Below are positions 1 through 64,000 of a DNA stretch of 64,000 nucleotides, piece after piece. The notes under the pieces are model-generated. The model was given only the letters and a program-made list of their open reading frames with translations, was not told where the DNA came from and did not search any database. Made by a program: the position numbers and the translations under genes. Source of the DNA: Bryobacterales bacterium (lineage in GTDB: Bacteria; Acidobacteriota; Terriglobia; Bryobacterales; Bryobacteraceae); contig PLOR01000118.1 in assembly GCA_003142185.1 (NCBI GenBank), positions 1 through 64,000 of the forward strand. Direction: 5' to 3'. Numbering within the stretch: the first letter of the stretch is position 1; each line of letters starts with the position of its first letter.

Positions 1-38
1 ACAACTTGACTTGTTAACGACACCAAACCCCGAAATAG

Positions 39-150
39 GTGCGGGAAATCCGCACTGCGGGAAATCCGCACGTCCGGTTTGATGAGCGAGGCCGGGAGAC
101 GGGACTGGCGCTCCACGTCAGCACCTGCGCCCGCCCTCGACTCTACCGGC
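39..150 (+). other. Possible group II intron 3'-end remnant (domain V-like)
   Basis: Two head-to-tail copies of TGCGGGAAATCCGCAC lie at 40-55 and 56-71; each folds as a short GC stem with a GAAAT loop. They run straight into GTCCGGTTTGATGAGCGAGG at 72-91. A GC hairpin followed by CGTNCGGTT is the arrangement of the distal helix and 3' strand of domain V in bacterial group II introns. The usual 5' strand (GAGCCG-like) is not visible upstream, and no reverse transcriptase is present in the window. If real, this is a truncated relic in which the distal hairpin has been duplicated. The identification is from memory of the motif. Nothing else is recognisable up to the first gene. Confidence 0.4.
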
Positions 151-226
151 TTTTCTTGCCGCCGCGCGGCATGATTTTCAATCGAGCGGTTGCCGCCGAT
201 TGGCCTGGATACTCCCCGACACGCTC

Positions 227-892
227 TTACTCCTCGGCTTCCGCCAATTGTTCGCGCGCCGTGCGCACCATGCCCAGGAAGCGGCGCGCCAGCTCGCGGA
301 TGCGGTCCGGATGGCGGTGCTCGATCGATTCCGGCGGGATCAGCTCGCTGCCAATGCCCAGCGCTGCCGCGCCCGCGAGGATGAACTCGACGGCGGTGGT
401 CTGCGTGACGCCTCCGGAGGCGATGAACCCGATGTCCGGAAACGGCCGCATGAGGGCGTGGATATACTTGGGCCCGCCGACCTGCGCGCACGGGAATACC
501 TTGACCAACTCGCAGCCGGCCTTGCGCGCGGCCATCACCTCGGAAGGCGTGAGCACGCCCGGCCATACCGCCAATTTCTCGGCGCGGCCGAATTCCACCA
601 CGCTCAGATCCAGGCCGGGACTGGTCAGGAAGCGCGCTCCCGCGTCCAGACAGCGGCGCGCCGTTTCGAGATCAAGCACCGTCCCCGCTCCCACGATCAA
701 TTGCGGATGCTGGCGCGCCAGCTCGGCTACCACCTCCAGCGCGCCGGGCACCGTCATGGTCACCTCGACGATCGGGATGCCCCCGTTCGAGACCGCCTCC
801 GCCGCGAATAAAGCATCGTCGGAAGACGAAACGCGAATGGCCGGAATGATGCCAATTTCCTCCACCCGCCGCCGGACTTCGTCTGGTGTCAC
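227..892 (-). CDS. eda: 2-dehydro-3-deoxy-phosphogluconate (KDPG/KHG) aldolase
   Basis: Class I aldolase that cleaves 2-keto-3-deoxy-6-phosphogluconate (or 4-hydroxy-2-oxoglutarate) to pyruvate plus an aldehyde, the last step of Entner-Doudoroff-type sugar acid breakdown in the cytoplasm. From a GTG start the protein is 221 aa, the family's usual size. Family landmarks are visible: R20 in the PAIR segment, the catalytic Glu in VEVTMT (E43), and the Schiff-base lysine in VKVFPC (K131). The frame stays open upstream, but GTG at 890-892 is preferred because AGGAG sits 8 nt in front of it. It stands alone on this strand, so the natural substrate cannot be read from neighbours. Confidence 0.9.
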   Translation of the reverse strand: MTPDEVRRRVEEIGIIPAIRVSSSDDALFAAEAVSNGGIPIVEVTMTVPGALEVVAELARQHPQLIVGAGTVLDLETARRCLDAGARFLTSPGLDLSVVEFGRAEKLAVWPGVLTPSEVMAARKAGCELVKVFPCAQVGGPKYIHALMRPFPDIGFIASGGVTQTTAVEFILAGAAALGIGSELIPPESIEHRHPDRIRELARRFLGMVRTAREQLAEAEE

Positions 893-1013
893 CGTCAGAA
901 CTCCTAACAACAAAAGGGTGGTTGCCGCCAATCGCTGGAAACCCTATTATGATCCACCCCAGCCTGTGCGCGCGGCGGCCCAGTTGGGGGGCTCTGGCGT
1001 CGTTTCGAACGCT

Positions 1014-1394
1014 TCACAGCTTTTGTGCTCCCGCGGTCCTGGCGAGCGCACGATCAAACGTGCCGAAGGGCAAATGCCCGGCCTTGCGCGCAAGGTGCAG
1101 CATCAGGCAATCGGAAAAACCCAGCGTGGGCCGCAAACGAAAGAGATCCAGCGCAGCCGCCACGACGTCGGAATCCTCGAGTGTCAGATCCTTGTGGTTC
1201 AGCAGCATCCCGAGCGCGGTGGCAAGGTCGGCGGCGCTGAACTCATAGACCGTGGCGAGGACCCAGGTGGCTTCGGCCAGCGCGAGGACGGATACCCAGG
1301 CGCCCTTTTCGGCGAAGCGGTCGGCGGAGTTGGCTTGACGAAGATCGTCTCGCGTAATCAGCCGAACCAGAACATTGGTGTCAACCGCGCGCAT
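1014..1394 (-). CDS. VapC-type PIN-domain toxin
   Basis: A 126-aa PIN-domain ribonuclease, the toxin half of a type II toxin-antitoxin pair. The acidic active-site residues are in place: D5 in VDTNVLVR, E41 in LALAEATW, D95 in GFSDCL and D114 in FGTFDRAL, so the enzyme looks intact. Its start overlaps the end of the upstream AbrB-like antitoxin gene by 14 bp, the normal antitoxin-first order, which implies coupled translation. Family knowledge predicts RNA cleavage when the antitoxin is lost; the RNA target cannot be inferred. Confidence 0.87.
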   Translation of the reverse strand: MRAVDTNVLVRLITRDDLRQANSADRFAEKGAWVSVLALAEATWVLATVYEFSAADLATALGMLLNHKDLTLEDSDVVAAALDLFRLRPTLGFSDCLMLHLARKAGHLPFGTFDRALARTAGAQKL

Positions 1395-1644
1395 GACGAT
1401 TCCGGATGCGCTGCCGGATACCCCGTTTCATGTCGTCGACCGTCCGCGGTTCCGGCGCCTGCTTGGGGAACAGCGCACGATGGATATCCTCGGAAGAGAA
1501 CCGGGCCGACCGCCGCACGACGATGTTTTGTCCATCCTCGTCCCACTCCAGGACCGAGCCAGGGCCGACGCCAAGCCTTTGACGAACACCGGCGGGCACC
1601 GATATTTGCCCCTGCGCCGTGAGCTTCGAGTGAGCGATTGCCAT
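1381..1644 (-). CDS. AbrB/MazE-like (VapB-type) antitoxin
   Basis: An 87-aa protein with a swapped-hairpin AbrB DNA-binding domain near its N-terminus (SKLTAQGQISVPAGVRQRLG) and a basic C-terminal tail expected to bind the toxin. ATG at 1642-1644 is chosen over an upstream in-frame start because the domain begins only six residues later, as is usual for this family, and because a palindrome that looks like the operator sits directly upstream. It precedes and overlaps the PIN toxin gene. Such antitoxins normally repress their own operon. Confidence 0.85.
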   Translation of the reverse strand: MAIAHSKLTAQGQISVPAGVRQRLGVGPGSVLEWDEDGQNIVVRRSARFSSEDIHRALFPKQAPEPRTVDDMKRGIRQRIRNRHARG

Positions 1645-1651
1645 GCCTAAT

Positions 1652-1665
1652 ATTACCACGGTAAT
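1652..1665. promoter_or_regulatory. Probable autoregulatory operator of the toxin-antitoxin operon
   Basis: ATTACC-AC-GGTAAT is an inverted repeat of two 6-bp arms with a 2-bp centre. It lies 8 bp upstream of the antitoxin start, where AbrB-type antitoxins usually bind to repress their own promoter. Position and symmetry are seen; binding is inferred. Confidence 0.5.
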
Positions 1666-1773
1666 GCAAAGGCGCCGAACCCGCAAACCTCTTTAGTAAT
1701 TGGCTACTGGGCCGTCTGGCGCATTGAACAAACAGCCTGAACTGCGTGGTCTCTTCCGATTTGCCTCGTGCGG

Positions 1774-2580
1774 CTACTTCGTGAAGAAATCCAGCGGGGC
1801 GACGGAGACGATCAGCCAGCGTTTGCCTCTACGCTCGATTTTGAAGGTGAGCTGCGCCTCGCGCTGCAGGATGCGGATACCGGTTTCGGCGTTGACTACT
1901 TCGAGGGTCCAATCGACTTCGAGCGTGCGCGCGGTGTCGGTGCCTTCGTCGGTGGTGAGACCGATGGTCGAGTCGACCTCGCCTTGGGCGGCCAGCGCTT
2001 CCGCGCCGTTGCGCAGCGCCTCGTAACCGGGCAGTTTGGAATCGAAGGCGGCCAGGAAGCCGGCGGCCGGAGTGTCCGGCTGGCTGAGCGCGCGAGCGGC
2101 GGATTGCAAGAGGTCCCAGGCGCCGTCCACATCGGGCGGCGAGAAAAGGCCGGGTGCGCCAGGAGCGCCATCGGGACTGTCCCCGAAGGCGACGATGCGC
2201 AGCGCGCCATCGCGCGGTTCCACGCGGCACGATACGCGCCTTTGGCGATGGGTAATGCTGCGCAAGCCTTCGCGCGCCGCCAGGTCCAGCTTCCAGTCCA
2301 TGCCGAGTGCGACACCGCGGTTGTCTTCGGTTGCGGAGACGAACTCCAGCGCCGGCTTGACGTCGTAAGAGCGCAGCAGGGCTTCGACCGGCTTGCGCAG
2401 TTGCGCGGCCAGCGGCGTATCCAGGGCTTCGAGAAAGCCGGCGGCGCGGCGTTCGGCCAGCGCTTGCGCGGCGTTCGAAACCAGGTCGCGCGCGGCTTGT
2501 TGCTGGTCCACCGGGCCGCTCTGCGCGGCGGCCGGCCATGCCAATGCGATCAACAAAAGCGCGCGCAACACGTTCAGCAT
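1774..2580 (-). CDS. Secreted hypothetical protein
   Basis: Not a family I recognise. From ATG at 2578-2580 the 268-aa product begins with a clear signal peptide (MLNVLRALLLIALAWPAAAQ) and continues as a soluble, probably periplasmic protein. Two parallel halves can be seen: each has a helical segment (AQALAERRAAGFLEAL; ARALSQPDTPAAGFLAAF) followed by a strand-rich part containing MDWKLDL or VDWTLEV. That suggests an internal duplication of an NTF2-like fold. The start codon lies 1 bp past the stop of argJ, so the gene is probably translated from the argJ message, but nothing links its role to arginine. Confidence 0.7.
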   Translation of the reverse strand: MLNVLRALLLIALAWPAAAQSGPVDQQQAARDLVSNAAQALAERRAAGFLEALDTPLAAQLRKPVEALLRSYDVKPALEFVSATEDNRGVALGMDWKLDLAAREGLRSITHRQRRVSCRVEPRDGALRIVAFGDSPDGAPGAPGLFSPPDVDGAWDLLQSAARALSQPDTPAAGFLAAFDSKLPGYEALRNGAEALAAQGEVDSTIGLTTDEGTDTARTLEVDWTLEVVNAETGIRILQREAQLTFKIERRGKRWLIVSVAPLDFFTK

Positions 2581-2581
2581 G

Positions 2582-3760
2582 TCACGTCCTGTAACTGGCA
2601 TTGATGTGGATGTAGCCGTGGGTGAGGTCGCAGGTCCAGAAGCGGGCCTCGCCTTTGGCTTTGCCGCGCAGCGAAAAGCGGATGTGACATTCCGGCGCAT
2701 CCAACTTCTGTTTCAGTTCGGCTTCGGAAAATGGCGCGGCCAGGCCGCCGCGGCAGACAGCGACGCCTTGCATCCAGATATCGGTTTTGCCGGGATCGAA
2801 GACCACACCGGCGTTGCCGGCGGCGGAAAGAACGCGGCCCCAATTCGGGTCGGAGCCGGCGATGGCGGTTTTGACCAGCGGCGAATTGGCGATGGCGCGT
2901 GCCAGGCGCGCGGCGGCATCGTCGCTGGGTGCGCCAGAGACTTCGATGGTGACGAACTTCTTAGCGCCCTCGCCATCGCGCGCGATGGCCTGCGCCAAGT
3001 GCTCCATGACGCCGGTGATTTTCTCTTCCACGCGGGCGAGTTCCTTGGCTTCGGGACGGACGCCGGAAGCTCCGTTGGCAAGCAGCACGAGCGTGTCGTT
3101 GGTGGAGGTGTCGCCATCCACCGACAGCCGGTGGTAGCTGGCTTCAACCGCGCGCTTGAGGATGACGCGCAAGGCCGCCGCGGGAAGCTCGGCGTCGGTC
3201 ATCACGAAGCCGAGTGTGGTGGCCATATTCGGCTGAATCATGCCGGAGCCTTTGGTCATGCCGGCCACGCGGACACTACCGCGCCGCAGGTGGGCTTCGG
3301 CGAAGGCGGTTTTCGAAACCAGGTCGGTGGTCATGATGGCGCGAGCAGCATCTTCGAAGCGGGCGGGCGAGAGGCCTTCGACCAGGCGCGGCAGGGCGGC
3401 CATGATTTTGGCGCCGTCCATTTCCACGCCGATCACGCCGGTGGATGCGGTGAGCACCTGCGCCACCGGCAGCTTGAGAATTTTGGCGGTGGCGCGCGCG
3501 GTGTCGAGCGCCACGGCGTCGCCCGTGCGCGTGGCGCAATTGGCGTTGCCGGCATTCATCAGAATGGCGCCGACGCGGCCCTTCGACAACGCCAGATGGC
3601 GGCGGCACAGCCCGACCGGCGCCGCCTGCACGCGGTTGCGTGTGAACACGGCGGCGGCGCTGGCGTCGAGACCGGTGACGATCAGCGCCAGATCGTCGCG
3701 CTCTGCTTGCCGTATGCCGGCATAGACGGCCGAATAAGCGTATCCCAAGGGCAGATTCAA
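2582..3760 (-). CDS. argJ: Bifunctional glutamate N-acetyltransferase / amino-acid acetyltransferase
   Basis: ArgJ moves the acetyl group from N-acetylornithine to glutamate, making arginine biosynthesis cyclic, and in many bacteria also acetylates glutamate with acetyl-CoA. The 392-aa length is typical. Family landmarks include ASTGVIG, the GSGMIQPNMATTLGF segment with self-cleavage expected between A180 and T181 (T181 becoming the nucleophile), and GDTSTNDT. AGGAGAGG precedes the ATG. No other arg genes are in the window. A short secreted-protein gene follows 1 bp downstream. Which of the two activities it keeps cannot be told from sequence alone. Confidence 0.95.
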   Translation of the reverse strand: MNLPLGYAYSAVYAGIRQAERDDLALIVTGLDASAAAVFTRNRVQAAPVGLCRRHLALSKGRVGAILMNAGNANCATRTGDAVALDTARATAKILKLPVAQVLTASTGVIGVEMDGAKIMAALPRLVEGLSPARFEDAARAIMTTDLVSKTAFAEAHLRRGSVRVAGMTKGSGMIQPNMATTLGFVMTDAELPAAALRVILKRAVEASYHRLSVDGDTSTNDTLVLLANGASGVRPEAKELARVEEKITGVMEHLAQAIARDGEGAKKFVTIEVSGAPSDDAAARLARAIANSPLVKTAIAGSDPNWGRVLSAAGNAGVVFDPGKTDIWMQGVAVCRGGLAAPFSEAELKQKLDAPECHIRFSLRGKAKGEARFWTCDLTHGYIHINASYRT

Positions 3761-3806
3761 GCAGACACCTCTCCTAACGGGTCGTCAAGAAATGAACTTA
3801 CCATTC

Positions 3807-3927
3807 CGACGTGGCGCACGCACTCATGCGTGCCGCGTCGGCACCCATGTCGACGCCAGGCGCCCCGGAAAAAAGAGGTGTCGAGAAGAGTCTCGACACG
3901 GCACGCATGAGTCCGTGCGCCACGTCG
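3807..3927. repeat. Palindromic element, family A copy 1 (about 120 bp)
   Basis: A non-coding element between argJ and fmt. Its 29-bp ends (3807-3835 and 3899-3927) are inverted repeats with a single mismatch, and each end is itself a hairpin (GCACGCA-CTCA-TGCGTGC). An internal hairpin, TGTCGAGA-AGAG-TCTCGACA, lies at about 3879-3898. The same element occurs in the opposite orientation at 43632-43751. There is no open reading frame, so it would be a MITE- or REP-like non-autonomous element. Confidence 0.85.
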
Positions 3928-3947
3928 TTCGCCTTGATTTGGCATGG

Positions 3948-4889
3948 TTATATCCTGACGGACCCTAAGATTTCATTTTCGACTAATCGCTGCCCATTAG
4001 CGAAATCCGCGGCGGGCATGCGCTTGCGGCCTTCCATCTGCACCTCGATCAGTTCGAGCGCTCCCGCGCCGCAGGCAACCAGCAGGGGCTTGATGCGAAC
4101 TAGCGCGCCTGGCGGATGGCCGGCGCCGGCTTCGGTTGGGCGCGCGCGCCACACGTGCAGCGCGCCGCCGCGAAAGCTCGAGTAAGCGCCGGGCCAGGGC
4201 TGCATGCCGCGCACCTGGTTGTGAATCCGATCGGCGGGGCGGCTCCAATCGATGCGGCCGTCTTCTTTTTTCAACATGGGCGCATGAGTGGCTTGCGCGT
4301 TGTCCTGGGGCTGCGGTTGGAGCGCGCCACGGCCGGCCGCGAACGCGTCGATGGCTTCGACCAGCAGGTCCGCGCCCATCATGGACAGGCGTCGGCCAAG
4401 GTCCGGTGCGGTCTCATCGGCGCCGATGGCGGTTTCGGATTTGAGCAGCATCGGACCGGTATCGAGGCCGGCATCGATGCGCATGATGGTGACGCCGGTG
4501 ACGGTTTCTCCGTTGACAATGGTCCATTGGATGGGGCCTGCGCCGCGGTATTTCGGCAACAGCGAAGCGTGTACGTTGAGAATACCCAGCGGCGGAATAT
4601 CGATAATCGATTGCGGAATGATCTGGCCGTAGCCCACGACGACCATGGCTTCCGGCGCGAGGCTCCGCAGGTATTCCACCGATTCCAGCCGTTTAACGCG
4701 TTCCGGCTGATAGACGGGGACGCCGAGGCGCAGGGCGGCTTCTTTCACCGGCGGCGGCGCCAGCGCCTGGCCGCGTCCTTTGGGGCGGTCGGGCTGAGTG
4801 ACGGCGGTGAGCACCTGGTGGCCGCGCTCGACCAACCGCTCCAGCGTGGGCACGGCGAAGGCGGGGGTGCCGAGGAAGGCCAGGCGCAT
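3948..4889 (-). CDS. fmt: Methionyl-tRNA formyltransferase
   Basis: Transfers a formyl group from 10-formyl-tetrahydrofolate to the amino group of initiator Met-tRNA. The 313-aa product has the N-terminal Rossmann-like formyltransferase domain with the catalytic triad N105, H107 and D143 (in NVHASLL and GLDTGP) and the SLLPKYRGAGPI signature, followed by the C-terminal tRNA-binding barrel (from about residue 205, DGRIDWSRPADRI). The gene starts 9 bp after the stop of def, forming the common def-fmt pair: one enzyme adds the formyl group and the other removes it. Confidence 0.96.
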   Translation of the reverse strand: MRLAFLGTPAFAVPTLERLVERGHQVLTAVTQPDRPKGRGQALAPPPVKEAALRLGVPVYQPERVKRLESVEYLRSLAPEAMVVVGYGQIIPQSIIDIPPLGILNVHASLLPKYRGAGPIQWTIVNGETVTGVTIMRIDAGLDTGPMLLKSETAIGADETAPDLGRRLSMMGADLLVEAIDAFAAGRGALQPQPQDNAQATHAPMLKKEDGRIDWSRPADRIHNQVRGMQPWPGAYSSFRGGALHVWRARPTEAGAGHPPGALVRIKPLLVACGAGALELIEVQMEGRKRMPAADFANGQRLVENEILGSVRI

Positions 4890-4898
4890 ACCGGCGGC

Positions 4899-5414
4899 TC
4901 AGTCCCACTCGCCGGCGCGCTGCAGCTTGCGAATCTTGCGCTTGAGAAGATCGCGCTTGAGCGCGCTGATGTGGGAGATGTAGAGCCGGCCGTAGAGGTG
5001 ATCGGTCTCGTGCAGGAAGGCGCGCGCCAGCAGGTCCTCGCCGGTCATCTCAAACGGCTCGCTCTTCGAATTCTGCGCGCGGATGGTGACGCGCTTGGCG
5101 CGGCGCACCTGCTCGCGGAAACCGGGAACGCTGAGGCAGCCTTCTTCGCCCACCTGCTTGCCTTCGACCTTGACGATGGTGGGGTTGATGAGGACGAGCT
5201 TATCCTCCGGGCGTTGGCCGTTCGAGACATCGATGACGGAGATCTTCCGGGAAAAGCCGATCTGCGGCGCGGCCAGGCCGACGCCCTTGGCCGCGTACAT
5301 CGACTCGAACATGTCCGCCAGGAATTGATTGAGGTCCGGCGTATCGAACTCGGTCACGGTTTCCGCTTCGAGCTCGAGCACCGGATCGCCGAATTTGACT
5401 ATCGGGTAAACCAT
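4899..5414 (-). CDS. def: Peptide deformylase
   Basis: Metalloenzyme that removes the formyl group from nascent proteins. The three family motifs are all present in the 171-aa product: GVGLAAPQIG (44-53), EGCLSVPG (91-98, metal ligand C93) and HETDH (135-139, two His ligands and the catalytic Glu). The frame is open further upstream, but ATG at 5412-5414 (MVYPIVKFGDPVL) gives the normal family N-terminus. It is followed closely by fmt. A 20-bp hairpin repeat lies 40-59 bp upstream of the start. Confidence 0.95.
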   Translation of the reverse strand: MVYPIVKFGDPVLELEAETVTEFDTPDLNQFLADMFESMYAAKGVGLAAPQIGFSRKISVIDVSNGQRPEDKLVLINPTIVKVEGKQVGEEGCLSVPGFREQVRRAKRVTIRAQNSKSEPFEMTGEDLLARAFLHETDHLYGRLYISHISALKRDLLKRKIRKLQRAGEWD

Positions 5415-5453
5415 ATTTCGATTCAAGAGAGGATTACAAGTAATTGAGTATTT

Positions 5454-5473
5454 GGGCAAGCTAAAGCATGCCC
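5454..5473. repeat. Short hairpin repeat, family B copy 1
   Basis: GGGCAAGCTAAAGCATGCCC, a 20-mer that folds as an 8-bp stem with one mismatch and a TAAA loop. Exact copies are found at 41818-41837 (upstream of rpoD) and 54700-54719 (upstream of a secreted glycoside hydrolase-like gene). Here it lies 40 bp upstream of def, between def and aroC. Confidence 0.8.
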
Positions 5474-5511
5474 TACCAGCTTGCCGTTTGTTGTCGATAA
5501 CGTCGCCATCT

Positions 5512-6684
5512 CTAGTAGTTTCGCACCTGATCGAGGTAGCCTTGATAATTGCGGCGGGTTTCGTCGAGCGAGTCGCCGCCAAATTTCTCCAGAAAGGCCT
5601 GTGCCAGAACCAGCGCCACCATAGCCTCGCCGATGACGCCGGCAGCGGGCACGACGGCCACGTCGGAGCGTTCGTAAGCGGCAAGGGCGGGCTCGCGGGT
5701 CGTCAAATCCACCGATTCGAGCGGCCGGCGCAAGGTCGAAATGGGCTTGAGCAGGCCGCGCACCAGCACGTCCTGGCCGTTGGTGATGCCGCCCTCCAGG
5801 CCGCCGGCGCGGTTGGCGCCGCGGGTGAAGACGCGGCCTGCGCGGTCATAATGAATGGTGTCCTGCACCTGGGAGCCGAAGCTGGCGGCGCCGGCGGCAG
5901 CGAATCCGATTTCGACGCCCTTGACCGCCTGGATGGAAACGATGGCTTGAGCGAGGCGGCCATCCAGGCGCGAATCCCAGGTGACGTGCGAGCCCAGGCC
6001 GATAGGGACGCCGCGGGCCACCACCTCGAAGACACCGCCAACCGTATCGCCGGTGCGGTAGGCTTCATCGACTTCTTCCTTCATGTGGGCCTCGACGGCG
6101 GCGTCGACGCAGCCGAGCAAGACGCTGTCGCGGCGGCTCAGTTCGACCAACTCGCTGAATTCCACGGCGCGCTCGAGGCGCACGCGGCCGACGGCGATGA
6201 CGTGGCTGAGCACGGTGATGCCGAATTCACCGAGCAGAGCCTTGGCGATAGCGCCCACCGCGACGCGGGCGGCGGTTTCGCGGGCACTGGCGCGCTCCAG
6301 GATGTAGCGTGCGTCATGGAAGTTGTACTTGACGGCGCCGGCCAGGTCGGCGTGGCCGGGACGCGGACGGGTTAGGGGTTTGCGCTGGTCTTTCGCGCCG
6401 GCGACATCCTCAACCGGAAGCGCGTGCGTCCAGTTTTCCCAATCGCGATTGCGAATCAGAATGGCGATGGGGGAGCCGATGGTGTGCGAATGGCGCACGC
6501 CGGCGACAATTTCGGCGCGATCGGTCTCGATCTTCATGCGGCCGCCGCGGCCGTAGCCCTGCTGGCGGCGCCAAAGCTCGCGATTGACCGCGTCGAGGGA
6601 AATAGGGATGCCCGCCGGGAGTCCGGTGAGCGTGGCCACCAGCCATTCGCCGTGGGACTCGCCGGCGGTTTCAAATCGCAGCAT
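5512..6684 (-). CDS. aroC: Chorismate synthase
   Basis: Last enzyme of the shikimate pathway: it converts 5-enolpyruvylshikimate-3-phosphate to chorismate using reduced FMN. The 390-aa product carries the expected signatures in order: GESHGEW near the N-terminus, RPGHADLAG, RASARETAARVAVG, GGLEGGITNGQDV and, near the end, RSDVAVVPAAGVIGEAM. The assigned ATG at 6682-6684 gives the typical start (MLRFETAGESHG) although no strong Shine-Dalgarno is seen. It lies upstream of def-fmt on the same strand, separated by about 100 bp containing a hairpin repeat, so cotranscription is possible but unproven. Confidence 0.97.
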   Translation of the reverse strand: MLRFETAGESHGEWLVATLTGLPAGIPISLDAVNRELWRRQQGYGRGGRMKIETDRAEIVAGVRHSHTIGSPIAILIRNRDWENWTHALPVEDVAGAKDQRKPLTRPRPGHADLAGAVKYNFHDARYILERASARETAARVAVGAIAKALLGEFGITVLSHVIAVGRVRLERAVEFSELVELSRRDSVLLGCVDAAVEAHMKEEVDEAYRTGDTVGGVFEVVARGVPIGLGSHVTWDSRLDGRLAQAIVSIQAVKGVEIGFAAAGAASFGSQVQDTIHYDRAGRVFTRGANRAGGLEGGITNGQDVLVRGLLKPISTLRRPLESVDLTTREPALAAYERSDVAVVPAAGVIGEAMVALVLAQAFLEKFGGDSLDETRRNYQGYLDQVRNY

Positions 6685-6809
6685 CGATGCCAGAGTTTTT
6701 TATCGTAGCAGACCTGCGGGCGGAGCCGTCTGCCGGGGAGGGTACCGAGCGGTAGTGGGTTTGCCGAAAAGCGCCGGCAAGCGCTAACGGCTACGAATCC
6801 GGTGCCCGA

Positions 6810-7124
6810 TCAGGACCTGGCCCTCGCGACCTGCGCATGCGACCGGTTCCCTACAGGCGCAAGCTCGGAGACGAGCTGGTGTTGGCGTTCGACGCGGTAT
6901 TCCGCGGGGCTCAGCTCGAATGTGTAGCCGGACGCAGTGTGCTCCCGCAGTACTTCATTCGGATACTGGAGATGTTTGCGCAGCTCGGCTTGTATGTTGG
7001 CGGTCTCGCCCACAAAGATCCATTGGCGCGCATTCGAGAGCCCGTACACGCCCGATGCCGCCGGCGCATTCTTGTCGACCGACGTCGTGGTGAAAGGCCG
7101 GTTTCCATGATTTTCGAAAGGCAC
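6810..7124 (-). CDS. GIY-YIG-superfamily-like small protein
   Basis: A 104-aa protein whose core SGVYGLSN...WIFVGETANI..ELRKHL matches the shape of the GIY-YIG nuclease fold: a GVY strand, a second strand ending in VGET with the conserved Glu or Thr position, then a basic helix. The usual paired GIY/YIG tyrosines and catalytic Arg are only partly present, so nuclease activity is uncertain. It starts with GTG at 7122-7124, 10 nt after AGGAG. The start overlaps the upstream small gene's stop as TAGTG, so the two are translationally coupled. Confidence 0.6.
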   Translation of the reverse strand: MPFENHGNRPFTTTSVDKNAPAASGVYGLSNARQWIFVGETANIQAELRKHLQYPNEVLREHTASGYTFELSPAEYRVERQHQLVSELAPVGNRSHAQVARARS

Positions 7125-7309
7125 TATTTGGCTTCTCCTGCCCGAAGACTTGCGGGTTTCCGTTGGGTAGGCCCGGTCTTGTTTGCACGCTTAACGCCGG
7201 GTTCCGGTTCATCCACCGGCTGCACGCCTGCCCATTCGCGAGCCGGGTAAATCCACGAGAGGATTCGATGAGGCCACGATTCGCCCGATTGATACGTCAG
7301 AACTGCCAT
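7124..7309 (-). CDS. Small hypothetical protein coupled to the GIY-YIG-like gene
   Basis: A 61-aa ORF, family not recognised, starting MAVLTYQSGESWPHRI and ending in a basic, Pro/Lys-rich tail. It is accepted mainly because its TAG stop shares one base with the GTG start of the next gene, which also takes its AGGAG from inside this frame. The longer frame opens upstream, but GGAAAG and GGAG lie before the ATG at 7307-7309. The aromatic N-terminal half could be a small domain; no function can be assigned. Confidence 0.4.
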   Translation of the reverse strand: MAVLTYQSGESWPHRILSWIYPAREWAGVQPVDEPEPGVKRANKTGPTQRKPASLRAGEAK

Positions 7310-7783
7310 ATGCTCCGGCTTTCCTTCAGTAATAAAAGTCTTCTGCCGACTCGCGGCCGGGATTCTGCAACTCGGCGCGTAGCGGATCGGATTTCCATTC
7401 TGTCCAGAGCCTGCCCAATGCGGCAAGGCAAATCATCAAGGTGCACAAAGGTATCGCGCCCGTCGAATGAGTGGAAATGAAACTGGAAAACACAGTTAAC
7501 CCTTCCCGAAATGGTTAGGCTAAGAAGTGGACCCAGTTGAGCTGACTTAGTTCAGATCAACTGTAGATTGGGCGGAAGTGTCCAGTCACTAACTTAAGAC
7601 TAGGTGAATTCCACCTACTTGTCAAGCAGCACGCGGCATATCGCCCACAGCGCTTCCAGCCGAAAGTTCACCCTGTATCGATGATAGCTCCGCACCAGGG
7701 GCGCTGGGCGCTGTGACGCGCTTCGCTTTGAGATCGAAGACCTCGCTTGAAAAACAGAATGGTCGCGAGTGCGGGGCGCAGCC
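7310..7783. other. Intergenic stretch, no gene recognised
   Basis: No convincing reading frame on either strand. The segment at about 7530-7590 contains GTGGACCCAGTTGAG and, 50 bp on, GGAAGTGTCCAGTCAC, which look vaguely like opposed ends of a decayed insertion sequence, but no transposase fragment is seen. Composition around 7490-7620 is less GC-rich than the flanks, in keeping with foreign or decayed DNA. Confidence 0.35.
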
Positions 7784-7942
7784 TCAACGGAAAGCGCCCA
7801 GCAGGTAGGCGCATAGGAGAATCACTAATATGGTGCCCAGCCCTATGCCCGCGCCCCCGCCGTAGCCCCAGCGGCTATGACCATAATACCCGCCGCCACC
7901 GCCTAAAACCACCAGCAAAATGATAATTAATATCAAAATCAT
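7784..7942 (-). CDS. Small Gly-rich membrane protein (DUF3309-like)
   Basis: A 52-aa ORF. The product has a hydrophobic helix (MILILIIILLVVLGG), a short Gly/Tyr/Trp-rich linker (GGGYYGHSRWGYGGG) and a second hydrophobic helix ending LLCAYLLGAFR. This two-helix hairpin with a GWGYGP-like turn resembles the DUF3309 family of tiny inner-membrane proteins found near stress genes. A second, shorter relative is encoded at 8588-8668 on the other strand. A CsbD-like gene lies upstream on the same strand. Function unknown; general-stress association is inferred from neighbours. Confidence 0.72.
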   Translation of the reverse strand: MILILIIILLVVLGGGGGYYGHSRWGYGGGAGIGLGTILVILLCAYLLGAFR

Positions 7943-8081
7943 GGGTCTTCCTATTCTTTAAATGTTAGCTCGTCGCGGGACGACCGGACATGATCCATCC
8001 CTATGAGTTACCGGACGCTCAATGCCACAACTGAGCGCCTCCTCAATCAAGACAACTTGCGCTGCCCGGTGACTGGCCCAT

Positions 8082-8261
8082 TTACTTCTCGAATACCTTT
8101 TCAACCTGGCCGACTTTCTTTTGAATGGTGCCGGCGAGTTTCTCGTTTTGGCCTTCGGCTGCCAAGTTGGGATTGTTCGTGACTTGCCCGGCGGTCTCTT
8201 TGACTTTGCCTTTCAGCTCATGAACGTTGCCTTGGATCTGATCCTTCGTACCTGGTTTCAT
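8082..8261 (-). CDS. CsbD-like stress protein
   Basis: A 59-aa hydrophilic protein matching the CsbD family pattern: an early KDQIQGNVHELKGKVKETAGQ block followed by a second amphipathic GQNEKLAGTIQKKVGQVEKV block. CsbD-type proteins are small, abundant and induced by general stress in other bacteria; no molecular activity is known. The start is ATG at 8259-8261, with AGGAG 7 nt upstream. It lies before the Gly-rich membrane peptide gene on the same strand, with about 140 bp between them. Confidence 0.85.
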   Translation of the reverse strand: MKPGTKDQIQGNVHELKGKVKETAGQVTNNPNLAAEGQNEKLAGTIQKKVGQVEKVFEK

Positions 8262-8587
8262 CTGTTGTCTCCTCTTTTCTTTTCAGAACTGGCCGCTGAA
8301 CACAGCCATCCCCGCCCTGCTAGACGGGGCCTGCCGACCTCATTGCAATCCAGCACCCAATTGGCGGTACACACCTCACGGCTTAGCCCCTGCCACACGT
8401 CAATGGCGCTCCGCCGTGTCTTCGGCTCTTTTACCGGGGGCATTCACAGCACTTCTTGCCTGATGGAAGGCAGGATTTGCACATCACAACTTCCAGGAGC
8501 CCCGGACGATTTACCTTGTGTTTGCACACATTCGGCTTTGGCCTTCCACCTGCACTGCCTCGCACTGACGAAGGAAGAGACAAGAAT
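8262..8587. other. Intergenic stretch, no gene recognised
   Basis: This gap lies between the start of the CsbD-like gene on the minus strand and a small plus-strand peptide gene, so it should hold two divergent promoters. Reading frames here have no signal of a known family and no good ribosome-binding site. No clear repeat or hairpin was found by eye. Confidence 0.4.
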
Positions 8588-8668
8588 ATGATGACTATTT
8601 TGATTGTTCTTTTGGTGTTGTTTGTACTCGGCGGCGGGGGCTGGGGCTATTCTCGTTGGCGCGGGTAG
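8588..8668 (+). CDS. Very short Gly-rich membrane peptide
   Basis: A 26-aa ORF: MMTILIVLLVLFVLGGGGWGYSRWRG. It is one hydrophobic helix followed by the same GGGG-GYSRW turn seen in the 52-aa protein at 7784-7942, but it stops where that protein continues into a second helix. AAGGAAGAG lies upstream of the ATG, so translation is plausible. It may be a genuine single-helix paralog or a truncated copy of the two-helix form. Short length keeps confidence moderate. Confidence 0.55.
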   Translation: MMTILIVLLVLFVLGGGGWGYSRWRG

Positions 8669-8787
8669 CGCCCGCTGCCCTATGGCTTGTCCCGGCGAAG
8701 TGAAACGGCGCAGGCCACTCTTGCAAATCGAGTCCTGGGGATTAAAGCCTTCCACCCGGCGGCTCTGAGGCTATCTAGGAGACAACC

Positions 8788-8994
8788 ATGTGGTACAGGG
8801 AGACAGATCGCGTGAAATACACTGTCAAGAATGAGGTCTTCACACTAACTGGTGATGTCTACGATTCCAAACGTGTAGCAGATGGTGAACGAGCTGCAAG
8901 TCAAAGCGCAAAAGGCAACCTCGTCGAACTTAGAGAGACCTCGGTCGAAAACGGCTGCCAAAGCGAAACTTCAGGTAAACCGGAAAGGTCGTGA
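8788..8994 (+). pseudogene. Decayed BON-domain gene
   Basis: The 68-codon frame begins with VKYTVKNEVFTLTGDVYDSKR, the first part of a BON domain (a small lipid- or surface-binding domain of periplasmic stress proteins such as OsmY). In place of the rest, the +1 frame from 8870 reads NV-stop-QMVNELQVKAQKATSS, the typical end of the same domain, with an in-frame TAG at 8876-8878. About a dozen middle residues are missing. So the gene has suffered an internal deletion with frameshift and a stop. It sits just upstream of the cytochrome c gene. Confidence 0.6.
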
Positions 8995-8997
8995 CCC

Positions 8998-9507
8998 TTG
9001 CGCGGATTTATTCTCGGTGTCGTCATAACCATCTTGATGTTTGTGGTGGGCGGTTACCTGTTCGTACATGGCGGCGGGGTTTCCATGGCAACTGCCGCGC
9101 CGCCTTTGCCACTGGAAAAGACGGTTGCCAAGATGGCGTTGCGCGCGAGTATTGGGAACGCAGCGGATCTGAAGGATCCGCTCCCGTTCGACGATAGCAG
9201 TATGCTGGCCGGGGTGAATGCATACAAACAGCAGCACTGCTCATTTTGCCATGGTGCTCCGGGACAGGTGCGCACGGCAATCTCGAAAGGGATGTTCCCC
9301 TCGCCGCCTCAGCTATTCGAAAAGGAAGATATGGTGACCGACGATCCGGAAGGCGTCACCTACTGGAAGCTGACACACGGCATTCGGCTTTCCGGAATGC
9401 CCGCTTTTGCGGACGCGTTATCGGATACGCAACGCTGGCAAGTGACGATGCTGGTGGCTCACGCCGATAAGATTTCCCCCGCGGTGCAGGCGGCGTTTGG
9501 CCAGTAG
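8998..9507 (+). CDS. Membrane-anchored monohaem cytochrome c
   Basis: A 169-aa class I cytochrome c. An uncleaved N-terminal helix (residues 3-22, FILGVVITILMFVVGGYLF) should anchor it in the inner membrane with the haem domain in the periplasm. The haem-binding motif is CSFCH (81-85), and the axial Met is probably in GIRLSGMPAF, about 50 residues later. It would carry electrons between membrane complexes or to a terminal oxidase, but no partner enzyme is nearby. The start appears to be TTG at 8998, preceded by GGAAAGG. Confidence 0.85.
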   Translation: MRGFILGVVITILMFVVGGYLFVHGGGVSMATAAPPLPLEKTVAKMALRASIGNAADLKDPLPFDDSSMLAGVNAYKQQHCSFCHGAPGQVRTAISKGMFPSPPQLFEKEDMVTDDPEGVTYWKLTHGIRLSGMPAFADALSDTQRWQVTMLVAHADKISPAVQAAFGQ

Positions 9508-9705
9508 CTTAAGAATGCCCGCTGCCGTGCGGCGATTCCGGCCGGCAGTGGAGCGCGAAGGCGGACTTTTGCGCACGTCACGAACGAGTGCGTCCTGGAA
9601 GGCATGCCCAGCCCCTATAGCCCGTGCGACGAGAGGCTAGCGCATGAGCGAGACGACAAGGCTGGGCGTCACTTTCATGCTTCGAATACTGTGTGGGACC
9701 ATTCG

Positions 9706-10593
9706 CTACCTACCGGGAGGATCCGGCGGAACCTCGCTGCCGAATTGGATGGTCGAATCCACGCGGTAGACGCGTAAGCCCGCGGCCACCGGCCGCAACA
9801 GCAGCAGCACGATGGATTCGCCTCGCGTGTGCACCGCGAATTCAGTGGAGCCTTCGCGTTCCATGGTGAATTCTCGGCTGCCGAACGGCGGAATGGCCAC
9901 CTCCTCCGACCAGGAACATAACCGCGCCAGGCGCTTATCCGGCATCTCTGCCGGAACGAAATACAGGTTGCCTGCCGAGTAACACAGGTCCGCGCGGGCC
10001 GCCTGGGCCGAAGCGTTGACTAGGGCCATCACCGCGCCGGCAAGATCCGCCACCCGTCCGTTAAACCACGGATTTCGCATGGCCAGCGCGGCAGGACGGG
10101 GAATCGTACCCAGTCGATCGCCGGCGAGGCACTCGATCGATCCTTCGACCGCCAACGCCGGCAGTGTGCCGGGTGGATCAGCCTCCCACACGCCCACCCA
10201 TGCGTCCCCGGCCTCCCGCTGACCGCCAAGAAGAAAGCTCCTGCGCTCGTGCGGCGCGAACGGTAAGCCCTCCAGATCAAGCAGGATCGACGACCGCTCC
10301 GAGCGATCGATTGCGGCGGCTGCGGGATCGCCACGCGGTTCTCCACGGGGTTCGCGGCGTGGTTCGCTTCTGGGCCGCGCTCCGCTTGCCGGCTCGACAA
10401 GCTCCAAGGGCGTCAGCGCGCCGGTCTCCAGCCGTGCCTGAATCTCGGCTGCCAGTTCGCGCCCGCTGAGGTTCGTCACCGCGACCGTCGAGAAGCAGCC
10501 TGAACCTGCTCGAAGCGCGGCTACCACGGCCGGCGGGGCACGATCCACGCCCTGTGCGCTCAGCACCGAAAGAATCATCGTGATGAATAACAT
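9706..10593 (-). CDS. Secreted hypothetical protein
   Basis: Family not recognised. ATG at 10591-10593 is preferred because it gives a short signal-peptide-like start (MLFITMILSVLSAQG) and a 295-aa exported product; the frame is open further upstream across the promoter region of the divergent gene. A low-complexity acidic/basic repeat (RSEPRREPRGEPRGDP) lies in the middle. The C-terminal half is strand-rich and could be immunoglobulin-like (SREFTMEREGSTEFAVHTRG). It is divergent from the TIM-barrel gene at 10727, with 133 bp between the starts. Confidence 0.62.
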   Translation of the reverse strand: MLFITMILSVLSAQGVDRAPPAVVAALRAGSGCFSTVAVTNLSGRELAAEIQARLETGALTPLELVEPASGARPRSEPRREPRGEPRGDPAAAAIDRSERSSILLDLEGLPFAPHERRSFLLGGQREAGDAWVGVWEADPPGTLPALAVEGSIECLAGDRLGTIPRPAALAMRNPWFNGRVADLAGAVMALVNASAQAARADLCYSAGNLYFVPAEMPDKRLARLCSWSEEVAIPPFGSREFTMEREGSTEFAVHTRGESIVLLLLRPVAAGLRVYRVDSTIQFGSEVPPDPPGR

Positions 10594-10726
10594 TTCCGTA
10601 AGTGGATGATCGGTCGAAAACCTCAACTCCAATAGAGCGGTGGGCGTGCCGGCGCCGGGCAGATCCCCCACAACTCGTCCCCGTGATATTCTGTGGATGG
10701 TTTTTCGCGAGGTAAGGAGACATACC

Positions 10727-11686
10727 GTGAGAGTCGGCGTATTCACACCCCTGTTGTCGCAACTGTCGCTCGAAGACGTTCTCAAGAAACTCAAAAGCCT
10801 GAATATCGATACCGTGGAGCTGGGTACTGGCAACTACCCCGGCGATCCGCATTGCAAGCTGAGCATGCTTTCCAACGCGGGCGAACTCCGTGAATTCAAG
10901 CAGAAGTTCGCCGATCACGGCTTCTCGATCAGCGCGCTGAGCTGCCATGGCAACCCATTACACCCCGATTCGGCGCGCGCCCGGCACGATCAGGATGTCA
11001 GCAGCAAGACCATCCGCCTGGCGGAAAAGCTGGGCGTCCCGGTGGTAGTGGATTTCAGCGGCTGCCCGGGCGACTCGCCCAAGGCCAAGTGGCCCAACTG
11101 GGTCACCTGCCCCTGGCCTCCCGACTACCTGGAGATCCTCAAATGGCAGTGGGAGAAAGTGGTGGCGCCCTATTGGATCAAGCGGGCCCAATTCGCCGCC
11201 GATCATGGCGTCAAGATCGCCATCGAAATGCACCCCGGCTTTGTGGTTTACAGTCCGGAGACGATGCTCAAGCTGCGCTCGATCGCCGGACCCGCCATCG
11301 GCTGCAATCTCGATCCCAGCCACATGTTCTGGCAGTCGATCGACCCCATCGCCGCCATCCGCGTGCTGGGCGATTGTATCTTCCACGTGCACGCCAAGGA
11401 CACGCAGATTTACGACCGCAACCTGCCGCTCACCGGCGTGCTCGACACCAAGTCCTACGCCGACGAGCGCCATCGCGCCTGGATCTTCCGCACCTGCGGT
11501 TACGGTCACGATGCCGGCTGGTGGAAAGAGTTCGCGTCCACCCTGCGCATGTTCGGCTACGACTACGTGCTCTCAATCGAGCACGAGGACAGCCTGCTCT
11601 CGCCCGAAGAAGGTCTTACCAAGGCCGCCGAGCTGCTGAACGGCCTCGTCATGCGCCAGCAGCCCGCCGCTGCCTGGTGGGTGTGA
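10727..11686 (+). CDS. Sugar phosphate isomerase/epimerase-like TIM-barrel protein
   Basis: A 319-aa member of the xylose isomerase-like (AP endonuclease 2) TIM-barrel superfamily. Metal-ligand positions expected for the family are seen: a Glu in IAIEMHPG, Asp/His in LDPSHMFWQ, HVHAKDT and a C-terminal SIEHED. Relatives isomerise or epimerise keto-sugars or handle inositol derivatives; the exact substrate is not predictable. GTG at 10727-10729 is chosen because AAGGAG stands 7 nt upstream and the barrel's first strand (RVGVFTPLL) begins immediately. Confidence 0.88.
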   Translation: MRVGVFTPLLSQLSLEDVLKKLKSLNIDTVELGTGNYPGDPHCKLSMLSNAGELREFKQKFADHGFSISALSCHGNPLHPDSARARHDQDVSSKTIRLAEKLGVPVVVDFSGCPGDSPKAKWPNWVTCPWPPDYLEILKWQWEKVVAPYWIKRAQFAADHGVKIAIEMHPGFVVYSPETMLKLRSIAGPAIGCNLDPSHMFWQSIDPIAAIRVLGDCIFHVHAKDTQIYDRNLPLTGVLDTKSYADERHRAWIFRTCGYGHDAGWWKEFASTLRMFGYDYVLSIEHEDSLLSPEEGLTKAAELLNGLVMRQQPAAAWWV

Positions 11687-11700
11687 GGGGCGGGGCGGCT

Positions 11701-11736
11701 CGGCGCATCCCCATAAATCGGCGCATCCCCATAAAC
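11701..11736. repeat. Two tandem 18-mers
   Basis: CGGCGCATCCCCATAAAT followed directly by CGGCGCATCCCCATAAAC (17 of 18 identical), 14 bp after the stop codon of the TIM-barrel gene. No hairpin or gene is associated. It could be a small slippage duplication. Confidence 0.8.
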
Positions 11737-11788
11737 AGGGTGTCCGGCTGCCCACTTCCGCAGAACGGGCGTTTTTGGTCCCCACACG

Positions 11789-12265
11789 TTACGTAGGACC
11801 GATGCTCTCGTTGATCGAGATTGCGGGGGTGATTCTGAGCCAAACAGACTGCCGCTGGGAGACTACCACCTCCAGGGATTGGCGCCCCTTATCGTTGTGA
11901 ATCTTGACGTCTTCAACGCCCACCGCATTCAGCTCATACAACGGGATGCCGCCTACCCGGAGAATCATCCTCACATCTCTGTCAGCGGGGGCTAAGGCAA
12001 AAGATAGCTGGACATCGCCGCTGGCCACCTCATACGCTGAGTCGTTGTAAACCCAAGGGACATCGTCGTCACTTTGAGATGGGATGGTCCCAAAGAAATT
12101 CAGTAGGGCGAATTCATCAACCGATAGCACGGCCATCGCCCCTAAAGCGTACCGCAAGGGCGCCTTGTAGTCGCGCAGTCGCCGGCTCGGACTTGTTCTG
12201 CTCTGCGCCGTCCAATAGGGCGCTCCCGAAACCCGCCATCTAGGTTGGCTATTTGTAGAGCGCAT
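11789..12265 (-). CDS. Hypothetical protein downstream of the flagellar regulator
   Basis: A 158-aa ORF whose family I do not recognise. The C-terminal half is strand-rich (VQLSFALAPADRDVRMILRVGGIPLYELNAVG...LEVVVSQRQSVWLRITP) and may form a small beta-sandwich. If ATG at 12263-12265 is used, it begins 6 bp after the regulator's stop codon, with AAGG overlapping that stop, so the two would be cotranscribed. An alternative start at 12136 (MAVLSVDEF) would remove a basic N-terminal tail. No signal peptide is seen. The reading frame is credible but not certain. Confidence 0.5.
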   Translation of the reverse strand: MRSTNSQPRWRVSGAPYWTAQSRTSPSRRLRDYKAPLRYALGAMAVLSVDEFALLNFFGTIPSQSDDDVPWVYNDSAYEVASGDVQLSFALAPADRDVRMILRVGGIPLYELNAVGVEDVKIHNDKGRQSLEVVVSQRQSVWLRITPAISINESIGPT

Positions 12266-12271
12266 CCTTCG

Positions 12272-13651
12272 TCAATTGCACGCCGCCGGTTCCAGGCTGC
12301 GCACTTTGGCCGACAGCGTGGTGCGTTTCAGGCGCAGCATGTCGGCTGCGGCTTTCTTGTTGCCGCCCGTCTTGTGCAGGGCCTGCTCGAGTATGCTGCG
12401 CTCGATCAGGGCGACCGTCCGCTCATAGTCCAGGCCGTCGTCCGGCACCGGCACCAGCGGTGTGTCGCTGGACCGAACGGAAATCGCCGCCCGATCCTGG
12501 AACGGGGACGGAAAATCGCCGGGAACCAGCAAGTCGCGGTCACCGCTCAGCGCCACGGCCATTTCGATAGCGTTCTCCAGTTGCCGGACGTTGCCCGGCC
12601 AACTCTGGGCGGACAGCCAATCCGCAGCCGCCGGCTCGATCGTCTTAAGCGGAATCTCTTCCTGGTGGCAGATCTTCTCCACAAAGTGGCGCGCCAGCGC
12701 CGGCACGTCGCCCGGCCGCTGGCGGAGTGCGGGCATCCGTATCGGCACCACGTTGAGCCGATAGAACAGGTCCTCGCGGAACCGGCCTTGTTCGATTCGC
12801 CGCACCAGATCGCTATTGCTGGCGGCGATCACGCGCGCGTCGGAACGAATCGTTTCCGAGCTTCCCAGCCGCTGGAACTCCCGCTCTTGCAGCACCCGCA
12901 GTAATTTGGCCTGGAGTTCCAAGGGCAGTTCGCCGATTTCGTCCAGAAACAAGGTCCCTCCCTGCGCCTGCTCGAATCGGCCCAGGCGGCTCTGCACCGC
13001 GCCGGTGAACGCGCCGCGCACATGGCCGAACAACTCGGCTTCCAAGAGATTCTCCGGCAGCGCGCTACAGTTCACCGCTACCCAAGGCCCTTGGCGGCGA
13101 GGCCCAGCCAGGTGCAAGGCGCGCGCCGCCAGCTCCTTGCCGGTGCCGGTTTCGCCGGTAATCAGCACGGTGGCCCGGCGGGCGCCGACCAGCCGGATCA
13201 GGTTGCCCACCTGGCGCATGGCGCGGCTGTCTCCCACCAGCAGACGCTCCCAGTCTTCCGAGCCGGTTCGCGACGCGAGCTGAGCGATATCGTGAGTGCG
13301 GCGGTGATCGAGAGCCTGTTCGATTTGTTGGAGTTCCTCTCCTGGCGCCACCAGAAACCGATGGATACCGAGACGCGCCAGCCGCACAGCATCATTGAGC
13401 GTGGCCGACGGATCCCGGACCAGCACAGGGGCCCCGGGCGCCAGACGCCGGACCTGCTCGACCAGGTCGGCGGGGGTCCAGTCGGGTATTGGAAAATCCA
13501 ACACAATCACCCCGTAGTCCTGCCGGGCGAGGTGATCTATTCCTGTTGCCGCGTCCAGGTACTCAACCGTCCAGGGCGCAGCCCGGGCGCAATACTCTGC
13601 CGCCGGTCTATCCTGGTTGCCGCGAATCCACAGGACCTTCGTAGCGTTCAT
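12272..13651 (-). CDS. Sigma-54-dependent transcriptional activator (flagellar-locus NtrC family)
   Basis: A 459-aa bacterial enhancer-binding protein. The order is a receiver-like domain (about 1-118), an AAA+ domain with Walker A GETGTGKE (166-173), the sigma-54-contacting loop GAFTGA (213-218) and Walker B GGTLFLDE (231-238), then a Fis-type helix-turn-helix (GGNKKAAADMLRLKRTTLSAKV). The AAA+ part looks fully active. The receiver is degenerate: D52 remains, but the N-terminal acidic pair is absent and the lysine expected near 102 is Ala (FLVAPG). This resembles FleQ/FlrA-like flagellar regulators that work without phosphorylation. It is divergent from flgM. Confidence 0.9.
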   Translation of the reverse strand: MNATKVLWIRGNQDRPAAEYCARAAPWTVEYLDAATGIDHLARQDYGVIVLDFPIPDWTPADLVEQVRRLAPGAPVLVRDPSATLNDAVRLARLGIHRFLVAPGEELQQIEQALDHRRTHDIAQLASRTGSEDWERLLVGDSRAMRQVGNLIRLVGARRATVLITGETGTGKELAARALHLAGPRRQGPWVAVNCSALPENLLEAELFGHVRGAFTGAVQSRLGRFEQAQGGTLFLDEIGELPLELQAKLLRVLQEREFQRLGSSETIRSDARVIAASNSDLVRRIEQGRFREDLFYRLNVVPIRMPALRQRPGDVPALARHFVEKICHQEEIPLKTIEPAAADWLSAQSWPGNVRQLENAIEMAVALSGDRDLLVPGDFPSPFQDRAAISVRSSDTPLVPVPDDGLDYERTVALIERSILEQALHKTGGNKKAAADMLRLKRTTLSAKVRSLEPAACN

Positions 13652-13725
13652 AGCTGGTTACTCCAAGCAATCGGCGGAATCCACCGGAACTTTAGGATCC
13701 ATCCAAACTAACTGCTCGTTCTGGC

Positions 13726-13753
13726 TAAAGCCTTTGCCCGATCTCGCCGATAT
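13726..13753 (+). promoter_or_regulatory. Putative sigma-28 (FliA) promoter for flgMNKL
   Basis: TAAAGCCT (13726-13733), a 12-bp spacer, then GCCGATAT (13746-13753). The flagellar sigma-28 consensus is TAAAGTTT, 11 bp, GCCGATAA; seven of eight -10 bases and six of eight -35 bases match. It ends 28 bp upstream of flgM, where a class 3 flagellar promoter is expected. The spacer is one base longer than the enterobacterial norm. Confidence 0.55.
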
Positions 13754-13781
13754 GACATGTGGCAGAGGAAAGCTAACGGCT

Positions 13782-14078
13782 ATGAAGGTTGTCGATCGAA
13801 ACTTGAACAGCGGGTCGCCGGTCGAATCCGGGCGCACGCAGGAGACTCAGCGCGCCAGCACAACAGCCGGTAGCGGCGGCGCTACGCAGGCAGGCAGCGG
13901 AGATCAGGTGGAGTTTTCCAATACGTTGGGCAGCTTGGCGCGGGCCATGTCCACGTTCAACACCAATCGCGCCAGCAAGGTGCAAGCGCTGGCCGCACAG
14001 TATCAAAGCGGCGCCTACCGGGCGGATTCTGCGACCACCAGCCGGACGATGATCGCCCACGCTCTAGGGGATAAGTAA
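13782..14078 (+). CDS. flgM: Anti-sigma-28 factor FlgM
   Basis: A 98-aa protein with a disordered Ser/Thr/Gly-rich N-terminal half and the conserved C-terminal FlgM region (DQVEFSNTLGSLARAMSTFN... KVQALAAQYQSGAYRADS), which wraps around FliA and holds it inactive until the hook is complete and FlgM is exported. ATG at 13782 is taken because GAGGAAA lies about 10 nt upstream; the frame is open earlier but reads through the promoter. First gene of a tight flgM-flgN-flgK-flgL block. Confidence 0.88.
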   Translation: MKVVDRNLNSGSPVESGRTQETQRASTTAGSGGATQAGSGDQVEFSNTLGSLARAMSTFNTNRASKVQALAAQYQSGAYRADSATTSRTMIAHALGDK

Positions 14079-14080
14079 TC

Positions 14081-14440
14081 ATGCCGGTGGACGCGGCCAG
14101 CGGGCTGGCGGCAGTGCGCGTCGAGGTGGAGGGCGCGTGCCGGTCGCTAGTTCTGGCATCGCCGGAAGCTCTGAGTTATTGCGAGGGGGCGCTGGAGCGG
14201 GCAGCCGAGGCGCTGCGGCGGGGCCGAGCCGCATGGGATTGGAAATCGGCTGGTGCAGCCGCCAGGATAGAGGCCTCGCGGCTCCAAGCCGCGATTCGCC
14301 GTGCCACGCGCCTGCTATCCAGCGCTTCTCGCTATCACGCGGGCTGGCTGCGAATCCTTTCCGCCATGAGCGGTGGGTACTCTTCGCGGGGCGAAGCCGC
14401 CCCCATGCCGGGCCTACGGCGGATCTCGCTGGAAGGGTAA
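14081..14440 (+). CDS. flgN: FlgN-like flagellar export chaperone
   Basis: A 119-aa, mostly helical protein 2 bp after flgM and 6 bp before flgK. FlgN proteins are small helical chaperones that deliver the hook-associated proteins FlgK and FlgL to the export apparatus. Sequence similarity in this family is always weak; the assignment rests on size, helical Ala/Arg-rich make-up and position between flgM and flgK. No clear alternative function. Confidence 0.65.
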   Translation: MPVDAASGLAAVRVEVEGACRSLVLASPEALSYCEGALERAAEALRRGRAAWDWKSAGAAARIEASRLQAAIRRATRLLSSASRYHAGWLRILSAMSGGYSSRGEAAPMPGLRRISLEG

Positions 14441-14446
14441 ACCGGG

Positions 14447-15907
14447 ATGCCCAGCCTCATATCCTCTCTTTATGTTCAGGCGGGCGCCATCAACGCATTC
14501 GAGCAGGCGATCGCGGTCACCTCGGCCAACGTTTCCAACGCCTCCACCCCCGGTTACGCCAGCCAAACGCAGACTCTGGTGGCTATGCGCGAGGACATCA
14601 GCCAGGGCGCTATAGGCGGTGTCGCAGCCGGGCCCGTGGTCAGTTCGCGCGACCAGTACGCGGAGCAAGCTGTGCGCAATCAGCAAACGGCCCTGGGCGG
14701 GTCCACCGAGAGCGTCAACAGCCTGACCAGCCTGCAGTCGATGTTCGACGTCACCGGCGCGAGCGGCATTTCCACGGCGCTGAGCAGCCTGTACCAGAGC
14801 TTCTCGGCGTGGGGACAAACGCCCTCCGATGGCACTGCGCGGCAGAACGTGCTGACGTCGGCCGGCAATCTGGCCGAGGCCTTCCAGACGACAGCCTCCG
14901 GACTGACCAGTGCCGCCACTACGGCGAACCAACAATTGCAGCAGACCGTGACTCAGGTGAATACACTGGTGGGGCAGTTGCAGCAGCTCAACACGCTGGT
15001 CATGGGGAACAATGGAAACGACTCGGGACTGGATGCCCAGATTAACTCCGCGATCGAGAACCTGTCGCAGTACATCCCCGTCAGCGCCACCGAACAGCCT
15101 GACGGAACGTACACGGTTATGCTCGGCGGCGAGACCCCGCTGCTGGTCGGCGGCCAGCAGTATTCCCTGAGCTTCGACTTGTATCAGCCGGATAATTCCA
15201 CGATTCAGAACGCGCCTCCGCTGGCGCAAATCAAAGCCGCTGACGGCACTGACATCACGAGCGACATCACGGGCGGCCAACTGGGCGCTTTGCTCAACTT
15301 CCGCAACACGGTTTTGCCCCCGTACATGGGCGATGGTACCCAGGCGGGCAGCCTCAATACGATGGCGCAGCAGTTCGCGGACACGGTGAACGGGATACTC
15401 ACTTCGGGCAACATTTCCGACGCTTCCGCGGACGGCGCCACGCCGGCGGTGCCCGGCGTGCCGCTATTTACCTACGACACAACCAATGCCACCAACGAGG
15501 CGGCGAGCCTCTCGGTCAGTTCCACCATCACGCCCAGCCAGCTAGCGGCGATCGCCCCGGGCCCGCCCGAGGTCTCGAACGGCATTCCATTGGCGCTCGC
15601 CCAGCTCGAGAATCCGCAGTCCAGCGCCGATCAGATCGATGGGCAGAGCTACACAGCAGCCTTTGGGGATATGGCGACTCAGACCGGGAACCTGCTGAAC
15701 CAGGCGACAGAAGACCAGCAGGTGGCGCAATCGGCGCTTACGCAGGCGCAGAACCTCCGCCAGCAGCAATCCGGTGTGAATCTGGACCAGCAGGCCGCGA
15801 CGCTCGTCGAGTACCAGCGGTCTTACGAGGCCAACGCCGAAATGCTCACCGTCCTGAACCAGTTGATGCAAGACACGATCAACATTCTCGAGCCGGGGAC
15901 AGCGTAA
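14447..15907 (+). CDS. flgK: Flagellar hook-associated protein 1 (FlgK)
   Basis: FlgK forms the first junction ring between the hook and the filament. The 486-aa product has the N-terminal rod/hook signature (GAINAFEQAIAVTSANVSNASTPGYASQT) and the matching C-terminal coiled coil (GVNLDQQAATLVEYQRSYEANAEMLTVLNQLM), the two parts that pack together in the axial structure; the variable central domain lies outside. Length is within the family's range. It is followed 12 bp later by flgL, forming one transcription unit with flgM and flgN. Confidence 0.95.
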   Translation: MPSLISSLYVQAGAINAFEQAIAVTSANVSNASTPGYASQTQTLVAMREDISQGAIGGVAAGPVVSSRDQYAEQAVRNQQTALGGSTESVNSLTSLQSMFDVTGASGISTALSSLYQSFSAWGQTPSDGTARQNVLTSAGNLAEAFQTTASGLTSAATTANQQLQQTVTQVNTLVGQLQQLNTLVMGNNGNDSGLDAQINSAIENLSQYIPVSATEQPDGTYTVMLGGETPLLVGGQQYSLSFDLYQPDNSTIQNAPPLAQIKAADGTDITSDITGGQLGALLNFRNTVLPPYMGDGTQAGSLNTMAQQFADTVNGILTSGNISDASADGATPAVPGVPLFTYDTTNATNEAASLSVSSTITPSQLAAIAPGPPEVSNGIPLALAQLENPQSSADQIDGQSYTAAFGDMATQTGNLLNQATEDQQVAQSALTQAQNLRQQQSGVNLDQQAATLVEYQRSYEANAEMLTVLNQLMQDTINILEPGTA

Positions 15908-15919
15908 TTAGGAGGCACC

Positions 15920-16843
15920 ATGACCATCAGCAACCTCAGTCCATCCGCGCAATCATTTCTCGCCGGAGTGAACGCCGTCGAGCAGCAGATTACCACGGCC
16001 ACCCAGCAGATCACATCGGGGCTGAAGATCAGCGCCCCCGCAGATGACCCCGCCCAGATCGATGACTTGCTCCAATTGCGTGCCGATCAGCAACTCAACA
16101 CACAGATTGGGAGCAACCTGACGATGGCTAATTCGGTGGCGTCGGCGGCCGATAGCGCCATCGGCGGGGCCATCCAAGTGATCGATTCCGCCATCCAAAT
16201 CGCTACCCAGGCGGCTAATTCCCTCACCGGGGAGAACACTGACAGCAGCCTCGCCCTGCAGGTCCAGGGGATGCTGTCGCAAATGGTGAACTACAGCCAA
16301 ACCCAAGTGCAAGGTCAATACATTTTTAGCGGCGATCAGCCGGAGAGCCCCTACTATCAGTTGGACCTCGCCGCGCCGCAAGGCGTCGATCAACTCCTGA
16401 CCACCGGCGCGACCCAGCAGATTCAGGATCCGGCCGGTGGCTCCTTTGCGGGCTCGCAAACCGCGCAGACTATCTTCGGCGGCCAGAACGCCAATGGTAC
16501 GCCCGCGGCCGACAATGTTTTTGCCGCCCTCAACAATCTCAACACCGCCTTGCAGAGCAACAGCACAGCGGGCGTCGAGAGCGCGTTGAACGATCTGCAA
16601 CAGGCGTCCACTCATCTGAACGACATGCAGTCCTTTTACGGGGTGGTTGAGGACCGCATCCAAAGCGCCACCACCTACTCGAGCTCGCGCGACACCGAAC
16701 TGCAAACTCAGGTTGGCAGCATCCAGGACGCCGACGTGACCAGCGACGCGATGTTGCTGGCGCAAGCCAATACCCAGCTCCAGGCCGCCTTTCAAGCCGA
16801 GGCCCAGGCGCCCAAGTCGACCTTGTTCAATTACCTGAGCTGA
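15920..16843 (+). CDS. flgL: Flagellar hook-associated protein 3 (FlgL)
   Basis: The second hook-filament junction protein, related to flagellin. The 307-aa product has flagellin-like terminal helices: an N-terminal block (QQITTATQQITSGLKISAPADDPAQIDDLLQLRADQQ) and a C-terminal block (DADVTSDAMLLAQANTQLQAAFQAEAQ). The segment QVQGQYIFSGDQPESPYYQ is typical of FlgL. AGGAGG lies just before the ATG. Last gene of the block; no flagellin or basal-body genes are within the window, so the remaining flagellar genes must be elsewhere. Confidence 0.93.
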   Translation: MTISNLSPSAQSFLAGVNAVEQQITTATQQITSGLKISAPADDPAQIDDLLQLRADQQLNTQIGSNLTMANSVASAADSAIGGAIQVIDSAIQIATQAANSLTGENTDSSLALQVQGMLSQMVNYSQTQVQGQYIFSGDQPESPYYQLDLAAPQGVDQLLTTGATQQIQDPAGGSFAGSQTAQTIFGGQNANGTPAADNVFAALNNLNTALQSNSTAGVESALNDLQQASTHLNDMQSFYGVVEDRIQSATTYSSSRDTELQTQVGSIQDADVTSDAMLLAQANTQLQAAFQAEAQAPKSTLFNYLS

Positions 16844-16936
16844 CCGGTCCAACTTGCCTGCGTTGATGTGACCGCGGATCGTAAGGCTCCGGCCCGGCAA
16901 AGGCCACCGCCGCGCTCTGTGCCCGGGTCCCTCTCC

Positions 16937-17500
16937 TCACATCGCCAGCTTGCCGTGGTAGAGCAGGTCCTTCACCCGGAATTCCAGCTCCCGCTCGGGA
17001 AAATTCAGCCCGGCCAGGTACAGGCGGAACGTGATCGTTTTGTCGGCCGGTTTCACCACGCGCGGGAATACCAGCCGCAGCACAGGGTCCGATGGCGTCG
17101 GCGGAAAGTGGCCGATGATCGAATACGTTCTCCGCCCCACGATCATCTGGCACTCCTGCTCCATGCGCCGGTCCTCCTCCGCGCGTCCGAGATCCTTGAG
17201 GGTCGGGTACGCGATCGCCAGTACGAAAGAGCTCTCGCGGTTCCCGGTGACGTAGGCGGCATAATCCGGATCGGGCTCTTTTTCGGTGTGCCGAGTGCGC
17301 AAGCGCGCTTCCGCCTCGGCTTCCTCTACCGGTTCGGCAGTGGCCAGCCAGACCAGAAGGTTCGGCGCCGGTCCCACGGTTTGCACCCACGGACTGGAAT
17401 GGCGCATGGCATCGATCTCGGCTTCCGACCACTTCTCCGGCGGTTTGGCCTCCCAAAAAGGCTGCGCCAGAAGGAACAACAGAACCGGCAAACTGCGCAT
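16937..17500 (-). CDS. Secreted hypothetical protein
   Basis: A 187-aa product starting at ATG 17498-17500 with a signal peptide (MRSLPVLLFLLAQPFWEA). The mature part is mixed alpha/beta, with EKWSEAEIDAMRHSSPW near the N-terminus and a C-terminal strand-rich segment (DKTITFRLYLAGLNFPERELEFRVKDLLYHGKL). I do not recognise a named family. It is divergent from the acetyltransferase gene, whose start is only 11 bp away, so their promoters must overlap each other's coding starts. Convergent with flgL. Confidence 0.66.
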   Translation of the reverse strand: MRSLPVLLFLLAQPFWEAKPPEKWSEAEIDAMRHSSPWVQTVGPAPNLLVWLATAEPVEEAEAEARLRTRHTEKEPDPDYAAYVTGNRESSFVLAIAYPTLKDLGRAEEDRRMEQECQMIVGRRTYSIIGHFPPTPSDPVLRLVFPRVVKPADKTITFRLYLAGLNFPERELEFRVKDLLYHGKLAM

Positions 17501-17511
17501 AATACATAAAT

Positions 17512-17928
17512 ATGCCAGCAATCCGCCGCGGCCGCGCGGAAGATTTGGTCGCCATCGCGGAAATCCAGGCCGCCAGCCCCGAGGCCGCGCAGTGGAAGCC
17601 GGAAGATTACCTGGCGCAGCTCCTGCTGGTGGCCACGGCCGGCGCCGGCGTGGTGGGTTTCGTCGCGGCACGGCCGGTCGCCGACCGGGAGTTTGAGATC
17701 CTGAACCTCGCCGTGGTCCCAGATTTTCGCCGCCGGGGAATCGCGCGAGAGCTTCTAAGGGTATTGTTCCAGGACTATCACGGTACTTTTTACCTGGAAG
17801 TCCGGGAATCGAATCAGGACGCCCAAATGTGCTATAAGTCACTTGGATTTCAGCAGGTTACGCGTCGTCCGGGCTACTATGAAAGCCCCCCCGAAGCGGC
17901 TATTGTCATGAAGTTTCATTCATGTTAA
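17512..17928 (+). CDS. GNAT-family N-acetyltransferase (RimI-like)
   Basis: A 138-aa acetyl-CoA-dependent acetyltransferase. The acetyl-CoA-binding loop is RRRGIA in AVVPDFRRRGIARELLRVL, preceded by the FEILNLAV strand. The C-terminal VRESNQDAQMCYKSLGFQQVTRRPGYY, with its conserved Tyr, is typical of RimI, which acetylates ribosomal protein S18 or other protein N-termini. Without a neighbouring tsaB or tsaD gene the substrate stays open. The next gene's longest frame overlaps its stop, but that gene probably starts downstream. Confidence 0.82.
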   Translation: MPAIRRGRAEDLVAIAEIQAASPEAAQWKPEDYLAQLLLVATAGAGVVGFVAARPVADREFEILNLAVVPDFRRRGIARELLRVLFQDYHGTFYLEVRESNQDAQMCYKSLGFQQVTRRPGYYESPPEAAIVMKFHSC

Positions 17929-18038
17929 GGTTGCGTGTAGACGGTATGCCGTCCTTTACCACAACACGCAAGAGATTACCCACCGAGCCTTTCCGCACCA
18001 TGACTCGGCGCGGCATCACTTGGGAGGAATTGCCCCAT

Positions 18039-18275
18039 ATGGAACGGAACGCACTGGAGCAGTTGAAAGCGCATCTGATGGATACGCACGACGAGTTTCG
18101 CAGGCTCGCCAGCCAGCACTCAGAGTTTGCAAGGAAGCTGGACGACCTGGAAGCACTTTCTCATCTCACCAACGATGAGCAGTTGGAAGAAAGCCGCCTG
18201 AAGAAGCTGAAACTCCGTTTAAAGGATCAGATGGAAGCGATCGTGAGCCAGTACCGGTCACAGCAGGTCGCTTAA
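18039..18275 (+). CDS. DUF465 (YdcH-like) small helical protein
   Basis: A 78-aa, two-helix protein with the DUF465 pattern: KAHLMDTHDEFRRLASQHSEFARKLDDLE, then a turn, then ESRLKKLKLRLKDQMEAIVSQY. Members form small coiled-coil hairpins of unknown function. The frame is open 39 codons earlier, but ATG at 18039-18041 gives the usual family start, with GGAGG about 10 nt upstream. A strong terminator follows 31 bp after the stop. Confidence 0.85.
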   Translation: MERNALEQLKAHLMDTHDEFRRLASQHSEFARKLDDLEALSHLTNDEQLEESRLKKLKLRLKDQMEAIVSQYRSQQVA

Positions 18276-18306
18276 TATCAGGTGCGCGCGAAAACGGCGA
18301 ATCCAA

Positions 18307-18338
18307 CGCCCGGCCGGCATCCCCGGCTGGGCGTTTTT
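18307..18338 (+). terminator. Rho-independent terminator after the DUF465 gene
   Basis: An 11-bp stem (18307-18317 with 18323-18333, one G-U pair) closed by a 5-nt loop and followed by TTTTTATTT. It lies between the DUF465 gene and the Smr gene on the plus strand, so the Smr gene probably has its own promoter. Confidence 0.85.
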
Positions 18339-18365
18339 ATTTGGTGACGTTCCCGGCAGGTTTTT

Positions 18366-18638
18366 ATGGACGGCGACGAGCCCATCCCGATCCCCATCAC
18401 TGACGTGTTCGACCTTCACAGCGTGCCGCCGCGCGACGTCAAACCGGTGGTCGAAGAGTACCTCTATCAGGCGCGACAGAGCGGCTTTCGCTTCGTGCGC
18501 ATCATTCATGGCCGAGGCATCGGCGTGCAGCGCGAAACGGTTCGCGCCATCCTGGCCCGCACCGATTTCGTGGCCGATTTCAGAGATGCTCCCGCCGAGG
18601 CCGGCGGCTGGGGCGCGACGATTGTGACGCTGCGGTAG
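18366..18638 (+). CDS. Smr-domain protein
   Basis: A 90-aa stand-alone Smr (small MutS-related) domain. Two motifs mark it: FDLHSVPPRD near the N-terminus and IIHGRGIGVQRETVRAIL, the HGxG signature, in the middle. Isolated Smr proteins are nucleases or nucleic-acid-binding proteins; some act on RNA or collided ribosomes, others on DNA. The His residues of DLH and HGRG, thought to be functional, are kept. It follows a terminator and has no clear operon partner. Confidence 0.85.
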   Translation: MDGDEPIPIPITDVFDLHSVPPRDVKPVVEEYLYQARQSGFRFVRIIHGRGIGVQRETVRAILARTDFVADFRDAPAEAGGWGATIVTLR

Positions 18639-18778
18639 GCGGCAGGCGCGGCGGGTGGGCGCGATATCGTCAAGTGGCCTAGGGTACCGTGATGGAGACA
18701 CCCGCGATGGAGCCGGCGGCCGGCGCCAGGATGTGAGCTAAACTCAAAGCAGACGCACCCAAAAGGGACAGAGAACCA

Positions 18779-19015
18779 ATGACCACGGAAGAGCGCCTGG
18801 AGCGGATCGAAAACGGTTGGCTAGAAATCCAGCAAGCCCTCAAGGCTGTGATCCAAGTCCAAACGAACACCAACGAGAGACTCGCGACCCTCACGGAATC
18901 CATCGGCCAATACGTAGACGCGGCCAGCGCGCGTACAACCCGCCTCGAAGACAACCTTGACGCACTGATCCGCGCGATCACTGCCGAGCACTCCAACGGC
19001 AAGAGCCAGCACTGA
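18779..19015 (+). CDS. Small coiled-coil hypothetical protein
   Basis: A 78-aa, highly charged helical protein (MTTEERLERIENGWLEIQQ...) with heptad-like spacing of hydrophobic residues over most of its length. No known family. Proteins of this kind often form short parallel coiled coils. A purine-rich AGGGACAGAGAA lies upstream of the ATG. It is the first gene of a patch, reaching about 20.7 kb, that looks accessory; no functional link to its neighbours is shown. Confidence 0.6.
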   Translation: MTTEERLERIENGWLEIQQALKAVIQVQTNTNERLATLTESIGQYVDAASARTTRLEDNLDALIRAITAEHSNGKSQH

Positions 19016-19205
19016 AATCGGCCTTTGGCCCGCTCCCCGCGTAAGCGGGAAGTCCATAATGTGATGTTCGCCGCCATTTTGGTGACATTCAACCTGCGAC
19101 GAGAGGGGGACCACCCGGGCAGAAGCGGGAAGGCTCCTCTAAGAACCGCGCCGGCAGAGGATGTCCACGTTTTCGTGCGGGGCGGTACAATGGCGTGCGT
19201 CGGCC

Positions 19206-19676
19206 ATGGTGCCAATCACGATAGCTTACGGCGAGTTCTCGGGACACCAAATTCCGGAACTTCCGGACAGCGTCCTGGCCGAGTTGGCCAAGCGATTTCC
19301 TCTTGAAGCGACGAGGTATGACCTGTCAGAGGCCGAGTCGCTCCTCATAACCGTCGCCGTTCACGAGGAACTGGCCCGTCGTGCCTCAGGTGGGCGCGCT
19401 AAGAGGCACATCCCCACGGTTAAGGAATTCGCAGTTCAGATCGTCGCCCAGGGCTTTCGGGCCCTCAGCAAAGTGCATCACCCAGACGTGAACGGGGATA
19501 CCGAGGCACAGCGTCGCTTAATTGAGGTCCGGGACCTTCTTACACCGCTCGTGGAGAACATAGACGCGGAGCGGACTGACGAGGGTATCAGAATACCCAG
19601 CCCCCGGCCCCAAAGGACGCGGCGAGCTCCGCCGACTTTCAGCGAGAATATCACGGACAATGATGTTCCGTTTTGA
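19206..19676 (+). CDS. DUF3820-like / J-domain-like protein
   Basis: A product of about 156 aa with two parts. The N-terminus, YGEFSGHQIPELPDSVLAELAKRF, resembles the short DUF3820 motif. The C-terminal part, QGFRALSKVHHPDVNGDTEAQRRLIEVRDLL, has the helix II, HPD loop and helix III of a J-domain, which would stimulate an Hsp70 ATPase. No DnaK is nearby. The start is unsure: ATG 19206 gives the most natural N-terminus, while 19161 is also open; neither has a strong Shine-Dalgarno. It lies 75 bp upstream of a nuclease gene on the same strand and may be its partner. Confidence 0.6.
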   Translation: MVPITIAYGEFSGHQIPELPDSVLAELAKRFPLEATRYDLSEAESLLITVAVHEELARRASGGRAKRHIPTVKEFAVQIVAQGFRALSKVHHPDVNGDTEAQRRLIEVRDLLTPLVENIDAERTDEGIRIPSPRPQRTRRAPPTFSENITDNDVPF

Positions 19677-19751
19677 CAAATTCGCCCGATAGCTTGGAGT
19701 CGATAATAGTGCGACAGACGGATTGACAAGATATCACGGCGGATATCCCAA

Positions 19752-20669
19752 ATGAACTTTCCCTCGGACATAAAGGGCTGCATGAAAAGCTGCATCCTGT
19801 CGCTATTGTGGCCCAAGAAGGACGTTGTCGCGTTTCTGTCGGATCACGGTTGTAGCCCAACGGATCTTCCATCTGCGAGCGACTATGCGCAGCTGTCCCG
19901 CGCAGCAATCGTGGACGGGGTATTCAATCGCCTGACATTAAGACCGGATGGAGGGCTGGGAGAGTTCCGAGCGATGTTGCAGTCGTTGCTGCAGTGGTCA
20001 CAGTTCGACCCCTACTATTTCGATGACCTCAAGAAGCTCAGCCGTGAGTCTGCCGAAAAGAATCTTGAGCATCTTCGTCAACTGAGGGAGATCCGCGATG
20101 CCAAAATCCAGGAGGAACGCGATCGTCGAATCTCGACCGAGGCCGCCAGCCAGCAGCCTAAGGTGACGCTAGCCCAACTCCGCGACCAATATTTGGCGCT
20201 GCATTCGAATGAGGGAGACCGACAGCGCCGTGGCTACGCACTCGAGGAGATCCTCCTCGAACTAGCAAAGCTCTCGGCTCTGGAGGTTACTGAGCCGTTC
20301 AAAGTGATGGGCGAGCAAATAGACGGCGCCCTTAAGTTCGATGGCGAACACTATCTTCTGGAGGCAAAATGGCAGGAAAAGGAGGCGTCTAACGAGCCTG
20401 TTTATCAATTTGCTGCGAAGGTCGAGGGAAAAATGTATGGGCGCGGAGTGTTCGTTTCAGTCCATGGCTTTAGCGAAAATGTTGTCGAGAGTCTTACCGT
20501 AGGAAAAGCGATCCGAACTGTTTTTGTGGACGGCGAGGACCTAGTCCTGCTGGTTGAGGGTCTGCTCACATTCAAGGGGATGCTAGACCGCAAGGTCAAA
20601 GCAGCTCAGACGCATGGGTACATCTACGTGCACCCCATTACCGAGGCGCCAAAGCTCAAGCGAAAATGA
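19752..20669 (+). CDS. PD-(D/E)XK nuclease, restriction endonuclease-like
   Basis: A 305-aa protein. The C-terminal half has a PD-(D/E)XK nuclease core: E in GYALEEILLEL, D in GEQIDGAL, the E-x-K pair in YLLEAKW and a following YQFAAKV helix. The N-terminal half (FLSDHGCSPTDLPSASDYAQLSR...) is a helical domain, joined by a charged coiled coil (LEHLRQLREIRDAKIQEERDRR). This arrangement resembles stand-alone Mrr-like or type IV restriction enzymes; no methyltransferase is nearby, so cleavage of modified or foreign DNA is a guess. ATG at 19782 is an alternative start. Confidence 0.75.
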   Translation: MNFPSDIKGCMKSCILSLLWPKKDVVAFLSDHGCSPTDLPSASDYAQLSRAAIVDGVFNRLTLRPDGGLGEFRAMLQSLLQWSQFDPYYFDDLKKLSRESAEKNLEHLRQLREIRDAKIQEERDRRISTEAASQQPKVTLAQLRDQYLALHSNEGDRQRRGYALEEILLELAKLSALEVTEPFKVMGEQIDGALKFDGEHYLLEAKWQEKEASNEPVYQFAAKVEGKMYGRGVFVSVHGFSENVVESLTVGKAIRTVFVDGEDLVLLVEGLLTFKGMLDRKVKAAQTHGYIYVHPITEAPKLKRK

Positions 20670-20887
20670 TCAGGTTTGGCAACCCGGTGACCAAGCGGAA
20701 CGTTTCCGGGCTGTGCCGGGATTCCTCCCCTGGAGCCACGGGGCCCATGGGCTCCGGGGCCGCGGCGAATCGCCATCGTCGCGATCGCGCTCGTCGCCGG
20801 CCTGCTGCCCGCGAGAAAGCCACGAAAATCGATCCGGCGACAGCCCTGGGGTGTGATTGAGCTCTGCCAGCCGGTGCCCGTTTAGTC

Positions 20888-22078
20888 TCAGTTCTGGAAC
20901 ATGCCGCGGACCATCGCCTCGACATCCTTCAGTCCGTCGCCTTCGAACTGTGCGACAACCTGCTCCAGCAGATCGGGAATGGCGAGGCTCTGCGGGCATT
21001 TATCCAGGCAGTCCCCGCATTGCGAGCAGAGGGAAGCATAGCCGGGGTGGCCGGACAGGATGCCGCTCGCTCGCAGCACGTACTGGAATCTGGCCTCGCG
21101 CGTCTTGCCGAAGGTGTGGAAAGCGTTGAAGGCGTCGAAGCAGCCGGGGACGTCCACGCCGGACGGGCATGGCTGGCAGTAGCCGCAGCCGGTGCAGCCG
21201 ACCTTCATGATTTCGCGATATTTCCGGCCCACGCTTTCCACCAGGCCCACTTCGGCGGGCGTGAGCGATCCGGGGAACGCATCGGCGGCGATCCGCAGGT
21301 TCTCTTCCACCTGGGCCTCATCGTTCATTCCCGATAAAACCACGGTCACTTCCGGGTGGTTCCAGACCCACCGCAGAGCCCATTCGGCAGGGGTGCGGCG
21401 CAGTTCGGCCTCGCGCCAAAGGGCGTCGATGGCCGGCGGCGGCGCAGCGGCCAGCGTGCCTCCACGCAGCGGCTCCATGACGATTACGGCGAGGCCCTTG
21501 CGAGCGGCGTCGAGCAGCCCCTCGGTGCCGGCCTGCAACTGCTCGTCGAGATAGTTGTATTGAATCTGGCAAAATGACCAGGGGTAGGCGCCGGCAACGC
21601 GCGGGAAATCTTCCCGCAATCCGTGATAGGAGAAGCCGGCATTCGCGATGCGTCCGTCAGCCTGGGCACGATCGAGAAATTCGGCCACGCCGAGCGCCGC
21701 GATCCGATCCCAGGAGCCTCCATTGAGCGAGTGGACTAGGTAGTAATCGATGCGAGAGGTGTTCAGCTTCTCGAGCTGTGCGTTAAGAAAGCGGTCCATG
21801 TCGGCGCGGTTCTTGACGAGCCAGGCCGGCAGCTTGGTGGCGAGTCTCACCCGCTCGCGGTATCCGTCCGCCAGGACGCGCCCGACAAAGGGCTCGCTTT
21901 CGCCCGCATGGTAGGGCCAGGCCGTGTCGATATAATTGACGCCGCAGTCGATCGCGTGCCGGATCTGGCGAGTCGCCCTTGCTTCGTCGATCCGCCCGTC
22001 CTTCTGCGCCAGGCGCATGCAACCGAATCCGAGGATGGACAACTCGTCTCCGGTCTTCGGCGCCCTCCTGTAAAGCAT
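20888..22078 (-). CDS. Aldo/keto reductase with C-terminal 4Fe-4S domain
   Basis: A 396-aa fusion of an aldo/keto reductase barrel with a ferredoxin-like tail. The barrel keeps the catalytic tetrad D51, Y56 (DTAWPYHAGESE), K82 and H116 (LVHSLNGG). The tail has two cysteine clusters, CTGCGYCQPCPSGVDVPGC and CSQCGDCLDKCPQ, expected to hold iron-sulfur clusters. Relatives of this two-domain type are common in anaerobes and soil bacteria; the substrate is unknown. It stands alone on its strand. Confidence 0.9.
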   Translation of the reverse strand: MLYRRAPKTGDELSILGFGCMRLAQKDGRIDEARATRQIRHAIDCGVNYIDTAWPYHAGESEPFVGRVLADGYRERVRLATKLPAWLVKNRADMDRFLNAQLEKLNTSRIDYYLVHSLNGGSWDRIAALGVAEFLDRAQADGRIANAGFSYHGLREDFPRVAGAYPWSFCQIQYNYLDEQLQAGTEGLLDAARKGLAVIVMEPLRGGTLAAAPPPAIDALWREAELRRTPAEWALRWVWNHPEVTVVLSGMNDEAQVEENLRIAADAFPGSLTPAEVGLVESVGRKYREIMKVGCTGCGYCQPCPSGVDVPGCFDAFNAFHTFGKTREARFQYVLRASGILSGHPGYASLCSQCGDCLDKCPQSLAIPDLLEQVVAQFEGDGLKDVEAMVRGMFQN

Positions 22079-22140
22079 GAGTCCCCCTGTTGGAAGCGAT
22101 CATTTTAGCGTGCGGCAGGGGGAGGGAAGCCGCGACGACG

Positions 22141-22694
22141 CTATTCCCGTGAGATTGTGCCGGAAACGAGCGCGGTGAAGTCGGGCACGGTCCCTCTGAG
22201 GATGTCGAGGAGTTGAGGTATGCTACGGCCGCGGTCGGCAGCCTGCTGATTCAGCTTCGCCATAACCAGGGCTTGCTCCTGCCGGAAGACCTCGATCAGA
22301 AACGACTGCGGGTGTAACGCGGCGATGCCCCATGGTTCCAGATGCTCTCGCCCGAAGTGTCGAAGATTGAAGGTCACAATGATCGCCGCTCCGCTGTGGA
22401 GTGCGGCCGCTGCTACGTGGCGATCCTTTTCATCGTTCGTCATCCGGGGAATCAGCCGGTCGTAGCCGCTGATCCATGCCTCACTGAAGTGAGTTCGTAA
22501 CTCAGCTTCAAAGTGAGCGGCCAGAGGACCCGGCCATCCAAGCTTCGACTCCAGGGTGTGGATGGTCTCCCAAATGATCTCCTCCGACCATCTCGGCTCA
22601 AAGAGGCGCGGTGGTCCCGCCAGCCGCAGGAGCGCATCAGGGAGAAATTGGCGAGGACGCAAGCGTCGAGGACGACGAGCGGTGCGTCAGTCAT
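22141..22694 (-). pseudogene. Frameshifted PIN-domain toxin
   Basis: Two frames together make one PIN-domain protein. From ATG 22692-22694 the product reads MTDAPLVVLDACVLANFSL, with the first catalytic Asp, and then loses sense. The next frame takes over with LPDALLRLAGPPRLFEPRWSEEII and runs to 22141, including TNDEKDRHVAAAALHSGA and IVTFNLRHFG with further acidic positions. The frames join near 22638-22645 (around TTTCTCCC), so a 1-2 base indel has broken the gene unless it is a sequencing error. Its start overlaps the antitoxin stop as ATGA. Confidence 0.7.
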
Positions 22695-22909
22695 TCCTGG
22701 CTGGGAATCGACGCGCGCTCATAAAGGCCCGCCTGGTCGGCTGCCTGGCCTATTCTGCGGAGCGCATCGAGCCGCCGTTGGGCACGCTGACGCTCGTCTA
22801 GGAAGTGCCTGACAGCCTGTTCGAACAGTTCGTCGGGGCCCTGATAGCGGCCGCTAGCGAGTTCTTGCTCGACCTGCCTTCTCAGGTCCGCTGGTAATGT
22901 GACGTCCAT
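22691..22909 (-). CDS. ParD/CopG-like antitoxin
   Basis: A 72-aa protein: a short DNA-binding strand (MDVTLPADLRRQVEQEL) like those of ribbon-helix-helix repressors, then ASGRYQGPDELFEQAVRHFLDER, the typical ParD-type second helix, and a toxin-binding tail. It overlaps the downstream PIN gene by 4 bp (ATGA). If the toxin is truly dead, this antitoxin is an orphan that may still repress its own promoter. Confidence 0.75.
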   Translation of the reverse strand: MDVTLPADLRRQVEQELASGRYQGPDELFEQAVRHFLDERQRAQRRLDALRRIGQAADQAGLYERASIPSQE

Positions 22910-22984
22910 GGCAGTTTCCTTGCTCTATTTTACGCTTCTTGATGGACGGAGCGGTGGAATCATGAGGGGCGGAAATCACGCAGT

Positions 22985-23428
22985 TCAGGCTGATCGATCT
23001 TTCACCCGACGTGACCGCCTGCTGGATATTAGCGCGGCTATCGGGACAACTATTGCAATCAGCAGCCATGACGCTGGGGGAACAACGACGAATACGGCAG
23101 CGGTCTTCGCCCTGGGGGGCCCCAAGGCAACATCTCCGTAGGCGGCCAAAGAGCCCAGCGTGAGAACCAGCATCACAGTATAGAGCGCCACTCGGGTATG
23201 AACCGACCAACGCTTCGAAACCACGTTGGCCAATAGGAGGGCCATGAACGGCGAGAGCACCCAGAGCGCGAAAAGTGCCAGCAGGAATCGGGAATCATTA
23301 TGACGACCTGCATGGAGCATCAAACCGACCGAGCCCACCGCGCCAGCCAGCACCGCAAGCAGGGCCGCTATGCGTAGAGGGCCAAGGAACCCACTCGCGG
23401 GACTTCCCAGGCTCACTTTAGAGGTCAT
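22985..23428 (-). CDS. Four-helix membrane hypothetical protein
   Basis: A 147-aa integral membrane protein with four predicted transmembrane helices (around residues 17-37, 47-66, 77-97 and 113-135) and a basic C-terminal tail (SSRRSRRVKDRSA). No family recognised. GGGGG lies 7 nt before the ATG. It stands between the toxin-antitoxin remnant and the enolase-superfamily gene without evident operon links. Confidence 0.6.
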   Translation of the reverse strand: MTSKVSLGSPASGFLGPLRIAALLAVLAGAVGSVGLMLHAGRHNDSRFLLALFALWVLSPFMALLLANVVSKRWSVHTRVALYTVMLVLTLGSLAAYGDVALGPPRAKTAAVFVVVPPASWLLIAIVVPIAALISSRRSRRVKDRSA

Positions 23429-23541
23429 GTCACGGCCCCCATTGGATCGCGGCGTAAAGGGAGATGGAATCTGGATCTGCGAAACATTGTCCTTTGCTCC
23501 TAAAAGTACTTTTCACATTGTACAACGCTCCCCACGCCTCC

Positions 23542-24780
23542 TTACGCGAGCTTTACCACCGCGGCATTCTTCAGGAAATCCGGGTCGAATTCCAGTCCCA
23601 TGCCCGGTCCGGGCGGAACTGGAATCACGCCGTCCTTGATGTCGAAGTTAGGTGAGTACCACGATTCCTTCTTGGGCGTCTTACGCGACACGTACTCCAT
23701 CCATGGCCCGATATTTGGCGTGGTCGCCGCGAATTGCAGAATATTCACGGTAGCGGCGCCCGTCTGCGTGTCATGGGGGCAGATCCACATATTCACCTTG
23801 CGTGCCATCCGCGCCACCCGGGCCGCGCGGATGAAGCCGCCGTTATAGTTCAAATCGGGCTGCACTACGTCCATAACCTTGTTGTCGATCATCCACTGGA
23901 ACAGCCACAGACTGGAGTCCTGTTCGCCAAACGCCACTTTCATATCCAGAGCGTCGGCCACCTTCTTGGTCTCGCTCAGTTCCTCCCAGGGGCACGGCTC
24001 TTCAAACCACAGGTACTTCATCTCCTGCAACCGTTTGCCGAGCTCGATCGCGTTTTTCGCGTCGTAAGAACCATTGGCATCGGCCATCAACGTCACCTTG
24101 CCGGCGAGTTTTCGATGGGCCAATTCCAACAACTTATCGGTACGCTCGGGGTAGGCGTCGCGGTTATCGCTCATACGGCCCCCGATTTTGAACTTCACGG
24201 CCTTGGCCCCGGTCCGCTCCACCTCGCGCACGTATACCTCGACTTCTTCCTCGGCGGTGGTGTCGCGTCCCGATCCCGAAAGATAGACCGGGATCTCCTT
24301 CCGCAGCACACCTCCCATCAGCTCGCCCGCGGGTTTCTTCAGCGCCTTCCCCATCAAATCGAACAGGCTTTGCTCGATGTATGCCACCGGGCACCAGAAC
24401 TCCTGCCCGGCCAGCTTATAGTTGGAGTTTGCCACATAGACTTCGTCCACCAGGTGTTCCAGATCGCGGGCGTCCTTGCCGAGGAAGTGCGGCATGACGC
24501 GGTGGGCCAAAATCTGGATGTAGTCTACGATGTCTTTGGTTTGAATAACTCCTTCGGCACCATCGGACGACCGCGTGCGCAGAAAAAACTGGTTGTGGGC
24601 TTGCAGTAATTCGATGGACGCGATCTTGACGGGGGCGTCGAAGAACTTGTACAAATTGAAAACGGGTTTTCCGTAATCGAGTATCTCCGGCCCCATGTCG
24701 GAGGCAGCCCGTGCGCGGGATGCCTGGTTTGTCAGTAGAGCGCTACCGGCAGTAGCCTTGAAAAAGCCGCGGCGGTTCAT
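23542..24780 (-). CDS. Exported enolase-superfamily (mandelate racemase/muconate lactonizing) enzyme
   Basis: A 412-aa member of the MR/MLE branch. The catalytic K-x-K pair is K196/K198 (VKFKIG), the metal ligands are D234 (MADANG), E260 (FEEP) and E286 (FGEQ), and a His in ICPHDTQTG is the opposite base. Such enzymes dehydrate or epimerise acid sugars. The N-terminus, MNRRGFFKATAGSALLTNQASRARA, looks like a twin-arginine leader, so it is probably folded in the cytoplasm and exported. It follows, on the same strand, a large Tat-type hydrolase gene 30 bp upstream, so both likely serve one sugar-acid pathway. Confidence 0.88.
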   Translation of the reverse strand: MNRRGFFKATAGSALLTNQASRARAASDMGPEILDYGKPVFNLYKFFDAPVKIASIELLQAHNQFFLRTRSSDGAEGVIQTKDIVDYIQILAHRVMPHFLGKDARDLEHLVDEVYVANSNYKLAGQEFWCPVAYIEQSLFDLMGKALKKPAGELMGGVLRKEIPVYLSGSGRDTTAEEEVEVYVREVERTGAKAVKFKIGGRMSDNRDAYPERTDKLLELAHRKLAGKVTLMADANGSYDAKNAIELGKRLQEMKYLWFEEPCPWEELSETKKVADALDMKVAFGEQDSSLWLFQWMIDNKVMDVVQPDLNYNGGFIRAARVARMARKVNMWICPHDTQTGAATVNILQFAATTPNIGPWMEYVSRKTPKKESWYSPNFDIKDGVIPVPPGPGMGLEFDPDFLKNAAVVKLA

Positions 24781-24810
24781 ATCCAGATTGTATGTCGGCG
24801 GGGTGGCACC

Positions 24811-26928
24811 CTACGCTGAGTACAGCGCGGCAACCTCGTAATCCGCCACTTCGGGAATCGCAAACTGCACGGTCCCGCCGGTCTGCCGGAAAGGCACGGT
24901 CTTTTCCGCGCGCAGCAATTCCACGCGTGTGACGCGGCGGCCGGCCGGCAGATCCATGCGTACCCTTTGCTCGCCGATCGGAAAGAAACTGCGAATCCAG
25001 CCGCGGTGCATGGCCGGATTCGTATAGTTCAGGATATGAACGGCGAACCCGGCCTCGGTTTCCCAGGCGAACGCTTCGATTACGCCCTCGCCCTCGATGG
25101 TCACCGGCGGATTTGCGCCGGCGACCCAACGAATGGAATTTTGCAGGAGCCGCGCCAGGTCGGTATGTCCGGACTGCCACATGGTCCGTTCGATGTCGCC
25201 CGGGAAGTAGATCAGCCGGCTCTTCCCCTTTTCTCGCACGACCACCGCCGGTTCGTCGGTCCGGTCTTGTAACGGATAGGATAGCTCCGGCGGGTACGCG
25301 ACGAAGCCGGGAACCACGCTCAGAATCGGCTCCGGGACCGGCGCCAGGGGCACGCGGTTTTCCGCGCCCGGGATCCAGTGCGTATTGGTGAAGCCGTTGA
25401 GAATGGCGTGCTGCTTTTCGATGCGCGCCAGGTACGCGTTGCCGTTGGTGCCGACGATCTCGCCCGCCTTATGGATGCCGAAGACGTCCGCCAGGCCGAA
25501 GTCGGCGCGGCGTTCGTTGTGCTCGTTAAACATGCTGGTCTCGAAGGTGGCCAACAGCGAGCCTCCGCCGTCTACATAAGCGCGCAATTGCCGGCACTGC
25601 CCATCGCTGAGCAGGGCCGTGTTGGGAAGCAGCAGTGCGGAGTACTTTTGCAGATCCTCCGGCGCCATTTTCTCTTCGTGCACGAAATCGAAGAGAAAGC
25701 GGCCTTCCAGCAGGGCGTAGTACATGCCGTCCATATACTGCGGCATGGTCGCGCCGCGTGGCGGTTTATAGAATAGGTTGGTCCGCTGGCCCATCACCAC
25801 GCCCAGATTCGCGATCGAGCGTTTGTTGACGAAGTGGGCGTCGTGCCTGGCCATCCAGTCGAAATACTTATGCGCCGGCTCCAGCCAGCGGCGGTCCTCG
25901 CCCATACCGTTCTCGCCGCCGATGATGTGGTGATACGGCACCATTCCCGAGGCCAGCGTCTGGTCAAACCACATCTGTTCTTCCTGCTGCGACTTGTAGA
26001 CGTTGCGCCAACGGGGGCGCCCGGTGGACCACGCGCCTGTCACGTTGGTCGCCATTTTGCCCTTTTGCACGGCATTGCAGACCCGGCCCTGCAGCGCACA
26101 TCCCCAGATCGGCGTGTCGTCTGCGCCGCGGCCCTGGTTGTCGCACTGAAACCACTCGCAGATTTCTCCGAGTTGCACCAGGTTGGCCGTGGAGCGGATG
26201 CCGCCGCCGAGATTAGCGAAGTAAAAACTGGCTGGATTTTTCTCCTTGGCGATGGAATCGTAGAGCTTCCACAAGTAGACCGTGCGCTGGTTGAATTTGT
26301 CCCAGTAGGCCAGAGTCCCCGGCTGCGGCAGGCGACGGCACTGATCGCAATAGCACACTGGCAAGGCGCCCAGCGGCGGCCATGCGTTGGTGTACAAACC
26401 ATCCACGTCGTACAGCGAGTTGATCTCCCGCATAATGGCCGGCATGTAATCGGTCATATATGTGGTGAACATGCAGGTGCGGAAGAGTCTGGGATCCTCG
26501 GTGTGATGCACGGCGTTGCCTTCGGCATCGCGCTGGAACCACTCCGGATGGGCCTGAACCGCGTCTTCCCAATTCAGGTCCGGACTCATACGCGCGATCA
26601 CATGTATGCCGCGTTTCTTAGCGGCGGCGCAGCAGTCGCCGAAGAAATCGCGCTCCCCGAGGAACTTGCCCTTCCGGTGGAATGGCACCTTGGTTTGATA
26701 AAACGCCAGGATCCCGGTGACGCTCACCAGAACGGCATCCACCTTCAGGCTGGCCCAGTAGTCCGCCCACTGCTCGACATTCAAGACGGCTGGGTCGTGC
26801 TCGGTCATGTTGGTCTGGCCGACGCGGCGGATCTTCCGCTGCCATGGCACCGGCGGCGCGGCTGCCAGGGACGAGGCCGCCAGAGCGACGCCCGGCAGCA
26901 CGATGAAATCCCTGCGATTCAATTCCAT
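24811..26928 (-). CDS. Tat-exported TIM-barrel glycoside hydrolase-like protein
   Basis: A 705-aa protein with a twin-arginine leader (MELNRRDFIVLPGVALAASSLAAA). An N-terminal barrel follows (ADYWASLKVDAVLVSVTGILAFY...GIHVIARMSPDLNW, then VDGLYTNAWPP and CYCDQCRR). A middle Rossmann-like part resembles the beta-galactosidase trimerisation domain (QKYSALLLPNTALLSDGQCRQLRAYVDGGGSLLATFE), and the C-terminal end is a beta-domain. The layout resembles GH42-like and uncharacterised hydrolases of acidobacteria and planctomycetes. The CYCDQC cysteines may bind a metal. Substrate unknown. Upstream of the enolase-superfamily gene, probably cotranscribed. Confidence 0.75.
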   Translation of the reverse strand: MELNRRDFIVLPGVALAASSLAAAPPVPWQRKIRRVGQTNMTEHDPAVLNVEQWADYWASLKVDAVLVSVTGILAFYQTKVPFHRKGKFLGERDFFGDCCAAAKKRGIHVIARMSPDLNWEDAVQAHPEWFQRDAEGNAVHHTEDPRLFRTCMFTTYMTDYMPAIMREINSLYDVDGLYTNAWPPLGALPVCYCDQCRRLPQPGTLAYWDKFNQRTVYLWKLYDSIAKEKNPASFYFANLGGGIRSTANLVQLGEICEWFQCDNQGRGADDTPIWGCALQGRVCNAVQKGKMATNVTGAWSTGRPRWRNVYKSQQEEQMWFDQTLASGMVPYHHIIGGENGMGEDRRWLEPAHKYFDWMARHDAHFVNKRSIANLGVVMGQRTNLFYKPPRGATMPQYMDGMYYALLEGRFLFDFVHEEKMAPEDLQKYSALLLPNTALLSDGQCRQLRAYVDGGGSLLATFETSMFNEHNERRADFGLADVFGIHKAGEIVGTNGNAYLARIEKQHAILNGFTNTHWIPGAENRVPLAPVPEPILSVVPGFVAYPPELSYPLQDRTDEPAVVVREKGKSRLIYFPGDIERTMWQSGHTDLARLLQNSIRWVAGANPPVTIEGEGVIEAFAWETEAGFAVHILNYTNPAMHRGWIRSFFPIGEQRVRMDLPAGRRVTRVELLRAEKTVPFRQTGGTVQFAIPEVADYEVAALYSA

Positions 26929-27127
26929 TAGTTCTGCCTCCGCGCTCTATCGTAACCGATTCTCGGCGAGGGCAAAATGCGACCTCCCGGCCGTCCGGTC
27001 GCGGCGCAGCTCGATGAGGACGGCCTCCTGCCTGCGCTCTACGACGACTGGCTCACTCCGCTGCGCAAAGACTACCGGAGGCGGATCTCCGATGTGTTGC
27101 AGCATCTCGCCACCCGCCACATTGGAA

Positions 27128-28162
27128 CTATCTGGTAGCGGTAAGGCGGACGATGGCTCTACGGGTGCCATCCACGAGAGTGCCGCCGCTGTTGGGGCCG
27201 AAGCGGGATTGGACAGCGCGGTAGCCGGCGAGAGCTTCGGCGCGACGGCCCGCGGCTTCCAACAGAGCGCTGCGAATGTAATCGTGCGTGAGGGCGTCCG
27301 GTTCGCCGGGGCCGGCCCGTCGAAGCAGCCAATCAAAGGTGTCCAGGTGATCGAGCGGCGGCACGGCGCTCAAGAAAGCAGCCTTGTCTTCATCAGGTGG
27401 AACGATGTGCGCCCAGTACATGTTCAGGATGTCATGGGGCCAGTGCGGGTCCAGATCGCCGTGCTCCTTGCGGATATCGTTGACAACGCGAATAAACTCC
27501 ACGTGGGCCTCGGAGGTGTCCTCGTTATTGAGCGCACTTAATTGCATGGATCGGATGTAAGGGCGCAGGCCGGGCCGTGGCGTGGCGAGCGCGGCGGCGA
27601 AGTGTTCAGTCGCCTTCGCAAATTCCTGGTGATTCCAGAGAATCCAGTGGCCCCACATGGCGTGCGCGTAGGGGTTGGCGGGATCCTTCCGGAGGGCGTC
27701 GCGATAGGCAGACTCGGGATCGGGGCCGGACAATTCGCGGCCGCGCAGAAAATACGACCAGCCCAGGTGCGCCAGCAAGTCGGCCTGGCGCTGGGGCGAC
27801 TTCGCCGATGCCGCGCCGCGGATCAGGACGGGTTCGAGCTTTTCGGTGATCGAGGCAAACGTCCGGTCGCCCGAGATGCGGATGTTATCGAGCCACTCGA
27901 TGGCAACGTCTTCCTGGGCCTGCTGGACGCGCGCGGAACTCCCGCCGACAGTGGCAGCCTGTGCGAGAGTTCTCCAGGCTGACTCGTAGTCGGAAGCATG
28001 GAGTTGCAGCGCTTCGTCGGCAAGCAAGCGATCCGTGGCGCGGCGCCTTTCCAGTTGGCCGGAGAGGAAGGCCCAACCCGCGTAGATTCCCGCGATTAGC
28101 GAGAAGATGGCGGTGATGGAGCCGACCCAAGCTAATGGAGTGAAGGGCTTCCTGGCTGCCAT
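27128..28162 (-). CDS. Membrane-anchored TPR-like protein
   Basis: A 344-aa protein with one N-terminal transmembrane helix (PLAWVGSITAIFSLIAGIYAGWAFL) and a helical-repeat domain. TPR-like pairs can be seen, for example ADLLAHLGWSYFLRGRELSGPDPESAYRDALRKDPANPYAHAMWGHW, and near the C-terminus SALLEAAGRRAEALAGYRAVQSRFG. It probably acts as a protein-binding scaffold at the inner membrane. Partners are not evident. The 199 bp between it and the upstream-coordinate gene hold only a weak 53-codon frame. Confidence 0.72.
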   Translation of the reverse strand: MAARKPFTPLAWVGSITAIFSLIAGIYAGWAFLSGQLERRRATDRLLADEALQLHASDYESAWRTLAQAATVGGSSARVQQAQEDVAIEWLDNIRISGDRTFASITEKLEPVLIRGAASAKSPQRQADLLAHLGWSYFLRGRELSGPDPESAYRDALRKDPANPYAHAMWGHWILWNHQEFAKATEHFAAALATPRPGLRPYIRSMQLSALNNEDTSEAHVEFIRVVNDIRKEHGDLDPHWPHDILNMYWAHIVPPDEDKAAFLSAVPPLDHLDTFDWLLRRAGPGEPDALTHDYIRSALLEAAGRRAEALAGYRAVQSRFGPNSGGTLVDGTRRAIVRLTATR

Positions 28163-28217
28163 GAGACACTCATTATGTCACTAAAGACTTCGCGGAACCG
28201 GTAAGTCGAGGGGCTTC

Positions 28218-28826
28218 CTAAATCACAATTCCATTCTGCGCCAGCACCGCCAGAATCGGCACCTTGATCGATACCCCGTCGGCCGCGGTTTGCGGCGGAG
28301 ACAGGGGCATCGTGAATGCCGTGGTGATGAATCCCAGCCAGCGGGCCTGCTGCGTCGCATTGGTGCCGTTCTGCGTTGCAGCGTCGTAGCGGTCTTGCAC
28401 AGCCTGGGCTTTGCTGGGCGTCGCCGTCGAGGCCGCAGTCAGATCGGCCTGGGCTGCGGCGGCATTCGGGTAAGTGGTGGCTTTCAGCCGCATCAGCGCT
28501 AGAAAAAAATCCCGCCCCAACAGCGCCACAAGATTGTAATGTCCCTGCTCGTGCGCCAGCAGCCCGTCCTGGTAGGGCTGCGGCCGGTTGAAAACCCAAC
28601 TGGCGACCCAACTCTGGTCGCGCCGGTACCGGATATCCACGTGGATACTGTCGCGGATGTGGACTCCTCCGCCTGCCGGATGGTCGAGCCCGAGGCCCTG
28701 GTTTACAATCTCCACACCGATCTGCGCCCCGTGCGCCGTCGCGTTGGGGGCTGGTTCCGGTCTGTTAGCACGGGGGAAATCGTTCCACGTTAGGGCTTTT
28801 AATAGGTTGGTGAGTCTGGATGGCAT
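28218..28826 (-). CDS. DUF922-like zinc-dependent protease
   Basis: A 202-aa protein with the features of DUF922 (predicted secreted Zn-proteases): an opening LTWNDFP motif, a strand-rich core and HEQGHYNL, an HExxH zinc and catalytic motif in the middle. Unlike many relatives there is no obvious signal peptide after the chosen start. ATG at 28824-28826 is preferred over an earlier in-frame start because GAGGAGG lies directly upstream. A target protein cannot be guessed. Confidence 0.75.
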   Translation of the reverse strand: MPSRLTNLLKALTWNDFPRANRPEPAPNATAHGAQIGVEIVNQGLGLDHPAGGGVHIRDSIHVDIRYRRDQSWVASWVFNRPQPYQDGLLAHEQGHYNLVALLGRDFFLALMRLKATTYPNAAAAQADLTAASTATPSKAQAVQDRYDAATQNGTNATQQARWLGFITTAFTMPLSPPQTAADGVSIKVPILAVLAQNGIVI

Positions 28827-29066
28827 GTATCCTCCTCGGTATTGATTCTGAGCCGGGATTTCCATTTGACTCCCGGATTCCGGTTAGCGTATCACAAGCC
28901 GCCGACTTTTGATCCTTCGAAGTGCAGATCTTTGTCTGGAGGCATCTCTTGGCCGCCTTCTCTGATCTTCACGTCCAGCGCCCTCCGGTAGCGGGCAGGC
29001 GGGTAATCCGATCCCGACGCGATCTGCAGTCAGAGTGCCGGGAGGCCGGCGTGATACGATAGCCGC

Positions 29067-29342
29067 ATGCCGAAATTCGTCATCGAGCGCGAGATCCCGG
29101 GGGCGGGTGACATGACTGCTGAGCAGGTTCGGGGCGCCGCGCAGAAATCGTTGAGCGTTCTTCGTGACTTGGGCCCCGAAATCCAATGGCTCCATAGTTA
29201 CGTAACCGATAACAAAGTCTATTGCGTATATTGGGCGCCGAATGCGGAGATCATTCGGGAGCACGCCACGCGCTGCGGAATTCCGGCTAACCGCGTCTCC
29301 GCCGTCCGACTCTTGATGGACCCGGCCAGCGCTGAAACGTGA
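29067..29342 (+). CDS. DUF4242 small protein
   Basis: A 91-aa protein matching the DUF4242 pattern: MPKFVIEREIPGAGDMTAEQ..., ALKSL-like helix, IQWLHSYVTDNKVYCVYWAPNAE and IREHATRCGIPANRVSAVR. Members fold as small ferredoxin-like barrels and some have been described as metal-binding; function is unclear. It is convergent with the flavin oxidoreductase gene, the stops being 6 bp apart. Confidence 0.85.
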   Translation: MPKFVIEREIPGAGDMTAEQVRGAAQKSLSVLRDLGPEIQWLHSYVTDNKVYCVYWAPNAEIIREHATRCGIPANRVSAVRLLMDPASAET

Positions 29343-29348
29343 TCGACA

Positions 29349-30710
29349 TTACTTCGCTGGCTGAATGTTCTGATTCACTCTGAAGATGTTCAGAGGATCG
29401 TACTTCGCCTTGATCGCCGCGAGCCGCTCTCGATTTCCCAGATAGCTCGATGCGATGCGCTGCTCGCCCTCTTCCATCAGGAAATTGACGTAAGCGCCTC
29501 CCGCCGAATAAGGGTGCAGCGCCGCCCAGTACTGCTGCGTCCAGTCGCGATAGAGGGGTAAGGTAGCCGGATCGGGAGTGACGGCAGCGATAATGTGGAC
29601 AAACCTCACGTCGCGGTAAGCGAACGCGGTTTCGTTCGCGCCAACATCCTGGACGGCGCCATCCATCGCGTAAGTATGGACGGCGGAGTTGACGGTCGGA
29701 ATGCGCGGCCCGAATTTGACGTGTTCGGCGATGGCTTCATCGGTCAATTCGCGCATGAAGTCCGCTTTCCAGTAGTGATGCAGCCCGGGCGGCAGCAGAC
29801 CATCGAAAAGCGACTGGAGAAATGGGTAGGGCATCGGATGGGGCAAGGCCAGCAGTGGAGGCCCGAACTCTCGCAACGGCTTCGTGACAATCTCGGCCTT
29901 CCCAACATCACCGGTGCACGCGCACATGATCGCGCAGACCGTCTTCCCATGCAGGGACTCTGGGAATGGTGGGCCGGGAGGCACAATCAAGAATGCAAAG
30001 AAAGCGTTCACCTCGCGCGGAGCGTCACGCATGAAGTCGCGGAATAACCGCAGGACCCCGGCGGCCTGCTCCAGTGGATACAAAATGGGACCGGCGTAAA
30101 GCTGAGTAACCGGGTGTAGACGAAACTCAAGGGAGACAGCGATTCCGAAGTTGCCGCCGCCGCCGCGGATGGCCCAGAAAAGATCTGCGTTCCGATCGGC
30201 ATTCGCCGTGCGGATCTGCCCATCTGCCGTCACGATGTCAGCGGAAATCAGGTTATCGCAGGCGAGTCCGTAACGGCGCGAGAGGTACCCAAATCCGCCG
30301 CCGGTGGTAAGGCCTCCCACTCCCGTGGTGGAGATGATGCCGCCGGGAGTGGCCAGCCCGAACGGATGGGTGGCGCGGTCTACATCGCCCCACGTGCAAC
30401 CGCCTTCCACCTCCGCAGTGCGGCGCTCCGGGTCCACTCGAACGTTTTTCATCCGCGACAAATCGATGACCAGGCCGCCGTCGCATGTGCCGAATCCCGG
30501 AGCGCTGTGGCCGCCGCCTCGAACCGCTATGAGGAGCTTGTTCTCTCGCGCGTAATTCACGCAGTGAACGACATCCGCGGCGCCGGCGCACTGAACAATC
30601 AACAGAGGTCTTCGATCGATATCGGCGTTGTACACGCGGCGCGCAGATTCGTATTCCGCATCCTCCGGCCGAACCACCGCGCCTCTGATACCTCTTGAGA
30701 ATTCGCTCAT
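29349..30710 (-). CDS. FAD-binding oxidoreductase (berberine-bridge-enzyme-like)
   Basis: A 453-aa flavoprotein of the vanillyl-alcohol oxidase/BBE type. The N-terminal FAD domain includes RGGGHSAPG, whose His (H68) should bind FAD covalently, and GGFGYLSRRYGLACDNL. The cysteine that adds a second covalent bond in BBE is Ser here (GIISTTGVGG), so linkage is probably single. The C-terminal motif YDPLNIFRVNQNI is typical. Such enzymes oxidise sugars, alcohols or secondary metabolites with oxygen. It starts inside the stop of the kinase gene (ATGA), so its expression is tied to that regulator. Confidence 0.9.
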   Translation of the reverse strand: MSEFSRGIRGAVVRPEDAEYESARRVYNADIDRRPLLIVQCAGAADVVHCVNYARENKLLIAVRGGGHSAPGFGTCDGGLVIDLSRMKNVRVDPERRTAEVEGGCTWGDVDRATHPFGLATPGGIISTTGVGGLTTGGGFGYLSRRYGLACDNLISADIVTADGQIRTANADRNADLFWAIRGGGGNFGIAVSLEFRLHPVTQLYAGPILYPLEQAAGVLRLFRDFMRDAPREVNAFFAFLIVPPGPPFPESLHGKTVCAIMCACTGDVGKAEIVTKPLREFGPPLLALPHPMPYPFLQSLFDGLLPPGLHHYWKADFMRELTDEAIAEHVKFGPRIPTVNSAVHTYAMDGAVQDVGANETAFAYRDVRFVHIIAAVTPDPATLPLYRDWTQQYWAALHPYSAGGAYVNFLMEEGEQRIASSYLGNRERLAAIKAKYDPLNIFRVNQNIQPAK

Positions 30711-33700
30711 GTATCGTCTCCACCTTCGACCGCGTACTCGATAATTTCATCGAGGCTCATATTCCAGCCCTTCATCCAGAGCGCGGCGGCTTCCGCTCCG
30801 GCGTTCTTACGGGCAAAATCGATCTTCTTTTCAACCTCGGCGCGCCGCGCCGGATTCGTCGTGCGGGCGTGAAATCGCTTCCGAATCGCGGCTGCCGCTC
30901 CGGCCAGCGCCAGCGCGCGTTCCGGTTGCCCGCATTGGATCGCCACGTCAGCCAGCGACTCCAGGCCTCGGGGAAGATCGGCCGGGTTCTCCGGTCCATA
31001 AAGGCGCAAGGATTCCTGGTATAAACGCCGCGCCTCCGCGAGCCGCCCGCCGGCGGCATCCAGGGCCGCCAGATCGTGTAAGCACGACGCAACGCCGTGC
31101 GAAAGGCCCAGTTGTCGGAACCTTCTCAGGGCATCCTGATGGAGCGAACGGGCCTGAGTCTCGTTTCCCTCTTCCCGGTAGAGATCGGCCTGATGGCTGA
31201 GAGACCAGATCGCATTCTCTTCGTCACCCGACGACTCGAATAGACGCATCGCCTCCACATACAGCGCTCGCGCGTACGTGCGGTCGCCGGTCTTCACGAC
31301 GTCAGCGAGGTTGCTGAGGGCGCCCGCGAGCATGGCCGGATGGCCAGTTTCCCGCGCCAGTTCCACGGCTCGCTCCGACCATCGTTGGGATTCCGCCATA
31401 TCGGTGAATCTAAGGGTGTAACCCAAACGATGTGCGGCGCGGAACATGCCCTGCCGGTCATTGGTTTCTTCGAAGAGCTTCCATGCCTCGAAATAGCCGC
31501 TGAGATCGGAATTGAACCCCTCGAGAGCGAAGTCGGCCTGCCAGAACTTGCCATAGTTGCGCAGGCGCGGAAAGCGTTCCACGCCCGGAAGTGCGAGCAG
31601 CCGCGAGAGGCGGTCCAGCCCTTCGGTGTGGAGACGGCGCGAGAAGAAGTATACCCCTAACGCCATCACCAGCCGCAATCCCCACTCCACCTCACCATTC
31701 GTCGCGAGCCAATCGAGAGCAGCGCGAAAGTTTCCGAGGTCCGCGTCGAATCGATGCTTTCCGGTGCGCTCGCGACGCATGGCAGGGGCCTCCTCTTCCG
31801 CGGAGACCAGGCAATAGGCCGCGTGCGCTTTGCGCGTATAATGCTCTTCATTCGCGGCGGCCAATTGCTCCAGGCCATACTCCCGCATGGTTTCGAGCAG
31901 CGCGAATCGCGGCTCCGTTTCGTCGAAGTCAATGCGGCGAATTAAGCTGTTGTCGGCCAGCAGTTCCAGCGCGTCCCACAGATGGGCCTTCAAATCCTGG
32001 CGAGTGTCGCAGACTGCCTCGATCGCTTCGACGGTGGCGCCGCCGACAAATACGGCCATACGGCGGAACAGCTTCCGGTGCTCCGCATCGAGCAGGTTGT
32101 AACTCCAGTCGATGGTCGCCCGGAGCGTGTGCTGCCGCTGCGGTAAATCCCGCGGACCGCCAACCAGCACCGCCAGAGGATCGTCCAGACGCGCCTGCAG
32201 CGTCTTCAGCGGAAACAGCCTGGTGCGGGCCGCCGCCAGTTCGATCGCTAGCGGCAGGCCATCCAGCCGGTTGCAGATCGCCGACACGATTCCCAGTTGC
32301 TCCGAGTCCATCGTGGAACCGCGCAGGCCCGTGGCTCGTTCGAGAAATAATCTGACTGCCGGGGAGCGCGCCATCTCCTCGCGCCCCGCGCCATAGCCGG
32401 AATTCAGCGCAGGAACGGCAATCTCGTACTCTCCGGAAACCCGCAGAGCCGCCCGGCTGGTCACCACCACCTTCAGGCGGTCCGAAGCCATACGAGCCAC
32501 GAAAACGGCGGCTTCCAGCACGTGCTCGAAATTATCCAGCACCAGCAACACCGGCCCCGCGAGCTGCCTTAAATGATTCGCAATGGCCGCTTCCGGGTCG
32601 GCGCCCGGCCACTGAGCGACGCCTAAAGCCAGAGCCACCTCGGATGGCACAAGACTCGCATCGCTCACCTTTTCGAGTTGCACGAAACAAGCGCCTCCGG
32701 TAAAGCGATCCGCAACCTGACGCCCGAGTTCCACTGCCAGCCTGGTCTTGCCAATGCCTCCCGCGCCGGTCAGGGTCAGGATGCGGAGATCCGGATCGGC
32801 CACCAGGTCGCGCAATCGGGAAAGCTCCGCTTCGCGGCCGATCAAGGCGGATCGCGGTGTTGGGATGTTGTTGACGGGCGGGGAGGCCACAAGCTGGCCG
32901 GCTCGCGTGACGATTGCGGAGAACTCACGCTGCAATTCCTCCGTCGTTTCGAAGCGATCGCGCGGAGCCTTCCTGAGACAACGTTCCACCACCCACTGAA
33001 GCGGCGCCGGAGCCTGCGGGTTCAGGCTCGTCAACGGTTCGGGCTGGTGCAGCAGGATCGCCGCCTGCACCTCCGCGTTCGATTTACCCGCGAATGCCCG
33101 CCGTCCGGCCGCTAGCTCGTAGACCACCGCGCCGAATGAAAAGTGGTCGGAGCGAAAATCAAGCTGCTCGCCCCGGGCCTGCTCCGGCGACATATACCCA
33201 GGTGTGCCCACTACGAAACCGAAGGTATTCCCTGGAATGAACTCAAGAGTTGGATTCTCCGGGATTGCCATGCGCTTGGCGATGCCAAAGTCAAGTACCT
33301 TGATCCGGCCGCTCGCATTCACCATAATGTTCTCGGGCTTCAAGTCCCGGTGTATGATCCCGCTTTCGTGCGCCGCAGCCAGTGCGTCTAAAATTTGCGA
33401 GGCGATCCCGAGAACCTCCGGTATGGATAGAGGGCCCTGCGCCAGCTTCTGGCGCAGCGTCTGGCCCTCGATCCACTCCATAACAATGTACGGCTGTCCT
33501 TCCAAAGTGCCGACATCGTAAATGGTAATAATGTTGGGATGGTTGAGCGCCGAAGCGGCGCGCGCCTCGCCGAGGAACCGCAACTCAAGCCCCGCCGATG
33601 AGCGGCCGGCGCGGATGGCCTTGATTGCCACCTTCCGCGCAAGACGGGTGTCCGACGCGCGGAAAACCTCTCCCATGCCTCCGGTGCCCACGCTGGCTTC

Positions 33701-33946
33701 AATGCAATAAGGCCCCAGGCTCGACCCGGGCCCGATGGCGGGCGATGGTGTGAGCAACTCCGTTTCGGCCTCCCAGGCCGGCCGGTCCAGGATGCCCGTA
33801 TGTTCCTGTGATAATAACCGCTGAACGATCTCGCGAACTTCGGGACTCGTTTTCGCCAGAAGCGAGTCTCGTCTCTCCGGCGCTTGGTCCACGGAGGCAT
33901 GGTATAGTTCCTCGATTTCCTTCCAGCGTTCCGGAGTAATGCTCAT
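30707..33946 (-). CDS. Ser/Thr kinase fused to an NB-ARC-like ATPase and TPR repeats
   Basis: A 1079-aa soluble signalling protein. Residues 1-75 are a helical N-terminus typical of acidobacterial kinases (MSITPERWKEIEELYHASVD). A Hanks-type kinase spans about 80-345, with the GTGGMG loop, K109, HRDLKPEN (199-206) and DFG (219-221) all intact. A STAND/NB-ARC-like NTPase follows, with GAGGIGKT (394-401) and VLLVLDNFEHV, and then TPR-like repeats to the end. No transmembrane helix is seen, so it should act in the cytoplasm. Its stop overlaps the FAD oxidoreductase start. An ECF sigma factor gene lies about 1 kb away, divergent. Confidence 0.93.
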   Translation of the reverse strand: MSITPERWKEIEELYHASVDQAPERRDSLLAKTSPEVREIVQRLLSQEHTGILDRPAWEAETELLTPSPAIGPGSSLGPYCIEASVGTGGMGEVFRASDTRLARKVAIKAIRAGRSSAGLELRFLGEARAASALNHPNIITIYDVGTLEGQPYIVMEWIEGQTLRQKLAQGPLSIPEVLGIASQILDALAAAHESGIIHRDLKPENIMVNASGRIKVLDFGIAKRMAIPENPTLEFIPGNTFGFVVGTPGYMSPEQARGEQLDFRSDHFSFGAVVYELAAGRRAFAGKSNAEVQAAILLHQPEPLTSLNPQAPAPLQWVVERCLRKAPRDRFETTEELQREFSAIVTRAGQLVASPPVNNIPTPRSALIGREAELSRLRDLVADPDLRILTLTGAGGIGKTRLAVELGRQVADRFTGGACFVQLEKVSDASLVPSEVALALGVAQWPGADPEAAIANHLRQLAGPVLLVLDNFEHVLEAAVFVARMASDRLKVVVTSRAALRVSGEYEIAVPALNSGYGAGREEMARSPAVRLFLERATGLRGSTMDSEQLGIVSAICNRLDGLPLAIELAAARTRLFPLKTLQARLDDPLAVLVGGPRDLPQRQHTLRATIDWSYNLLDAEHRKLFRRMAVFVGGATVEAIEAVCDTRQDLKAHLWDALELLADNSLIRRIDFDETEPRFALLETMREYGLEQLAAANEEHYTRKAHAAYCLVSAEEEAPAMRRERTGKHRFDADLGNFRAALDWLATNGEVEWGLRLVMALGVYFFSRRLHTEGLDRLSRLLALPGVERFPRLRNYGKFWQADFALEGFNSDLSGYFEAWKLFEETNDRQGMFRAAHRLGYTLRFTDMAESQRWSERAVELARETGHPAMLAGALSNLADVVKTGDRTYARALYVEAMRLFESSGDEENAIWSLSHQADLYREEGNETQARSLHQDALRRFRQLGLSHGVASCLHDLAALDAAGGRLAEARRLYQESLRLYGPENPADLPRGLESLADVAIQCGQPERALALAGAAAAIRKRFHARTTNPARRAEVEKKIDFARKNAGAEAAALWMKGWNMSLDEIIEYAVEGGDDT

Positions 33947-34103
33947 TCGGGTAACCGCGCCATCTCCGTATTATGACGCGCCGCGCTCCAGCGAACGCGG
34001 CGCCGGCCGATTTCCGGAATAACGCCGTTGATGCGGAAGGCGGTTGGGCTTTCGCCGCGCCGCCCCTGCCGCGATTCGTATATCCCGTCCGATCTGCCCC
34101 GTC

Positions 34104-34736
34104 TCAGGGCGTCGTCGTGTCCACCGTGATCCGGTCGCCAGTAATCTGGCCGATCAGGCGGTCGACCTGGTTTCCGTTGGTATCGAACACAGTAATCGTA
34201 AACGTGCCGCTGTACTTGGTCCCGCCAGGTGACAGAGTAACGGTTTCAGTGATGTTGACCTTGCCGTTCAAAAGTCCCGTTGTGGCGTCGTAACTCAGGG
34301 CAAAATGGTTGAGCACGTAAGTGTAGCGCCCGGTTTGCTGCCAGACCCCCAGACAAAAATTCTGCGTGGCCGGGGCGCGGCCGCCTGAATTGAAGAATTC
34401 AGTTCCGTCGCTGTGCCACTGGCCATATCCAAAGTCGATCTGGGCTCCGTCCGGAATGCCTGGAGTGTGCATTGTGTTGCCCATGGAAATAAACTGGATG
34501 TTCCACATCCCTACGATCGACACGCTGCTGCCGTGCGATGCGGCGCTCTGGTCGCGAGCGAGACCTGCGGAGGAAACTGCCTCCAGGGGATTCTGCGGAT
34601 CCAGCCGCAGTTGCTGAGTGGTGAGGGAACTTTGCGGCTGTGTTGGATAGCCGCACGCGCTTGCCGCGGGAATGAACAGCATCCCCGCAATCGCTGCGCT
34701 TAGAGTTGTGGTGATTACCCGGCGTTTCGCGTTCAT
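34104..34736 (-). CDS. Secreted hypothetical protein between kinase and sigma factor genes
   Basis: A 210-aa exported protein. ATG at 34734-34736 gives a signal peptide (MNAKRRVITTTLSAAIAGMLFIPAASA) and has AGGAGGA just upstream. The mature part is strand-rich, with GMWNIQFISMG, DFGYGQWHSDGTEFFNSGG, NFCLGVWQQTGRYTYVLNHFALSYD and a C-terminal TFTITVFDTNGN; it is probably a small beta-barrel of lipocalin-like shape. No known name. Lying between a kinase and an ECF sigma gene, it could belong to that signalling locus, but only its position suggests this. Confidence 0.72.
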   Translation of the reverse strand: MNAKRRVITTTLSAAIAGMLFIPAASACGYPTQPQSSLTTQQLRLDPQNPLEAVSSAGLARDQSAASHGSSVSIVGMWNIQFISMGNTMHTPGIPDGAQIDFGYGQWHSDGTEFFNSGGRAPATQNFCLGVWQQTGRYTYVLNHFALSYDATTGLLNGKVNITETVTLSPGGTKYSGTFTITVFDTNGNQVDRLIGQITGDRITVDTTTP

Positions 34737-34914
34737 GACGATTTCTCCTCCTGTAACGCAAACTGCAAATTCATGACTCGTCGTTTGCGTACACCTCCAA
34801 AGGCGCAATCCGGCGGGAAAAACTGTCATCGAGGAAAAGATTTCTTTTGGTGGACCGGCGGCGCCCGGTATCGGCTTTCCTCCCGTGGGCATATAATCTG
34901 GCGGAGGGGAGTTT

Positions 34915-35481
34915 ATGGCGGATCCGTCGCGACCGGAAACGACAGAGCTTCTTCGTGCGTGGGCCGGCGGCGATCGGCAGGCCTTGACCGCGCTGGTGCC
35001 ACGAGTGCACCACGAACTATGCCGCCTGGCCGGCCATTTTCTGCAAAACGAGCGTCCGGGAATGTCGCTGCAGGCGGTGGACCTTGTGCAGGAGGTCTAT
35101 CTGCGCCTCGTCGATGTCGATCAGTTGGATTGGCAGCATCGTGCGCATTTCTTTGCCGTCTCGGCCACCATGATGCGGCGAATCCTGCTGGATCGCGCGC
35201 GCCGGCGTTCTGCGGCGAAGCGCGGGCCGATGCCGGAAGTGATCGATCTGGAGAAGGCCGTCGATCTGTCCTCGAAGCAGTCACGGGAACTCATCGCACT
35301 CGACGAGGCGCTGAATGAACTCGCTGAAATCGACCCCCGGAAGGCGCGCATCGTGGAATTGCGCTTCTTCGCGGGACTCGACGTGAAGGAGGCGGCCGAG
35401 GTTGTCGGCGTTTCCCCCGAAACCGTCATGCGGGACTGGAAGTTGGCCCGCGCCTGGCTCTTAGGGGAATTGAGGCGGTAA
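34915..35481 (+). CDS. ECF-family RNA polymerase sigma factor (TIGR02999-like)
   Basis: A 188-aa sigma factor with region 2 (LCRLAGHFLQNERPGMSLQAVDLVQEVYLRLV...HFFAVSATMMRRILLDRARRR) and region 4 (LDEALNELAEIDPRKARIVELRFFAGLDVKEAAEVVGVSPETVMRDWKLARAWL). The AVDLVQEVYLRL-DRARRR pattern marks the acidobacterial ECF type, which is usually encoded beside large Ser/Thr kinases rather than an anti-sigma factor; the kinase at 30.7-33.9 kb fits. GGAGGGG precedes the ATG. Target promoters cannot be told. Confidence 0.92.
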   Translation: MADPSRPETTELLRAWAGGDRQALTALVPRVHHELCRLAGHFLQNERPGMSLQAVDLVQEVYLRLVDVDQLDWQHRAHFFAVSATMMRRILLDRARRRSAAKRGPMPEVIDLEKAVDLSSKQSRELIALDEALNELAEIDPRKARIVELRFFAGLDVKEAAEVVGVSPETVMRDWKLARAWLLGELRR

Positions 35482-35610
35482 GAGTTCGATCGCAGGTTCA
35501 ATCTAATGTCAGCCGATAAGATCTGGCATATCTGGCATGTGCCAGTGAGACGCCTGTCGAGGTTGGGACGCGCTTCGCCGAATCCGCCAGGAAGGGCGCT
35601 CCAGGCGCCT

Positions 35611-36279
35611 TTACTTAAACCGCAGCGTTATCCGGTTTTCCTTGCTGCCGTAGCGCAGCTCCAGGTCTTTCATTTTTTGCTTTTCCATCGGGAAGCAGAG
35701 CAGGCCGGAGACGGGCTGCTCGGTCTTCTTGCGCGGCAGCATCTTTGCGTCGAGGGCTTTCTCTAATGGGTTGTCCTGCTCATCGGACGTGACATGCACG
35801 GTGGCCTTGTTGGTGTCGACTCCGCCCGAGCCGCCGGTGCCCACTCCGACGCCGTTCGAAGGATACCCCATCGGTCCGCCAACGGGGACGGGCATGCCGC
35901 CGTACGTCGGTCCGGTTTGCAAACCGCCGTCCTGCGGTGTCCCTTTGGCTGGCGTGATGGTCATGATGTTCTTGCCGGCCACCTGACTGGCTTCGTAGGG
36001 CTGGGTGTGCTCGCCGTCCTTGTTGGTCCAAAGCACGAAATCGTCGGGGTCCACGGCGATCTCCTTGCCGTACTTCGGCTCGACTTTAACCTCGGCGACG
36101 AAGAAGTGGCCCTCCAGGTCCGAACCGACCAGTTGCTTGATCTCCTGCGGGTCTATGTACAGGGTCGCGGTCAGGATCAGATCTTCGTTCTCGCCCTTGG
36201 CGGCCGCAGTGGTCTTCTTGGGACCTGCCGCGAGCAGGAAAGCGGAAAGCGGCAACGCGGCGAAAACACGGCGCGTCAT
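35611..36279 (-). CDS. Secreted hypothetical protein with Gly-rich insert
   Basis: A 222-aa exported protein. From ATG 36277-36279 (GGAGG upstream) it has a signal peptide (MTRRVFAALPLSAFLLAAG). An N-terminal strand-rich domain contains LILTATLYIDPQEIKQLVG and HFFVAEVKVEPKYGKEI. A Gly/Pro-rich flexible region follows (GGMPVPVGGPMGYPSNGVGVGTGGSGG), and then a small C-terminal domain with KTEQPVSGLLCFPMEKQKMKDLELRYGSKENRITLRF. Families of this type occur in acidobacteria without a known role. It is divergent from recA. Confidence 0.7.
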   Translation of the reverse strand: MTRRVFAALPLSAFLLAAGPKKTTAAAKGENEDLILTATLYIDPQEIKQLVGSDLEGHFFVAEVKVEPKYGKEIAVDPDDFVLWTNKDGEHTQPYEASQVAGKNIMTITPAKGTPQDGGLQTGPTYGGMPVPVGGPMGYPSNGVGVGTGGSGGVDTNKATVHVTSDEQDNPLEKALDAKMLPRKKTEQPVSGLLCFPMEKQKMKDLELRYGSKENRITLRFK

Positions 36280-36403
36280 GAGGCACCTCCGGTCCAATTA
36301 TACGGCGCGGGAAAACGTCTGAGAACCGGGGCGCGCGAGCGGCACTACCGTCTGTTGGGGCTGCTACAATGAGCATTCACCCCATCCAGGAGCGTCATCC
36401 AAT

Positions 36404-37474
<1,071 letters not shown>

Positions 37475-37507
37475 CTGCGTCGGCTGGTTGGCTCACTCCA
37501 ATTCGAG

Positions 37508-37569
37508 CCACCGATGAACACCGATAAGGCTCTTGGTTTTTATCCGTGTTTGTCTGTGTTCATCCGTGG
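37508..37569. repeat. Imperfect inverted repeat between recA and its paralog
   Basis: CCACCGATGAACACCGATAA (37508-37527) and the segment at 37540-37569 ending TGTTCATCCGTGG are inverted relatives, with the right arm longer by an inserted 10-bp step. The GATGAACAC/GTGTTCATC motif looks like a kind of dispersed intergenic repeat I remember from several soil and planctomycete genomes. The paralog's start follows within 15 bp of the right arm. Confidence 0.6.
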
Positions 37570-37583
37570 CCATGGTTCTTTCG

Positions 37584-38339
37584 ATGACTGAGCGGGAACG
37601 GCAACGCGCGATTCTTCGCAAGCTGGCCCGGCTCGAGGATGGAGTTCTATTCCATCCTGCAACCATCATCCCCACCGGTTTGGCCCGGCTCGACGCGGCG
37701 CTCGGCACAGGCGGCCTGCCGCTGGGAGCCATCGCCGAAATCTTCGGTGCGAGCGGAAGCGGCAAGACCACGCTGGCATTACAAATGGTGCGCCGCGCGC
37801 AATCGAGCGGAGCCGGCGCAGCCTGGATCGATGCCGACCGGACGTTCGATCCGGCCTACGCCGCGAGCTTGGGAGTAGCGCTTGACCGCCTCGTGGTAGT
37901 GATGCCCGAATCGGCCGAGGAGGCCTTCGAGATGGCGGCGAAGCTGGCCGCCTCGCAAGCCGTCAGCCTGTTGATCGTGGACCCGGCTGCGGCGCTGGTT
38001 CCGGCGGTCGAACTGGATGCGGCGATTGGGAGCAGCGGACCGGGACTGCACGGCCGGGTGCTCGCTTCCGGACTGCAAAAACTGGCCGTGGCCGTCGCCA
38101 GGAGCGGCGTCGCTCTGGTATTTCTGAACCAGACGCGCTCCCGGATGGAAGGTGGCGGGGATGCGGACACCAGCGCCGGCGGTCCGTCGCTGAAGCTTTA
38201 CGCCGCAGTGCGCATCGCGCTGGAGCCGGCGGGAACCGGGGCTGTGCGCTTTCGGGTACTTAAAAACAAGGCTGGCCCAGTGTACGGGCGTGGCGAACTG
38301 CGGTGGATTCCCGGTGCTGGCTTCACCGAAACCGCCTAA
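37584..38339 (+). CDS. Short RecA-like paralog
   Basis: A 251-aa RecA relative directly downstream of recA. It keeps Walker A (GASGSGKTT), the equivalent DPAYA strand (WIDADRTFDPAYAASLG), the LLIVDPAAALVP Walker B strand and VFLNQTRSR. It differs from RecA in important ways: the catalytic Glu in DxEH is Asp (DADR), the L2 loop lacks the GNPETT sequence and reads EGGGDADTSAGG, and the C-terminal domain is missing. Without a normal L2 it may not do strand exchange itself; a modulator of RecA or an ImuA-like role is possible. ATG 37584 gives a good N-terminus; 37572 is an alternative. Confidence 0.85.
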   Translation: MTERERQRAILRKLARLEDGVLFHPATIIPTGLARLDAALGTGGLPLGAIAEIFGASGSGKTTLALQMVRRAQSSGAGAAWIDADRTFDPAYAASLGVALDRLVVVMPESAEEAFEMAAKLAASQAVSLLIVDPAAALVPAVELDAAIGSSGPGLHGRVLASGLQKLAVAVARSGVALVFLNQTRSRMEGGGDADTSAGGPSLKLYAAVRIALEPAGTGAVRFRVLKNKAGPVYGRGELRWIPGAGFTETA

Positions 38340-38367
38340 AACGGGCCTTTGAGCACCACATTACGCA

Positions 38368-38393
38368 AAAAACCTCGAAAAATCGGGGTTTTT
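38368..38393. terminator. Bidirectional terminator after the recA paralog
   Basis: AAAAACCTCGA, an AAAA loop and TCGGGGTTTTT form an 11-bp stem with one G-U pair. The A-run on one side and T-run on the other allow termination in both directions. It lies 29 bp after the stop of the RecA-like gene. Confidence 0.85.
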
Positions 38394-38570
38394 GGCGCAA
38401 TTCTTCTTTACATCGCCATGGCGTTCCCTTATGATTGTTATCGATCCGGCTTGGCGTTCGGCAAAAACGTCGGGCCTCGGTAATGTTCGATGGAATGATG
38501 TGGCGCTGCTCGGAAGCCCAAAAGCCCGGCGCGCGGCACATCCAAAAAACGGGAGAATCAAAGGAGAAAT

Positions 38571-38873
38571 ATGGCGACGACAAGATTGACCCAGACGCAA
38601 CTGGTGAAGGCGCTCGCCGCGCACGGTCAGGTCACCAACAAGGTGGCGAAGGACATCCTGGAAGGACTGGCCGCCACGGCAATCAGCGAAGTAAAGAAGA
38701 ATGGCGTTTTCGTGCTGCCCGGTATCGGCCGGTTGGTGCGCGTGGATCGCAAGGCCCGCTTGGGCCGCAACCCGGCTACGGGCGAAACCATCAAGATTCC
38801 GGCCAAGAAGGTCGTGAAGTTCCGCGTGGCCAAGGCCGCCAAGGACTCGATCGTTCCGCCGAAGAAGAAATAG
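38571..38873 (+). CDS. HU-family DNA-binding protein
   Basis: A 100-aa histone-like protein that bends and compacts DNA as a dimer. The family pattern is clear: LTQTQLVKALAAHGQVTNKVAKDILEGLAATAISEVKKNGVFVLPGIGRLVRVDRKARLGRNPATGETIKIPAKKVVKFRVAKAAKD, including the GRNPATGE arm that inserts into the minor groove. The C-terminus is Lys-rich (PPKKK). AAGGAGAAAT precedes the ATG. A terminator follows 28 bp after the stop, so it is a single-gene unit. Confidence 0.95.
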   Translation: MATTRLTQTQLVKALAAHGQVTNKVAKDILEGLAATAISEVKKNGVFVLPGIGRLVRVDRKARLGRNPATGETIKIPAKKVVKFRVAKAAKDSIVPPKKK

Positions 38874-38901
38874 GCAGCGAGTTCTATCCGGAAAAGCAAG
38901 A

Positions 38902-38937
38902 AACCCCGCCGGCTCGGTTGAGCCTGCGGGGTTTTTT
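38902..38937 (+). terminator. Rho-independent terminator after the HU gene
   Basis: AACCCCGCCGGCTC pairs with GAGCCTGCGGGGTT (one mismatch) across a GGTT loop and is followed by a T-run to 38937. It begins 28 bp downstream of the HU stop codon. Confidence 0.9.
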
Positions 38938-39005
38938 GTTGCGTGAAGCGAAACTGGTGGAGCGCGCCGTCCGAGCTTGCCGGCGGCCGCGAGGAAGCCG
39001 GATTG

Positions 39006-39212
39006 CTACTTCGCCTCGATTTTGTCTGGCTCCTTGGGGGATTCGCCGTCCTTCGGTTTGTCTTCCTTCATGGCCGTCCTGAAGTTGCGAATCCCTTCGC
39101 CCAAGCCTTTGCCGAACTCCCCTACCTTCTTGCCGCCGAATAGCACCACGAAGATCGCGGCAAAGAGAAGAAGATGTTCAATTGAAATGCCCGCAGTCAT
39201 TACCGGCTGCAT
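39006..39212 (-). CDS. tatA: Twin-arginine translocase subunit TatA/E
   Basis: A 68-aa inner-membrane protein: one short helix (IEHLLLFAAIFVVLFGG), the LFGGKKVGEFGKGLGEGIRNFR hinge and amphipathic helix, and a charged Lys/Asp/Glu-rich tail. TatA oligomers form the pore for folded twin-arginine substrates, of which this window encodes at least two. ATG at 39210-39212 is chosen because GGAGG lies 6 nt upstream; tatB and tatC are not nearby. The single copy could also be TatE-like. Confidence 0.93.
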   Translation of the reverse strand: MQPVMTAGISIEHLLLFAAIFVVLFGGKKVGEFGKGLGEGIRNFRTAMKEDKPKDGESPKEPDKIEAK

Positions 39213-39297
39213 TTCTGGCCTCCTTTGTTCCACTTAATTGTAGCGGATTCGGGCAAGCGCAACACGAGGTTTGCCTAAGGCAATACGACTGAACTGA

Positions 39298-39660
39298 TTA
39301 GCTGTGATGAGGACCGGAACTGATCCTGACCTCCCCGGGCCGCAAGACTACGAAGGCCCCCGCCAGTTGCAGAGCATGTTCGTTCACCAGCTTCAGAATT
39401 GCGCCGGCGAGCAGGCGCCGCGCGGACGCCGGGAATCGGATCAGGATCACACCGGGTGAATCCATGCGTCCGGCGAATACGTGCCAGCCGAAGTCCTTAT
39501 CTTCGGTCAGGAGTATTCGGTCCTCGGCCAGCGCAAGATCCAGCACCTCTTTGTCCACCGAGCGGTGCTGAAATTCGCTCACAGCCAGCACATCATGACC
39601 GTGAGCGCGGAGGGCCCGAACCGCCGCGAAATCGCAGCATTCATCGGCGAGGAATCGCAT
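39298..39660 (-). CDS. DUF5615 PIN-like toxin
   Basis: A 120-aa PIN-like protein of the DUF5615 family (MRFLADECCDFAAVRALRAHGHDVLAV...LALAEDRILLTEDKDFG). Conserved acidic positions are seen in LADE and LLTEDKDFG. In bacteria such genes pair with DUF433 proteins as presumed toxin-antitoxin modules; here the DUF433 gene lies immediately upstream, 10 bp away. The upstream frame is longer, but ATG 39658-39660 gives the family N-terminus. RNase activity is assumed from the fold, not shown. Confidence 0.82.
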   Translation of the reverse strand: MRFLADECCDFAAVRALRAHGHDVLAVSEFQHRSVDKEVLDLALAEDRILLTEDKDFGWHVFAGRMDSPGVILIRFPASARRLLAGAILKLVNEHALQLAGAFVVLRPGEVRISSGPHHS

Positions 39661-39670
39661 CGGCCGGACT

Positions 39671-39898
39671 TTACTGGGAGCTGAGCGCCGTGACGGTTTC
39701 GTGCGCGATGGTGTCGGCTGCGTAGGCCAGCGCTGCCCGAATGTCATCCGCCGCTAAACGGGGATATGCGTCCAGAAGATCTTCGGTCGTCGCACCCTCA
39801 GCGAGCTTACGCAGCACAAGCTCCACGGGTATCCGCGTTCCGCGAATCACGGGCTTACCCTGCATGACGTCTGCATTGATCTCTACGCGATCGGTCAC
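39671..39898 (-). CDS. DUF433 antitoxin
   Basis: A 75-aa protein with the DUF433 signature INADVMQGKPVIRGTRIPVELVLRKLAEGATTEDLLDAYPRLAADDIRAAL, a small helix-turn-helix-like domain used as antitoxin beside DUF5615 toxins. GTG at 39896-39898 is the favoured start, since GGAG lies 7 nt ahead and VTDRVEIN matches usual N-termini; an upstream TTG is also in frame. It precedes the toxin gene, as is normal for such pairs. Confidence 0.84.
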   Translation of the reverse strand: MTDRVEINADVMQGKPVIRGTRIPVELVLRKLAEGATTEDLLDAYPRLAADDIRAALAYAADTIAHETVTALSSQ

Positions 39899-40029
39899 GG
39901 CCTGACTCCGTATCAATTGTACCAGCAATGTTTCAGACAGTCTCCGGAGAATGGCGACGGTGACCGCCGGTCCGCACGGGCGCCATCGCCGGCCGGTAAG
40001 GCGCTGCGGGATAATACACGCAGGCCTCC

Positions 40030-41769
40030 ATGGACTTCGTCGATCAGCTCAAATCGCAGGTGCGCATCGAAGACGTGGTGGGCGAGTACGTGAAGTTGCG
40101 CAAGTCCGGGCCCAGCCGCTATATGGGACTGTGCCCCTTCCACAACGAAAAGACGCCCTCCTTCACGGTTCACGTGGTGCACCAGTTTTACAAATGCTTC
40201 TCCTGCGGTGCCGGCGGCGACGTGGTCAAGTTCGTCATGGAGAAGGAGGGCCTCAGTTTCTGGGAGGCGCTCAAGCAACTGGCCGAACGTTACGGCATTC
40301 CGCTGCCCAAGCGCTCGCAGTATTCCGACGAAGATTCGCGGCAGCGCGGCTCCGCTTTCGAGATGCACGAAATGGCGCAGGAGGCTTTCCGCGCCAACCT
40401 GGAGAGCGCTGCGGGTGAGACGGCGCGGGCGTACCTGGCGCGGCGCGGCGTGACGCCGGAGACCATCGCGCAGTTCGGCCTGGGGTACGCGGAGCGCTCC
40501 GGCCAGGCGCTGGTCCGCATGTTCGGCAAGCGCAATTTCCCGAGCGCGCAGATGGAGCAATCCGGCCTGGTGGGCAAGCGCGACGACGGCAGTTTCTACG
40601 ACCGCTTCCGCAACCGCCTGATGTTTCCCATCCACAACGAATCGGGGAAAGTCATCGGTTTTGGCGGACGCGCGCTGGCCGCCGACGACACGCCGAAGTA
40701 TCTGAATTCGCCGGAGACGGCGATTTACAAGAAGAGCCAGGTGCTGTACAACCTGCACCGTGCCAAAGAGACCATCCGCAAGCAGGACCGGGTCATCCTG
40801 GTGGAAGGCTACATGGATGCGATCGGGGTCACGGCGGCGGGCGTCGCCAACGTGGTGGCGAGCTGCGGCACGTCGCTGACGGCGCCGCAGGTGCAGGCGA
40901 TGAAGCGGCACTCGGCGCGCATCGCCGTGAACTTCGATCCCGACGCGCCGGGCGCGAACGCCGCCGAACGCTCGATCGGGCTGTTGCTCGAAGAGGGCAT
41001 GCAGGTGCGGATCGTGGAGCTCGATGGCGGCCTCGACCCGGACGAGTATTGCCGGGACCGCGGCGCAGCGGCCTACCAGCAGCGGCTCGACGAGGCCAAG
41101 GGTTACTTCTACTGGCTGGCCGACCGCGCGCGCGCTAAACACGACGTGCGTTCGAGCGAAGGCGTTGTAGCGGTGCTGAACGCGCTGCTGCCGGCGGTGG
41201 AAAAGGTAACCGACCCGTTGCAGCGCAGCGCCATCGCCAACGACCTGGCGTCGTACATTGGCGTGCCGCAAGGGATGGTGCTGGACAGTTTCCGCAAGAC
41301 CGCGGCGAGCCGCCAGGAGAAGCCGATGGAGCGGCCGAAAATCGCGCTACGGCACGACGAGCGGCTACTGCTGAATGCGATTCTGGCCGATGAGGATGTT
41401 GGCAAGGAAATCGTCGGCCAGTTACAGCAATCGGATGCGGTCGCCGGCTTCGCGTCCCGCCGTGTATTTCAGGCGGCGTTGTCGCTGGTGTCCGCGGGCG
41501 GGCGGTTGAGTTTCGAGAATCTGCACGCCCGTCTGGAGGAAGCCGACCAGAATTTGCTCGCCGAAGCGGTGCTTGAGGGCGAGCCGGAAGTTACGCCAGG
41601 CGCGGTGGCGGCGGCGATGGAAAGCATTCGGCGCAGCCAGGAGCGCGGCCTCCGCGACCAGATCAAAGCTCGCATTCGGGAAGCGGAGCGTGGCGGCAAT
41701 TGGGAAGAGGCATTGCGCCTGGCGGCGGAGTTGGAGGGAAGCGATCGGGCGGCGCGCGGCCGCGGTTGA
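40030..41769 (+). CDS. dnaG: DNA primase
   Basis: Synthesises RNA primers for replication. The 579-aa product has the N-terminal zinc-binding domain (C35, H38, C56, C59 in CPFHNEKTPSF and KCFSCGAGGD), the RNA-polymerase domain with RFRNRLMFPIHNESGKVIGFGGRAL, and the TOPRIM fold with VILVEGYMDAIG and NFDPDAPGANAAERS. The second acidic TOPRIM motif reads FDPD instead of the FDGD of E. coli. The C-terminal helicase-binding region follows. rpoD comes next, about 100 bp on: the dnaG-rpoD core of the macromolecular synthesis operon. Confidence 0.96.
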   Translation: MDFVDQLKSQVRIEDVVGEYVKLRKSGPSRYMGLCPFHNEKTPSFTVHVVHQFYKCFSCGAGGDVVKFVMEKEGLSFWEALKQLAERYGIPLPKRSQYSDEDSRQRGSAFEMHEMAQEAFRANLESAAGETARAYLARRGVTPETIAQFGLGYAERSGQALVRMFGKRNFPSAQMEQSGLVGKRDDGSFYDRFRNRLMFPIHNESGKVIGFGGRALAADDTPKYLNSPETAIYKKSQVLYNLHRAKETIRKQDRVILVEGYMDAIGVTAAGVANVVASCGTSLTAPQVQAMKRHSARIAVNFDPDAPGANAAERSIGLLLEEGMQVRIVELDGGLDPDEYCRDRGAAAYQQRLDEAKGYFYWLADRARAKHDVRSSEGVVAVLNALLPAVEKVTDPLQRSAIANDLASYIGVPQGMVLDSFRKTAASRQEKPMERPKIALRHDERLLLNAILADEDVGKEIVGQLQQSDAVAGFASRRVFQAALSLVSAGGRLSFENLHARLEEADQNLLAEAVLEGEPEVTPGAVAAAMESIRRSQERGLRDQIKARIREAERGGNWEEALRLAAELEGSDRAARGRG

Positions 41770-41817
41770 TCGGCTGCGAGTCGGCGAAGGGGCGGCGTAG
41801 GGACGGCGGTTTTTGGG

Positions 41818-41837
41818 GGGCAAGCTAAAGCATGCCC
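41818..41837. repeat. Short hairpin repeat, family B copy 2
   Basis: Exact 20-mer GGGCAAGCTAAAGCATGCCC, identical to those at 5454 and 54700, in the gap between dnaG and rpoD. All three are followed by (T/C)ACC. An open frame starting in this repeat joins rpoD, but a sigma factor is unlikely to begin here. Confidence 0.8.
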
Positions 41838-41869
41838 CACCCAAGGACGTCCGCGCCGTGGGGTACAAT

Positions 41870-43594
41870 GTGTTGGACTCGCTGGAAACGCCGGGAGTGC
41901 GGGGCTCAGTGGCGCTGGACGATAAGTTCGAGGGATTGCAGCGGCTCGTACAGATGGGCAAGGAGAAGGGCTACGTCTTGTACGACGAGGTCAGCGAAGT
42001 TCTGCCCGGAGATATGGGCGTCGGCGCTGAGCTCGAGGACGTTCTGGCCGGCCTCGATGTGGCCGGCATCGAAATCCTGGAAGAGCCCAAGGATTTCGAT
42101 AAAAAGCTGGAAGAGGGCGAGGAGGTCATCGACCTCGAATTGCCCGCCGGCGTCGGCGAGAAGATCAACGACCCGGTGCGCATGTATTTGCGCGAAATGG
42201 GCACTGTCCCGCTGCTCACCCGCGAAGGCGAAGTGGAAATCGCGCGCCGCATCGAGCGCGGGCAGAACACGGTCTTGAAATCGCTGGCGCGCGCGCCGCT
42301 GGCAATTCAGGAAATCATCGGCATGGGCGAAGAGATGGCGCGCGACACGATCTCGGCGCGTGACGTGGTGCAGATCGCCGAACCCATCCTCACCGACGAA
42401 CTGGTGGAGGAAAAGCGCGACGAATTTGTGCGCTCCACCGAGGAAATCGCGCGCCAGTACCGCAAGACCATGCAGTGCAGGCAGAAGTTGCAGGCCACTC
42501 CGCGCGCCTTGAAGCCCAAACAGTATCGCCGCCAATTGTGGGAGTTGGCGCGCCTCATGGTGCGGGTATCGCGCCAGGTGCGGGCGGTCCGCTTGCAAAG
42601 CCCGGTGATCCGCCACCTGATCGATTGCATCCGCGCCGCGGTGGAAGAGATGAAGCCGGTGGAGCGCGAGATCGCCCGCGTGCAGCGGCGGCTCGAGACC
42701 TGGCCCGGAGCCCGCGCCGCGGGAGTGAAGGAACTACGCAAGGAGCAGCGAAGCTTCGCCCAACAATTACAGCAGCTCGAGGAGCAGTACGGGGCGCCGG
42801 CGGCGGAGCTGCGCCGCACCCTCGAGATCATCACCAAGAGCCATCAGGAAGCCGAAGCCGCCAAAAAGGAACTGATCGAAGCCAACCTGCGCCTGGTGGT
42901 CTCGATCGCCAAGCGCTATACCAACCGTGGCCTGCAGTTTCTGGATCTCATCCAGGAAGGCAACATCGGGCTGATGAAAGCGGTGGATAAGTTCGAATAC
43001 CGGCGCGGCTACAAGTTCTCGACCTACGCCACCTGGTGGGTGCGGCAGGCCATCACCCGCGCTATCGCCGATCAGGCGCGCACCATCCGCATTCCGGTGC
43101 ACATGATCGAGACCATCAACAAGCTGATTCGCACCTCGCGCCAGATGGTGCAGGAGCTGGGGCGCGAACCCACCAACGAAGAGCTGGCCAAGCGGCTGCA
43201 ACTGCCGGTGTCGAAAGTCCGCAAAGTGTTGCGCGTGGCGCAGGAGCCGATATCGCTCGAAACGCCGATTGGCGAGGAAGAAGAGTCGCACCTGGGCGAT
43301 TTCATCGTCGATCAGAACGGCATCTCGCCCTCCGATGCCGTGATCAACCTGAATCTGCGCGAGCAGACGGCGCAGGTCCTGAAGACGCTCACGCCGCGCG
43401 AAGAGAAGATCATCAAAATGCGCTTTGGCCTGGAGGACGGCAGCGAGCACACGCTCGAGGAAGTCGGCCAGAATTTCGCCGTGACGCGCGAGCGCATACG
43501 CCAGATCGAAGCCAAAGCTCTGCGAAAACTGCGCCATCCCAGCCGCAGCCACCGCCTGCGCGCCTTCCTCGAAAACGGCACGCGAGGGCTGTAA
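41870..43594 (+). CDS. rpoD: Primary RNA polymerase sigma factor RpoD (sigma-70)
   Basis: The housekeeping sigma factor. From GTG 41870 it is 574 aa. Region 1.1 ([29 protein letters not shown]), region 1.2 ([21 protein letters not shown]), region 2 ([55 protein letters not shown]), region 3 and region 4.2 ([31 protein letters not shown]) are all present. The start is uncertain: the frame is open back into the hairpin repeat, and GTG 41909 also just precedes region 1.1. TACAAT overlaps the chosen start region and might be a -10 element, which would favour 41909. Confidence 0.95.
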
Positions 43595-43631
43595 GGGCCT
43601 TTCGGGAAATAACCATGCCAAATCCTGGCGC

Positions 43632-43751
43632 CGACGTGGCGCACGCACTCGTGCGTGCCGTGTCGAGACTCTTCTCGACACCTTTGGGCCCGAGGCGCCA
43701 GGCGTCGGCACGAGTGCCGACGCGGCACGCACGAGTGCGTGCGCCACGTCG
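43632..43751. repeat. Palindromic element, family A copy 2 (120 bp, perfect 29-bp ends)
   Basis: The 29-bp ends at 43632-43660 and 43723-43751 are perfect inverted repeats, and each end is also a hairpin. Internal hairpins are TGTCGAGA-CTCT-TCTCGACA (43661-43680) and GCGTCGGCAC/TGCCGACGC (about 43703-43724). It is the inverted counterpart of the element at 3807-3927. It lies between rpoD and the GH94-like gene, reaching to 19 bp before the latter's start. Confidence 0.88.
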
Positions 43752-43770
43752 GAATGATAGCGAGGGAATT

Positions 43771-46557
43771 ATGGCGATGGATCGCAGACGTTTCGTGATG
43801 ACTTCCACCGGGTGGGCTTTGGCAGGGCCGGGCGCGATTTCGGCGCTGGCAGGCGGGCAGACCGGCGCCTCGAACACCAAGCCTTATGGCTCGGGGCATT
43901 TTGGCGAATGGGTGCAGGACGAATTCGGGCTGCCGGCGTTTCATTACACCTGCGACCAGACCAGCGATCCGCAGGCGGTCAGCCCGGTGACTCCCGGCAT
44001 CCTGTCGGCTACCGACCATGTGCACCAGGTGGGCAACGACCGCATCATCGCCATCGTCTCCAACTACGGCCACGTACGCGTCCGCCAGGATGAAGGCGCG
44101 CCCAAGTTTCTGAACGACTACGTGCCGGAGATGAACCAGTTCGCCGGCGGCTTCGGCTATCTCACCGACGGCAAGGAAACGCTGAGCACGCTGTATCCGG
44201 AAAGCGGCGCGAGCTTCGACCGCGTCTTTGGCGCCGGCTATCTGCGCAAGCGCGTGGCGCGGGGCAATTACAGCGTCGATCAAGTGATCTGCGCGCCGTT
44301 CGGCGACGATCCGGTTCTGCTCTCGCAGGTGACCATCACTAATCACGGCGCTGCGCCGGCCTTTTTGCGATGGATCGAATATTGGGGCACGCTGGTTTAT
44401 GAATTTTCCTTCCGGCCGTTCGTGGAGCAAATGGGCGGCTTCGGCAGGCCGGTGGATCTGCGCCGCCGCTTCGGCCAGCGCTTCACCCACAGCTATCCGG
44501 AATTTCAGGGCGGCCACGGCTTGATGGAAGTCAAGTACTTTCCCGGGCGCGCGCCGCAGGAAGAAGCCGCGTGGCAGCGGGTGAAGGTGAACCTGGCCGC
44601 TCATCCGAATTCGTTTCTGGGAGCGATTCCGGATACCGTGCCCGAGGCTAGTTACGACGACCTGAACCCTCCCGCCACTTTCCTGATTTCGCTCGACGCT
44701 CCGTACACCAGCCTCAGCGCCAATGGAAAAGCGTTCTTCGGATCGGGCGGCGCGGTGAAGCCGGATGGTATCGGCCTGACCTTGGATGGAGATCTGGCAT
44801 CGAACGGTCCGGAAGGCGCGCTGTTATTGGAACGCGCGATCCACATCGATCCCGGGCAGCAGAGCACGCTGTATTTCCTCTATGGTTACTTGCCGGCCGG
44901 CTTCGAGCTCGATTCGCTGGCTGCGAAATACCGCGCGCGCGCCGCCACCACCTGGAAGGATTCGAGCGCCGAATGGAAAAAGAAGGGGATGCGTTTCAGC
45001 GTCGGCTCCGACCCGTGGGTGGAGCGCGAGACGATCTGGAATCACTATTGCCTCCGCAGCAGCCTGACTTATGACGACTACTTCCACGAGCACATCCTCA
45101 ACCAGAACGGCATTTATCAATACGTGATGGGATTTCAGGGCGCGGCGCGCGACCCGCTGCAGCATTGCCTGCCCTTCCTGTTCAGCGATCCCGAAATCGT
45201 CAAGACGGTTCTGCGCTACACGCTGAAAGAGGTTCGCCCGGATGGGTCCATTCCATACGCCATCGTCGGTCACGGCGCAGTGGGTCCCATGGTCACCGAT
45301 AACGCGAGCGACCTGCCGCTGTGGCTGCTGTGGACGGCCAGCGAATATGTGCTGGCTTCCCGCGACCTCAAGTTCCTCGACCAGGAAATTCCCACTTGGC
45401 CGCTTTACGGACCCACCGCCGGGAAAGAGCGTGTGCGCAAGCTGCTGGAGCGGTGCTACCGGCATGAGGTTGACGGCGTGGGCGTGGGCGCGCACGGCGT
45501 GATGCGTATGCTCAATGACGATTGGAACGATGGCCTGCTCAGTGTGTGGGCGCAACGAGCTTTCGCGGAATGCGTCGCACAGGGCGAGAGCGTACTGAAC
45601 TCGGCGATGGCGGCCTGGGTTTTCGATCTATATGCGCGCCTGCTCACCTATGCCGGCGACCGAGACCTGGCGGCGAGCGCACGCAAAAGCGCGGACGCGC
45701 ACCGTGCCGCGGCGGCCCAACAGTGGACTGGTAAATGGCTGCGACGCGCCTGGCTCGGTCCCACGCTGGGATGGGTGGGAGAAAGCACGCTGTGGCTGGA
45801 GCCGCAGCCCTGGGCGCTGCTCGCGGGAGTGACCACGCCCGAGCAAAGCCACGAGCTGGTGCGCACCATGGACGAACTGCTGCGCCGCCCATCGCCCATC
45901 GGCGCCGTGCAGATGAATCAAGGGCCTGACGCTCCCAAGGGTGGCCCATGGGAGGCGGGGACCTCGGTCAGCGGCGGCATCTGGCCTTCGCTCAATCAGA
46001 CGCTGGTCTGGGCGCTGGCGCGGCACGATCCCGCCATGGCCTGGGATGAGTGGAAGAAGAACTCGCTGGCCTGCCACGCCGAGAACTATCCCGGCATCTG
46101 GTACGGTGTGTTGAGCGGCCCCGACACTTATAACTCCACACTCAGCAAGCGCCCCGGCGCGACGGTCGACAACCTCTACTTGCATTACACGGATTTTCCG
46201 GTGCTCAACCTGCATTCTCACGCCTGCTCGCTCTATTCCGCGGCCAAGCTGCTCGGGATCGAGTTCACGGAAAGCGGCATCGAGCTGCGGCCCGGCTTGC
46301 CGGTGGAATCGTACCGGTTCGAATCACCACTGGTCGGCGTCATCAAATCGGCCGGGGGTTCCTACGAGGGCTGGTATCAACCATCGCAAGCCGGCGCATG
46401 GAAGATCGCCGTGTGGCTGCCCGCCGAACAAGCCGCCCGGCTGTCTCATGCGGAAGTCAACGGAGTCAGCGTGACTCCGGCCAAAGCCGCCGACGGAGCG
46501 ATTGAGCTGGCAGGCCGGAGCGAAGCCGGAAAGCCGCTGCGCTGGCGGCTGCGCTAA
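43771..46557 (+). CDS. Tat-exported GH94-like glycoside phosphorylase/hydrolase
   Basis: A 928-aa protein starting [29 protein letters not shown], a twin-arginine-type leader. It has the multi-part layout of GH94 (cellobiose/chitobiose phosphorylase-like) enzymes: an N-terminal super-sandwich ([35 protein letters not shown]), a helical (alpha/alpha)6 barrel with DDWNDG (583-588), whose last Asp matches the family's general acid, and a C-terminal beta-sheet domain. Exported members are less common than cytoplasmic phosphorylases, so it may be a hydrolase. GAGG lies 5 nt upstream of ATG 43771. Confidence 0.82.
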
Positions 46558-46587
46558 TGGAGCGTAGAATGAGCCTGGAAGGACCAG

Positions 46588-46806
46588 ATGAAATTGAGCC
46601 GGTTGAACTTGATAACTGCCGTCATTGCACTGGTCGTGTCCCTGGTCTGGTTTGCCATTGGGCGGTACGCGACGGGCCTCATCTGGTTCGCTTGCGGCCT
46701 GGTCTGGCTAGCGCTTGCCATCGGCCGGTTACGCCGCTCGGTTGAGGCACCTCATCCGGTAGCGCGCCTAATGCGCAGATTGTCGCGCATGTTGCTCTGG
46801 AGCTAG
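46588..46806 (+). CDS. Small two-helix membrane protein
   Basis: A 72-aa protein with two transmembrane helices (LITAVIALVVSLVWFAIG and GLIWFACGLVWLALAIG) and an Arg-rich tail (RLMRRLSRMLLWS). AAGGA lies before ATG 46588, 30 bp after the preceding stop. Family unknown; its place behind the GH94-like gene may mean cotranscription. Confidence 0.6.
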   Translation: MKLSRLNLITAVIALVVSLVWFAIGRYATGLIWFACGLVWLALAIGRLRRSVEAPHPVARLMRRLSRMLLWS

Positions 46807-47111
46807 TTCGCATAGGCGATCGCGTGGCGGCCAGCGGCTGAAGCGCCACTCAGTGCTGTTCACTTCAATAATGGCAAGAAAAGCCGAGATGACTCTCGGC
46901 TCAGCAGGCTTGACAGCCAGCGCCACGACTTGAGTGAGTAGTACTGGATTTAAGTGGGCTGCGACTGGCCTCTCGGTTTGCTCTACGTCGGTTTCAGGGA
47001 AATCCTTTCCCAGAACCGGACAGATAGTGCGCATTCCAGACAATCAAATCTGAAACGCTGTTGATTCTACTAAGCCAGCCCTGGCCTTTGAATTGCATTT
47101 GATTTCGGTTT
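46807..47111. other. Intergenic stretch with a possible decayed gene
   Basis: On the minus strand a 91-codon frame (46768-47043) contains the protein-like stretch LNPVLLTQVVALAVKPAEP...ISAFLAIIEVNSTEWRFSRWP, and a neighbouring frame before it reads FKGQGWLSRINSVSDLIVWNAHYLSG. The two could be parts of one frameshifted gene, but neither is a recognised family and there is no good ribosome-binding site. Otherwise the gap holds only the upstream region of the ADOP permease gene. Confidence 0.3.
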
Positions 47112-49499
47112 ATGTCACCCACCGAATGGATCCGCGACCTGCGGCTGGCTCTTCGTCTGCTCGCGAAGAATCCTGGCGCCACGGCGTTGGCCGTGCTCTC
47201 GATTGCTCTGGGGATCGGCTTGACTACCGGTCTGTTCGCCGTGGGCGATGCCGCCCTCTTGCGGCCCCTGCCGGTGGAGAAACCGCAGGACCTGTGGTGG
47301 GTGACTTCGCGCGGCGACGACGGCAACTTCATGATGTACGGCTGGCCGGATTACCTCGATATGGCCAAGGCGCTGGAAGGCCGGGCGCAGCTTGTGGCTT
47401 CGCAGCGCCGCGGCGTCGAGGTGGGCTCGGACGATAACAGCCAGCTCGTGATCATCCAACCCGCCTCGCCCAACTACTTTCAAGTGGTGGGTGTGCGGGC
47501 TGCGCTGGGCCGCGCATCGCTGGGTGAGGCCGCGGGAAGGCCGGAGACCGTGTTGGGTTACCGGCTGTGGCAAACGCGTTTTTCGAGCGACCCGCACATC
47601 GTCGGCAAGACCGTCTTGCTCAATCACAAAGCATTCCTGGTAACGGGCGTGATGCCGGAGGCGTTCACCGGTCTCGCGCGAGGCCTTCTGATCGGCGTCT
47701 GGGTAAGCGCGGATGCCTGGTTCCACACGCTGGGCATCAGGGACGAGGAGCAGTCCCGCGACGGCCAGTTCGAAATCGCGGCCCGCTTCCGCGCTCCACT
47801 GACCGCGGCGCGGGCAGAGGCGGAACTCGACGCCGCCATACGTGGTTCGGGCAAGCACAAGCAGGCGCCGCGCGGCGCTGCGGGAACGGCGCTCGAGTGC
47901 TTCGCGCGGCCCTGGCTGAACGACGTGATATTCGGCGGCGGGATGCTGGCCGTATTCGGATTGGTCCTGTTCGTGGCTTGCGCCAACGTGGCCCAGTTGC
48001 GGCTGGCGCAGGGCGAGGCGCGCCGCAAGGAATTGGGCGTGCGGATCGCGCTGGGCGGGGGCGGCTGGCGGGTGGCGCGCCAACTGTTGATGGAAACCGT
48101 TCTGCTCAGCCTGGCGGGCGCCGGTTTGGGCCTGTTGCTGGCGCAGACTCTGATCGAGAAGGTCACCCAGTTCGCCAGCGCGATCGACCCCACTACCGAT
48201 TACGGTATCCGGCTGGATTACCGCGTGCTGGCATTTTCGGCCGGTGCGCTCCTCCTCGCCGTCGTGGTTTCCGGCGTCTGGCCCGCGCTCCACGCGGTGC
48301 GGCTCAACATCTCCGACGTATTGAAGCAGACTCAGGGCGTAACGATGCGGCGGCGCGGCTGGCAGCAGAAAGGGCTGGTCATATCGCAAATCGCGGTGAG
48401 CGTGGCGCTGTTCGGCGTCGCGGTATTGTTCCTCACCAGCCTGCACCACGCCACCGAAATCCGGCCCGGCATGGATCCCCACAAGAAGTTGCTGGCGTTG
48501 TCGGTAATCCCGAAGCTTCCCATTCCGCGCGCTGGCTGGTGCGACCAGGCGAGTGAGCGGCTGGCCGCGCTGCCCGGCGTGCGCGGGGCCACCTACGCGC
48601 GGCGGCTTCCGCTGAGCGGTTCCGGCGGCGGGCTCACGGCGCGGGTCGAGATACCGGGGATGGCGCCGATGGGCGTGTTCCTCAACAACGTCGGCGGCAA
48701 CTACTTTCGACTGATGGGCACGCGCGTGGTGGCCGGGCGGAGCATCGACAGCCGGGATGGCGCGGGCGCGCCGCTGGCGGTGGTGGTATCGCAAACGTTT
48801 GCCCGCACTGTGTTCGGCAACCGCGACGCGCTCGGCAACTGGCTTCGCATCGATGGCCAACTGCGCCAGGTTGTCGGCATAGCCGAGGACGGCCCTTCGA
48901 TTGACTTGCACGAGCAGCCGCAGCCGTTCATCTTTCTCCCATACGCCCAGGCGGTATCGGACGACATCACTCTGCTGGTGGAAACCGCGGGCGACCCGGC
49001 CGCGCTCGACCGCGCTGCCCGCGCCGCAATCCATGGTCTCGACCCCGGGGCGCGCGTTTACGAATCGACCACTTTGCAGAAGACCCTGGACGGCGCCCTC
49101 TCGATGGACCGTTTTGTCGCCACCGCCATCAGTGCGCTGGGCGTCAGCGTGGTCCTGCTCACCGCGGGCGGGCTGTTCGGCGTGCTGCTTTATGCCGTGA
49201 ACCGGCGGACGCGCGAATTCGGGCTGCGCGTGGCGCTGGGCGCGCGGCCGCGCCAGATCGAGCGCCTGGTGATGGGTGAATCGCTGCGCATGGCCGCGAT
49301 CGGAGTGCCCATAGGTCTCGCCGCGCTGGCGGCCGCGGCCCAGTTCGCGGGCTCGATGCTGCTCGGCGTGACGCCGCTCGATCCGCTGGCGTACGTGCTC
49401 AGTGCCGTTGCCGTAGTAGGGCTGGCGTTGGCCGCCGCCTGGCTGCCCGCCCGCCGCGCCACCCGCGTGGATCCCATGCAAGCGCTGCGGGCAGAGTAG
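47112..49499 (+). CDS. ADOP-family MacB-like orphan permease
   Basis: A 795-aa inner-membrane protein made of two MacB/FtsX-like permease units: helix 1 at GATALAVLSIALGIGLTTGLFAVGDAALLRPLP, a large periplasmic domain, then three helices with VACANVAQLRLAQGEARRKELGVRIALGGG, and a second round ending RTREFGLRVALGARPRQIERLVMGESLRMAAIG...LDPLAYVLSAVAVV. Acidobacteria carry many such duplicated permeases without an ATPase gene beside them. Transport substrate and ATPase partner are unknown. No MacB ATPase is nearby. Confidence 0.92.
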   Translation: MSPTEWIRDLRLALRLLAKNPGATALAVLSIALGIGLTTGLFAVGDAALLRPLPVEKPQDLWWVTSRGDDGNFMMYGWPDYLDMAKALEGRAQLVASQRRGVEVGSDDNSQLVIIQPASPNYFQVVGVRAALGRASLGEAAGRPETVLGYRLWQTRFSSDPHIVGKTVLLNHKAFLVTGVMPEAFTGLARGLLIGVWVSADAWFHTLGIRDEEQSRDGQFEIAARFRAPLTAARAEAELDAAIRGSGKHKQAPRGAAGTALECFARPWLNDVIFGGGMLAVFGLVLFVACANVAQLRLAQGEARRKELGVRIALGGGGWRVARQLLMETVLLSLAGAGLGLLLAQTLIEKVTQFASAIDPTTDYGIRLDYRVLAFSAGALLLAVVVSGVWPALHAVRLNISDVLKQTQGVTMRRRGWQQKGLVISQIAVSVALFGVAVLFLTSLHHATEIRPGMDPHKKLLALSVIPKLPIPRAGWCDQASERLAALPGVRGATYARRLPLSGSGGGLTARVEIPGMAPMGVFLNNVGGNYFRLMGTRVVAGRSIDSRDGAGAPLAVVVSQTFARTVFGNRDALGNWLRIDGQLRQVVGIAEDGPSIDLHEQPQPFIFLPYAQAVSDDITLLVETAGDPAALDRAARAAIHGLDPGARVYESTTLQKTLDGALSMDRFVATAISALGVSVVLLTAGGLFGVLLYAVNRRTREFGLRVALGARPRQIERLVMGESLRMAAIGVPIGLAALAAAAQFAGSMLLGVTPLDPLAYVLSAVAVVGLALAAAWLPARRATRVDPMQALRAE

Positions 49500-49570
49500 A
49501 GCTTCGGACGAATACCCCATAAGCGCTAACTTAAGAGCATCCGGAACGCTTCCTCTTTGCTCATTTCTTA

Positions 49571-49760
49571 AGCCCGGAGGGCGAAAGACAGTAGCCCACG
49601 GCGCGATAGCCGTGGGTCCGAGGTACCCGAACGAAGCCCAGAAACGGGGCGTAAGAATCCTGCCGGCGAGAAAACCTTTCGCCCCGTTCCGGGGCTTTCC
49701 AACCGTTCACCCGAGTCCCAAGGCTCACGCCTTGGGCTACGGTCTTTCGCCCTCCGGGCT
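49571..49760. repeat. Palindromic element, family C (190 bp, 19-bp perfect ends)
   Basis: The ends AGCCCGGAGGGCGAAAGAC (49571-49589) and its exact inverse (49742-49760) frame a nested palindrome. Inside each end is a further hairpin, CCCACGGC...GCCGTGGG on the left and CCCAAGGC...GCCTTGGG on the right. These have the same architecture with matched base changes in both stem strands. The centre also pairs (AACGGGGCG with CGCCCCGTT). No gene is present. Confidence 0.85.
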
Positions 49761-49916
49761 TGCCAGGTCAGTGTTACGTTAGCGCCTGTGGAGACATACC
49801 CAGTACTCCAATGGTACTGGCCTCTCGGCCTCTTCGGCGCGATAGCCGCCCGCCTGGAGTTACAATTTAGCGCGCTGCCACGGAGACAGTCTTTCCGGGG
49901 CTAGGAGTTCTTTCAC

Positions 49917-50708
49917 ATGCTTCGCGCGCTGCTGCATGGTCCAGCCAAGAGGGCCTACTGCGGGACGGGCTTGGTGTTAGTTGGTCTATCACCGGTCTAC
50001 TACACTCATCTCCCTTTTCCGTCGCAATACCCAGGCGTCATCTGTGTGTTGTCGCTTGCCGCGCTTGCCTTCGTTTTCGCATTTCTCCAGGACTGGATCG
50101 ACCTGACGTCCGGCGTGAAAGTGGAACTCGCCTGGACTTTTGGAGCCGGGTCGGTGCTGCTGATGAATGGCGAGGCATGGCTTCGAAACCTCATTGCGAC
50201 ATGGGTTCCCTATGTCGAATGGAGGGAGGGGCTAGGCCTGATCGACCTAGTGTTTCCGGTTATGATCCTGCTTCCGGTATGCGTCGTATTCCTCGGCGTT
50301 CTCCGCTACCCGAGGAAATGGCCGGAGCGGGCGTACCTGCTGGGCGGCCTTTTCCTGGTGCTCCTGTTCGTCGGAGAGGTTTGGTTCAATCTGTTCCGAA
50401 TCCACTTCTTTCGCGACCCCAGCCTGGAATCCTACCCGGCGCTGTTCGTCTGGGTGACGGTTTGTCTGGTTGCGGGAACGATGGGGATGGTGCTGGGCTG
50501 TCTGCCGCAATGGTCGCACCGGCCTTCGCAGCTTGAATCGGCGATGCCCTTCTGCTACCTGGCCGGAGCAGGGATGCTGGCGCTCGGTATCTTCTGGGAC
50601 GAGCTGGCAGCCGTCGCTCCGGTGCCAGCTATGCTCGGTGCCTTGGCCCCTGCGTCTTTCATGACCTGGCGATGGATCACGAGCACGTTCGGGGCGCGCT
50701 CGCACTGA
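49917..50708 (+). CDS. Polytopic membrane hypothetical protein
   Basis: A 263-aa protein with seven or eight predicted transmembrane helices, for example YPGVICVLSLAALAFVFAFL, GLIDLVFPVMILLPVCVVFLGVL and RAYLLGGLFLVLLFVGEVWFNLF. No family motif recognised. The helices are rich in Leu, Phe and Trp and have few charges, so a channel or enzyme role cannot be told. The element of family C lies upstream. Confidence 0.65.
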   Translation: MLRALLHGPAKRAYCGTGLVLVGLSPVYYTHLPFPSQYPGVICVLSLAALAFVFAFLQDWIDLTSGVKVELAWTFGAGSVLLMNGEAWLRNLIATWVPYVEWREGLGLIDLVFPVMILLPVCVVFLGVLRYPRKWPERAYLLGGLFLVLLFVGEVWFNLFRIHFFRDPSLESYPALFVWVTVCLVAGTMGMVLGCLPQWSHRPSQLESAMPFCYLAGAGMLALGIFWDELAAVAPVPAMLGALAPASFMTWRWITSTFGARSH

Positions 50709-50734
50709 CCAGGTGCGATTCGGGGCCGAGTGGA

Positions 50735-50777
50735 GGCGCCGTGGCGCACTCGGCACGCAGGAGTGCGTGCCCCACGT
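50735..50777. repeat. Relic of a family A palindromic element
   Basis: GTGGCGCACT at 50741 followed by CGGCACGCAGGAGTGCGTGC and CCCACGT resembles the two 29-bp ends of the family A element fused together with the middle lost. Some stem pairs have decayed (CAGGAG in place of CACGAG). Confidence 0.55.
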
Positions 50778-50825
50778 TATTAATACTGAGAACCACCGCG
50801 CGGCGGCGGCACTAGCTTACATTCA

Positions 50826-51287
50826 ATGTTACGAACGTTGATAGTTGTGCTGGCCGGCCTGGGGTTGCCGCTGGCGCTGGCGGCCGCCGAGCCGGGCTTC
50901 AAGACCGAACTAGTAGGCGGAACTCCGGGCGAGTTCCCCACCAAGACAATCATCCGTCTGGACCTCTCCGACGGCCAGACGATGCTATTGCGCGTAGGCA
51001 AAACCGAGCTGCGCGTGTCCTATCAAAAAGTCAATACGCTTGAATACGGCCAGACCGTCAGCCGGCGGTACGCGGCAGCGGTGCTGATTTCTCCGGTGCT
51101 GCTGTTGAGCAAGTCGCGCAAACATTTCGTCACCCTGGGGTTTACGGACGCGGAGGGCAAGCAACAGGCGCTGGTCCTGCGCGTGGATAAGGGCGATATA
51201 CGCAGCGTGTTGGCCGGTCTGGAGGCGCGCACCGGCCGGCGCGTCGAGTTCCTCGACGACGACGCTCGCAAGGCGGGTAAAGGATGA
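50826..51287 (+). CDS. Secreted hypothetical protein
   Basis: A 153-aa protein with a signal peptide (MLRTLIVVLAGLGLPLALAAAEP). The mature part has a strand-rich N-terminal half (TIIRLDLSDGQTMLLRVGKTELRVSYQKVNTLEYG) and a hydrophobic patch AAAVLISPVLLLS followed by KHFVTLGFTDAEGKQQALVLRVDKGDIRSVLAGLEARTGRRVEF, a ferredoxin-like or PH-like shape. I do not know its family. It overlaps the next gene by ATGA, so the two are coupled. Confidence 0.68.
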   Translation: MLRTLIVVLAGLGLPLALAAAEPGFKTELVGGTPGEFPTKTIIRLDLSDGQTMLLRVGKTELRVSYQKVNTLEYGQTVSRRYAAAVLISPVLLLSKSRKHFVTLGFTDAEGKQQALVLRVDKGDIRSVLAGLEARTGRRVEFLDDDARKAGKG

Positions 51288-51865
51288 AACCACTGCTGCT
51301 GTTAACGGCCGCGTTGGCCGCCTCTTTCGTGTGCGCTGCTGGAGATGCCGCCATCGCCGCCATTGAAGCCGGCAATCTGCGGCAGTTGCTGGCGGTGCAC
51401 CGCATCTTCGTGGACCGGCTCACCGGCGGCGATACCGCTGCGCAAATGCGCGACATCCTCATCAGCAGCCTGGCCGCTTCCAAGCTATTCGTCCTCACCG
51501 AAAAGGAGGAGCGTGCCGACGCCGTGCTGCGCGGCGCGGCCGAAGACCTGGTCTTCACCGAAACGCACCAATCGTCCGACGGCATCAACGCACACATGAA
51601 CCTGAGCACGCGCGCGGGTACCGGGTATTACTCCAAGGGCAACGCAGCCGGCCTGGGGATCGGCGACAACGAATCGGACCACTCCGCCGAGCGCCGCCAT
51701 GAGGCGCTCGCCGCCGTCCGCCTGGTCAACAAAGACGGCGACGTCATTTGGTCCACCACGCAGGAGAGCCTCGGCGCCAGGTTCCACGGCGCCAGCGCCG
51801 ACGTAGCGGAGAAGATTACATCGCAGTTGAAGGAAGACTTCGACCGGGCGGGGAAGGGCCAGTAG
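51284..51865 (+). CDS. Secreted hypothetical protein, partner of the preceding gene
   Basis: A 193-aa exported protein (signal MKPLLLLTAALAASFVCA). The mature part begins with a helical stretch, then LISSLAASKLFVLTEKEERADAVLRGAAEDLVF, and ends RRHEALAAVRLVNKDGDVIWSTTQESLGARFHGASADVAEKITSQLKEDF, which recalls the curli-secretion CsgG or TolB-N type fold used for envelope assembly. The family name is not certain. It is translationally coupled to the secreted protein before it, and the stops of this gene and of the M56 gene face each other 63 bp apart. Confidence 0.68.
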   Translation: MKPLLLLTAALAASFVCAAGDAAIAAIEAGNLRQLLAVHRIFVDRLTGGDTAAQMRDILISSLAASKLFVLTEKEERADAVLRGAAEDLVFTETHQSSDGINAHMNLSTRAGTGYYSKGNAAGLGIGDNESDHSAERRHEALAAVRLVNKDGDVIWSTTQESLGARFHGASADVAEKITSQLKEDFDRAGKGQ

Positions 51866-51928
51866 GCGCATCGCGGCACTTCCCGGCTTGTAGCGGCCGG
51901 GCATGCGTGGCCCTCACAGAGAGAACAG

Positions 51929-54262
51929 TCACTGCGTTCGGACGGGATGGTAGCCCGCCGCTTCGAGCGCTGCCTTCGCCTTGGCGAGGGAAGCCTCATC
52001 CGGAAACGGTCCCACCAGCACTTGTGTCAGGCTGGGCCGGTCCGCCCGGACGGGACACGTAGTTACCGGAAAGCCCTTGGCGCGAAGCGATTGGGCGACG
52101 AATTCCGCGGCATCGCTGGCACCCGCCATCACCTGCCAAGAGGACCCGTGCGACGCCGGCGCCGCAGTCATGCGGAAGTCTCCCGTGCGCCCAGGATCGG
52201 TAAACTCTACCACTACGCCAACTCCCAGTCCCTCGATGTGCCTGTAAAGCCAGGCTTGGCGGGGCAGGCTCTCCCCACGGTGGTCGTCAATCTCATCCGG
52301 CGGCCCGTACACGATATAAATGCGGCCGCGATCGGTCCTCCACCCGGGAACGCTCGACGCGAAGTGCTCGTTCGCGTAAGCGATGCGCCGGTAGTGCTCT
52401 TCCTTGAACTCGTTCTCTGCGGTGTCTGGCGTCGGGTCGCGTCGCGCCCAGAACCTCTCGATGAACTGGTCGCGCTCTTCATCAGTTCTCAAGGCGAGGA
52501 AAACGCGCCGTTCATCGAGAGTGATAATGTACGCCACATCTTCGTTCAGCCATTTTTGGAAAGCGGACCCGGATTCAGCCAGGGCCTGCGGCCGCGGCGT
52601 CTCCGGCGGCTCGGCCTGCGCACGCAAGCTCTCGTTCCCTTGGCCCCAATACTTCGCTGCGCGGTCGAATTCTCTCTCTGCCTGCTGCAATTGCTTCTCG
52701 ATTTCCTTGAGCGTCCTATCGCCGATCGCCGCCCGCGCCTGCCGCAGCGCCATGTCCGCCTGTGCCATCTGCCGCTGCCGGAGCGCTTCATCGAGCTTTC
52801 CGTTGGCGAACAACGCATCGAGTTCCTGCAATTGCTTGTCGGCTTGCTGGAGCGCCCGCTCCTGCTGCTGGACTAGTTGCTGCGATGCTCCCGCCTGCTG
52901 CTCCGCCGCCAGTTGCTTGAGGAGGGCTTCCAGCCGCTGATCGTCGAGAAGTTTCTGCGATTTTCCCGCCTGAGACTCCAGTTCCTTGAGCGCGGCATCC
53001 GCCTTCCGCAGTAGCTCGTCCGCCTGCGCGAAATCATGCGGATGCCCGCTGGCGTTCTTCAACGCGCGGTCGAGCTCCGCAGCGTTGCGCTGGAGCAGTT
53101 CCTGCGCTTTCGCGGCGGCTTGCTCCGCATCCTGGATGTCCTTCTGCTTTCCCGCCAGCAGATCCTCTAACTCTGCGAGGCTCCGGCGCGCCGACTCAGT
53201 TTTCTGGGCCGGTTCCTGCTTGTCCGCTGACGATTCGGCCGGCGGAGTGTGCTGCGCGAAGCTCCGGGCCGGTGGCCACACCACCAAAGCGGCAGCAACG
53301 GCGGCCACCAGCACTAAGGTGCCCGCCAGCGCCGAGGCTCGGGCACTGGGAACCCGCGCGGGCGCGGGCTCACCTAGCAGTCTGCGAATGCGTCTCACCA
53401 GGTTTCCTCCATTGGCCGCTGCTGCGGCGTAGGCCGCCGGCCACCGGCTCTGCTCCAACGTCGTCAGCGCCGCGGCATACGCGCGCGCGTCTGGCCGCAG
53501 CGCCACCACCACATCGTCGCAAGCGAATTCGCGCTCGGCGCGCACCACCGCGCTGATCCACCACGCCGCCGGGTGGAAGAAGAACAACCCTTCGATCAGA
53601 CTCTGCGCCACGCTGACCAGGTAATCCGCGCGCCGGATGTGGGCCAGTTCGTGGATCAGGATGGCCTCCACCTGTTCCGCGCTCAGGCCAGCAAGCGCGC
53701 CAAGCGGCATCAGAATCACCGGACGCCAGTAGCCGATCACTTGCGGCACGCAAGCCAGACAGGATTCGAGCAACTCGACCGGCTGCGAAACGCCCACCGC
53801 GCCGGCAAGTTCGCGAAGGCGCTGTTGCCACTCAGCGGGCGCCGCACAAACACCGAGCCGGCGCATGCGGTCGACGCGCGCCCATCCCGCGAGGCGAAAA
53901 ACGTAAAACAGGATCACGCCGCCCATCCATAACGGCGCGAGCCACGCCAGCCGGTCGACAGGCGCGGCGGGCACGCCCTGGGCGATCACTGGATTGAAGA
54001 CCATCCGCGGCGCCACCGGCGGCAGTACCACACTCGATGGGCCGGCGCCCAGCGACAGTGCCAGCGTAATACCGAACACAAGCGGCAGGAGGAGCAAACA
54101 GGCCGTAGCCGCCTGGTGACGCCACCTCGAGCTTCGCCCCGCGCCCAGGAACAAGGCCGCCCGGAGCGCCGCGGCCAGCAGCGCGCCTTGCCACAAGAAA
54201 TGCGCCAGTGCCCGCCCCAGCGCGTGAGCCAGCGGAGCGGCGAGCCAGTGATCGAGTGTCAT
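51929..54262 (-). CDS. M56 peptidase (BlaR1-like) fused to coiled coil, GWxTD and SPOR domains
   Basis: A 777-aa multidomain protein. Residues 1-330 are a BlaR1/MecR1-like M56 part with several transmembrane helices and the zinc motif HELAH (204-208) in EAILIHELAHIRRADY. About 350-545 is a long Gln/Ala-rich coiled coil. About 568-700 is a GWxTD domain (GWRTD at 640-644, IYIVYGPPDEIDDH). Residues 706-777 read like a SPOR domain (WQVMAGASDAAEFVAQSLRAKGFPV...VLVGPFPDEASLAKAKAALEAAGY), a fold that binds denuded peptidoglycan. The BlaI-type repressor gene overlaps its start (ATGA). BlaR1 proteins cut a repressor when a ligand binds outside, so a wall-damage sensor is inferred. Confidence 0.85.
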   Translation of the reverse strand: MTLDHWLAAPLAHALGRALAHFLWQGALLAAALRAALFLGAGRSSRWRHQAATACLLLLPLVFGITLALSLGAGPSSVVLPPVAPRMVFNPVIAQGVPAAPVDRLAWLAPLWMGGVILFYVFRLAGWARVDRMRRLGVCAAPAEWQQRLRELAGAVGVSQPVELLESCLACVPQVIGYWRPVILMPLGALAGLSAEQVEAILIHELAHIRRADYLVSVAQSLIEGLFFFHPAAWWISAVVRAEREFACDDVVVALRPDARAYAAALTTLEQSRWPAAYAAAAANGGNLVRRIRRLLGEPAPARVPSARASALAGTLVLVAAVAAALVVWPPARSFAQHTPPAESSADKQEPAQKTESARRSLAELEDLLAGKQKDIQDAEQAAAKAQELLQRNAAELDRALKNASGHPHDFAQADELLRKADAALKELESQAGKSQKLLDDQRLEALLKQLAAEQQAGASQQLVQQQERALQQADKQLQELDALFANGKLDEALRQRQMAQADMALRQARAAIGDRTLKEIEKQLQQAEREFDRAAKYWGQGNESLRAQAEPPETPRPQALAESGSAFQKWLNEDVAYIITLDERRVFLALRTDEERDQFIERFWARRDPTPDTAENEFKEEHYRRIAYANEHFASSVPGWRTDRGRIYIVYGPPDEIDDHRGESLPRQAWLYRHIEGLGVGVVVEFTDPGRTGDFRMTAAPASHGSSWQVMAGASDAAEFVAQSLRAKGFPVTTCPVRADRPSLTQVLVGPFPDEASLAKAKAALEAAGYHPVRTQ

Positions 54263-54651
54263 CGCTTCTCCTCCTCATATTCCCCGACCAGCTTGCGCAG
54301 TTCGGCCAGTTCGGCCGCCGACGCCTTCCGCGCCGCCAGGGCTCCCACCAGTAGGCTGCTGGCGGAGCCGGCGAAGGCCCGCTCCAGTAAGTCGCCGGCC
54401 AGTTGCCGCTGGGTCCATTCGCGCGGCCGGCTGGCGGAATAGATGTGCGCCCGTTGCTTTTCGTCGCGCTTCACGAGCCCCTTGTCGGTCATGATTTGCA
54501 TCAGCTTCAAGACCGTGGTGTAGTGCGCCGGGCGGCGGCGGGAAATAGTGGAATGCACTTCGCGGACGGTGGCCGGTCCGCGGCTCCACAGGACGGTCAG
54601 AATTTCCAGTTCGGCGTCGGTGGGCCGCGGCAGATCGTTTGATTTTACCAT
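54259..54651 (-). CDS. BlaI/MecI-type repressor
   Basis: A 130-aa winged-helix repressor: PTDAELEILTVLWSRGPATVREVHSTISRRRPAHYTTVLKLMQIMTDKGLVKRDEKQRAHIYSA, followed by a helical dimerisation tail. BlaI-family proteins bind palindromic operators as dimers and are inactivated by cleavage by an M56 partner. The partner gene follows with a 4-bp overlap. No beta-lactamase is nearby, so the regulon probably concerns something else. Confidence 0.92.
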   Translation of the reverse strand: MVKSNDLPRPTDAELEILTVLWSRGPATVREVHSTISRRRPAHYTTVLKLMQIMTDKGLVKRDEKQRAHIYSASRPREWTQRQLAGDLLERAFAGSASSLLVGALAARKASAAELAELRKLVGEYEEEKR

Positions 54652-54699
54652 CTACGAAGACCTTACTACGAAGGTGTTCGTTGGTCAAGAGGGAAAAAC

Positions 54700-54719
54700 G
54701 GGCAAGCTAAAGCATGCCC
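54700..54719. repeat. Short hairpin repeat, family B copy 3
   Basis: Exact 20-mer GGGCAAGCTAAAGCATGCCC, the same as at 5454 and 41818. It ends 5 bp before a TATAAT box and 18 bp before the ATG of the secreted GH123-like gene, so its hairpin overlaps the -35 area of any promoter there. Confidence 0.8.
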
Positions 54720-54724
54720 CACCT

Positions 54725-54730
54725 TATAAT
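54725..54730 (+). promoter_or_regulatory. TATAAT -10 element placed for a leaderless mRNA
   Basis: A perfect TATAAT at 54725-54730 ends 6 nt before the ATG at 54737. Standard -10 spacing would put transcription start at the A of the ATG. No Shine-Dalgarno is visible before this ATG. No good -35 is seen at 17 bp, where the hairpin repeat lies instead. Confidence 0.45.
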
Positions 54731-54736
54731 CGAAGC

Positions 54737-57700
54737 ATGTCTCTCGCCCGCGGGGCACTGGCCGCCCTGCGCATTCTGCTGCTGGCCTGGACCGTCGTCC
54801 TCTGGGCTCCGCTAGCCACCGAGAACAACGCATCAGATGGCACGGGCAACCTGGCCGCCAATCCTTCGTTTGAAATCCTCAAGGAGCGGGACGCGGCTGG
54901 CGGCATGTTCGCGGATTGGGACGCTTCGAAATCGCAGGGCGGCTGTTCGTTCGCGGTCGGGCTGGTGGCGCACAGTGGCCGCACTTCGGCGCTGCTCGAT
55001 TGCGCATCGGCCGGCGAAATCCGCCTCGGCCAGCAACGGGAGCTTGCGCCGGGCCGGTATTCGATCAGCGCTTTCCTGCGCGGGCTCGATATTTCGAACG
55101 GCGACGCGGATCGCGCCACCGAATTCACCTTCAACGGCCGACGCATGGACCTCGAGAAAGCCGGCACTTTCGGCTGGACGCGGTTTACCTATGTCGCCGA
55201 GCTGACGAAACGAACCAGGACCGGCCCGTCATTCGCGTTGCGTGCGCCGGGCTTGCTGTGGATTGACGACGTATCGGTCGAGCGCGTGGGCAGCGGTGTC
55301 GAGTTGACCGCTGCAGCCGAGTGGGGTAATCAGGAAGCGCCCATTGCGCCACCGGGCCCGCTTGGTGGTGGCGAAGTCCGCTGTTCCAAATGCCGCTACC
55401 GGAACATGCCGGCCTGGAAGAGATGCTACGCCTGCGGCACCGCTCTTGCAGACAGGCTGGCGGAAACTGCTGGGCCGCCAGAGAGGCTCATCACTTCTTT
55501 CGAAGAAAGCAATCCCTTCACGGGCGGCGTGGTGGTCGAGGAACACGCGACCGACGGCCGAAAGGCGCTACGCATCGACAGCCACTACGTCGCGATGCGG
55601 CAACCGCAGGACTGGTCCGGCTACGACTTGTTCAAGATGGACCTGTACACGGACGCGCGCGACCCGCTGCCGCTGACGCTTGAATTCTGGGACCGCGGCA
55701 CGACCGGCTATTGGACCAGAGTAAATTACAACGCCGTCGCGCCGCCAGGCCAGAGTACGCTGACCGTTCCCTTGCAGGGATTGGCTGTCGGCGAGAGGAA
55801 CCGCCCCGGCCGCAGCCTGACGCTCAACGCCATCACACGCGTGGTGGTGGCACTCGGCGACACGCCCGCCGCGCCGCTCTTCCTCTCCAGGCTCCGCCTG
55901 GAGCGGGATGCAGCCGTCCGGCAGGCCCAGTTCGACGGGCTGCTCGCGTTCGCTCTCGGCAGCGGACCGGCGATGGATGGCTTCACCGCTATCACGCCCG
56001 CCACGCTCTACAATCCGGGCCGCGGATACGGGCTGAAGGATGCGCGCGTCTGGCGGGCGGTGAACTCGCTCGATCCGGATCCACTGTATCGCCGTTCTCT
56101 TGCCATCGAATCGGGCGGCCTGGCGGTGGACGTGCCGAACGGAAAATACCGCGTCTTCGTCAATATGGACAGCCCGGCGGGATACTGGGGCGAATACCAG
56201 ATCTATCGCGACCGCTCGATTCGCGCGCAGGGGAAAGTGGTGGTTTCCGAGCACCAGGATTTCGCGTCGTTCCGCAAGAAGTACTTTCAATTCTGGGACC
56301 AGGACGATCTGCCGGCCGACAACACTTTCGACAAGTACGACCGCGCGCACTTTCACGAGAAGGTGTTCGACGTGACCGTGAGCAACGGCCAACTGTACCT
56401 CGAATTCACGGGCGAGAAGTGGGCGTGCAGCGTTTCCGCCATCGTCATCTTTCCCGTGGCCCAAGCCGCCCGGGGCGCGCGTTTCCTCGACGTTGTGCGG
56501 GAAAAGCGGCGCTCTTATTTCGACAACGCCTACAAACGTGTGCTGCACCGGCCGGCCGGTGATGCGCTCCAGCCAACCGCCGAGGATCGCGCGCGCGGGT
56601 ATGTGGTGTTCCATCGCGATTTCATGAAGGACGTGTACTATGACGACGCGCCCTTCCGCGGCGAATTGGTGAATGAGCTGACAGCGGAAGCTTTCGCGGG
56701 CCAGGACGCGCCAGTGACGGTGTCGATCCTCCCGCTCAAGGACCTGGGCCGCAGCACCGTTACGGTGAGCGCATTGAGCGGGCCACGCGCCGCCATTCCA
56801 GCCGCCGCGATCGACGCCGGATATGTCTCTTACCGTCTCAGCCGCGTGACGGCGGATGGCGCTGTTTACACCATCACGCCGCGGCTCATCCTTCCGCGAA
56901 ACACCGTCAACATGCCGCAATCCGTGGCGCGGACGTTCTGGTTGACCGTCCGCGCGCCGGCCACCGCCAGCCCCGGCGTTTACACCGGCCAGGTGACTTT
57001 CACGCCGCAGAAGGGCGCGCCGCTGCGGATTCCGCTGCGGTTCACCGTCCGCAAGGGAACGCTGGACGCCGCGGACATACCGGTGGGTCCATTTGGCGGC
57101 GGCATCGGCATACCGTGGTTCGCGGACGATCCGCACACCCTCTCCTTCGGCTCGGAAATGACCGCCAAGAGCCTGCGCTCGCTGCGCGCGCATGGCTTCA
57201 CGATGTTTTCCGGCGTGCCGCATGTTGCCTACCGCGGTTTCACGAATGGCGAACCAGTGCTCGATTTCGATGTCGCGGATCGCGAGATGCGAGACGCCAA
57301 GGGTGACGGGTTCCTGGCCGTGAATTCCTATGGCGCCGGCGTGATCGGCCTGGACCCATACCGTCAGGACACGGCGAAGATGGCTGAAGCGGGCTTCACC
57401 GATTACAGCGATTTTATCAAGGCGGTCTACACCGCTATAGAGAGCCACGCACGCGAGAATGGCTGGCTGCCGGTGTACTGGAACCTCGGCGACGAGCCGG
57501 CCGGCTATGCGATCCAGCAATCGATCGACAATGCTAAGGCCTACCGCCGCGCGTTTCCCGAGGGACCTCCTTTCTTCACCGCGGCATTGAGCCTGTGGGG
57601 GCACGGCGAAAGCGACCCGGATTTCGTTCTCGCGCGGACGTTGCACGCTCCCGCCCTGGCTTCCTACAGCGAACGGGAACTCAGGCTCCTGCGGCAGCGC

Positions 57701-58138
57701 GGTGGCGGGTGGGCGTCTTACAACGGCGGCAATCGCTGGACCTATGGCGCACATCTTTACAAAGCCGCCAAGGAGTTCGGCTTGCAGTTCCGCCTGGCCT
57801 GGCACTGGAACGCGGTCGCGGGCGATCCCTACTACGCGCTCGATTGCCGCGAGGACGATTATGCCTGGGCGAACGCAGCTCCGGACGGCCAACTCGTGCC
57901 GTCAGTGGAATTCGCCCGCATCAGCGCCGGCCTCGACGATTACCGCTCGCTCATTACACTAGCGCGGTTGGCCCACGCGAAATCCGTCACACCGGCCGGG
58001 AAATCGGCCCAGCGCCTGATCGCCACGCGGATGGCGGCATTTCATTTGGATGATCGCGATCACGACCGCCTGTTCGGAGTGGACGATTGGGCGGCATTTC
58101 GCCGGCAGGTGGTGAATGCGATTGAAGAGTTGCAATAG
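54737..58138 (+). CDS. Secreted GH123/DUF4091-like protein with an internal zinc ribbon
   Basis: A 1133-aa protein. A hydrophobic N-terminus (LAALRILLLAWTVVLWAPLA) serves as signal or anchor. A beta-sandwich carbohydrate-binding-like domain follows (about 35-185), then a CxxC-x10-CxxC zinc ribbon (C216, C219, C230, C233). After more beta-domains comes a C-terminal barrel like DUF4091/GH123 enzymes (beta-N-acetylgalactosaminidase-like), with YWNLGDEPAG (about 915-924) carrying the expected Asp-Glu pair, and GLDDYRSLITLARLA near the end. A zinc ribbon in an exported protein is odd. Substrate unknown. Confidence 0.78.
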   Translation: MSLARGALAALRILLLAWTVVLWAPLATENNASDGTGNLAANPSFEILKERDAAGGMFADWDASKSQGGCSFAVGLVAHSGRTSALLDCASAGEIRLGQQRELAPGRYSISAFLRGLDISNGDADRATEFTFNGRRMDLEKAGTFGWTRFTYVAELTKRTRTGPSFALRAPGLLWIDDVSVERVGSGVELTAAAEWGNQEAPIAPPGPLGGGEVRCSKCRYRNMPAWKRCYACGTALADRLAETAGPPERLITSFEESNPFTGGVVVEEHATDGRKALRIDSHYVAMRQPQDWSGYDLFKMDLYTDARDPLPLTLEFWDRGTTGYWTRVNYNAVAPPGQSTLTVPLQGLAVGERNRPGRSLTLNAITRVVVALGDTPAAPLFLSRLRLERDAAVRQAQFDGLLAFALGSGPAMDGFTAITPATLYNPGRGYGLKDARVWRAVNSLDPDPLYRRSLAIESGGLAVDVPNGKYRVFVNMDSPAGYWGEYQIYRDRSIRAQGKVVVSEHQDFASFRKKYFQFWDQDDLPADNTFDKYDRAHFHEKVFDVTVSNGQLYLEFTGEKWACSVSAIVIFPVAQAARGARFLDVVREKRRSYFDNAYKRVLHRPAGDALQPTAEDRARGYVVFHRDFMKDVYYDDAPFRGELVNELTAEAFAGQDAPVTVSILPLKDLGRSTVTVSALSGPRAAIPAAAIDAGYVSYRLSRVTADGAVYTITPRLILPRNTVNMPQSVARTFWLTVRAPATASPGVYTGQVTFTPQKGAPLRIPLRFTVRKGTLDAADIPVGPFGGGIGIPWFADDPHTLSFGSEMTAKSLRSLRAHGFTMFSGVPHVAYRGFTNGEPVLDFDVADREMRDAKGDGFLAVNSYGAGVIGLDPYRQDTAKMAEAGFTDYSDFIKAVYTAIESHARENGWLPVYWNLGDEPAGYAIQQSIDNAKAYRRAFPEGPPFFTAALSLWGHGESDPDFVLARTLHAPALASYSERELRLLRQRGGGWASYNGGNRWTYGAHLYKAAKEFGLQFRLAWHWNAVAGDPYYALDCREDDYAWANAAPDGQLVPSVEFARISAGLDDYRSLITLARLAHAKSVTPAGKSAQRLIATRMAAFHLDDRDHDRLFGVDDWAAFRRQVVNAIEELQ

Positions 58139-58180
58139 CCGCCGCACTAATATTATGAAAGGACTCGATTCTTCAAACCA

Positions 58181-59323
58181 ATGACCAATGCACTAGTGGA
58201 GGAACAGCGGCCCCCGCTTTGGGAACGCTATGCGGACCAGTTTCCGGTTCGCCGGAATCTTATCTATCTCAACCATGCCGCCGTGGCGCCGCTGGCTGGT
58301 CCGGCCGCGGAGGCCATGCGGAACCTGGCGGACGACTGCGCCCGCTTCGGCAGCCTGCATTACGACCAATGGATGAACGCCTATGAGGGCCTGCGCGTTG
58401 CCGCCGCGCGGTTGATCAACGCCGACCGTTCGGAAATCGCATTGGTGAAGAACACGTCGGAGGGAATCGCAACCGTGGCGCTGGGCCTCGATTGGAAACC
58501 CGGCGACCGCATGGTCGGCTTTCGCGAGGAGTTCCCCGCCAACTTCTACCCGTGGAAGCGGCTGGAAGCCAAAGGCGTGACCGTCACCTGGCTGAGCGTC
58601 ACCGACCCGCTCGACCAGATTGAAGCAGCTTGCCGCGGCGCACGCCTGCTGGCCATCAGCTTCGTGCAGTTTCTCACAGGGTATCGGGCACCGCTCGAGA
58701 CCATCGGTGAGATTTGCCGGCGCAACAACTGTATCTTTTTGGTGGACGCCATTCAAGGCTTGGGCGCGTTTCCGATCGATATCCGGTCCTGTCATATCGA
58801 TGCTCTGGCCGCGGATGGGCACAAGTGGCTGTTGGGCCCGGAGGGTTGCGGCATCCTCTATGTTCGGCAGGCGCTGCAAGACCGGATCGAGCCGGTGGAA
58901 TTCGGCTGGACCAACGTCGCCGGCTATGCCGATTACGCGTCCCGCGACATGACTTTGCGCAAGGATGCGGGCCGGTACGAATGCGGAACTTTGAATACCA
59001 TCGGGTGCTTCGGCCTCAGGGCGGCAATTGAGTTTTTGCTGGAAGTCGGCGTCGGAGAAATCGCTCCCGCCGTCCAGAATCTTGGGGACCGCATCGCTGC
59101 GGGCGTATCGGCTTTAGGGTATGAGGTGCTAGGCGAACGAACGCCCGCAAGTGGCTCCGGAATCGTCAGTTTCCGCAAACCCGGTCTGGAAGCTCCGTTG
59201 ATCGTACGCCGCCTGCGCGAGGCCGGAATCTCCTGCGCCCCGCGCGCCGGCTGGGTGCGCACGTCCCCCCATTTCTACATCAGCCCAGCCGATATCGACC
59301 GCATGCTGGGCGAATTGCCATAG
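58181..59323 (+). CDS. PLP-dependent class V aminotransferase/desulfurase-like enzyme
   Basis: A 380-aa fold-type I PLP enzyme. The PLP-lysine is K215 in AADGHKWLLGPEGCG; the preceding DAIQGLGAFPID holds the conserved Asp. The N-terminal NHAAVAPLAGPAAEAM is typical of class V enzymes such as cysteine desulfurase-like, kynureninase-like or isopenicillin-N epimerase-like proteins; the true reaction is not predictable. It starts 42 bp after the stop of the GH123-like gene and may share its transcript. Confidence 0.88.
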   Translation: MTNALVEEQRPPLWERYADQFPVRRNLIYLNHAAVAPLAGPAAEAMRNLADDCARFGSLHYDQWMNAYEGLRVAAARLINADRSEIALVKNTSEGIATVALGLDWKPGDRMVGFREEFPANFYPWKRLEAKGVTVTWLSVTDPLDQIEAACRGARLLAISFVQFLTGYRAPLETIGEICRRNNCIFLVDAIQGLGAFPIDIRSCHIDALAADGHKWLLGPEGCGILYVRQALQDRIEPVEFGWTNVAGYADYASRDMTLRKDAGRYECGTLNTIGCFGLRAAIEFLLEVGVGEIAPAVQNLGDRIAAGVSALGYEVLGERTPASGSGIVSFRKPGLEAPLIVRRLREAGISCAPRAGWVRTSPHFYISPADIDRMLGELP

Positions 59324-59429
59324 TGGCCCGGAAAAGTGCGCCGATTGGTTCTTACTCTGTTATGATGACACTGCAATCGCCGATTTGCAGGGCCTTTGTA
59401 AGTCCGAGTCATGAGAAGGTGAACCGTCT

Positions 59430-59876
59430 ATGTCAAAGCATGAAGAAGCCGATCTGATCCTCAAGCTTTACGACCTGCGCCGCGAAGCGACCATGCGCAA
59501 AGCGCGCGATTGGTATTTTCGCGACTTCAATCCCGAGTCGATGGAGGACATCAACAAGGCGCTGTTCAGCGAACACAGCGGATATGTGCGGATGGTCTGG
59601 ACCTATTGGGATATGGCCGCCGCGCTGGTCAACCATGGAGCCATCAGTCTCGACCTGTTCTCCGACACCAACGGCGAGCACATCGGCGTCTTTCTCAAAG
59701 CGGAGCCATTCCTGGCTGAAATACGGGCCAACTTCGGGCCGAACTATCTCGTCAACCTGGAACGGTTGATCGACGCCTCCCCCGACGGCCGCCAGCGGGT
59801 CGCCGCAATGCGCGAGCGCATGAAGGGCGTCCGCGCGCGGCTGGCAGCCCAGGCCGCTGCCGCCAAGTCCAATTAA
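59430..59876 (+). CDS. Conserved-looking hypothetical protein
   Basis: A 148-aa soluble, mostly helical protein: LILKLYDLRREATMRKARDWYFRDFNPESMEDINKALFSEHSGYVRMVWTYWDMAAALVNHGAISLDLF...FLAEIRANFGPNYLVNLERLI. It is reminiscent of uncharacterised acidobacterial proteins often found with DUF4760-like annotations; I cannot name the family with certainty. AAGGTGAA lies upstream of ATG 59430. No signal peptide or transmembrane helix. Confidence 0.65.
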   Translation: MSKHEEADLILKLYDLRREATMRKARDWYFRDFNPESMEDINKALFSEHSGYVRMVWTYWDMAAALVNHGAISLDLFSDTNGEHIGVFLKAEPFLAEIRANFGPNYLVNLERLIDASPDGRQRVAAMRERMKGVRARLAAQAAAAKSN

Positions 59877-59942
59877 CTCGGATTCCGAGGTCAACTTCGG
59901 CGAAGTTGCATTTCCACAGCGGAAGGCCAAGACAAAGCAAGT

Positions 59943-60081
59943 CTTGTATCAGGGCACGGCTTGAGCCGTGCCGGAACGGGATGAACCTGATGGGCTTTAG
60001 CCCCTGGCCGGCAGACAGGGGCTAAAGCCCATCAGGATGTGCACTGTCGGCGGCACGGCTCAAGCCGTGCCCTGATACAAG
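59943..60081. repeat. Nested perfect palindromic element, family D (139 bp)
   Basis: The outer arms 59943-59972 and 60052-60081 are 30-bp perfect inverted repeats. Inside, 59986-60006 and 60016-60036 are 21-bp perfect inverted repeats around a 9-bp centre. Each arm also contains its own small palindrome (GGCACGGCT-TG-AGCCGTGCC; GGGCTTTAGCCC). No coding potential. The 59877-60267 gap is filled by this and the neighbouring palindromes. Confidence 0.9.
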
Positions 60082-60212
60082 GCGTCCAGCTTCGGAATTC
60101 AGGATTAACAGAACTGGAGTCTGTCATCGCCCGGCGAACTTGGCGCCGTAGCCGACTAGGCGTGAATGCCATCGCCGGGCCGGGCGTGCCCGACCCTTCG
60201 AATCCGTTGTAG

Positions 60213-60232
60213 GGGCGAGGCATGCCTCGCCC
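60213..60232. repeat. Perfect 20-bp palindrome
   Basis: GGGCGAGGCATGCCTCGCCC is its own reverse complement. About 35 bp upstream lies a related hairpin, GGGCCGGGC-GT-GCCCGACCC (60175-60194). It lies 36 bp beyond the stop of the minus-strand gene that ends at 60268. Confidence 0.85.
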
Positions 60233-60267
60233 GGCATGCAAGCGACAGCAGTTGCGAAACGGCGTGG

Positions 60268-61140
60268 TTACCGCGATGAGGTGTCTTTCGGTGTTGACAG
60301 GTAGCCGACGATGCCGGTCTTGGTGACTTGGTTGATCACCAGTTCGTAGGGAGTGTGGCCGCCCTTTGAGGTATAGAACTGCACCGGCTCGTTGACGCTC
60401 TTGTCCTTCTTTTCGCTCGTCTTGTCGTCCGCCATCAGGGTGACGCTGTATTTGTTGTGCTTGGGATCGGCACTCTCCAGCTTCAGCGTGATGTCGCCGA
60501 AGCGCTGTGGCTGTTTGGCCTTGCCCAGCTTGATGTCGATATAGTTGCGCTCGCCCCTCAGCTTCAGCGCCTGCAGCTCGGTGCCGTTGGTGGCGATCAG
60601 CCCGCTTTGCACGCCCAGGTCGCCAGTGACGCTCTTGAGATCGGCGATCGTCTTTTCAAGCTGACTCTGCGTCATGGCAGCCTGCGACTTCACGGCGCCC
60701 ACGTCGGTCGAAACGTCGGCGATCTTGGCGTTAGCCGCCGTCACCGACTGGTTGACTTCGCTGATCTGGCCCGTTACCTGTTGCTGCATCTTGGCTTCTT
60801 CGGCTTGAAGCTGTCTGGCCAACTGGTCGGCGTGAGCTTGCGCCTCCACTTTTGCCTGGCTGGACATGCTGCGCGCTTGCGAATTCGCGTTCGCCAGCTC
60901 CTCTTTTAATGCGTCGATGTGCCGCGCCTGGGCTGCCGTGCTGACCGAGGAGGCATCGCGCACGCCGCCCACCGCCGCCGTCAGCTTTTCTATCTTCTGT
61001 GTCGTGTCGGTTTGCAGATGGTCCAACTGCACGTAAAGGTAAATGTTAGCTGCGGCCAGGGCGATCAGGCCTCCGGCAAGCAGCGGAATTGCCAAACCCG
61101 ATCGCTGGGGCTGGGGCGACTCGTAAGAGGATATGCTCAC
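60268..61140 (-). CDS. Membrane-anchored coiled-coil protein
   Basis: A 290-aa protein: one N-terminal transmembrane helix (GLAIPLLAGGLIALAAANIYLYVQL), a long Gln/Ala-rich coiled coil (about 40-195) and a C-terminal strand-rich domain (NYIDIKLGKAKQPQRFGDITLKLESADPKHNKYSVTLMADD...FYTSKGGHTPYELVINQVTKTGIVGYLSTPK). The coiled coil would hold the C-terminal domain away from the membrane, inside the periplasm. Family not recognised; an envelope-structural role is a guess. Confidence 0.7.
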   Translation of the reverse strand: MSISSYESPQPQRSGLAIPLLAGGLIALAAANIYLYVQLDHLQTDTTQKIEKLTAAVGGVRDASSVSTAAQARHIDALKEELANANSQARSMSSQAKVEAQAHADQLARQLQAEEAKMQQQVTGQISEVNQSVTAANAKIADVSTDVGAVKSQAAMTQSQLEKTIADLKSVTGDLGVQSGLIATNGTELQALKLRGERNYIDIKLGKAKQPQRFGDITLKLESADPKHNKYSVTLMADDKTSEKKDKSVNEPVQFYTSKGGHTPYELVINQVTKTGIVGYLSTPKDTSSR

Positions 61141-61233
61141 GTCTTGAACTCCTTAATCTTTACAGTATAGATGGGATTGATCGGGATGCGGTTTCACCCC
61201 CGTACCCATTCGACCAGGCGAGGGCGCTCGATC

Positions 61234-61851
61234 TTAGCGGTTTTGGACCGGGCTTTGGCCGGGCACCGCAAGCGGCGCCGGCCTGGCTGCCGCGGAATCG
61301 TGCTTGGGACCCAGTCCCAATGCAATCAGCGAAAGCGAATCGATTTTGCCGCTGCCTTGCAGCTTTTGCTCGCTCTGAAAGCGTTTGAGGGCGTCGCAGC
61401 TATTCTGATCCCACACCCCGCTTGCCTCCTCGGGTTTCAGATAGCCCTTGGACACGAGCGCCTGTTGAATCTCCTGATACCGCTCCGGCGCTGGAGCCAT
61501 TTGCCGAGCCCGCCGGGGCACTGCCCGCCCCTTCCTGCCGCGCTTCGCGGAGGCAGATCCGGAAGCCGCTGCCTTGGCATGGCTCCCATTTGCCGCGCCG
61601 GTTCTGGCGGGCGTGCCCTTGCCGGCCGCGGCGGTTCTGGTGGCGGGCCTATGTGTTGCGCTGGCTGTAACCGGTCGCTTGGTGGAAACAGACCGGGACG
61701 CGACCGTCTTGGCCGCGGGCTTTGCGGCCGGTTTTGCCGCCGGTGCAGGCTTCGCCGCCACCGCCGCCGCCGGTTTCTTGGATTGCGTTTGCGCTGGCGC
61801 CGCAGCGGCATACGCCATTACCGCTATGACGGCACACGAAGCCCTTCTCAT
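61234..61851 (-). CDS. Secreted peptidoglycan-binding-domain protein
   Basis: A 205-aa protein: signal peptide (MRRASCAVIAVMAYAAAAPAQ), a long Ala/Lys/Pro/Thr-rich linker (residues 22-115, basic, repeats of KPAAKPAAK), and a C-terminal peptidoglycan-binding-like domain (YQEIQQALVSKGYLKPEEASGVWDQNSCDALKRFQSEQKLQGSGKIDSLSLIALGLGP). The basic linker would cling to acidic polymers of the wall. It stands downstream of htrA on the same strand, with a strong hairpin between. Confidence 0.8.
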   Translation of the reverse strand: MRRASCAVIAVMAYAAAAPAQTQSKKPAAAVAAKPAPAAKPAAKPAAKTVASRSVSTKRPVTASATHRPATRTAAAGKGTPARTGAANGSHAKAAASGSASAKRGRKGRAVPRRARQMAPAPERYQEIQQALVSKGYLKPEEASGVWDQNSCDALKRFQSEQKLQGSGKIDSLSLIALGLGPKHDSAAARPAPLAVPGQSPVQNR

Positions 61852-61875
61852 ATCTGGTGCTCTGATTCTAACAGG

Positions 61876-61916
61876 GATCCGCGGTCCTCAGGGCTATCCC
61901 GAGGACCGCGCGGATC
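61876..61916. terminator. Strong hairpin after htrA
   Basis: GATCCGCGGTCCTC pairs with GAGGACCGCGCGGATC (two extra bases bulged) across an 11-nt loop. It lies 6 bp downstream of the htrA stop, reading on the minus strand. No T-run follows, so it might be a weak terminator or an mRNA-stabilising stem. Confidence 0.5.
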
Positions 61917-61921
61917 TTGCA

Positions 61922-63547
61922 TTACTGCTTGGCCGGCAGGAATCCGGCGAGATAGTAATTGGTCCAGGTGGTGGAATTGGGCGCTTCGCGGCGCAGGACG
62001 CGGAACTGCACCGCGTCACCGGGCTTCAGCGTGGCTTGCACCTTCTTCACATCCTCGATGTTGTTGATATGCTGCCCGGCGATGGCGATGATTACGTCGC
62101 CCTTCTGCAGCCTGATGTCCTCGGCAAAGGAATTGGGTTCGACCTCGATCACTCGCACGCCGCCCTTTTCTTTGATGCCCAGCGTCTCGATCTGCCTCTC
62201 GGCCAAGGTCTCGATCGTCATGCCGAAGCTCACCGTAGTGCCTTCCTGTTTCTCCGGCGCGGCTTCGTTGCCATTGCCGAACCGGTCGGGGAAGATCTGC
62301 GCCAGGTCGGCCACCTGCACTTTGAGGTTCTGCCGCTTGCCTTCCCGCACCACCGTCACGTCGAGGGAATTGCCGACGGGCGTCGAGGTCACCATGCCAG
62401 TCAGTTGATTGCCGTCGCGAACCGGCTTTCCGTTGATCGCCACCACCACGTCGCCATCCCTGATGCCGGCCTTGTCCGACGGCCCGCCGGGCGCCACGGC
62501 CAACACGAACACTCCCTCGTTGACACCGCTGGCCTTCAGATTCGCCGTGGTTGTGGGATCGTCCGACTGGCCGAAAGAGATGCCGATGCCGCCGCGCGTA
62601 ACTTTGCCGTCCTTGATGATGGCGTTGTACACCATCGCCGCGGTGTTGATGGGCAGTGCGAAGCCGATGCCTTCATACCCGCCGGACTCCGATGCGATAG
62701 CCGTGTTAATGCCGACCACCTCGCCGCGCATGTTCAGCAGCGGGCCGCCGCTATTGCCCGGGTTGATGGCGGCGTCAGTCTGCAGAAAATGCTGGAACTG
62801 CTTGTTGCCATCCACTTCGCGGTCCTTGGCGCTGATGATGCCGGCGGTCACCGTCTCCTGGTAAGCGAACGGGGAGCCGATCGCCACCGCCCAGTCACCC
62901 ACCTGCACCGCGTCGGAGTTGCCGATCCGCGCCGGTTCCAGGCCGCTCTTGCCGGTCACCTTGATCACCGCCAGGTCGGTCACCGGATCCGCGCCCACCA
63001 GCTTGGCTTCGTATTCGGCCACGTCGCCGTGAAACTTCACCTGGATGCGGTCAGCCTTGTCGACCACGTGATTGTTGGTCAGAATGTAGCCGGCCCTGTC
63101 CACCACCACGCCGGAGCCCAACGCCTCGCTGCGATGCGATCTCGCGTTCGGGCCGCCTTCGCCGAACGGGTTGCCGAAGAAGCGGTATAGAAACTCGTCC
63201 ATCCCGCCGTTGCCATTGCCATTGCCCTCGCCCTGCTCCCCTTCGTCCGGCTGCATCTGGCGCCGCCGCGGGTGGGGGTTCTGCGTCATCTTCGGCAGGT
63301 AACTGGTCGAAATGCTGACTACCGAGGGCGCCACCTGCTTGGCGATCTGGGTGAACTGGGAGGGCAACTCAACCGCATTCGGAATCGTCAGCGGCGTCGC
63401 GTCCGGCGCGAAATTGCCCGTGTTGGGCCGGGCAGCCTTCACTCCCGTGCTGATCAGCGTGCCGATCACCACGCCGATTGCCAGTGTGAACACAATCAGG
63501 GTGAACGAAAGCAGCTTCTCGGTTCGTAACCTGTCGAAGAATTTCAT
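61922..63547 (-). CDS. Do/HtrA-family serine protease
   Basis: A 541-aa periplasmic quality-control protease (DegP/DegQ-like). An N-terminal helix (LLSFTLIVFTLAIGVVIGTLI) anchors or exports it. The trypsin-like domain has the triad H160 (TNNHVV), D191 (TDLAVI) and S266 (GNSGGP). Two PDZ domains follow (about 295-400 and 430-530). A Gly/Asn-rich insert (GEQGEGNGNGNGG) precedes the protease domain. ATG 63547 is used, with AGGAG about 11 nt upstream; an earlier in-frame start is less likely. Confidence 0.94.
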   Translation of the reverse strand: MKFFDRLRTEKLLSFTLIVFTLAIGVVIGTLISTGVKAARPNTGNFAPDATPLTIPNAVELPSQFTQIAKQVAPSVVSISTSYLPKMTQNPHPRRRQMQPDEGEQGEGNGNGNGGMDEFLYRFFGNPFGEGGPNARSHRSEALGSGVVVDRAGYILTNNHVVDKADRIQVKFHGDVAEYEAKLVGADPVTDLAVIKVTGKSGLEPARIGNSDAVQVGDWAVAIGSPFAYQETVTAGIISAKDREVDGNKQFQHFLQTDAAINPGNSGGPLLNMRGEVVGINTAIASESGGYEGIGFALPINTAAMVYNAIIKDGKVTRGGIGISFGQSDDPTTTANLKASGVNEGVFVLAVAPGGPSDKAGIRDGDVVVAINGKPVRDGNQLTGMVTSTPVGNSLDVTVVREGKRQNLKVQVADLAQIFPDRFGNGNEAAPEKQEGTTVSFGMTIETLAERQIETLGIKEKGGVRVIEVEPNSFAEDIRLQKGDVIIAIAGQHINNIEDVKKVQATLKPGDAVQFRVLRREAPNSTTWTNYYLAGFLPAKQ

Positions 63548-63614
63548 GGGATATCTTACTCCTGCGCTACACGCCACCCGGCCTCAAAACGCACCGGACA
63601 GCCGGTCACTCTAA

Positions 63615-64000
63615 TTAAGATGGATGTGGCCGCGAAGCCCATGGTTTCACCTCCACCAGCACCACTCCTCCCAGAATCAGGCCAGCGCCCGCGGCGGCTC
63701 GTCCGGAAAGGCCCTCCCCGGTCAAGAAGTACGAAGTCAGCCAAGCCGTTACCGGCTCCAGCATGTAAATCAGTGCCGTACGAGTAGAAGTAGTATACCG
63801 CTGAGCCCACGCCTGGATGGTGAATGCCAGTGCCGTGGCCAACAACCCTGTCACCAGTATCGCGCAGACCACGGACGGGCGCCACTGGACGCGCGGCTTC
63901 TCCATCCACCACAACAGCGACCAGGACCACACGGCCGACGTCGCGATTTGCGTCACCGACAGCAGCTCGAAGCTCACCGTGCCCGAATAGTGACCCAGCG
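63615..64000 (-). CDS. EamA-type DMT transporter, cut by the window end
   Basis: The C-terminal part of a ten-helix drug/metabolite transporter: four hydrophobic segments are visible (VTQIATSAVWSWSLLWW, VVCAILVTGLLATALAFTIQAWAQ, TRTALIYMLEPVTAWLTSYFLTGE, AAAGAGLILGGVVLVEV). The frame stays open to 64000 with no start in sight (LGHYSGTVSFELLSV), so the N-terminal half lies outside. IYMLEPVTAWL and the GxxLIxxGVxL end are EamA-typical. Substrate unknown. Confidence 0.82.
   Translation of the reverse strand, partial: LGHYSGTVSFELLSVTQIATSAVWSWSLLWWMEKPRVQWRPSVVCAILVTGLLATALAFTIQAWAQRYTTSTRTALIYMLEPVTAWLTSYFLTGEGLSGRAAAGAGLILGGVVLVEVKPWASRPHPS

Follow-up and report, generated by a model that had tools for sequence, protein, structure and literature searches.

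The operon at 51929–54651 on the reverse strand of the 64,000-nucleotide stretch of Bryobacterales DNA analysed here (the window) probably encodes an autoregulated, BlaR1-like membrane protease receptor in which a periplasmic module of coiled coil, GWxTD and SPOR domains takes the place of the penicillin-sensing domain. BlaR1 is the textbook penicillin receptor, and the protein described here is a SPOR-tipped variant of the BlaR1–BlaI kind within a modular receptor family. Judging from related promoters and from BlaR1, BlaI would bind a dyad within its own promoter and repress the blaI–M56 operon until a periplasmic event, read through the outer module, alters the last membrane helix; the protease at the cytoplasmic face would then become active and inactivate BlaI, raising expression of the operon. 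The SPOR domain would hold the receptor on peptidoglycan, tethering it or placing it at remodelled wall.

The receptor gene (P0001, 51929–54262, reverse strand) was delineated from its open reading frame and its Pfam and NCBIfam matches and encodes 777 residues. Upstream lies a blaI-type repressor gene (P0002, 54259–54651, reverse strand) for a protein of 130 residues (Pfam Penicillinase_R, 2.6e-27), and the two genes overlap by 4 bp (54259–54262); re-reading of the open reading frames returned the coordinates, strand and overlap given in an earlier note on this DNA. The same note had reported the absence of a beta-lactamase, which holds for the seven neighbouring genes of the window covered by a Pfam scan: none matched a beta-lactamase family. 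The 5.79-Mb genome, that of a soil bacterium, falls among Bryobacteraceae-like Acidobacteriota, with Bryobacterales and Solibacteraceae as its closest named contigs. Its M56 and GWxTD genes number two each, and its BlaI and SPOR genes three each. A foreign composition of the operon was rejected, its G+C content (0.65–0.66) lying inside the range of the neighbours (0.62–0.68), as was a plasmid origin, none of the plasmid records covering most of the 777-residue protein. The GH123-N-like gene at 54737–58138 has a paralogue with 64% identity at G000:C82.

The M56 domain of the receptor spans residues 105–293 (53384–53950, reverse strand; Pfam Peptidase_M56, E 7e-30) and harbours HELAH at residues 204–208, so that both the Pfam match and the motif position confirm the M56 protease claimed previously. 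HELAH204–208, D213, E245, D249 and R294 are invariant across 31 aligned fusions and Y262 is nearly so; they match the catalytic set given for BlaR1 (PMC9834060), and the two M56 gluzincin motifs, HExxH and ExxxD, are both present. A sequence search of the PDB with the 777-residue receptor yielded no credible match. The full-length AlphaFold2 model (31-row alignment, mean pLDDT 78.7, pTM 0.49) has Staphylococcus aureus BlaR1 (8exp–8ext) as its top PDB matches, but with so low a pTM the placement of the domains relative to one another should not be read from it. Four membrane helices are predicted, the hydropathy peaks coinciding with helices of the model, and the last one comprises residues 306–328 (53279–53347, reverse strand; hydropathy 2.47, charge bias, AlphaFold2 helix). 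Positive charges favour the cytoplasmic side for the first loop and for the region after helix 3. The predicted topology is N-out/C-out, with the SPOR end and everything after the last helix outside, as is the C-terminal part of BlaR1 (PMC9834060).

Following the last helix, residues 352–550 (52613–53209, reverse strand) form a long helical coiled-coil region, assigned from AlphaFold2 secondary structure with moderate pLDDT, and residues 571–676 (52235–52552, reverse strand) form a GWxTD domain (PF20094 at residues 572–676, 6e-18; TIGR04514, 6e-36) that scores above the curated cut-offs of both Pfam and NCBIfam, as the M56, SPOR and Penicillinase_R matches do above theirs; the earlier note had named both elements. 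A similar coiled coil lies between helix 4 and GWxTD in the relative L041. Our search of freely accessible papers, preprints aside, found none naming GWxTD. The stand-alone GWxTD gene of the genome (L283:245–4404) follows genes that resemble, by eye, those for an ECF sigma factor and its anti-sigma factor.

The operon belongs to a large family in Bryobacterales in which one membrane protease, paired with BlaI, carries interchangeable outer modules. Across 98 Bryobacterales genomes, the number of M56 genes ranges from 0 to 21, with expansions to 21 genes in G475, 21 in G492 and 17 in G476, and blaI lies directly upstream on the same strand for 108 of 116 distinct M56 frames. Among 77 proteins taken from the M56 match list regardless of tail type, the tails comprised TIGR03435/DUF3738 (23), TonB_C (22), GWxTD (16, NCBIfam), TPR (at least 10) and CarboxypepD_reg (10), and single members carried thioredoxin, SLBB or POTRA. 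One frame, L037:1048–2511, fuses M56 directly to a thioredoxin/AhpC-TSA domain and is possibly a periplasmic redox receptor. In a tree of the M56 parts (116 rows), whose bootstrap has not settled and whose support values are rough, the tails are clustered yet repeatedly switched, with 18 changes against a shuffled mean of 63. Module swapping also occurs between neighbours: two tandem M56 genes in the genome of L153 share 66% identity across the M56 part (413 aligned residues), yet one ends in TPR–GWxTD and the other in SLBB. The setting is therefore wider than the earlier note assumed. An M56–GWxTD protein is ordinary for this order, the coiled coil and SPOR domain are additions to it, and only the SPOR end is unusual. 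Searches of the literature, again limited to freely accessible papers without preprints, found no description of M56 with non-penicillin modules.

The blaI promoter (54652–54688, reverse strand) consists of TTGACC (54688–54683), a 17-nt spacer and TAAGGT (54665–54660), 8 nt from the ATG, in the order TTGACC-AACGAACACCTTCGTAG-TAAGGT-CTTCGTAG-ATG. A strict consensus promoter scanner did not flag it. Within the GWxTD clade, 29 of 33 blaI promoters have TTGA and TAnnnT elements 16–18 nt apart just before the ATG. Between the -35 and -10 elements, the spacer contains the dyad ACGAA-N4-TTCGT (54668–54681, no strand assigned), which has a single match in the genome and recurs in relatives, and a further half-site, CTTCGTAG (54652–54659, reverse strand), directly precedes the blaI ATG, a comparable half-site being found in 31 of the 33 promoters. 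Dyad arms match at 134 of 168 positions, compared with a mean of 123 for re-paired arms, a score reached by 0.1% of 2000 shuffles in a test that ignores the relatedness of the sequences. These comparisons show the dyad to be a conserved operator, to which BlaI would bind. Leaderless transcripts are suggested by the distance from the end of the -10 element to the ATG, usually 8 nt. Within 54652–54760, the -10-like elements of blaI (TAAGGT) and of the divergent gene (TATAAT) end 8 and about 6 nt, respectively, before the ATG, as in many relatives, and leaderless transcription may be usual here.

The operator occurs mainly where autoregulation would place it. WACGAANNNNTTCGTW has one site in the 5.79-Mb genome, at the blaI promoter. 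Across 200 family genomes, TACGAANNNNTTCGTAGTA has 26 exact sites, and a reversed-pattern control has none; blaI comes directly after 21 of these sites, and the remaining five lack a TTGAC element. A wider regulon was rejected: the genome holds four operator-like sites with at most two mismatches, against three for the reversed control, and none has a TTGAC element. Searching for operators, as proposed earlier, thus located the dyad upstream of blaI and no credible site elsewhere in the genome, and the operator scan of the 5.79-Mb genome found no BlaI target gene beyond the operon itself. As the single good operator is the operon's own, only autoregulation is visible and no wall-repair regulon is seen, although weaker or divergent operators with altered half-sites could be missed. 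The divergent gene at 54737 is disfavoured as a BlaI target: the sequence upstream of it, from position 54702 onward, is conserved in a sister species that has neither blaI nor the dyad at this site, so this gene is probably not controlled by BlaI.

This distribution of sites is also what would be expected if the periplasmic module were the output, with a structural or protective task in the cell envelope, and BlaI and the protease did no more than set its amount. Some tails of the family do have activities of their own, such as thioredoxin. We regard this alternative as possible but unlikely, because the protein retains the M56 catalytic residues and the C-out topology of a receptor, and because operators with weaker or divergent sequences may have escaped the scan that makes the operon appear to be the sole target.

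The C-terminal SPOR domain (residues 706–777; 51932–52147, reverse strand) was identified by Pfam (residues 717–773, E 2e-5; 25.2 bits, where the cut-off is 21), by model matches and by alignment. It was modelled separately from the full-length protein; a joint alignment with GWxTD rows had misplaced the SPOR rows. The AlphaFold2 model of residues 695–777 (24-row alignment, mean pLDDT 82) has the element order E-H-E-E-H-E, which is that of SPOR. In the PDB, the first four matches to this model are the SPOR domains of DedD, of CwlC and of RlpA, the last both free and bound to denuded glycan (Foldseek probability 1.00, yet E-values of just 0.005–0.01). The earlier note had named two outcomes that would refute its reading, and neither came about: a SPOR fold is predicted for the C-terminal residues, and the predicted topology puts the C-terminal domains outside rather than in the cytoplasm. 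The glycan-contact residues of SPOR domains are a Gln in beta-1 and a basic residue in beta-3 (PMC6895207). Q710, the equivalent of RlpA Q270, is invariant across the 24 aligned rows, and A713 corresponds to RlpA A273. The basic residue preceding V-x-V-G-P is Gln747 in the receptor; it is Arg in 23 of 23 compared relatives as well as in FtsN and DedD, and Lys in CwlC. The SPOR domain of RlpA binds denuded glycan, and losing one Arg weakens this binding without abolishing it (PMC6895207).

The closest relatives of the SPOR domain are single-helix DedD/FtsN-like proteins of Bryobacterales, one of which, encoded in the same genome, is 49% identical over the domain. Among the matches listed from 257 Bryobacterales genomes, there is no second GWxTD–SPOR tail, and three proteins (L147, L149, L150) have the order M56–TPR–SPOR. 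These form a separate, distant M56 clade (support 100/100 in the unsettled bootstrap, hence rough), which argues that SPOR joined M56 at least twice. Of the domain order described earlier next to blaI, M56–GWxTD is thus common, whereas the GWxTD–SPOR end was seen in one genome only. A SPOR domain found by search also lies in a frame at L151:3101–5542 that, by eye, combines it with a Ser/Thr protein kinase and one membrane helix ahead of it and a formylglycine-generating-enzyme-like domain after it.

The repressor belongs to the winged-helix Penicillinase_R family, adjoins the M56 gene and has BlaI and MecI as its PDB relatives. The Asn-Phe cleavage site of S. aureus BlaI (N101-F102, with Phe at P1') aligns with Gly-Ala within an SLLVGAL segment, and the P1' Phe is replaced by Ala in this class of BlaI proteins. 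With Gly-Ala in place of Asn-Phe, the cut site or the mode of inactivation would have to differ, and cleavage at a different site is possible. In Bacillus licheniformis, a muropeptide ligand of BlaI has been reported (PMC3305447); by analogy, a muropeptide might possibly be a ligand of the present BlaI.

The earlier note had suggested a circuit in which exposed glycan triggers cleavage of the repressor. Several of its parts stand, namely a BlaR1-type receptor with a replaced sensor, the pairing with BlaI, the periplasmic tail and the SPOR fold; glycan as trigger and cleavage of BlaI are conjectural, given Q747, the Ala at P1' and the one operator. A version in which peptide-free glycan bound by the SPOR domain itself activates the protease seems rather unlikely to us. 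It is consistent with the predicted fold, the conserved Q710, the Ala shared with RlpA, the glycan binding of the RlpA domain and the twofold recruitment of SPOR to M56, but the receptor has Gln where Arg is otherwise invariant, GWxTD and the coil separate SPOR from the membrane and no wall regulon is seen. Moreover, SPOR domains in known proteins serve mainly for localisation. Although SPOR may itself be an input, it most likely anchors the receptor on peptidoglycan or places it at remodelled wall, and we favour this role over glycan as the trigger, which is a minority reading. It is likewise doubtful that, within a large Acidobacteriota family of BlaI–M56 one-step receptors whose periplasmic modules can be swapped, this member senses either peptide-free glycan or, by way of a coiled coil anchored by SPOR, tension between wall and membrane, and signals by proteolysis of the repressor.

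A sister species, the source of the genus's other genome, retains the two flanks of the locus at 77–82% DNA identity but lacks the 2.85 kb (51849–54702) that hold blaI and the receptor gene. In their place it has 2.4 kb encoding LprI-like and GH19-like proteins. The operon was either gained in the present genome or lost in the sister species, and its absence there indicates that it is not essential. The site is variable, the genes in the sister species (L281:6458–8548) being for an LprI-like lysozyme inhibitor and a GH19-like protein. Such a history, the GWxTD–SPOR end in one genome only (among listed matches) and the change from Arg to Gln would all fit a recently captured SPOR domain that is decaying or a passive anchor with no influence on signalling. 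We consider this improbable, as the reading frame is uninterrupted, confidence in the predicted fold is good, the core SPOR residues are kept and a second M56 clade also carries SPOR. A classical beta-lactam receptor would account for the pairing of M56 with BlaI, but is highly implausible without a penicillin-binding or transpeptidase domain in Pfam or NCBIfam, without a beta-lactamase among the scanned neighbours and with no operator other than its own.

We therefore retain the autoregulated receptor with an exchanged periplasmic module as the favoured model, with Q747 in SPOR, the lack of the S. aureus P1' Phe in BlaI, the failure of the operator scan to find a target gene beyond the operon and the absence of the operon from this site in the sister species counting against it. 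The protease–repressor core of BlaR1 appears here as a general receptor platform with an exchanged outer part, in up to 21 copies per genome. This makes it testable what M56–BlaI systems sense outside drug resistance; the SPOR-tipped members are a natural place to seek direct sensing of cell-wall state, and the operator found at blaI is a ready reporter.

With the BlaR1/MecR1–BlaI/MecI systems of staphylococci and B. licheniformis, the operon shares the M56 gluzincin motifs HExxH and ExxxD, an adjacent blaI, four helices predicted in an N-out/C-out arrangement, an outer C-terminal domain and a BlaI operator at its own promoter. It differs from them in having an outer coiled coil–GWxTD–SPOR module rather than a penicillin-binding domain, in showing no beta-lactamase or PBP2a target (in the seven neighbours and the operator scan), and in a BlaI that lacks the cleavage Phe and has a different operator sequence. 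The SPOR fold and conserved Gln are common to DedD, FtsN, RlpA and CwlC, whereas the receptor SPOR is fused to a membrane protease and has Gln at the basic position. The M56–TPR–SPOR proteins share M56, an upstream blaI and a C-terminal SPOR domain with the receptor, but carry TPR instead of the coil and GWxTD. The M56–GWxTD proteins (L018, L019 and L042 among others) share its M56 clade, the GWxTD domain and the layout of blaI and operator; these relatives have no SPOR domain, mostly lack a coiled coil, L041 being an exception, and in some cases carry TonB_C or POTRA instead.
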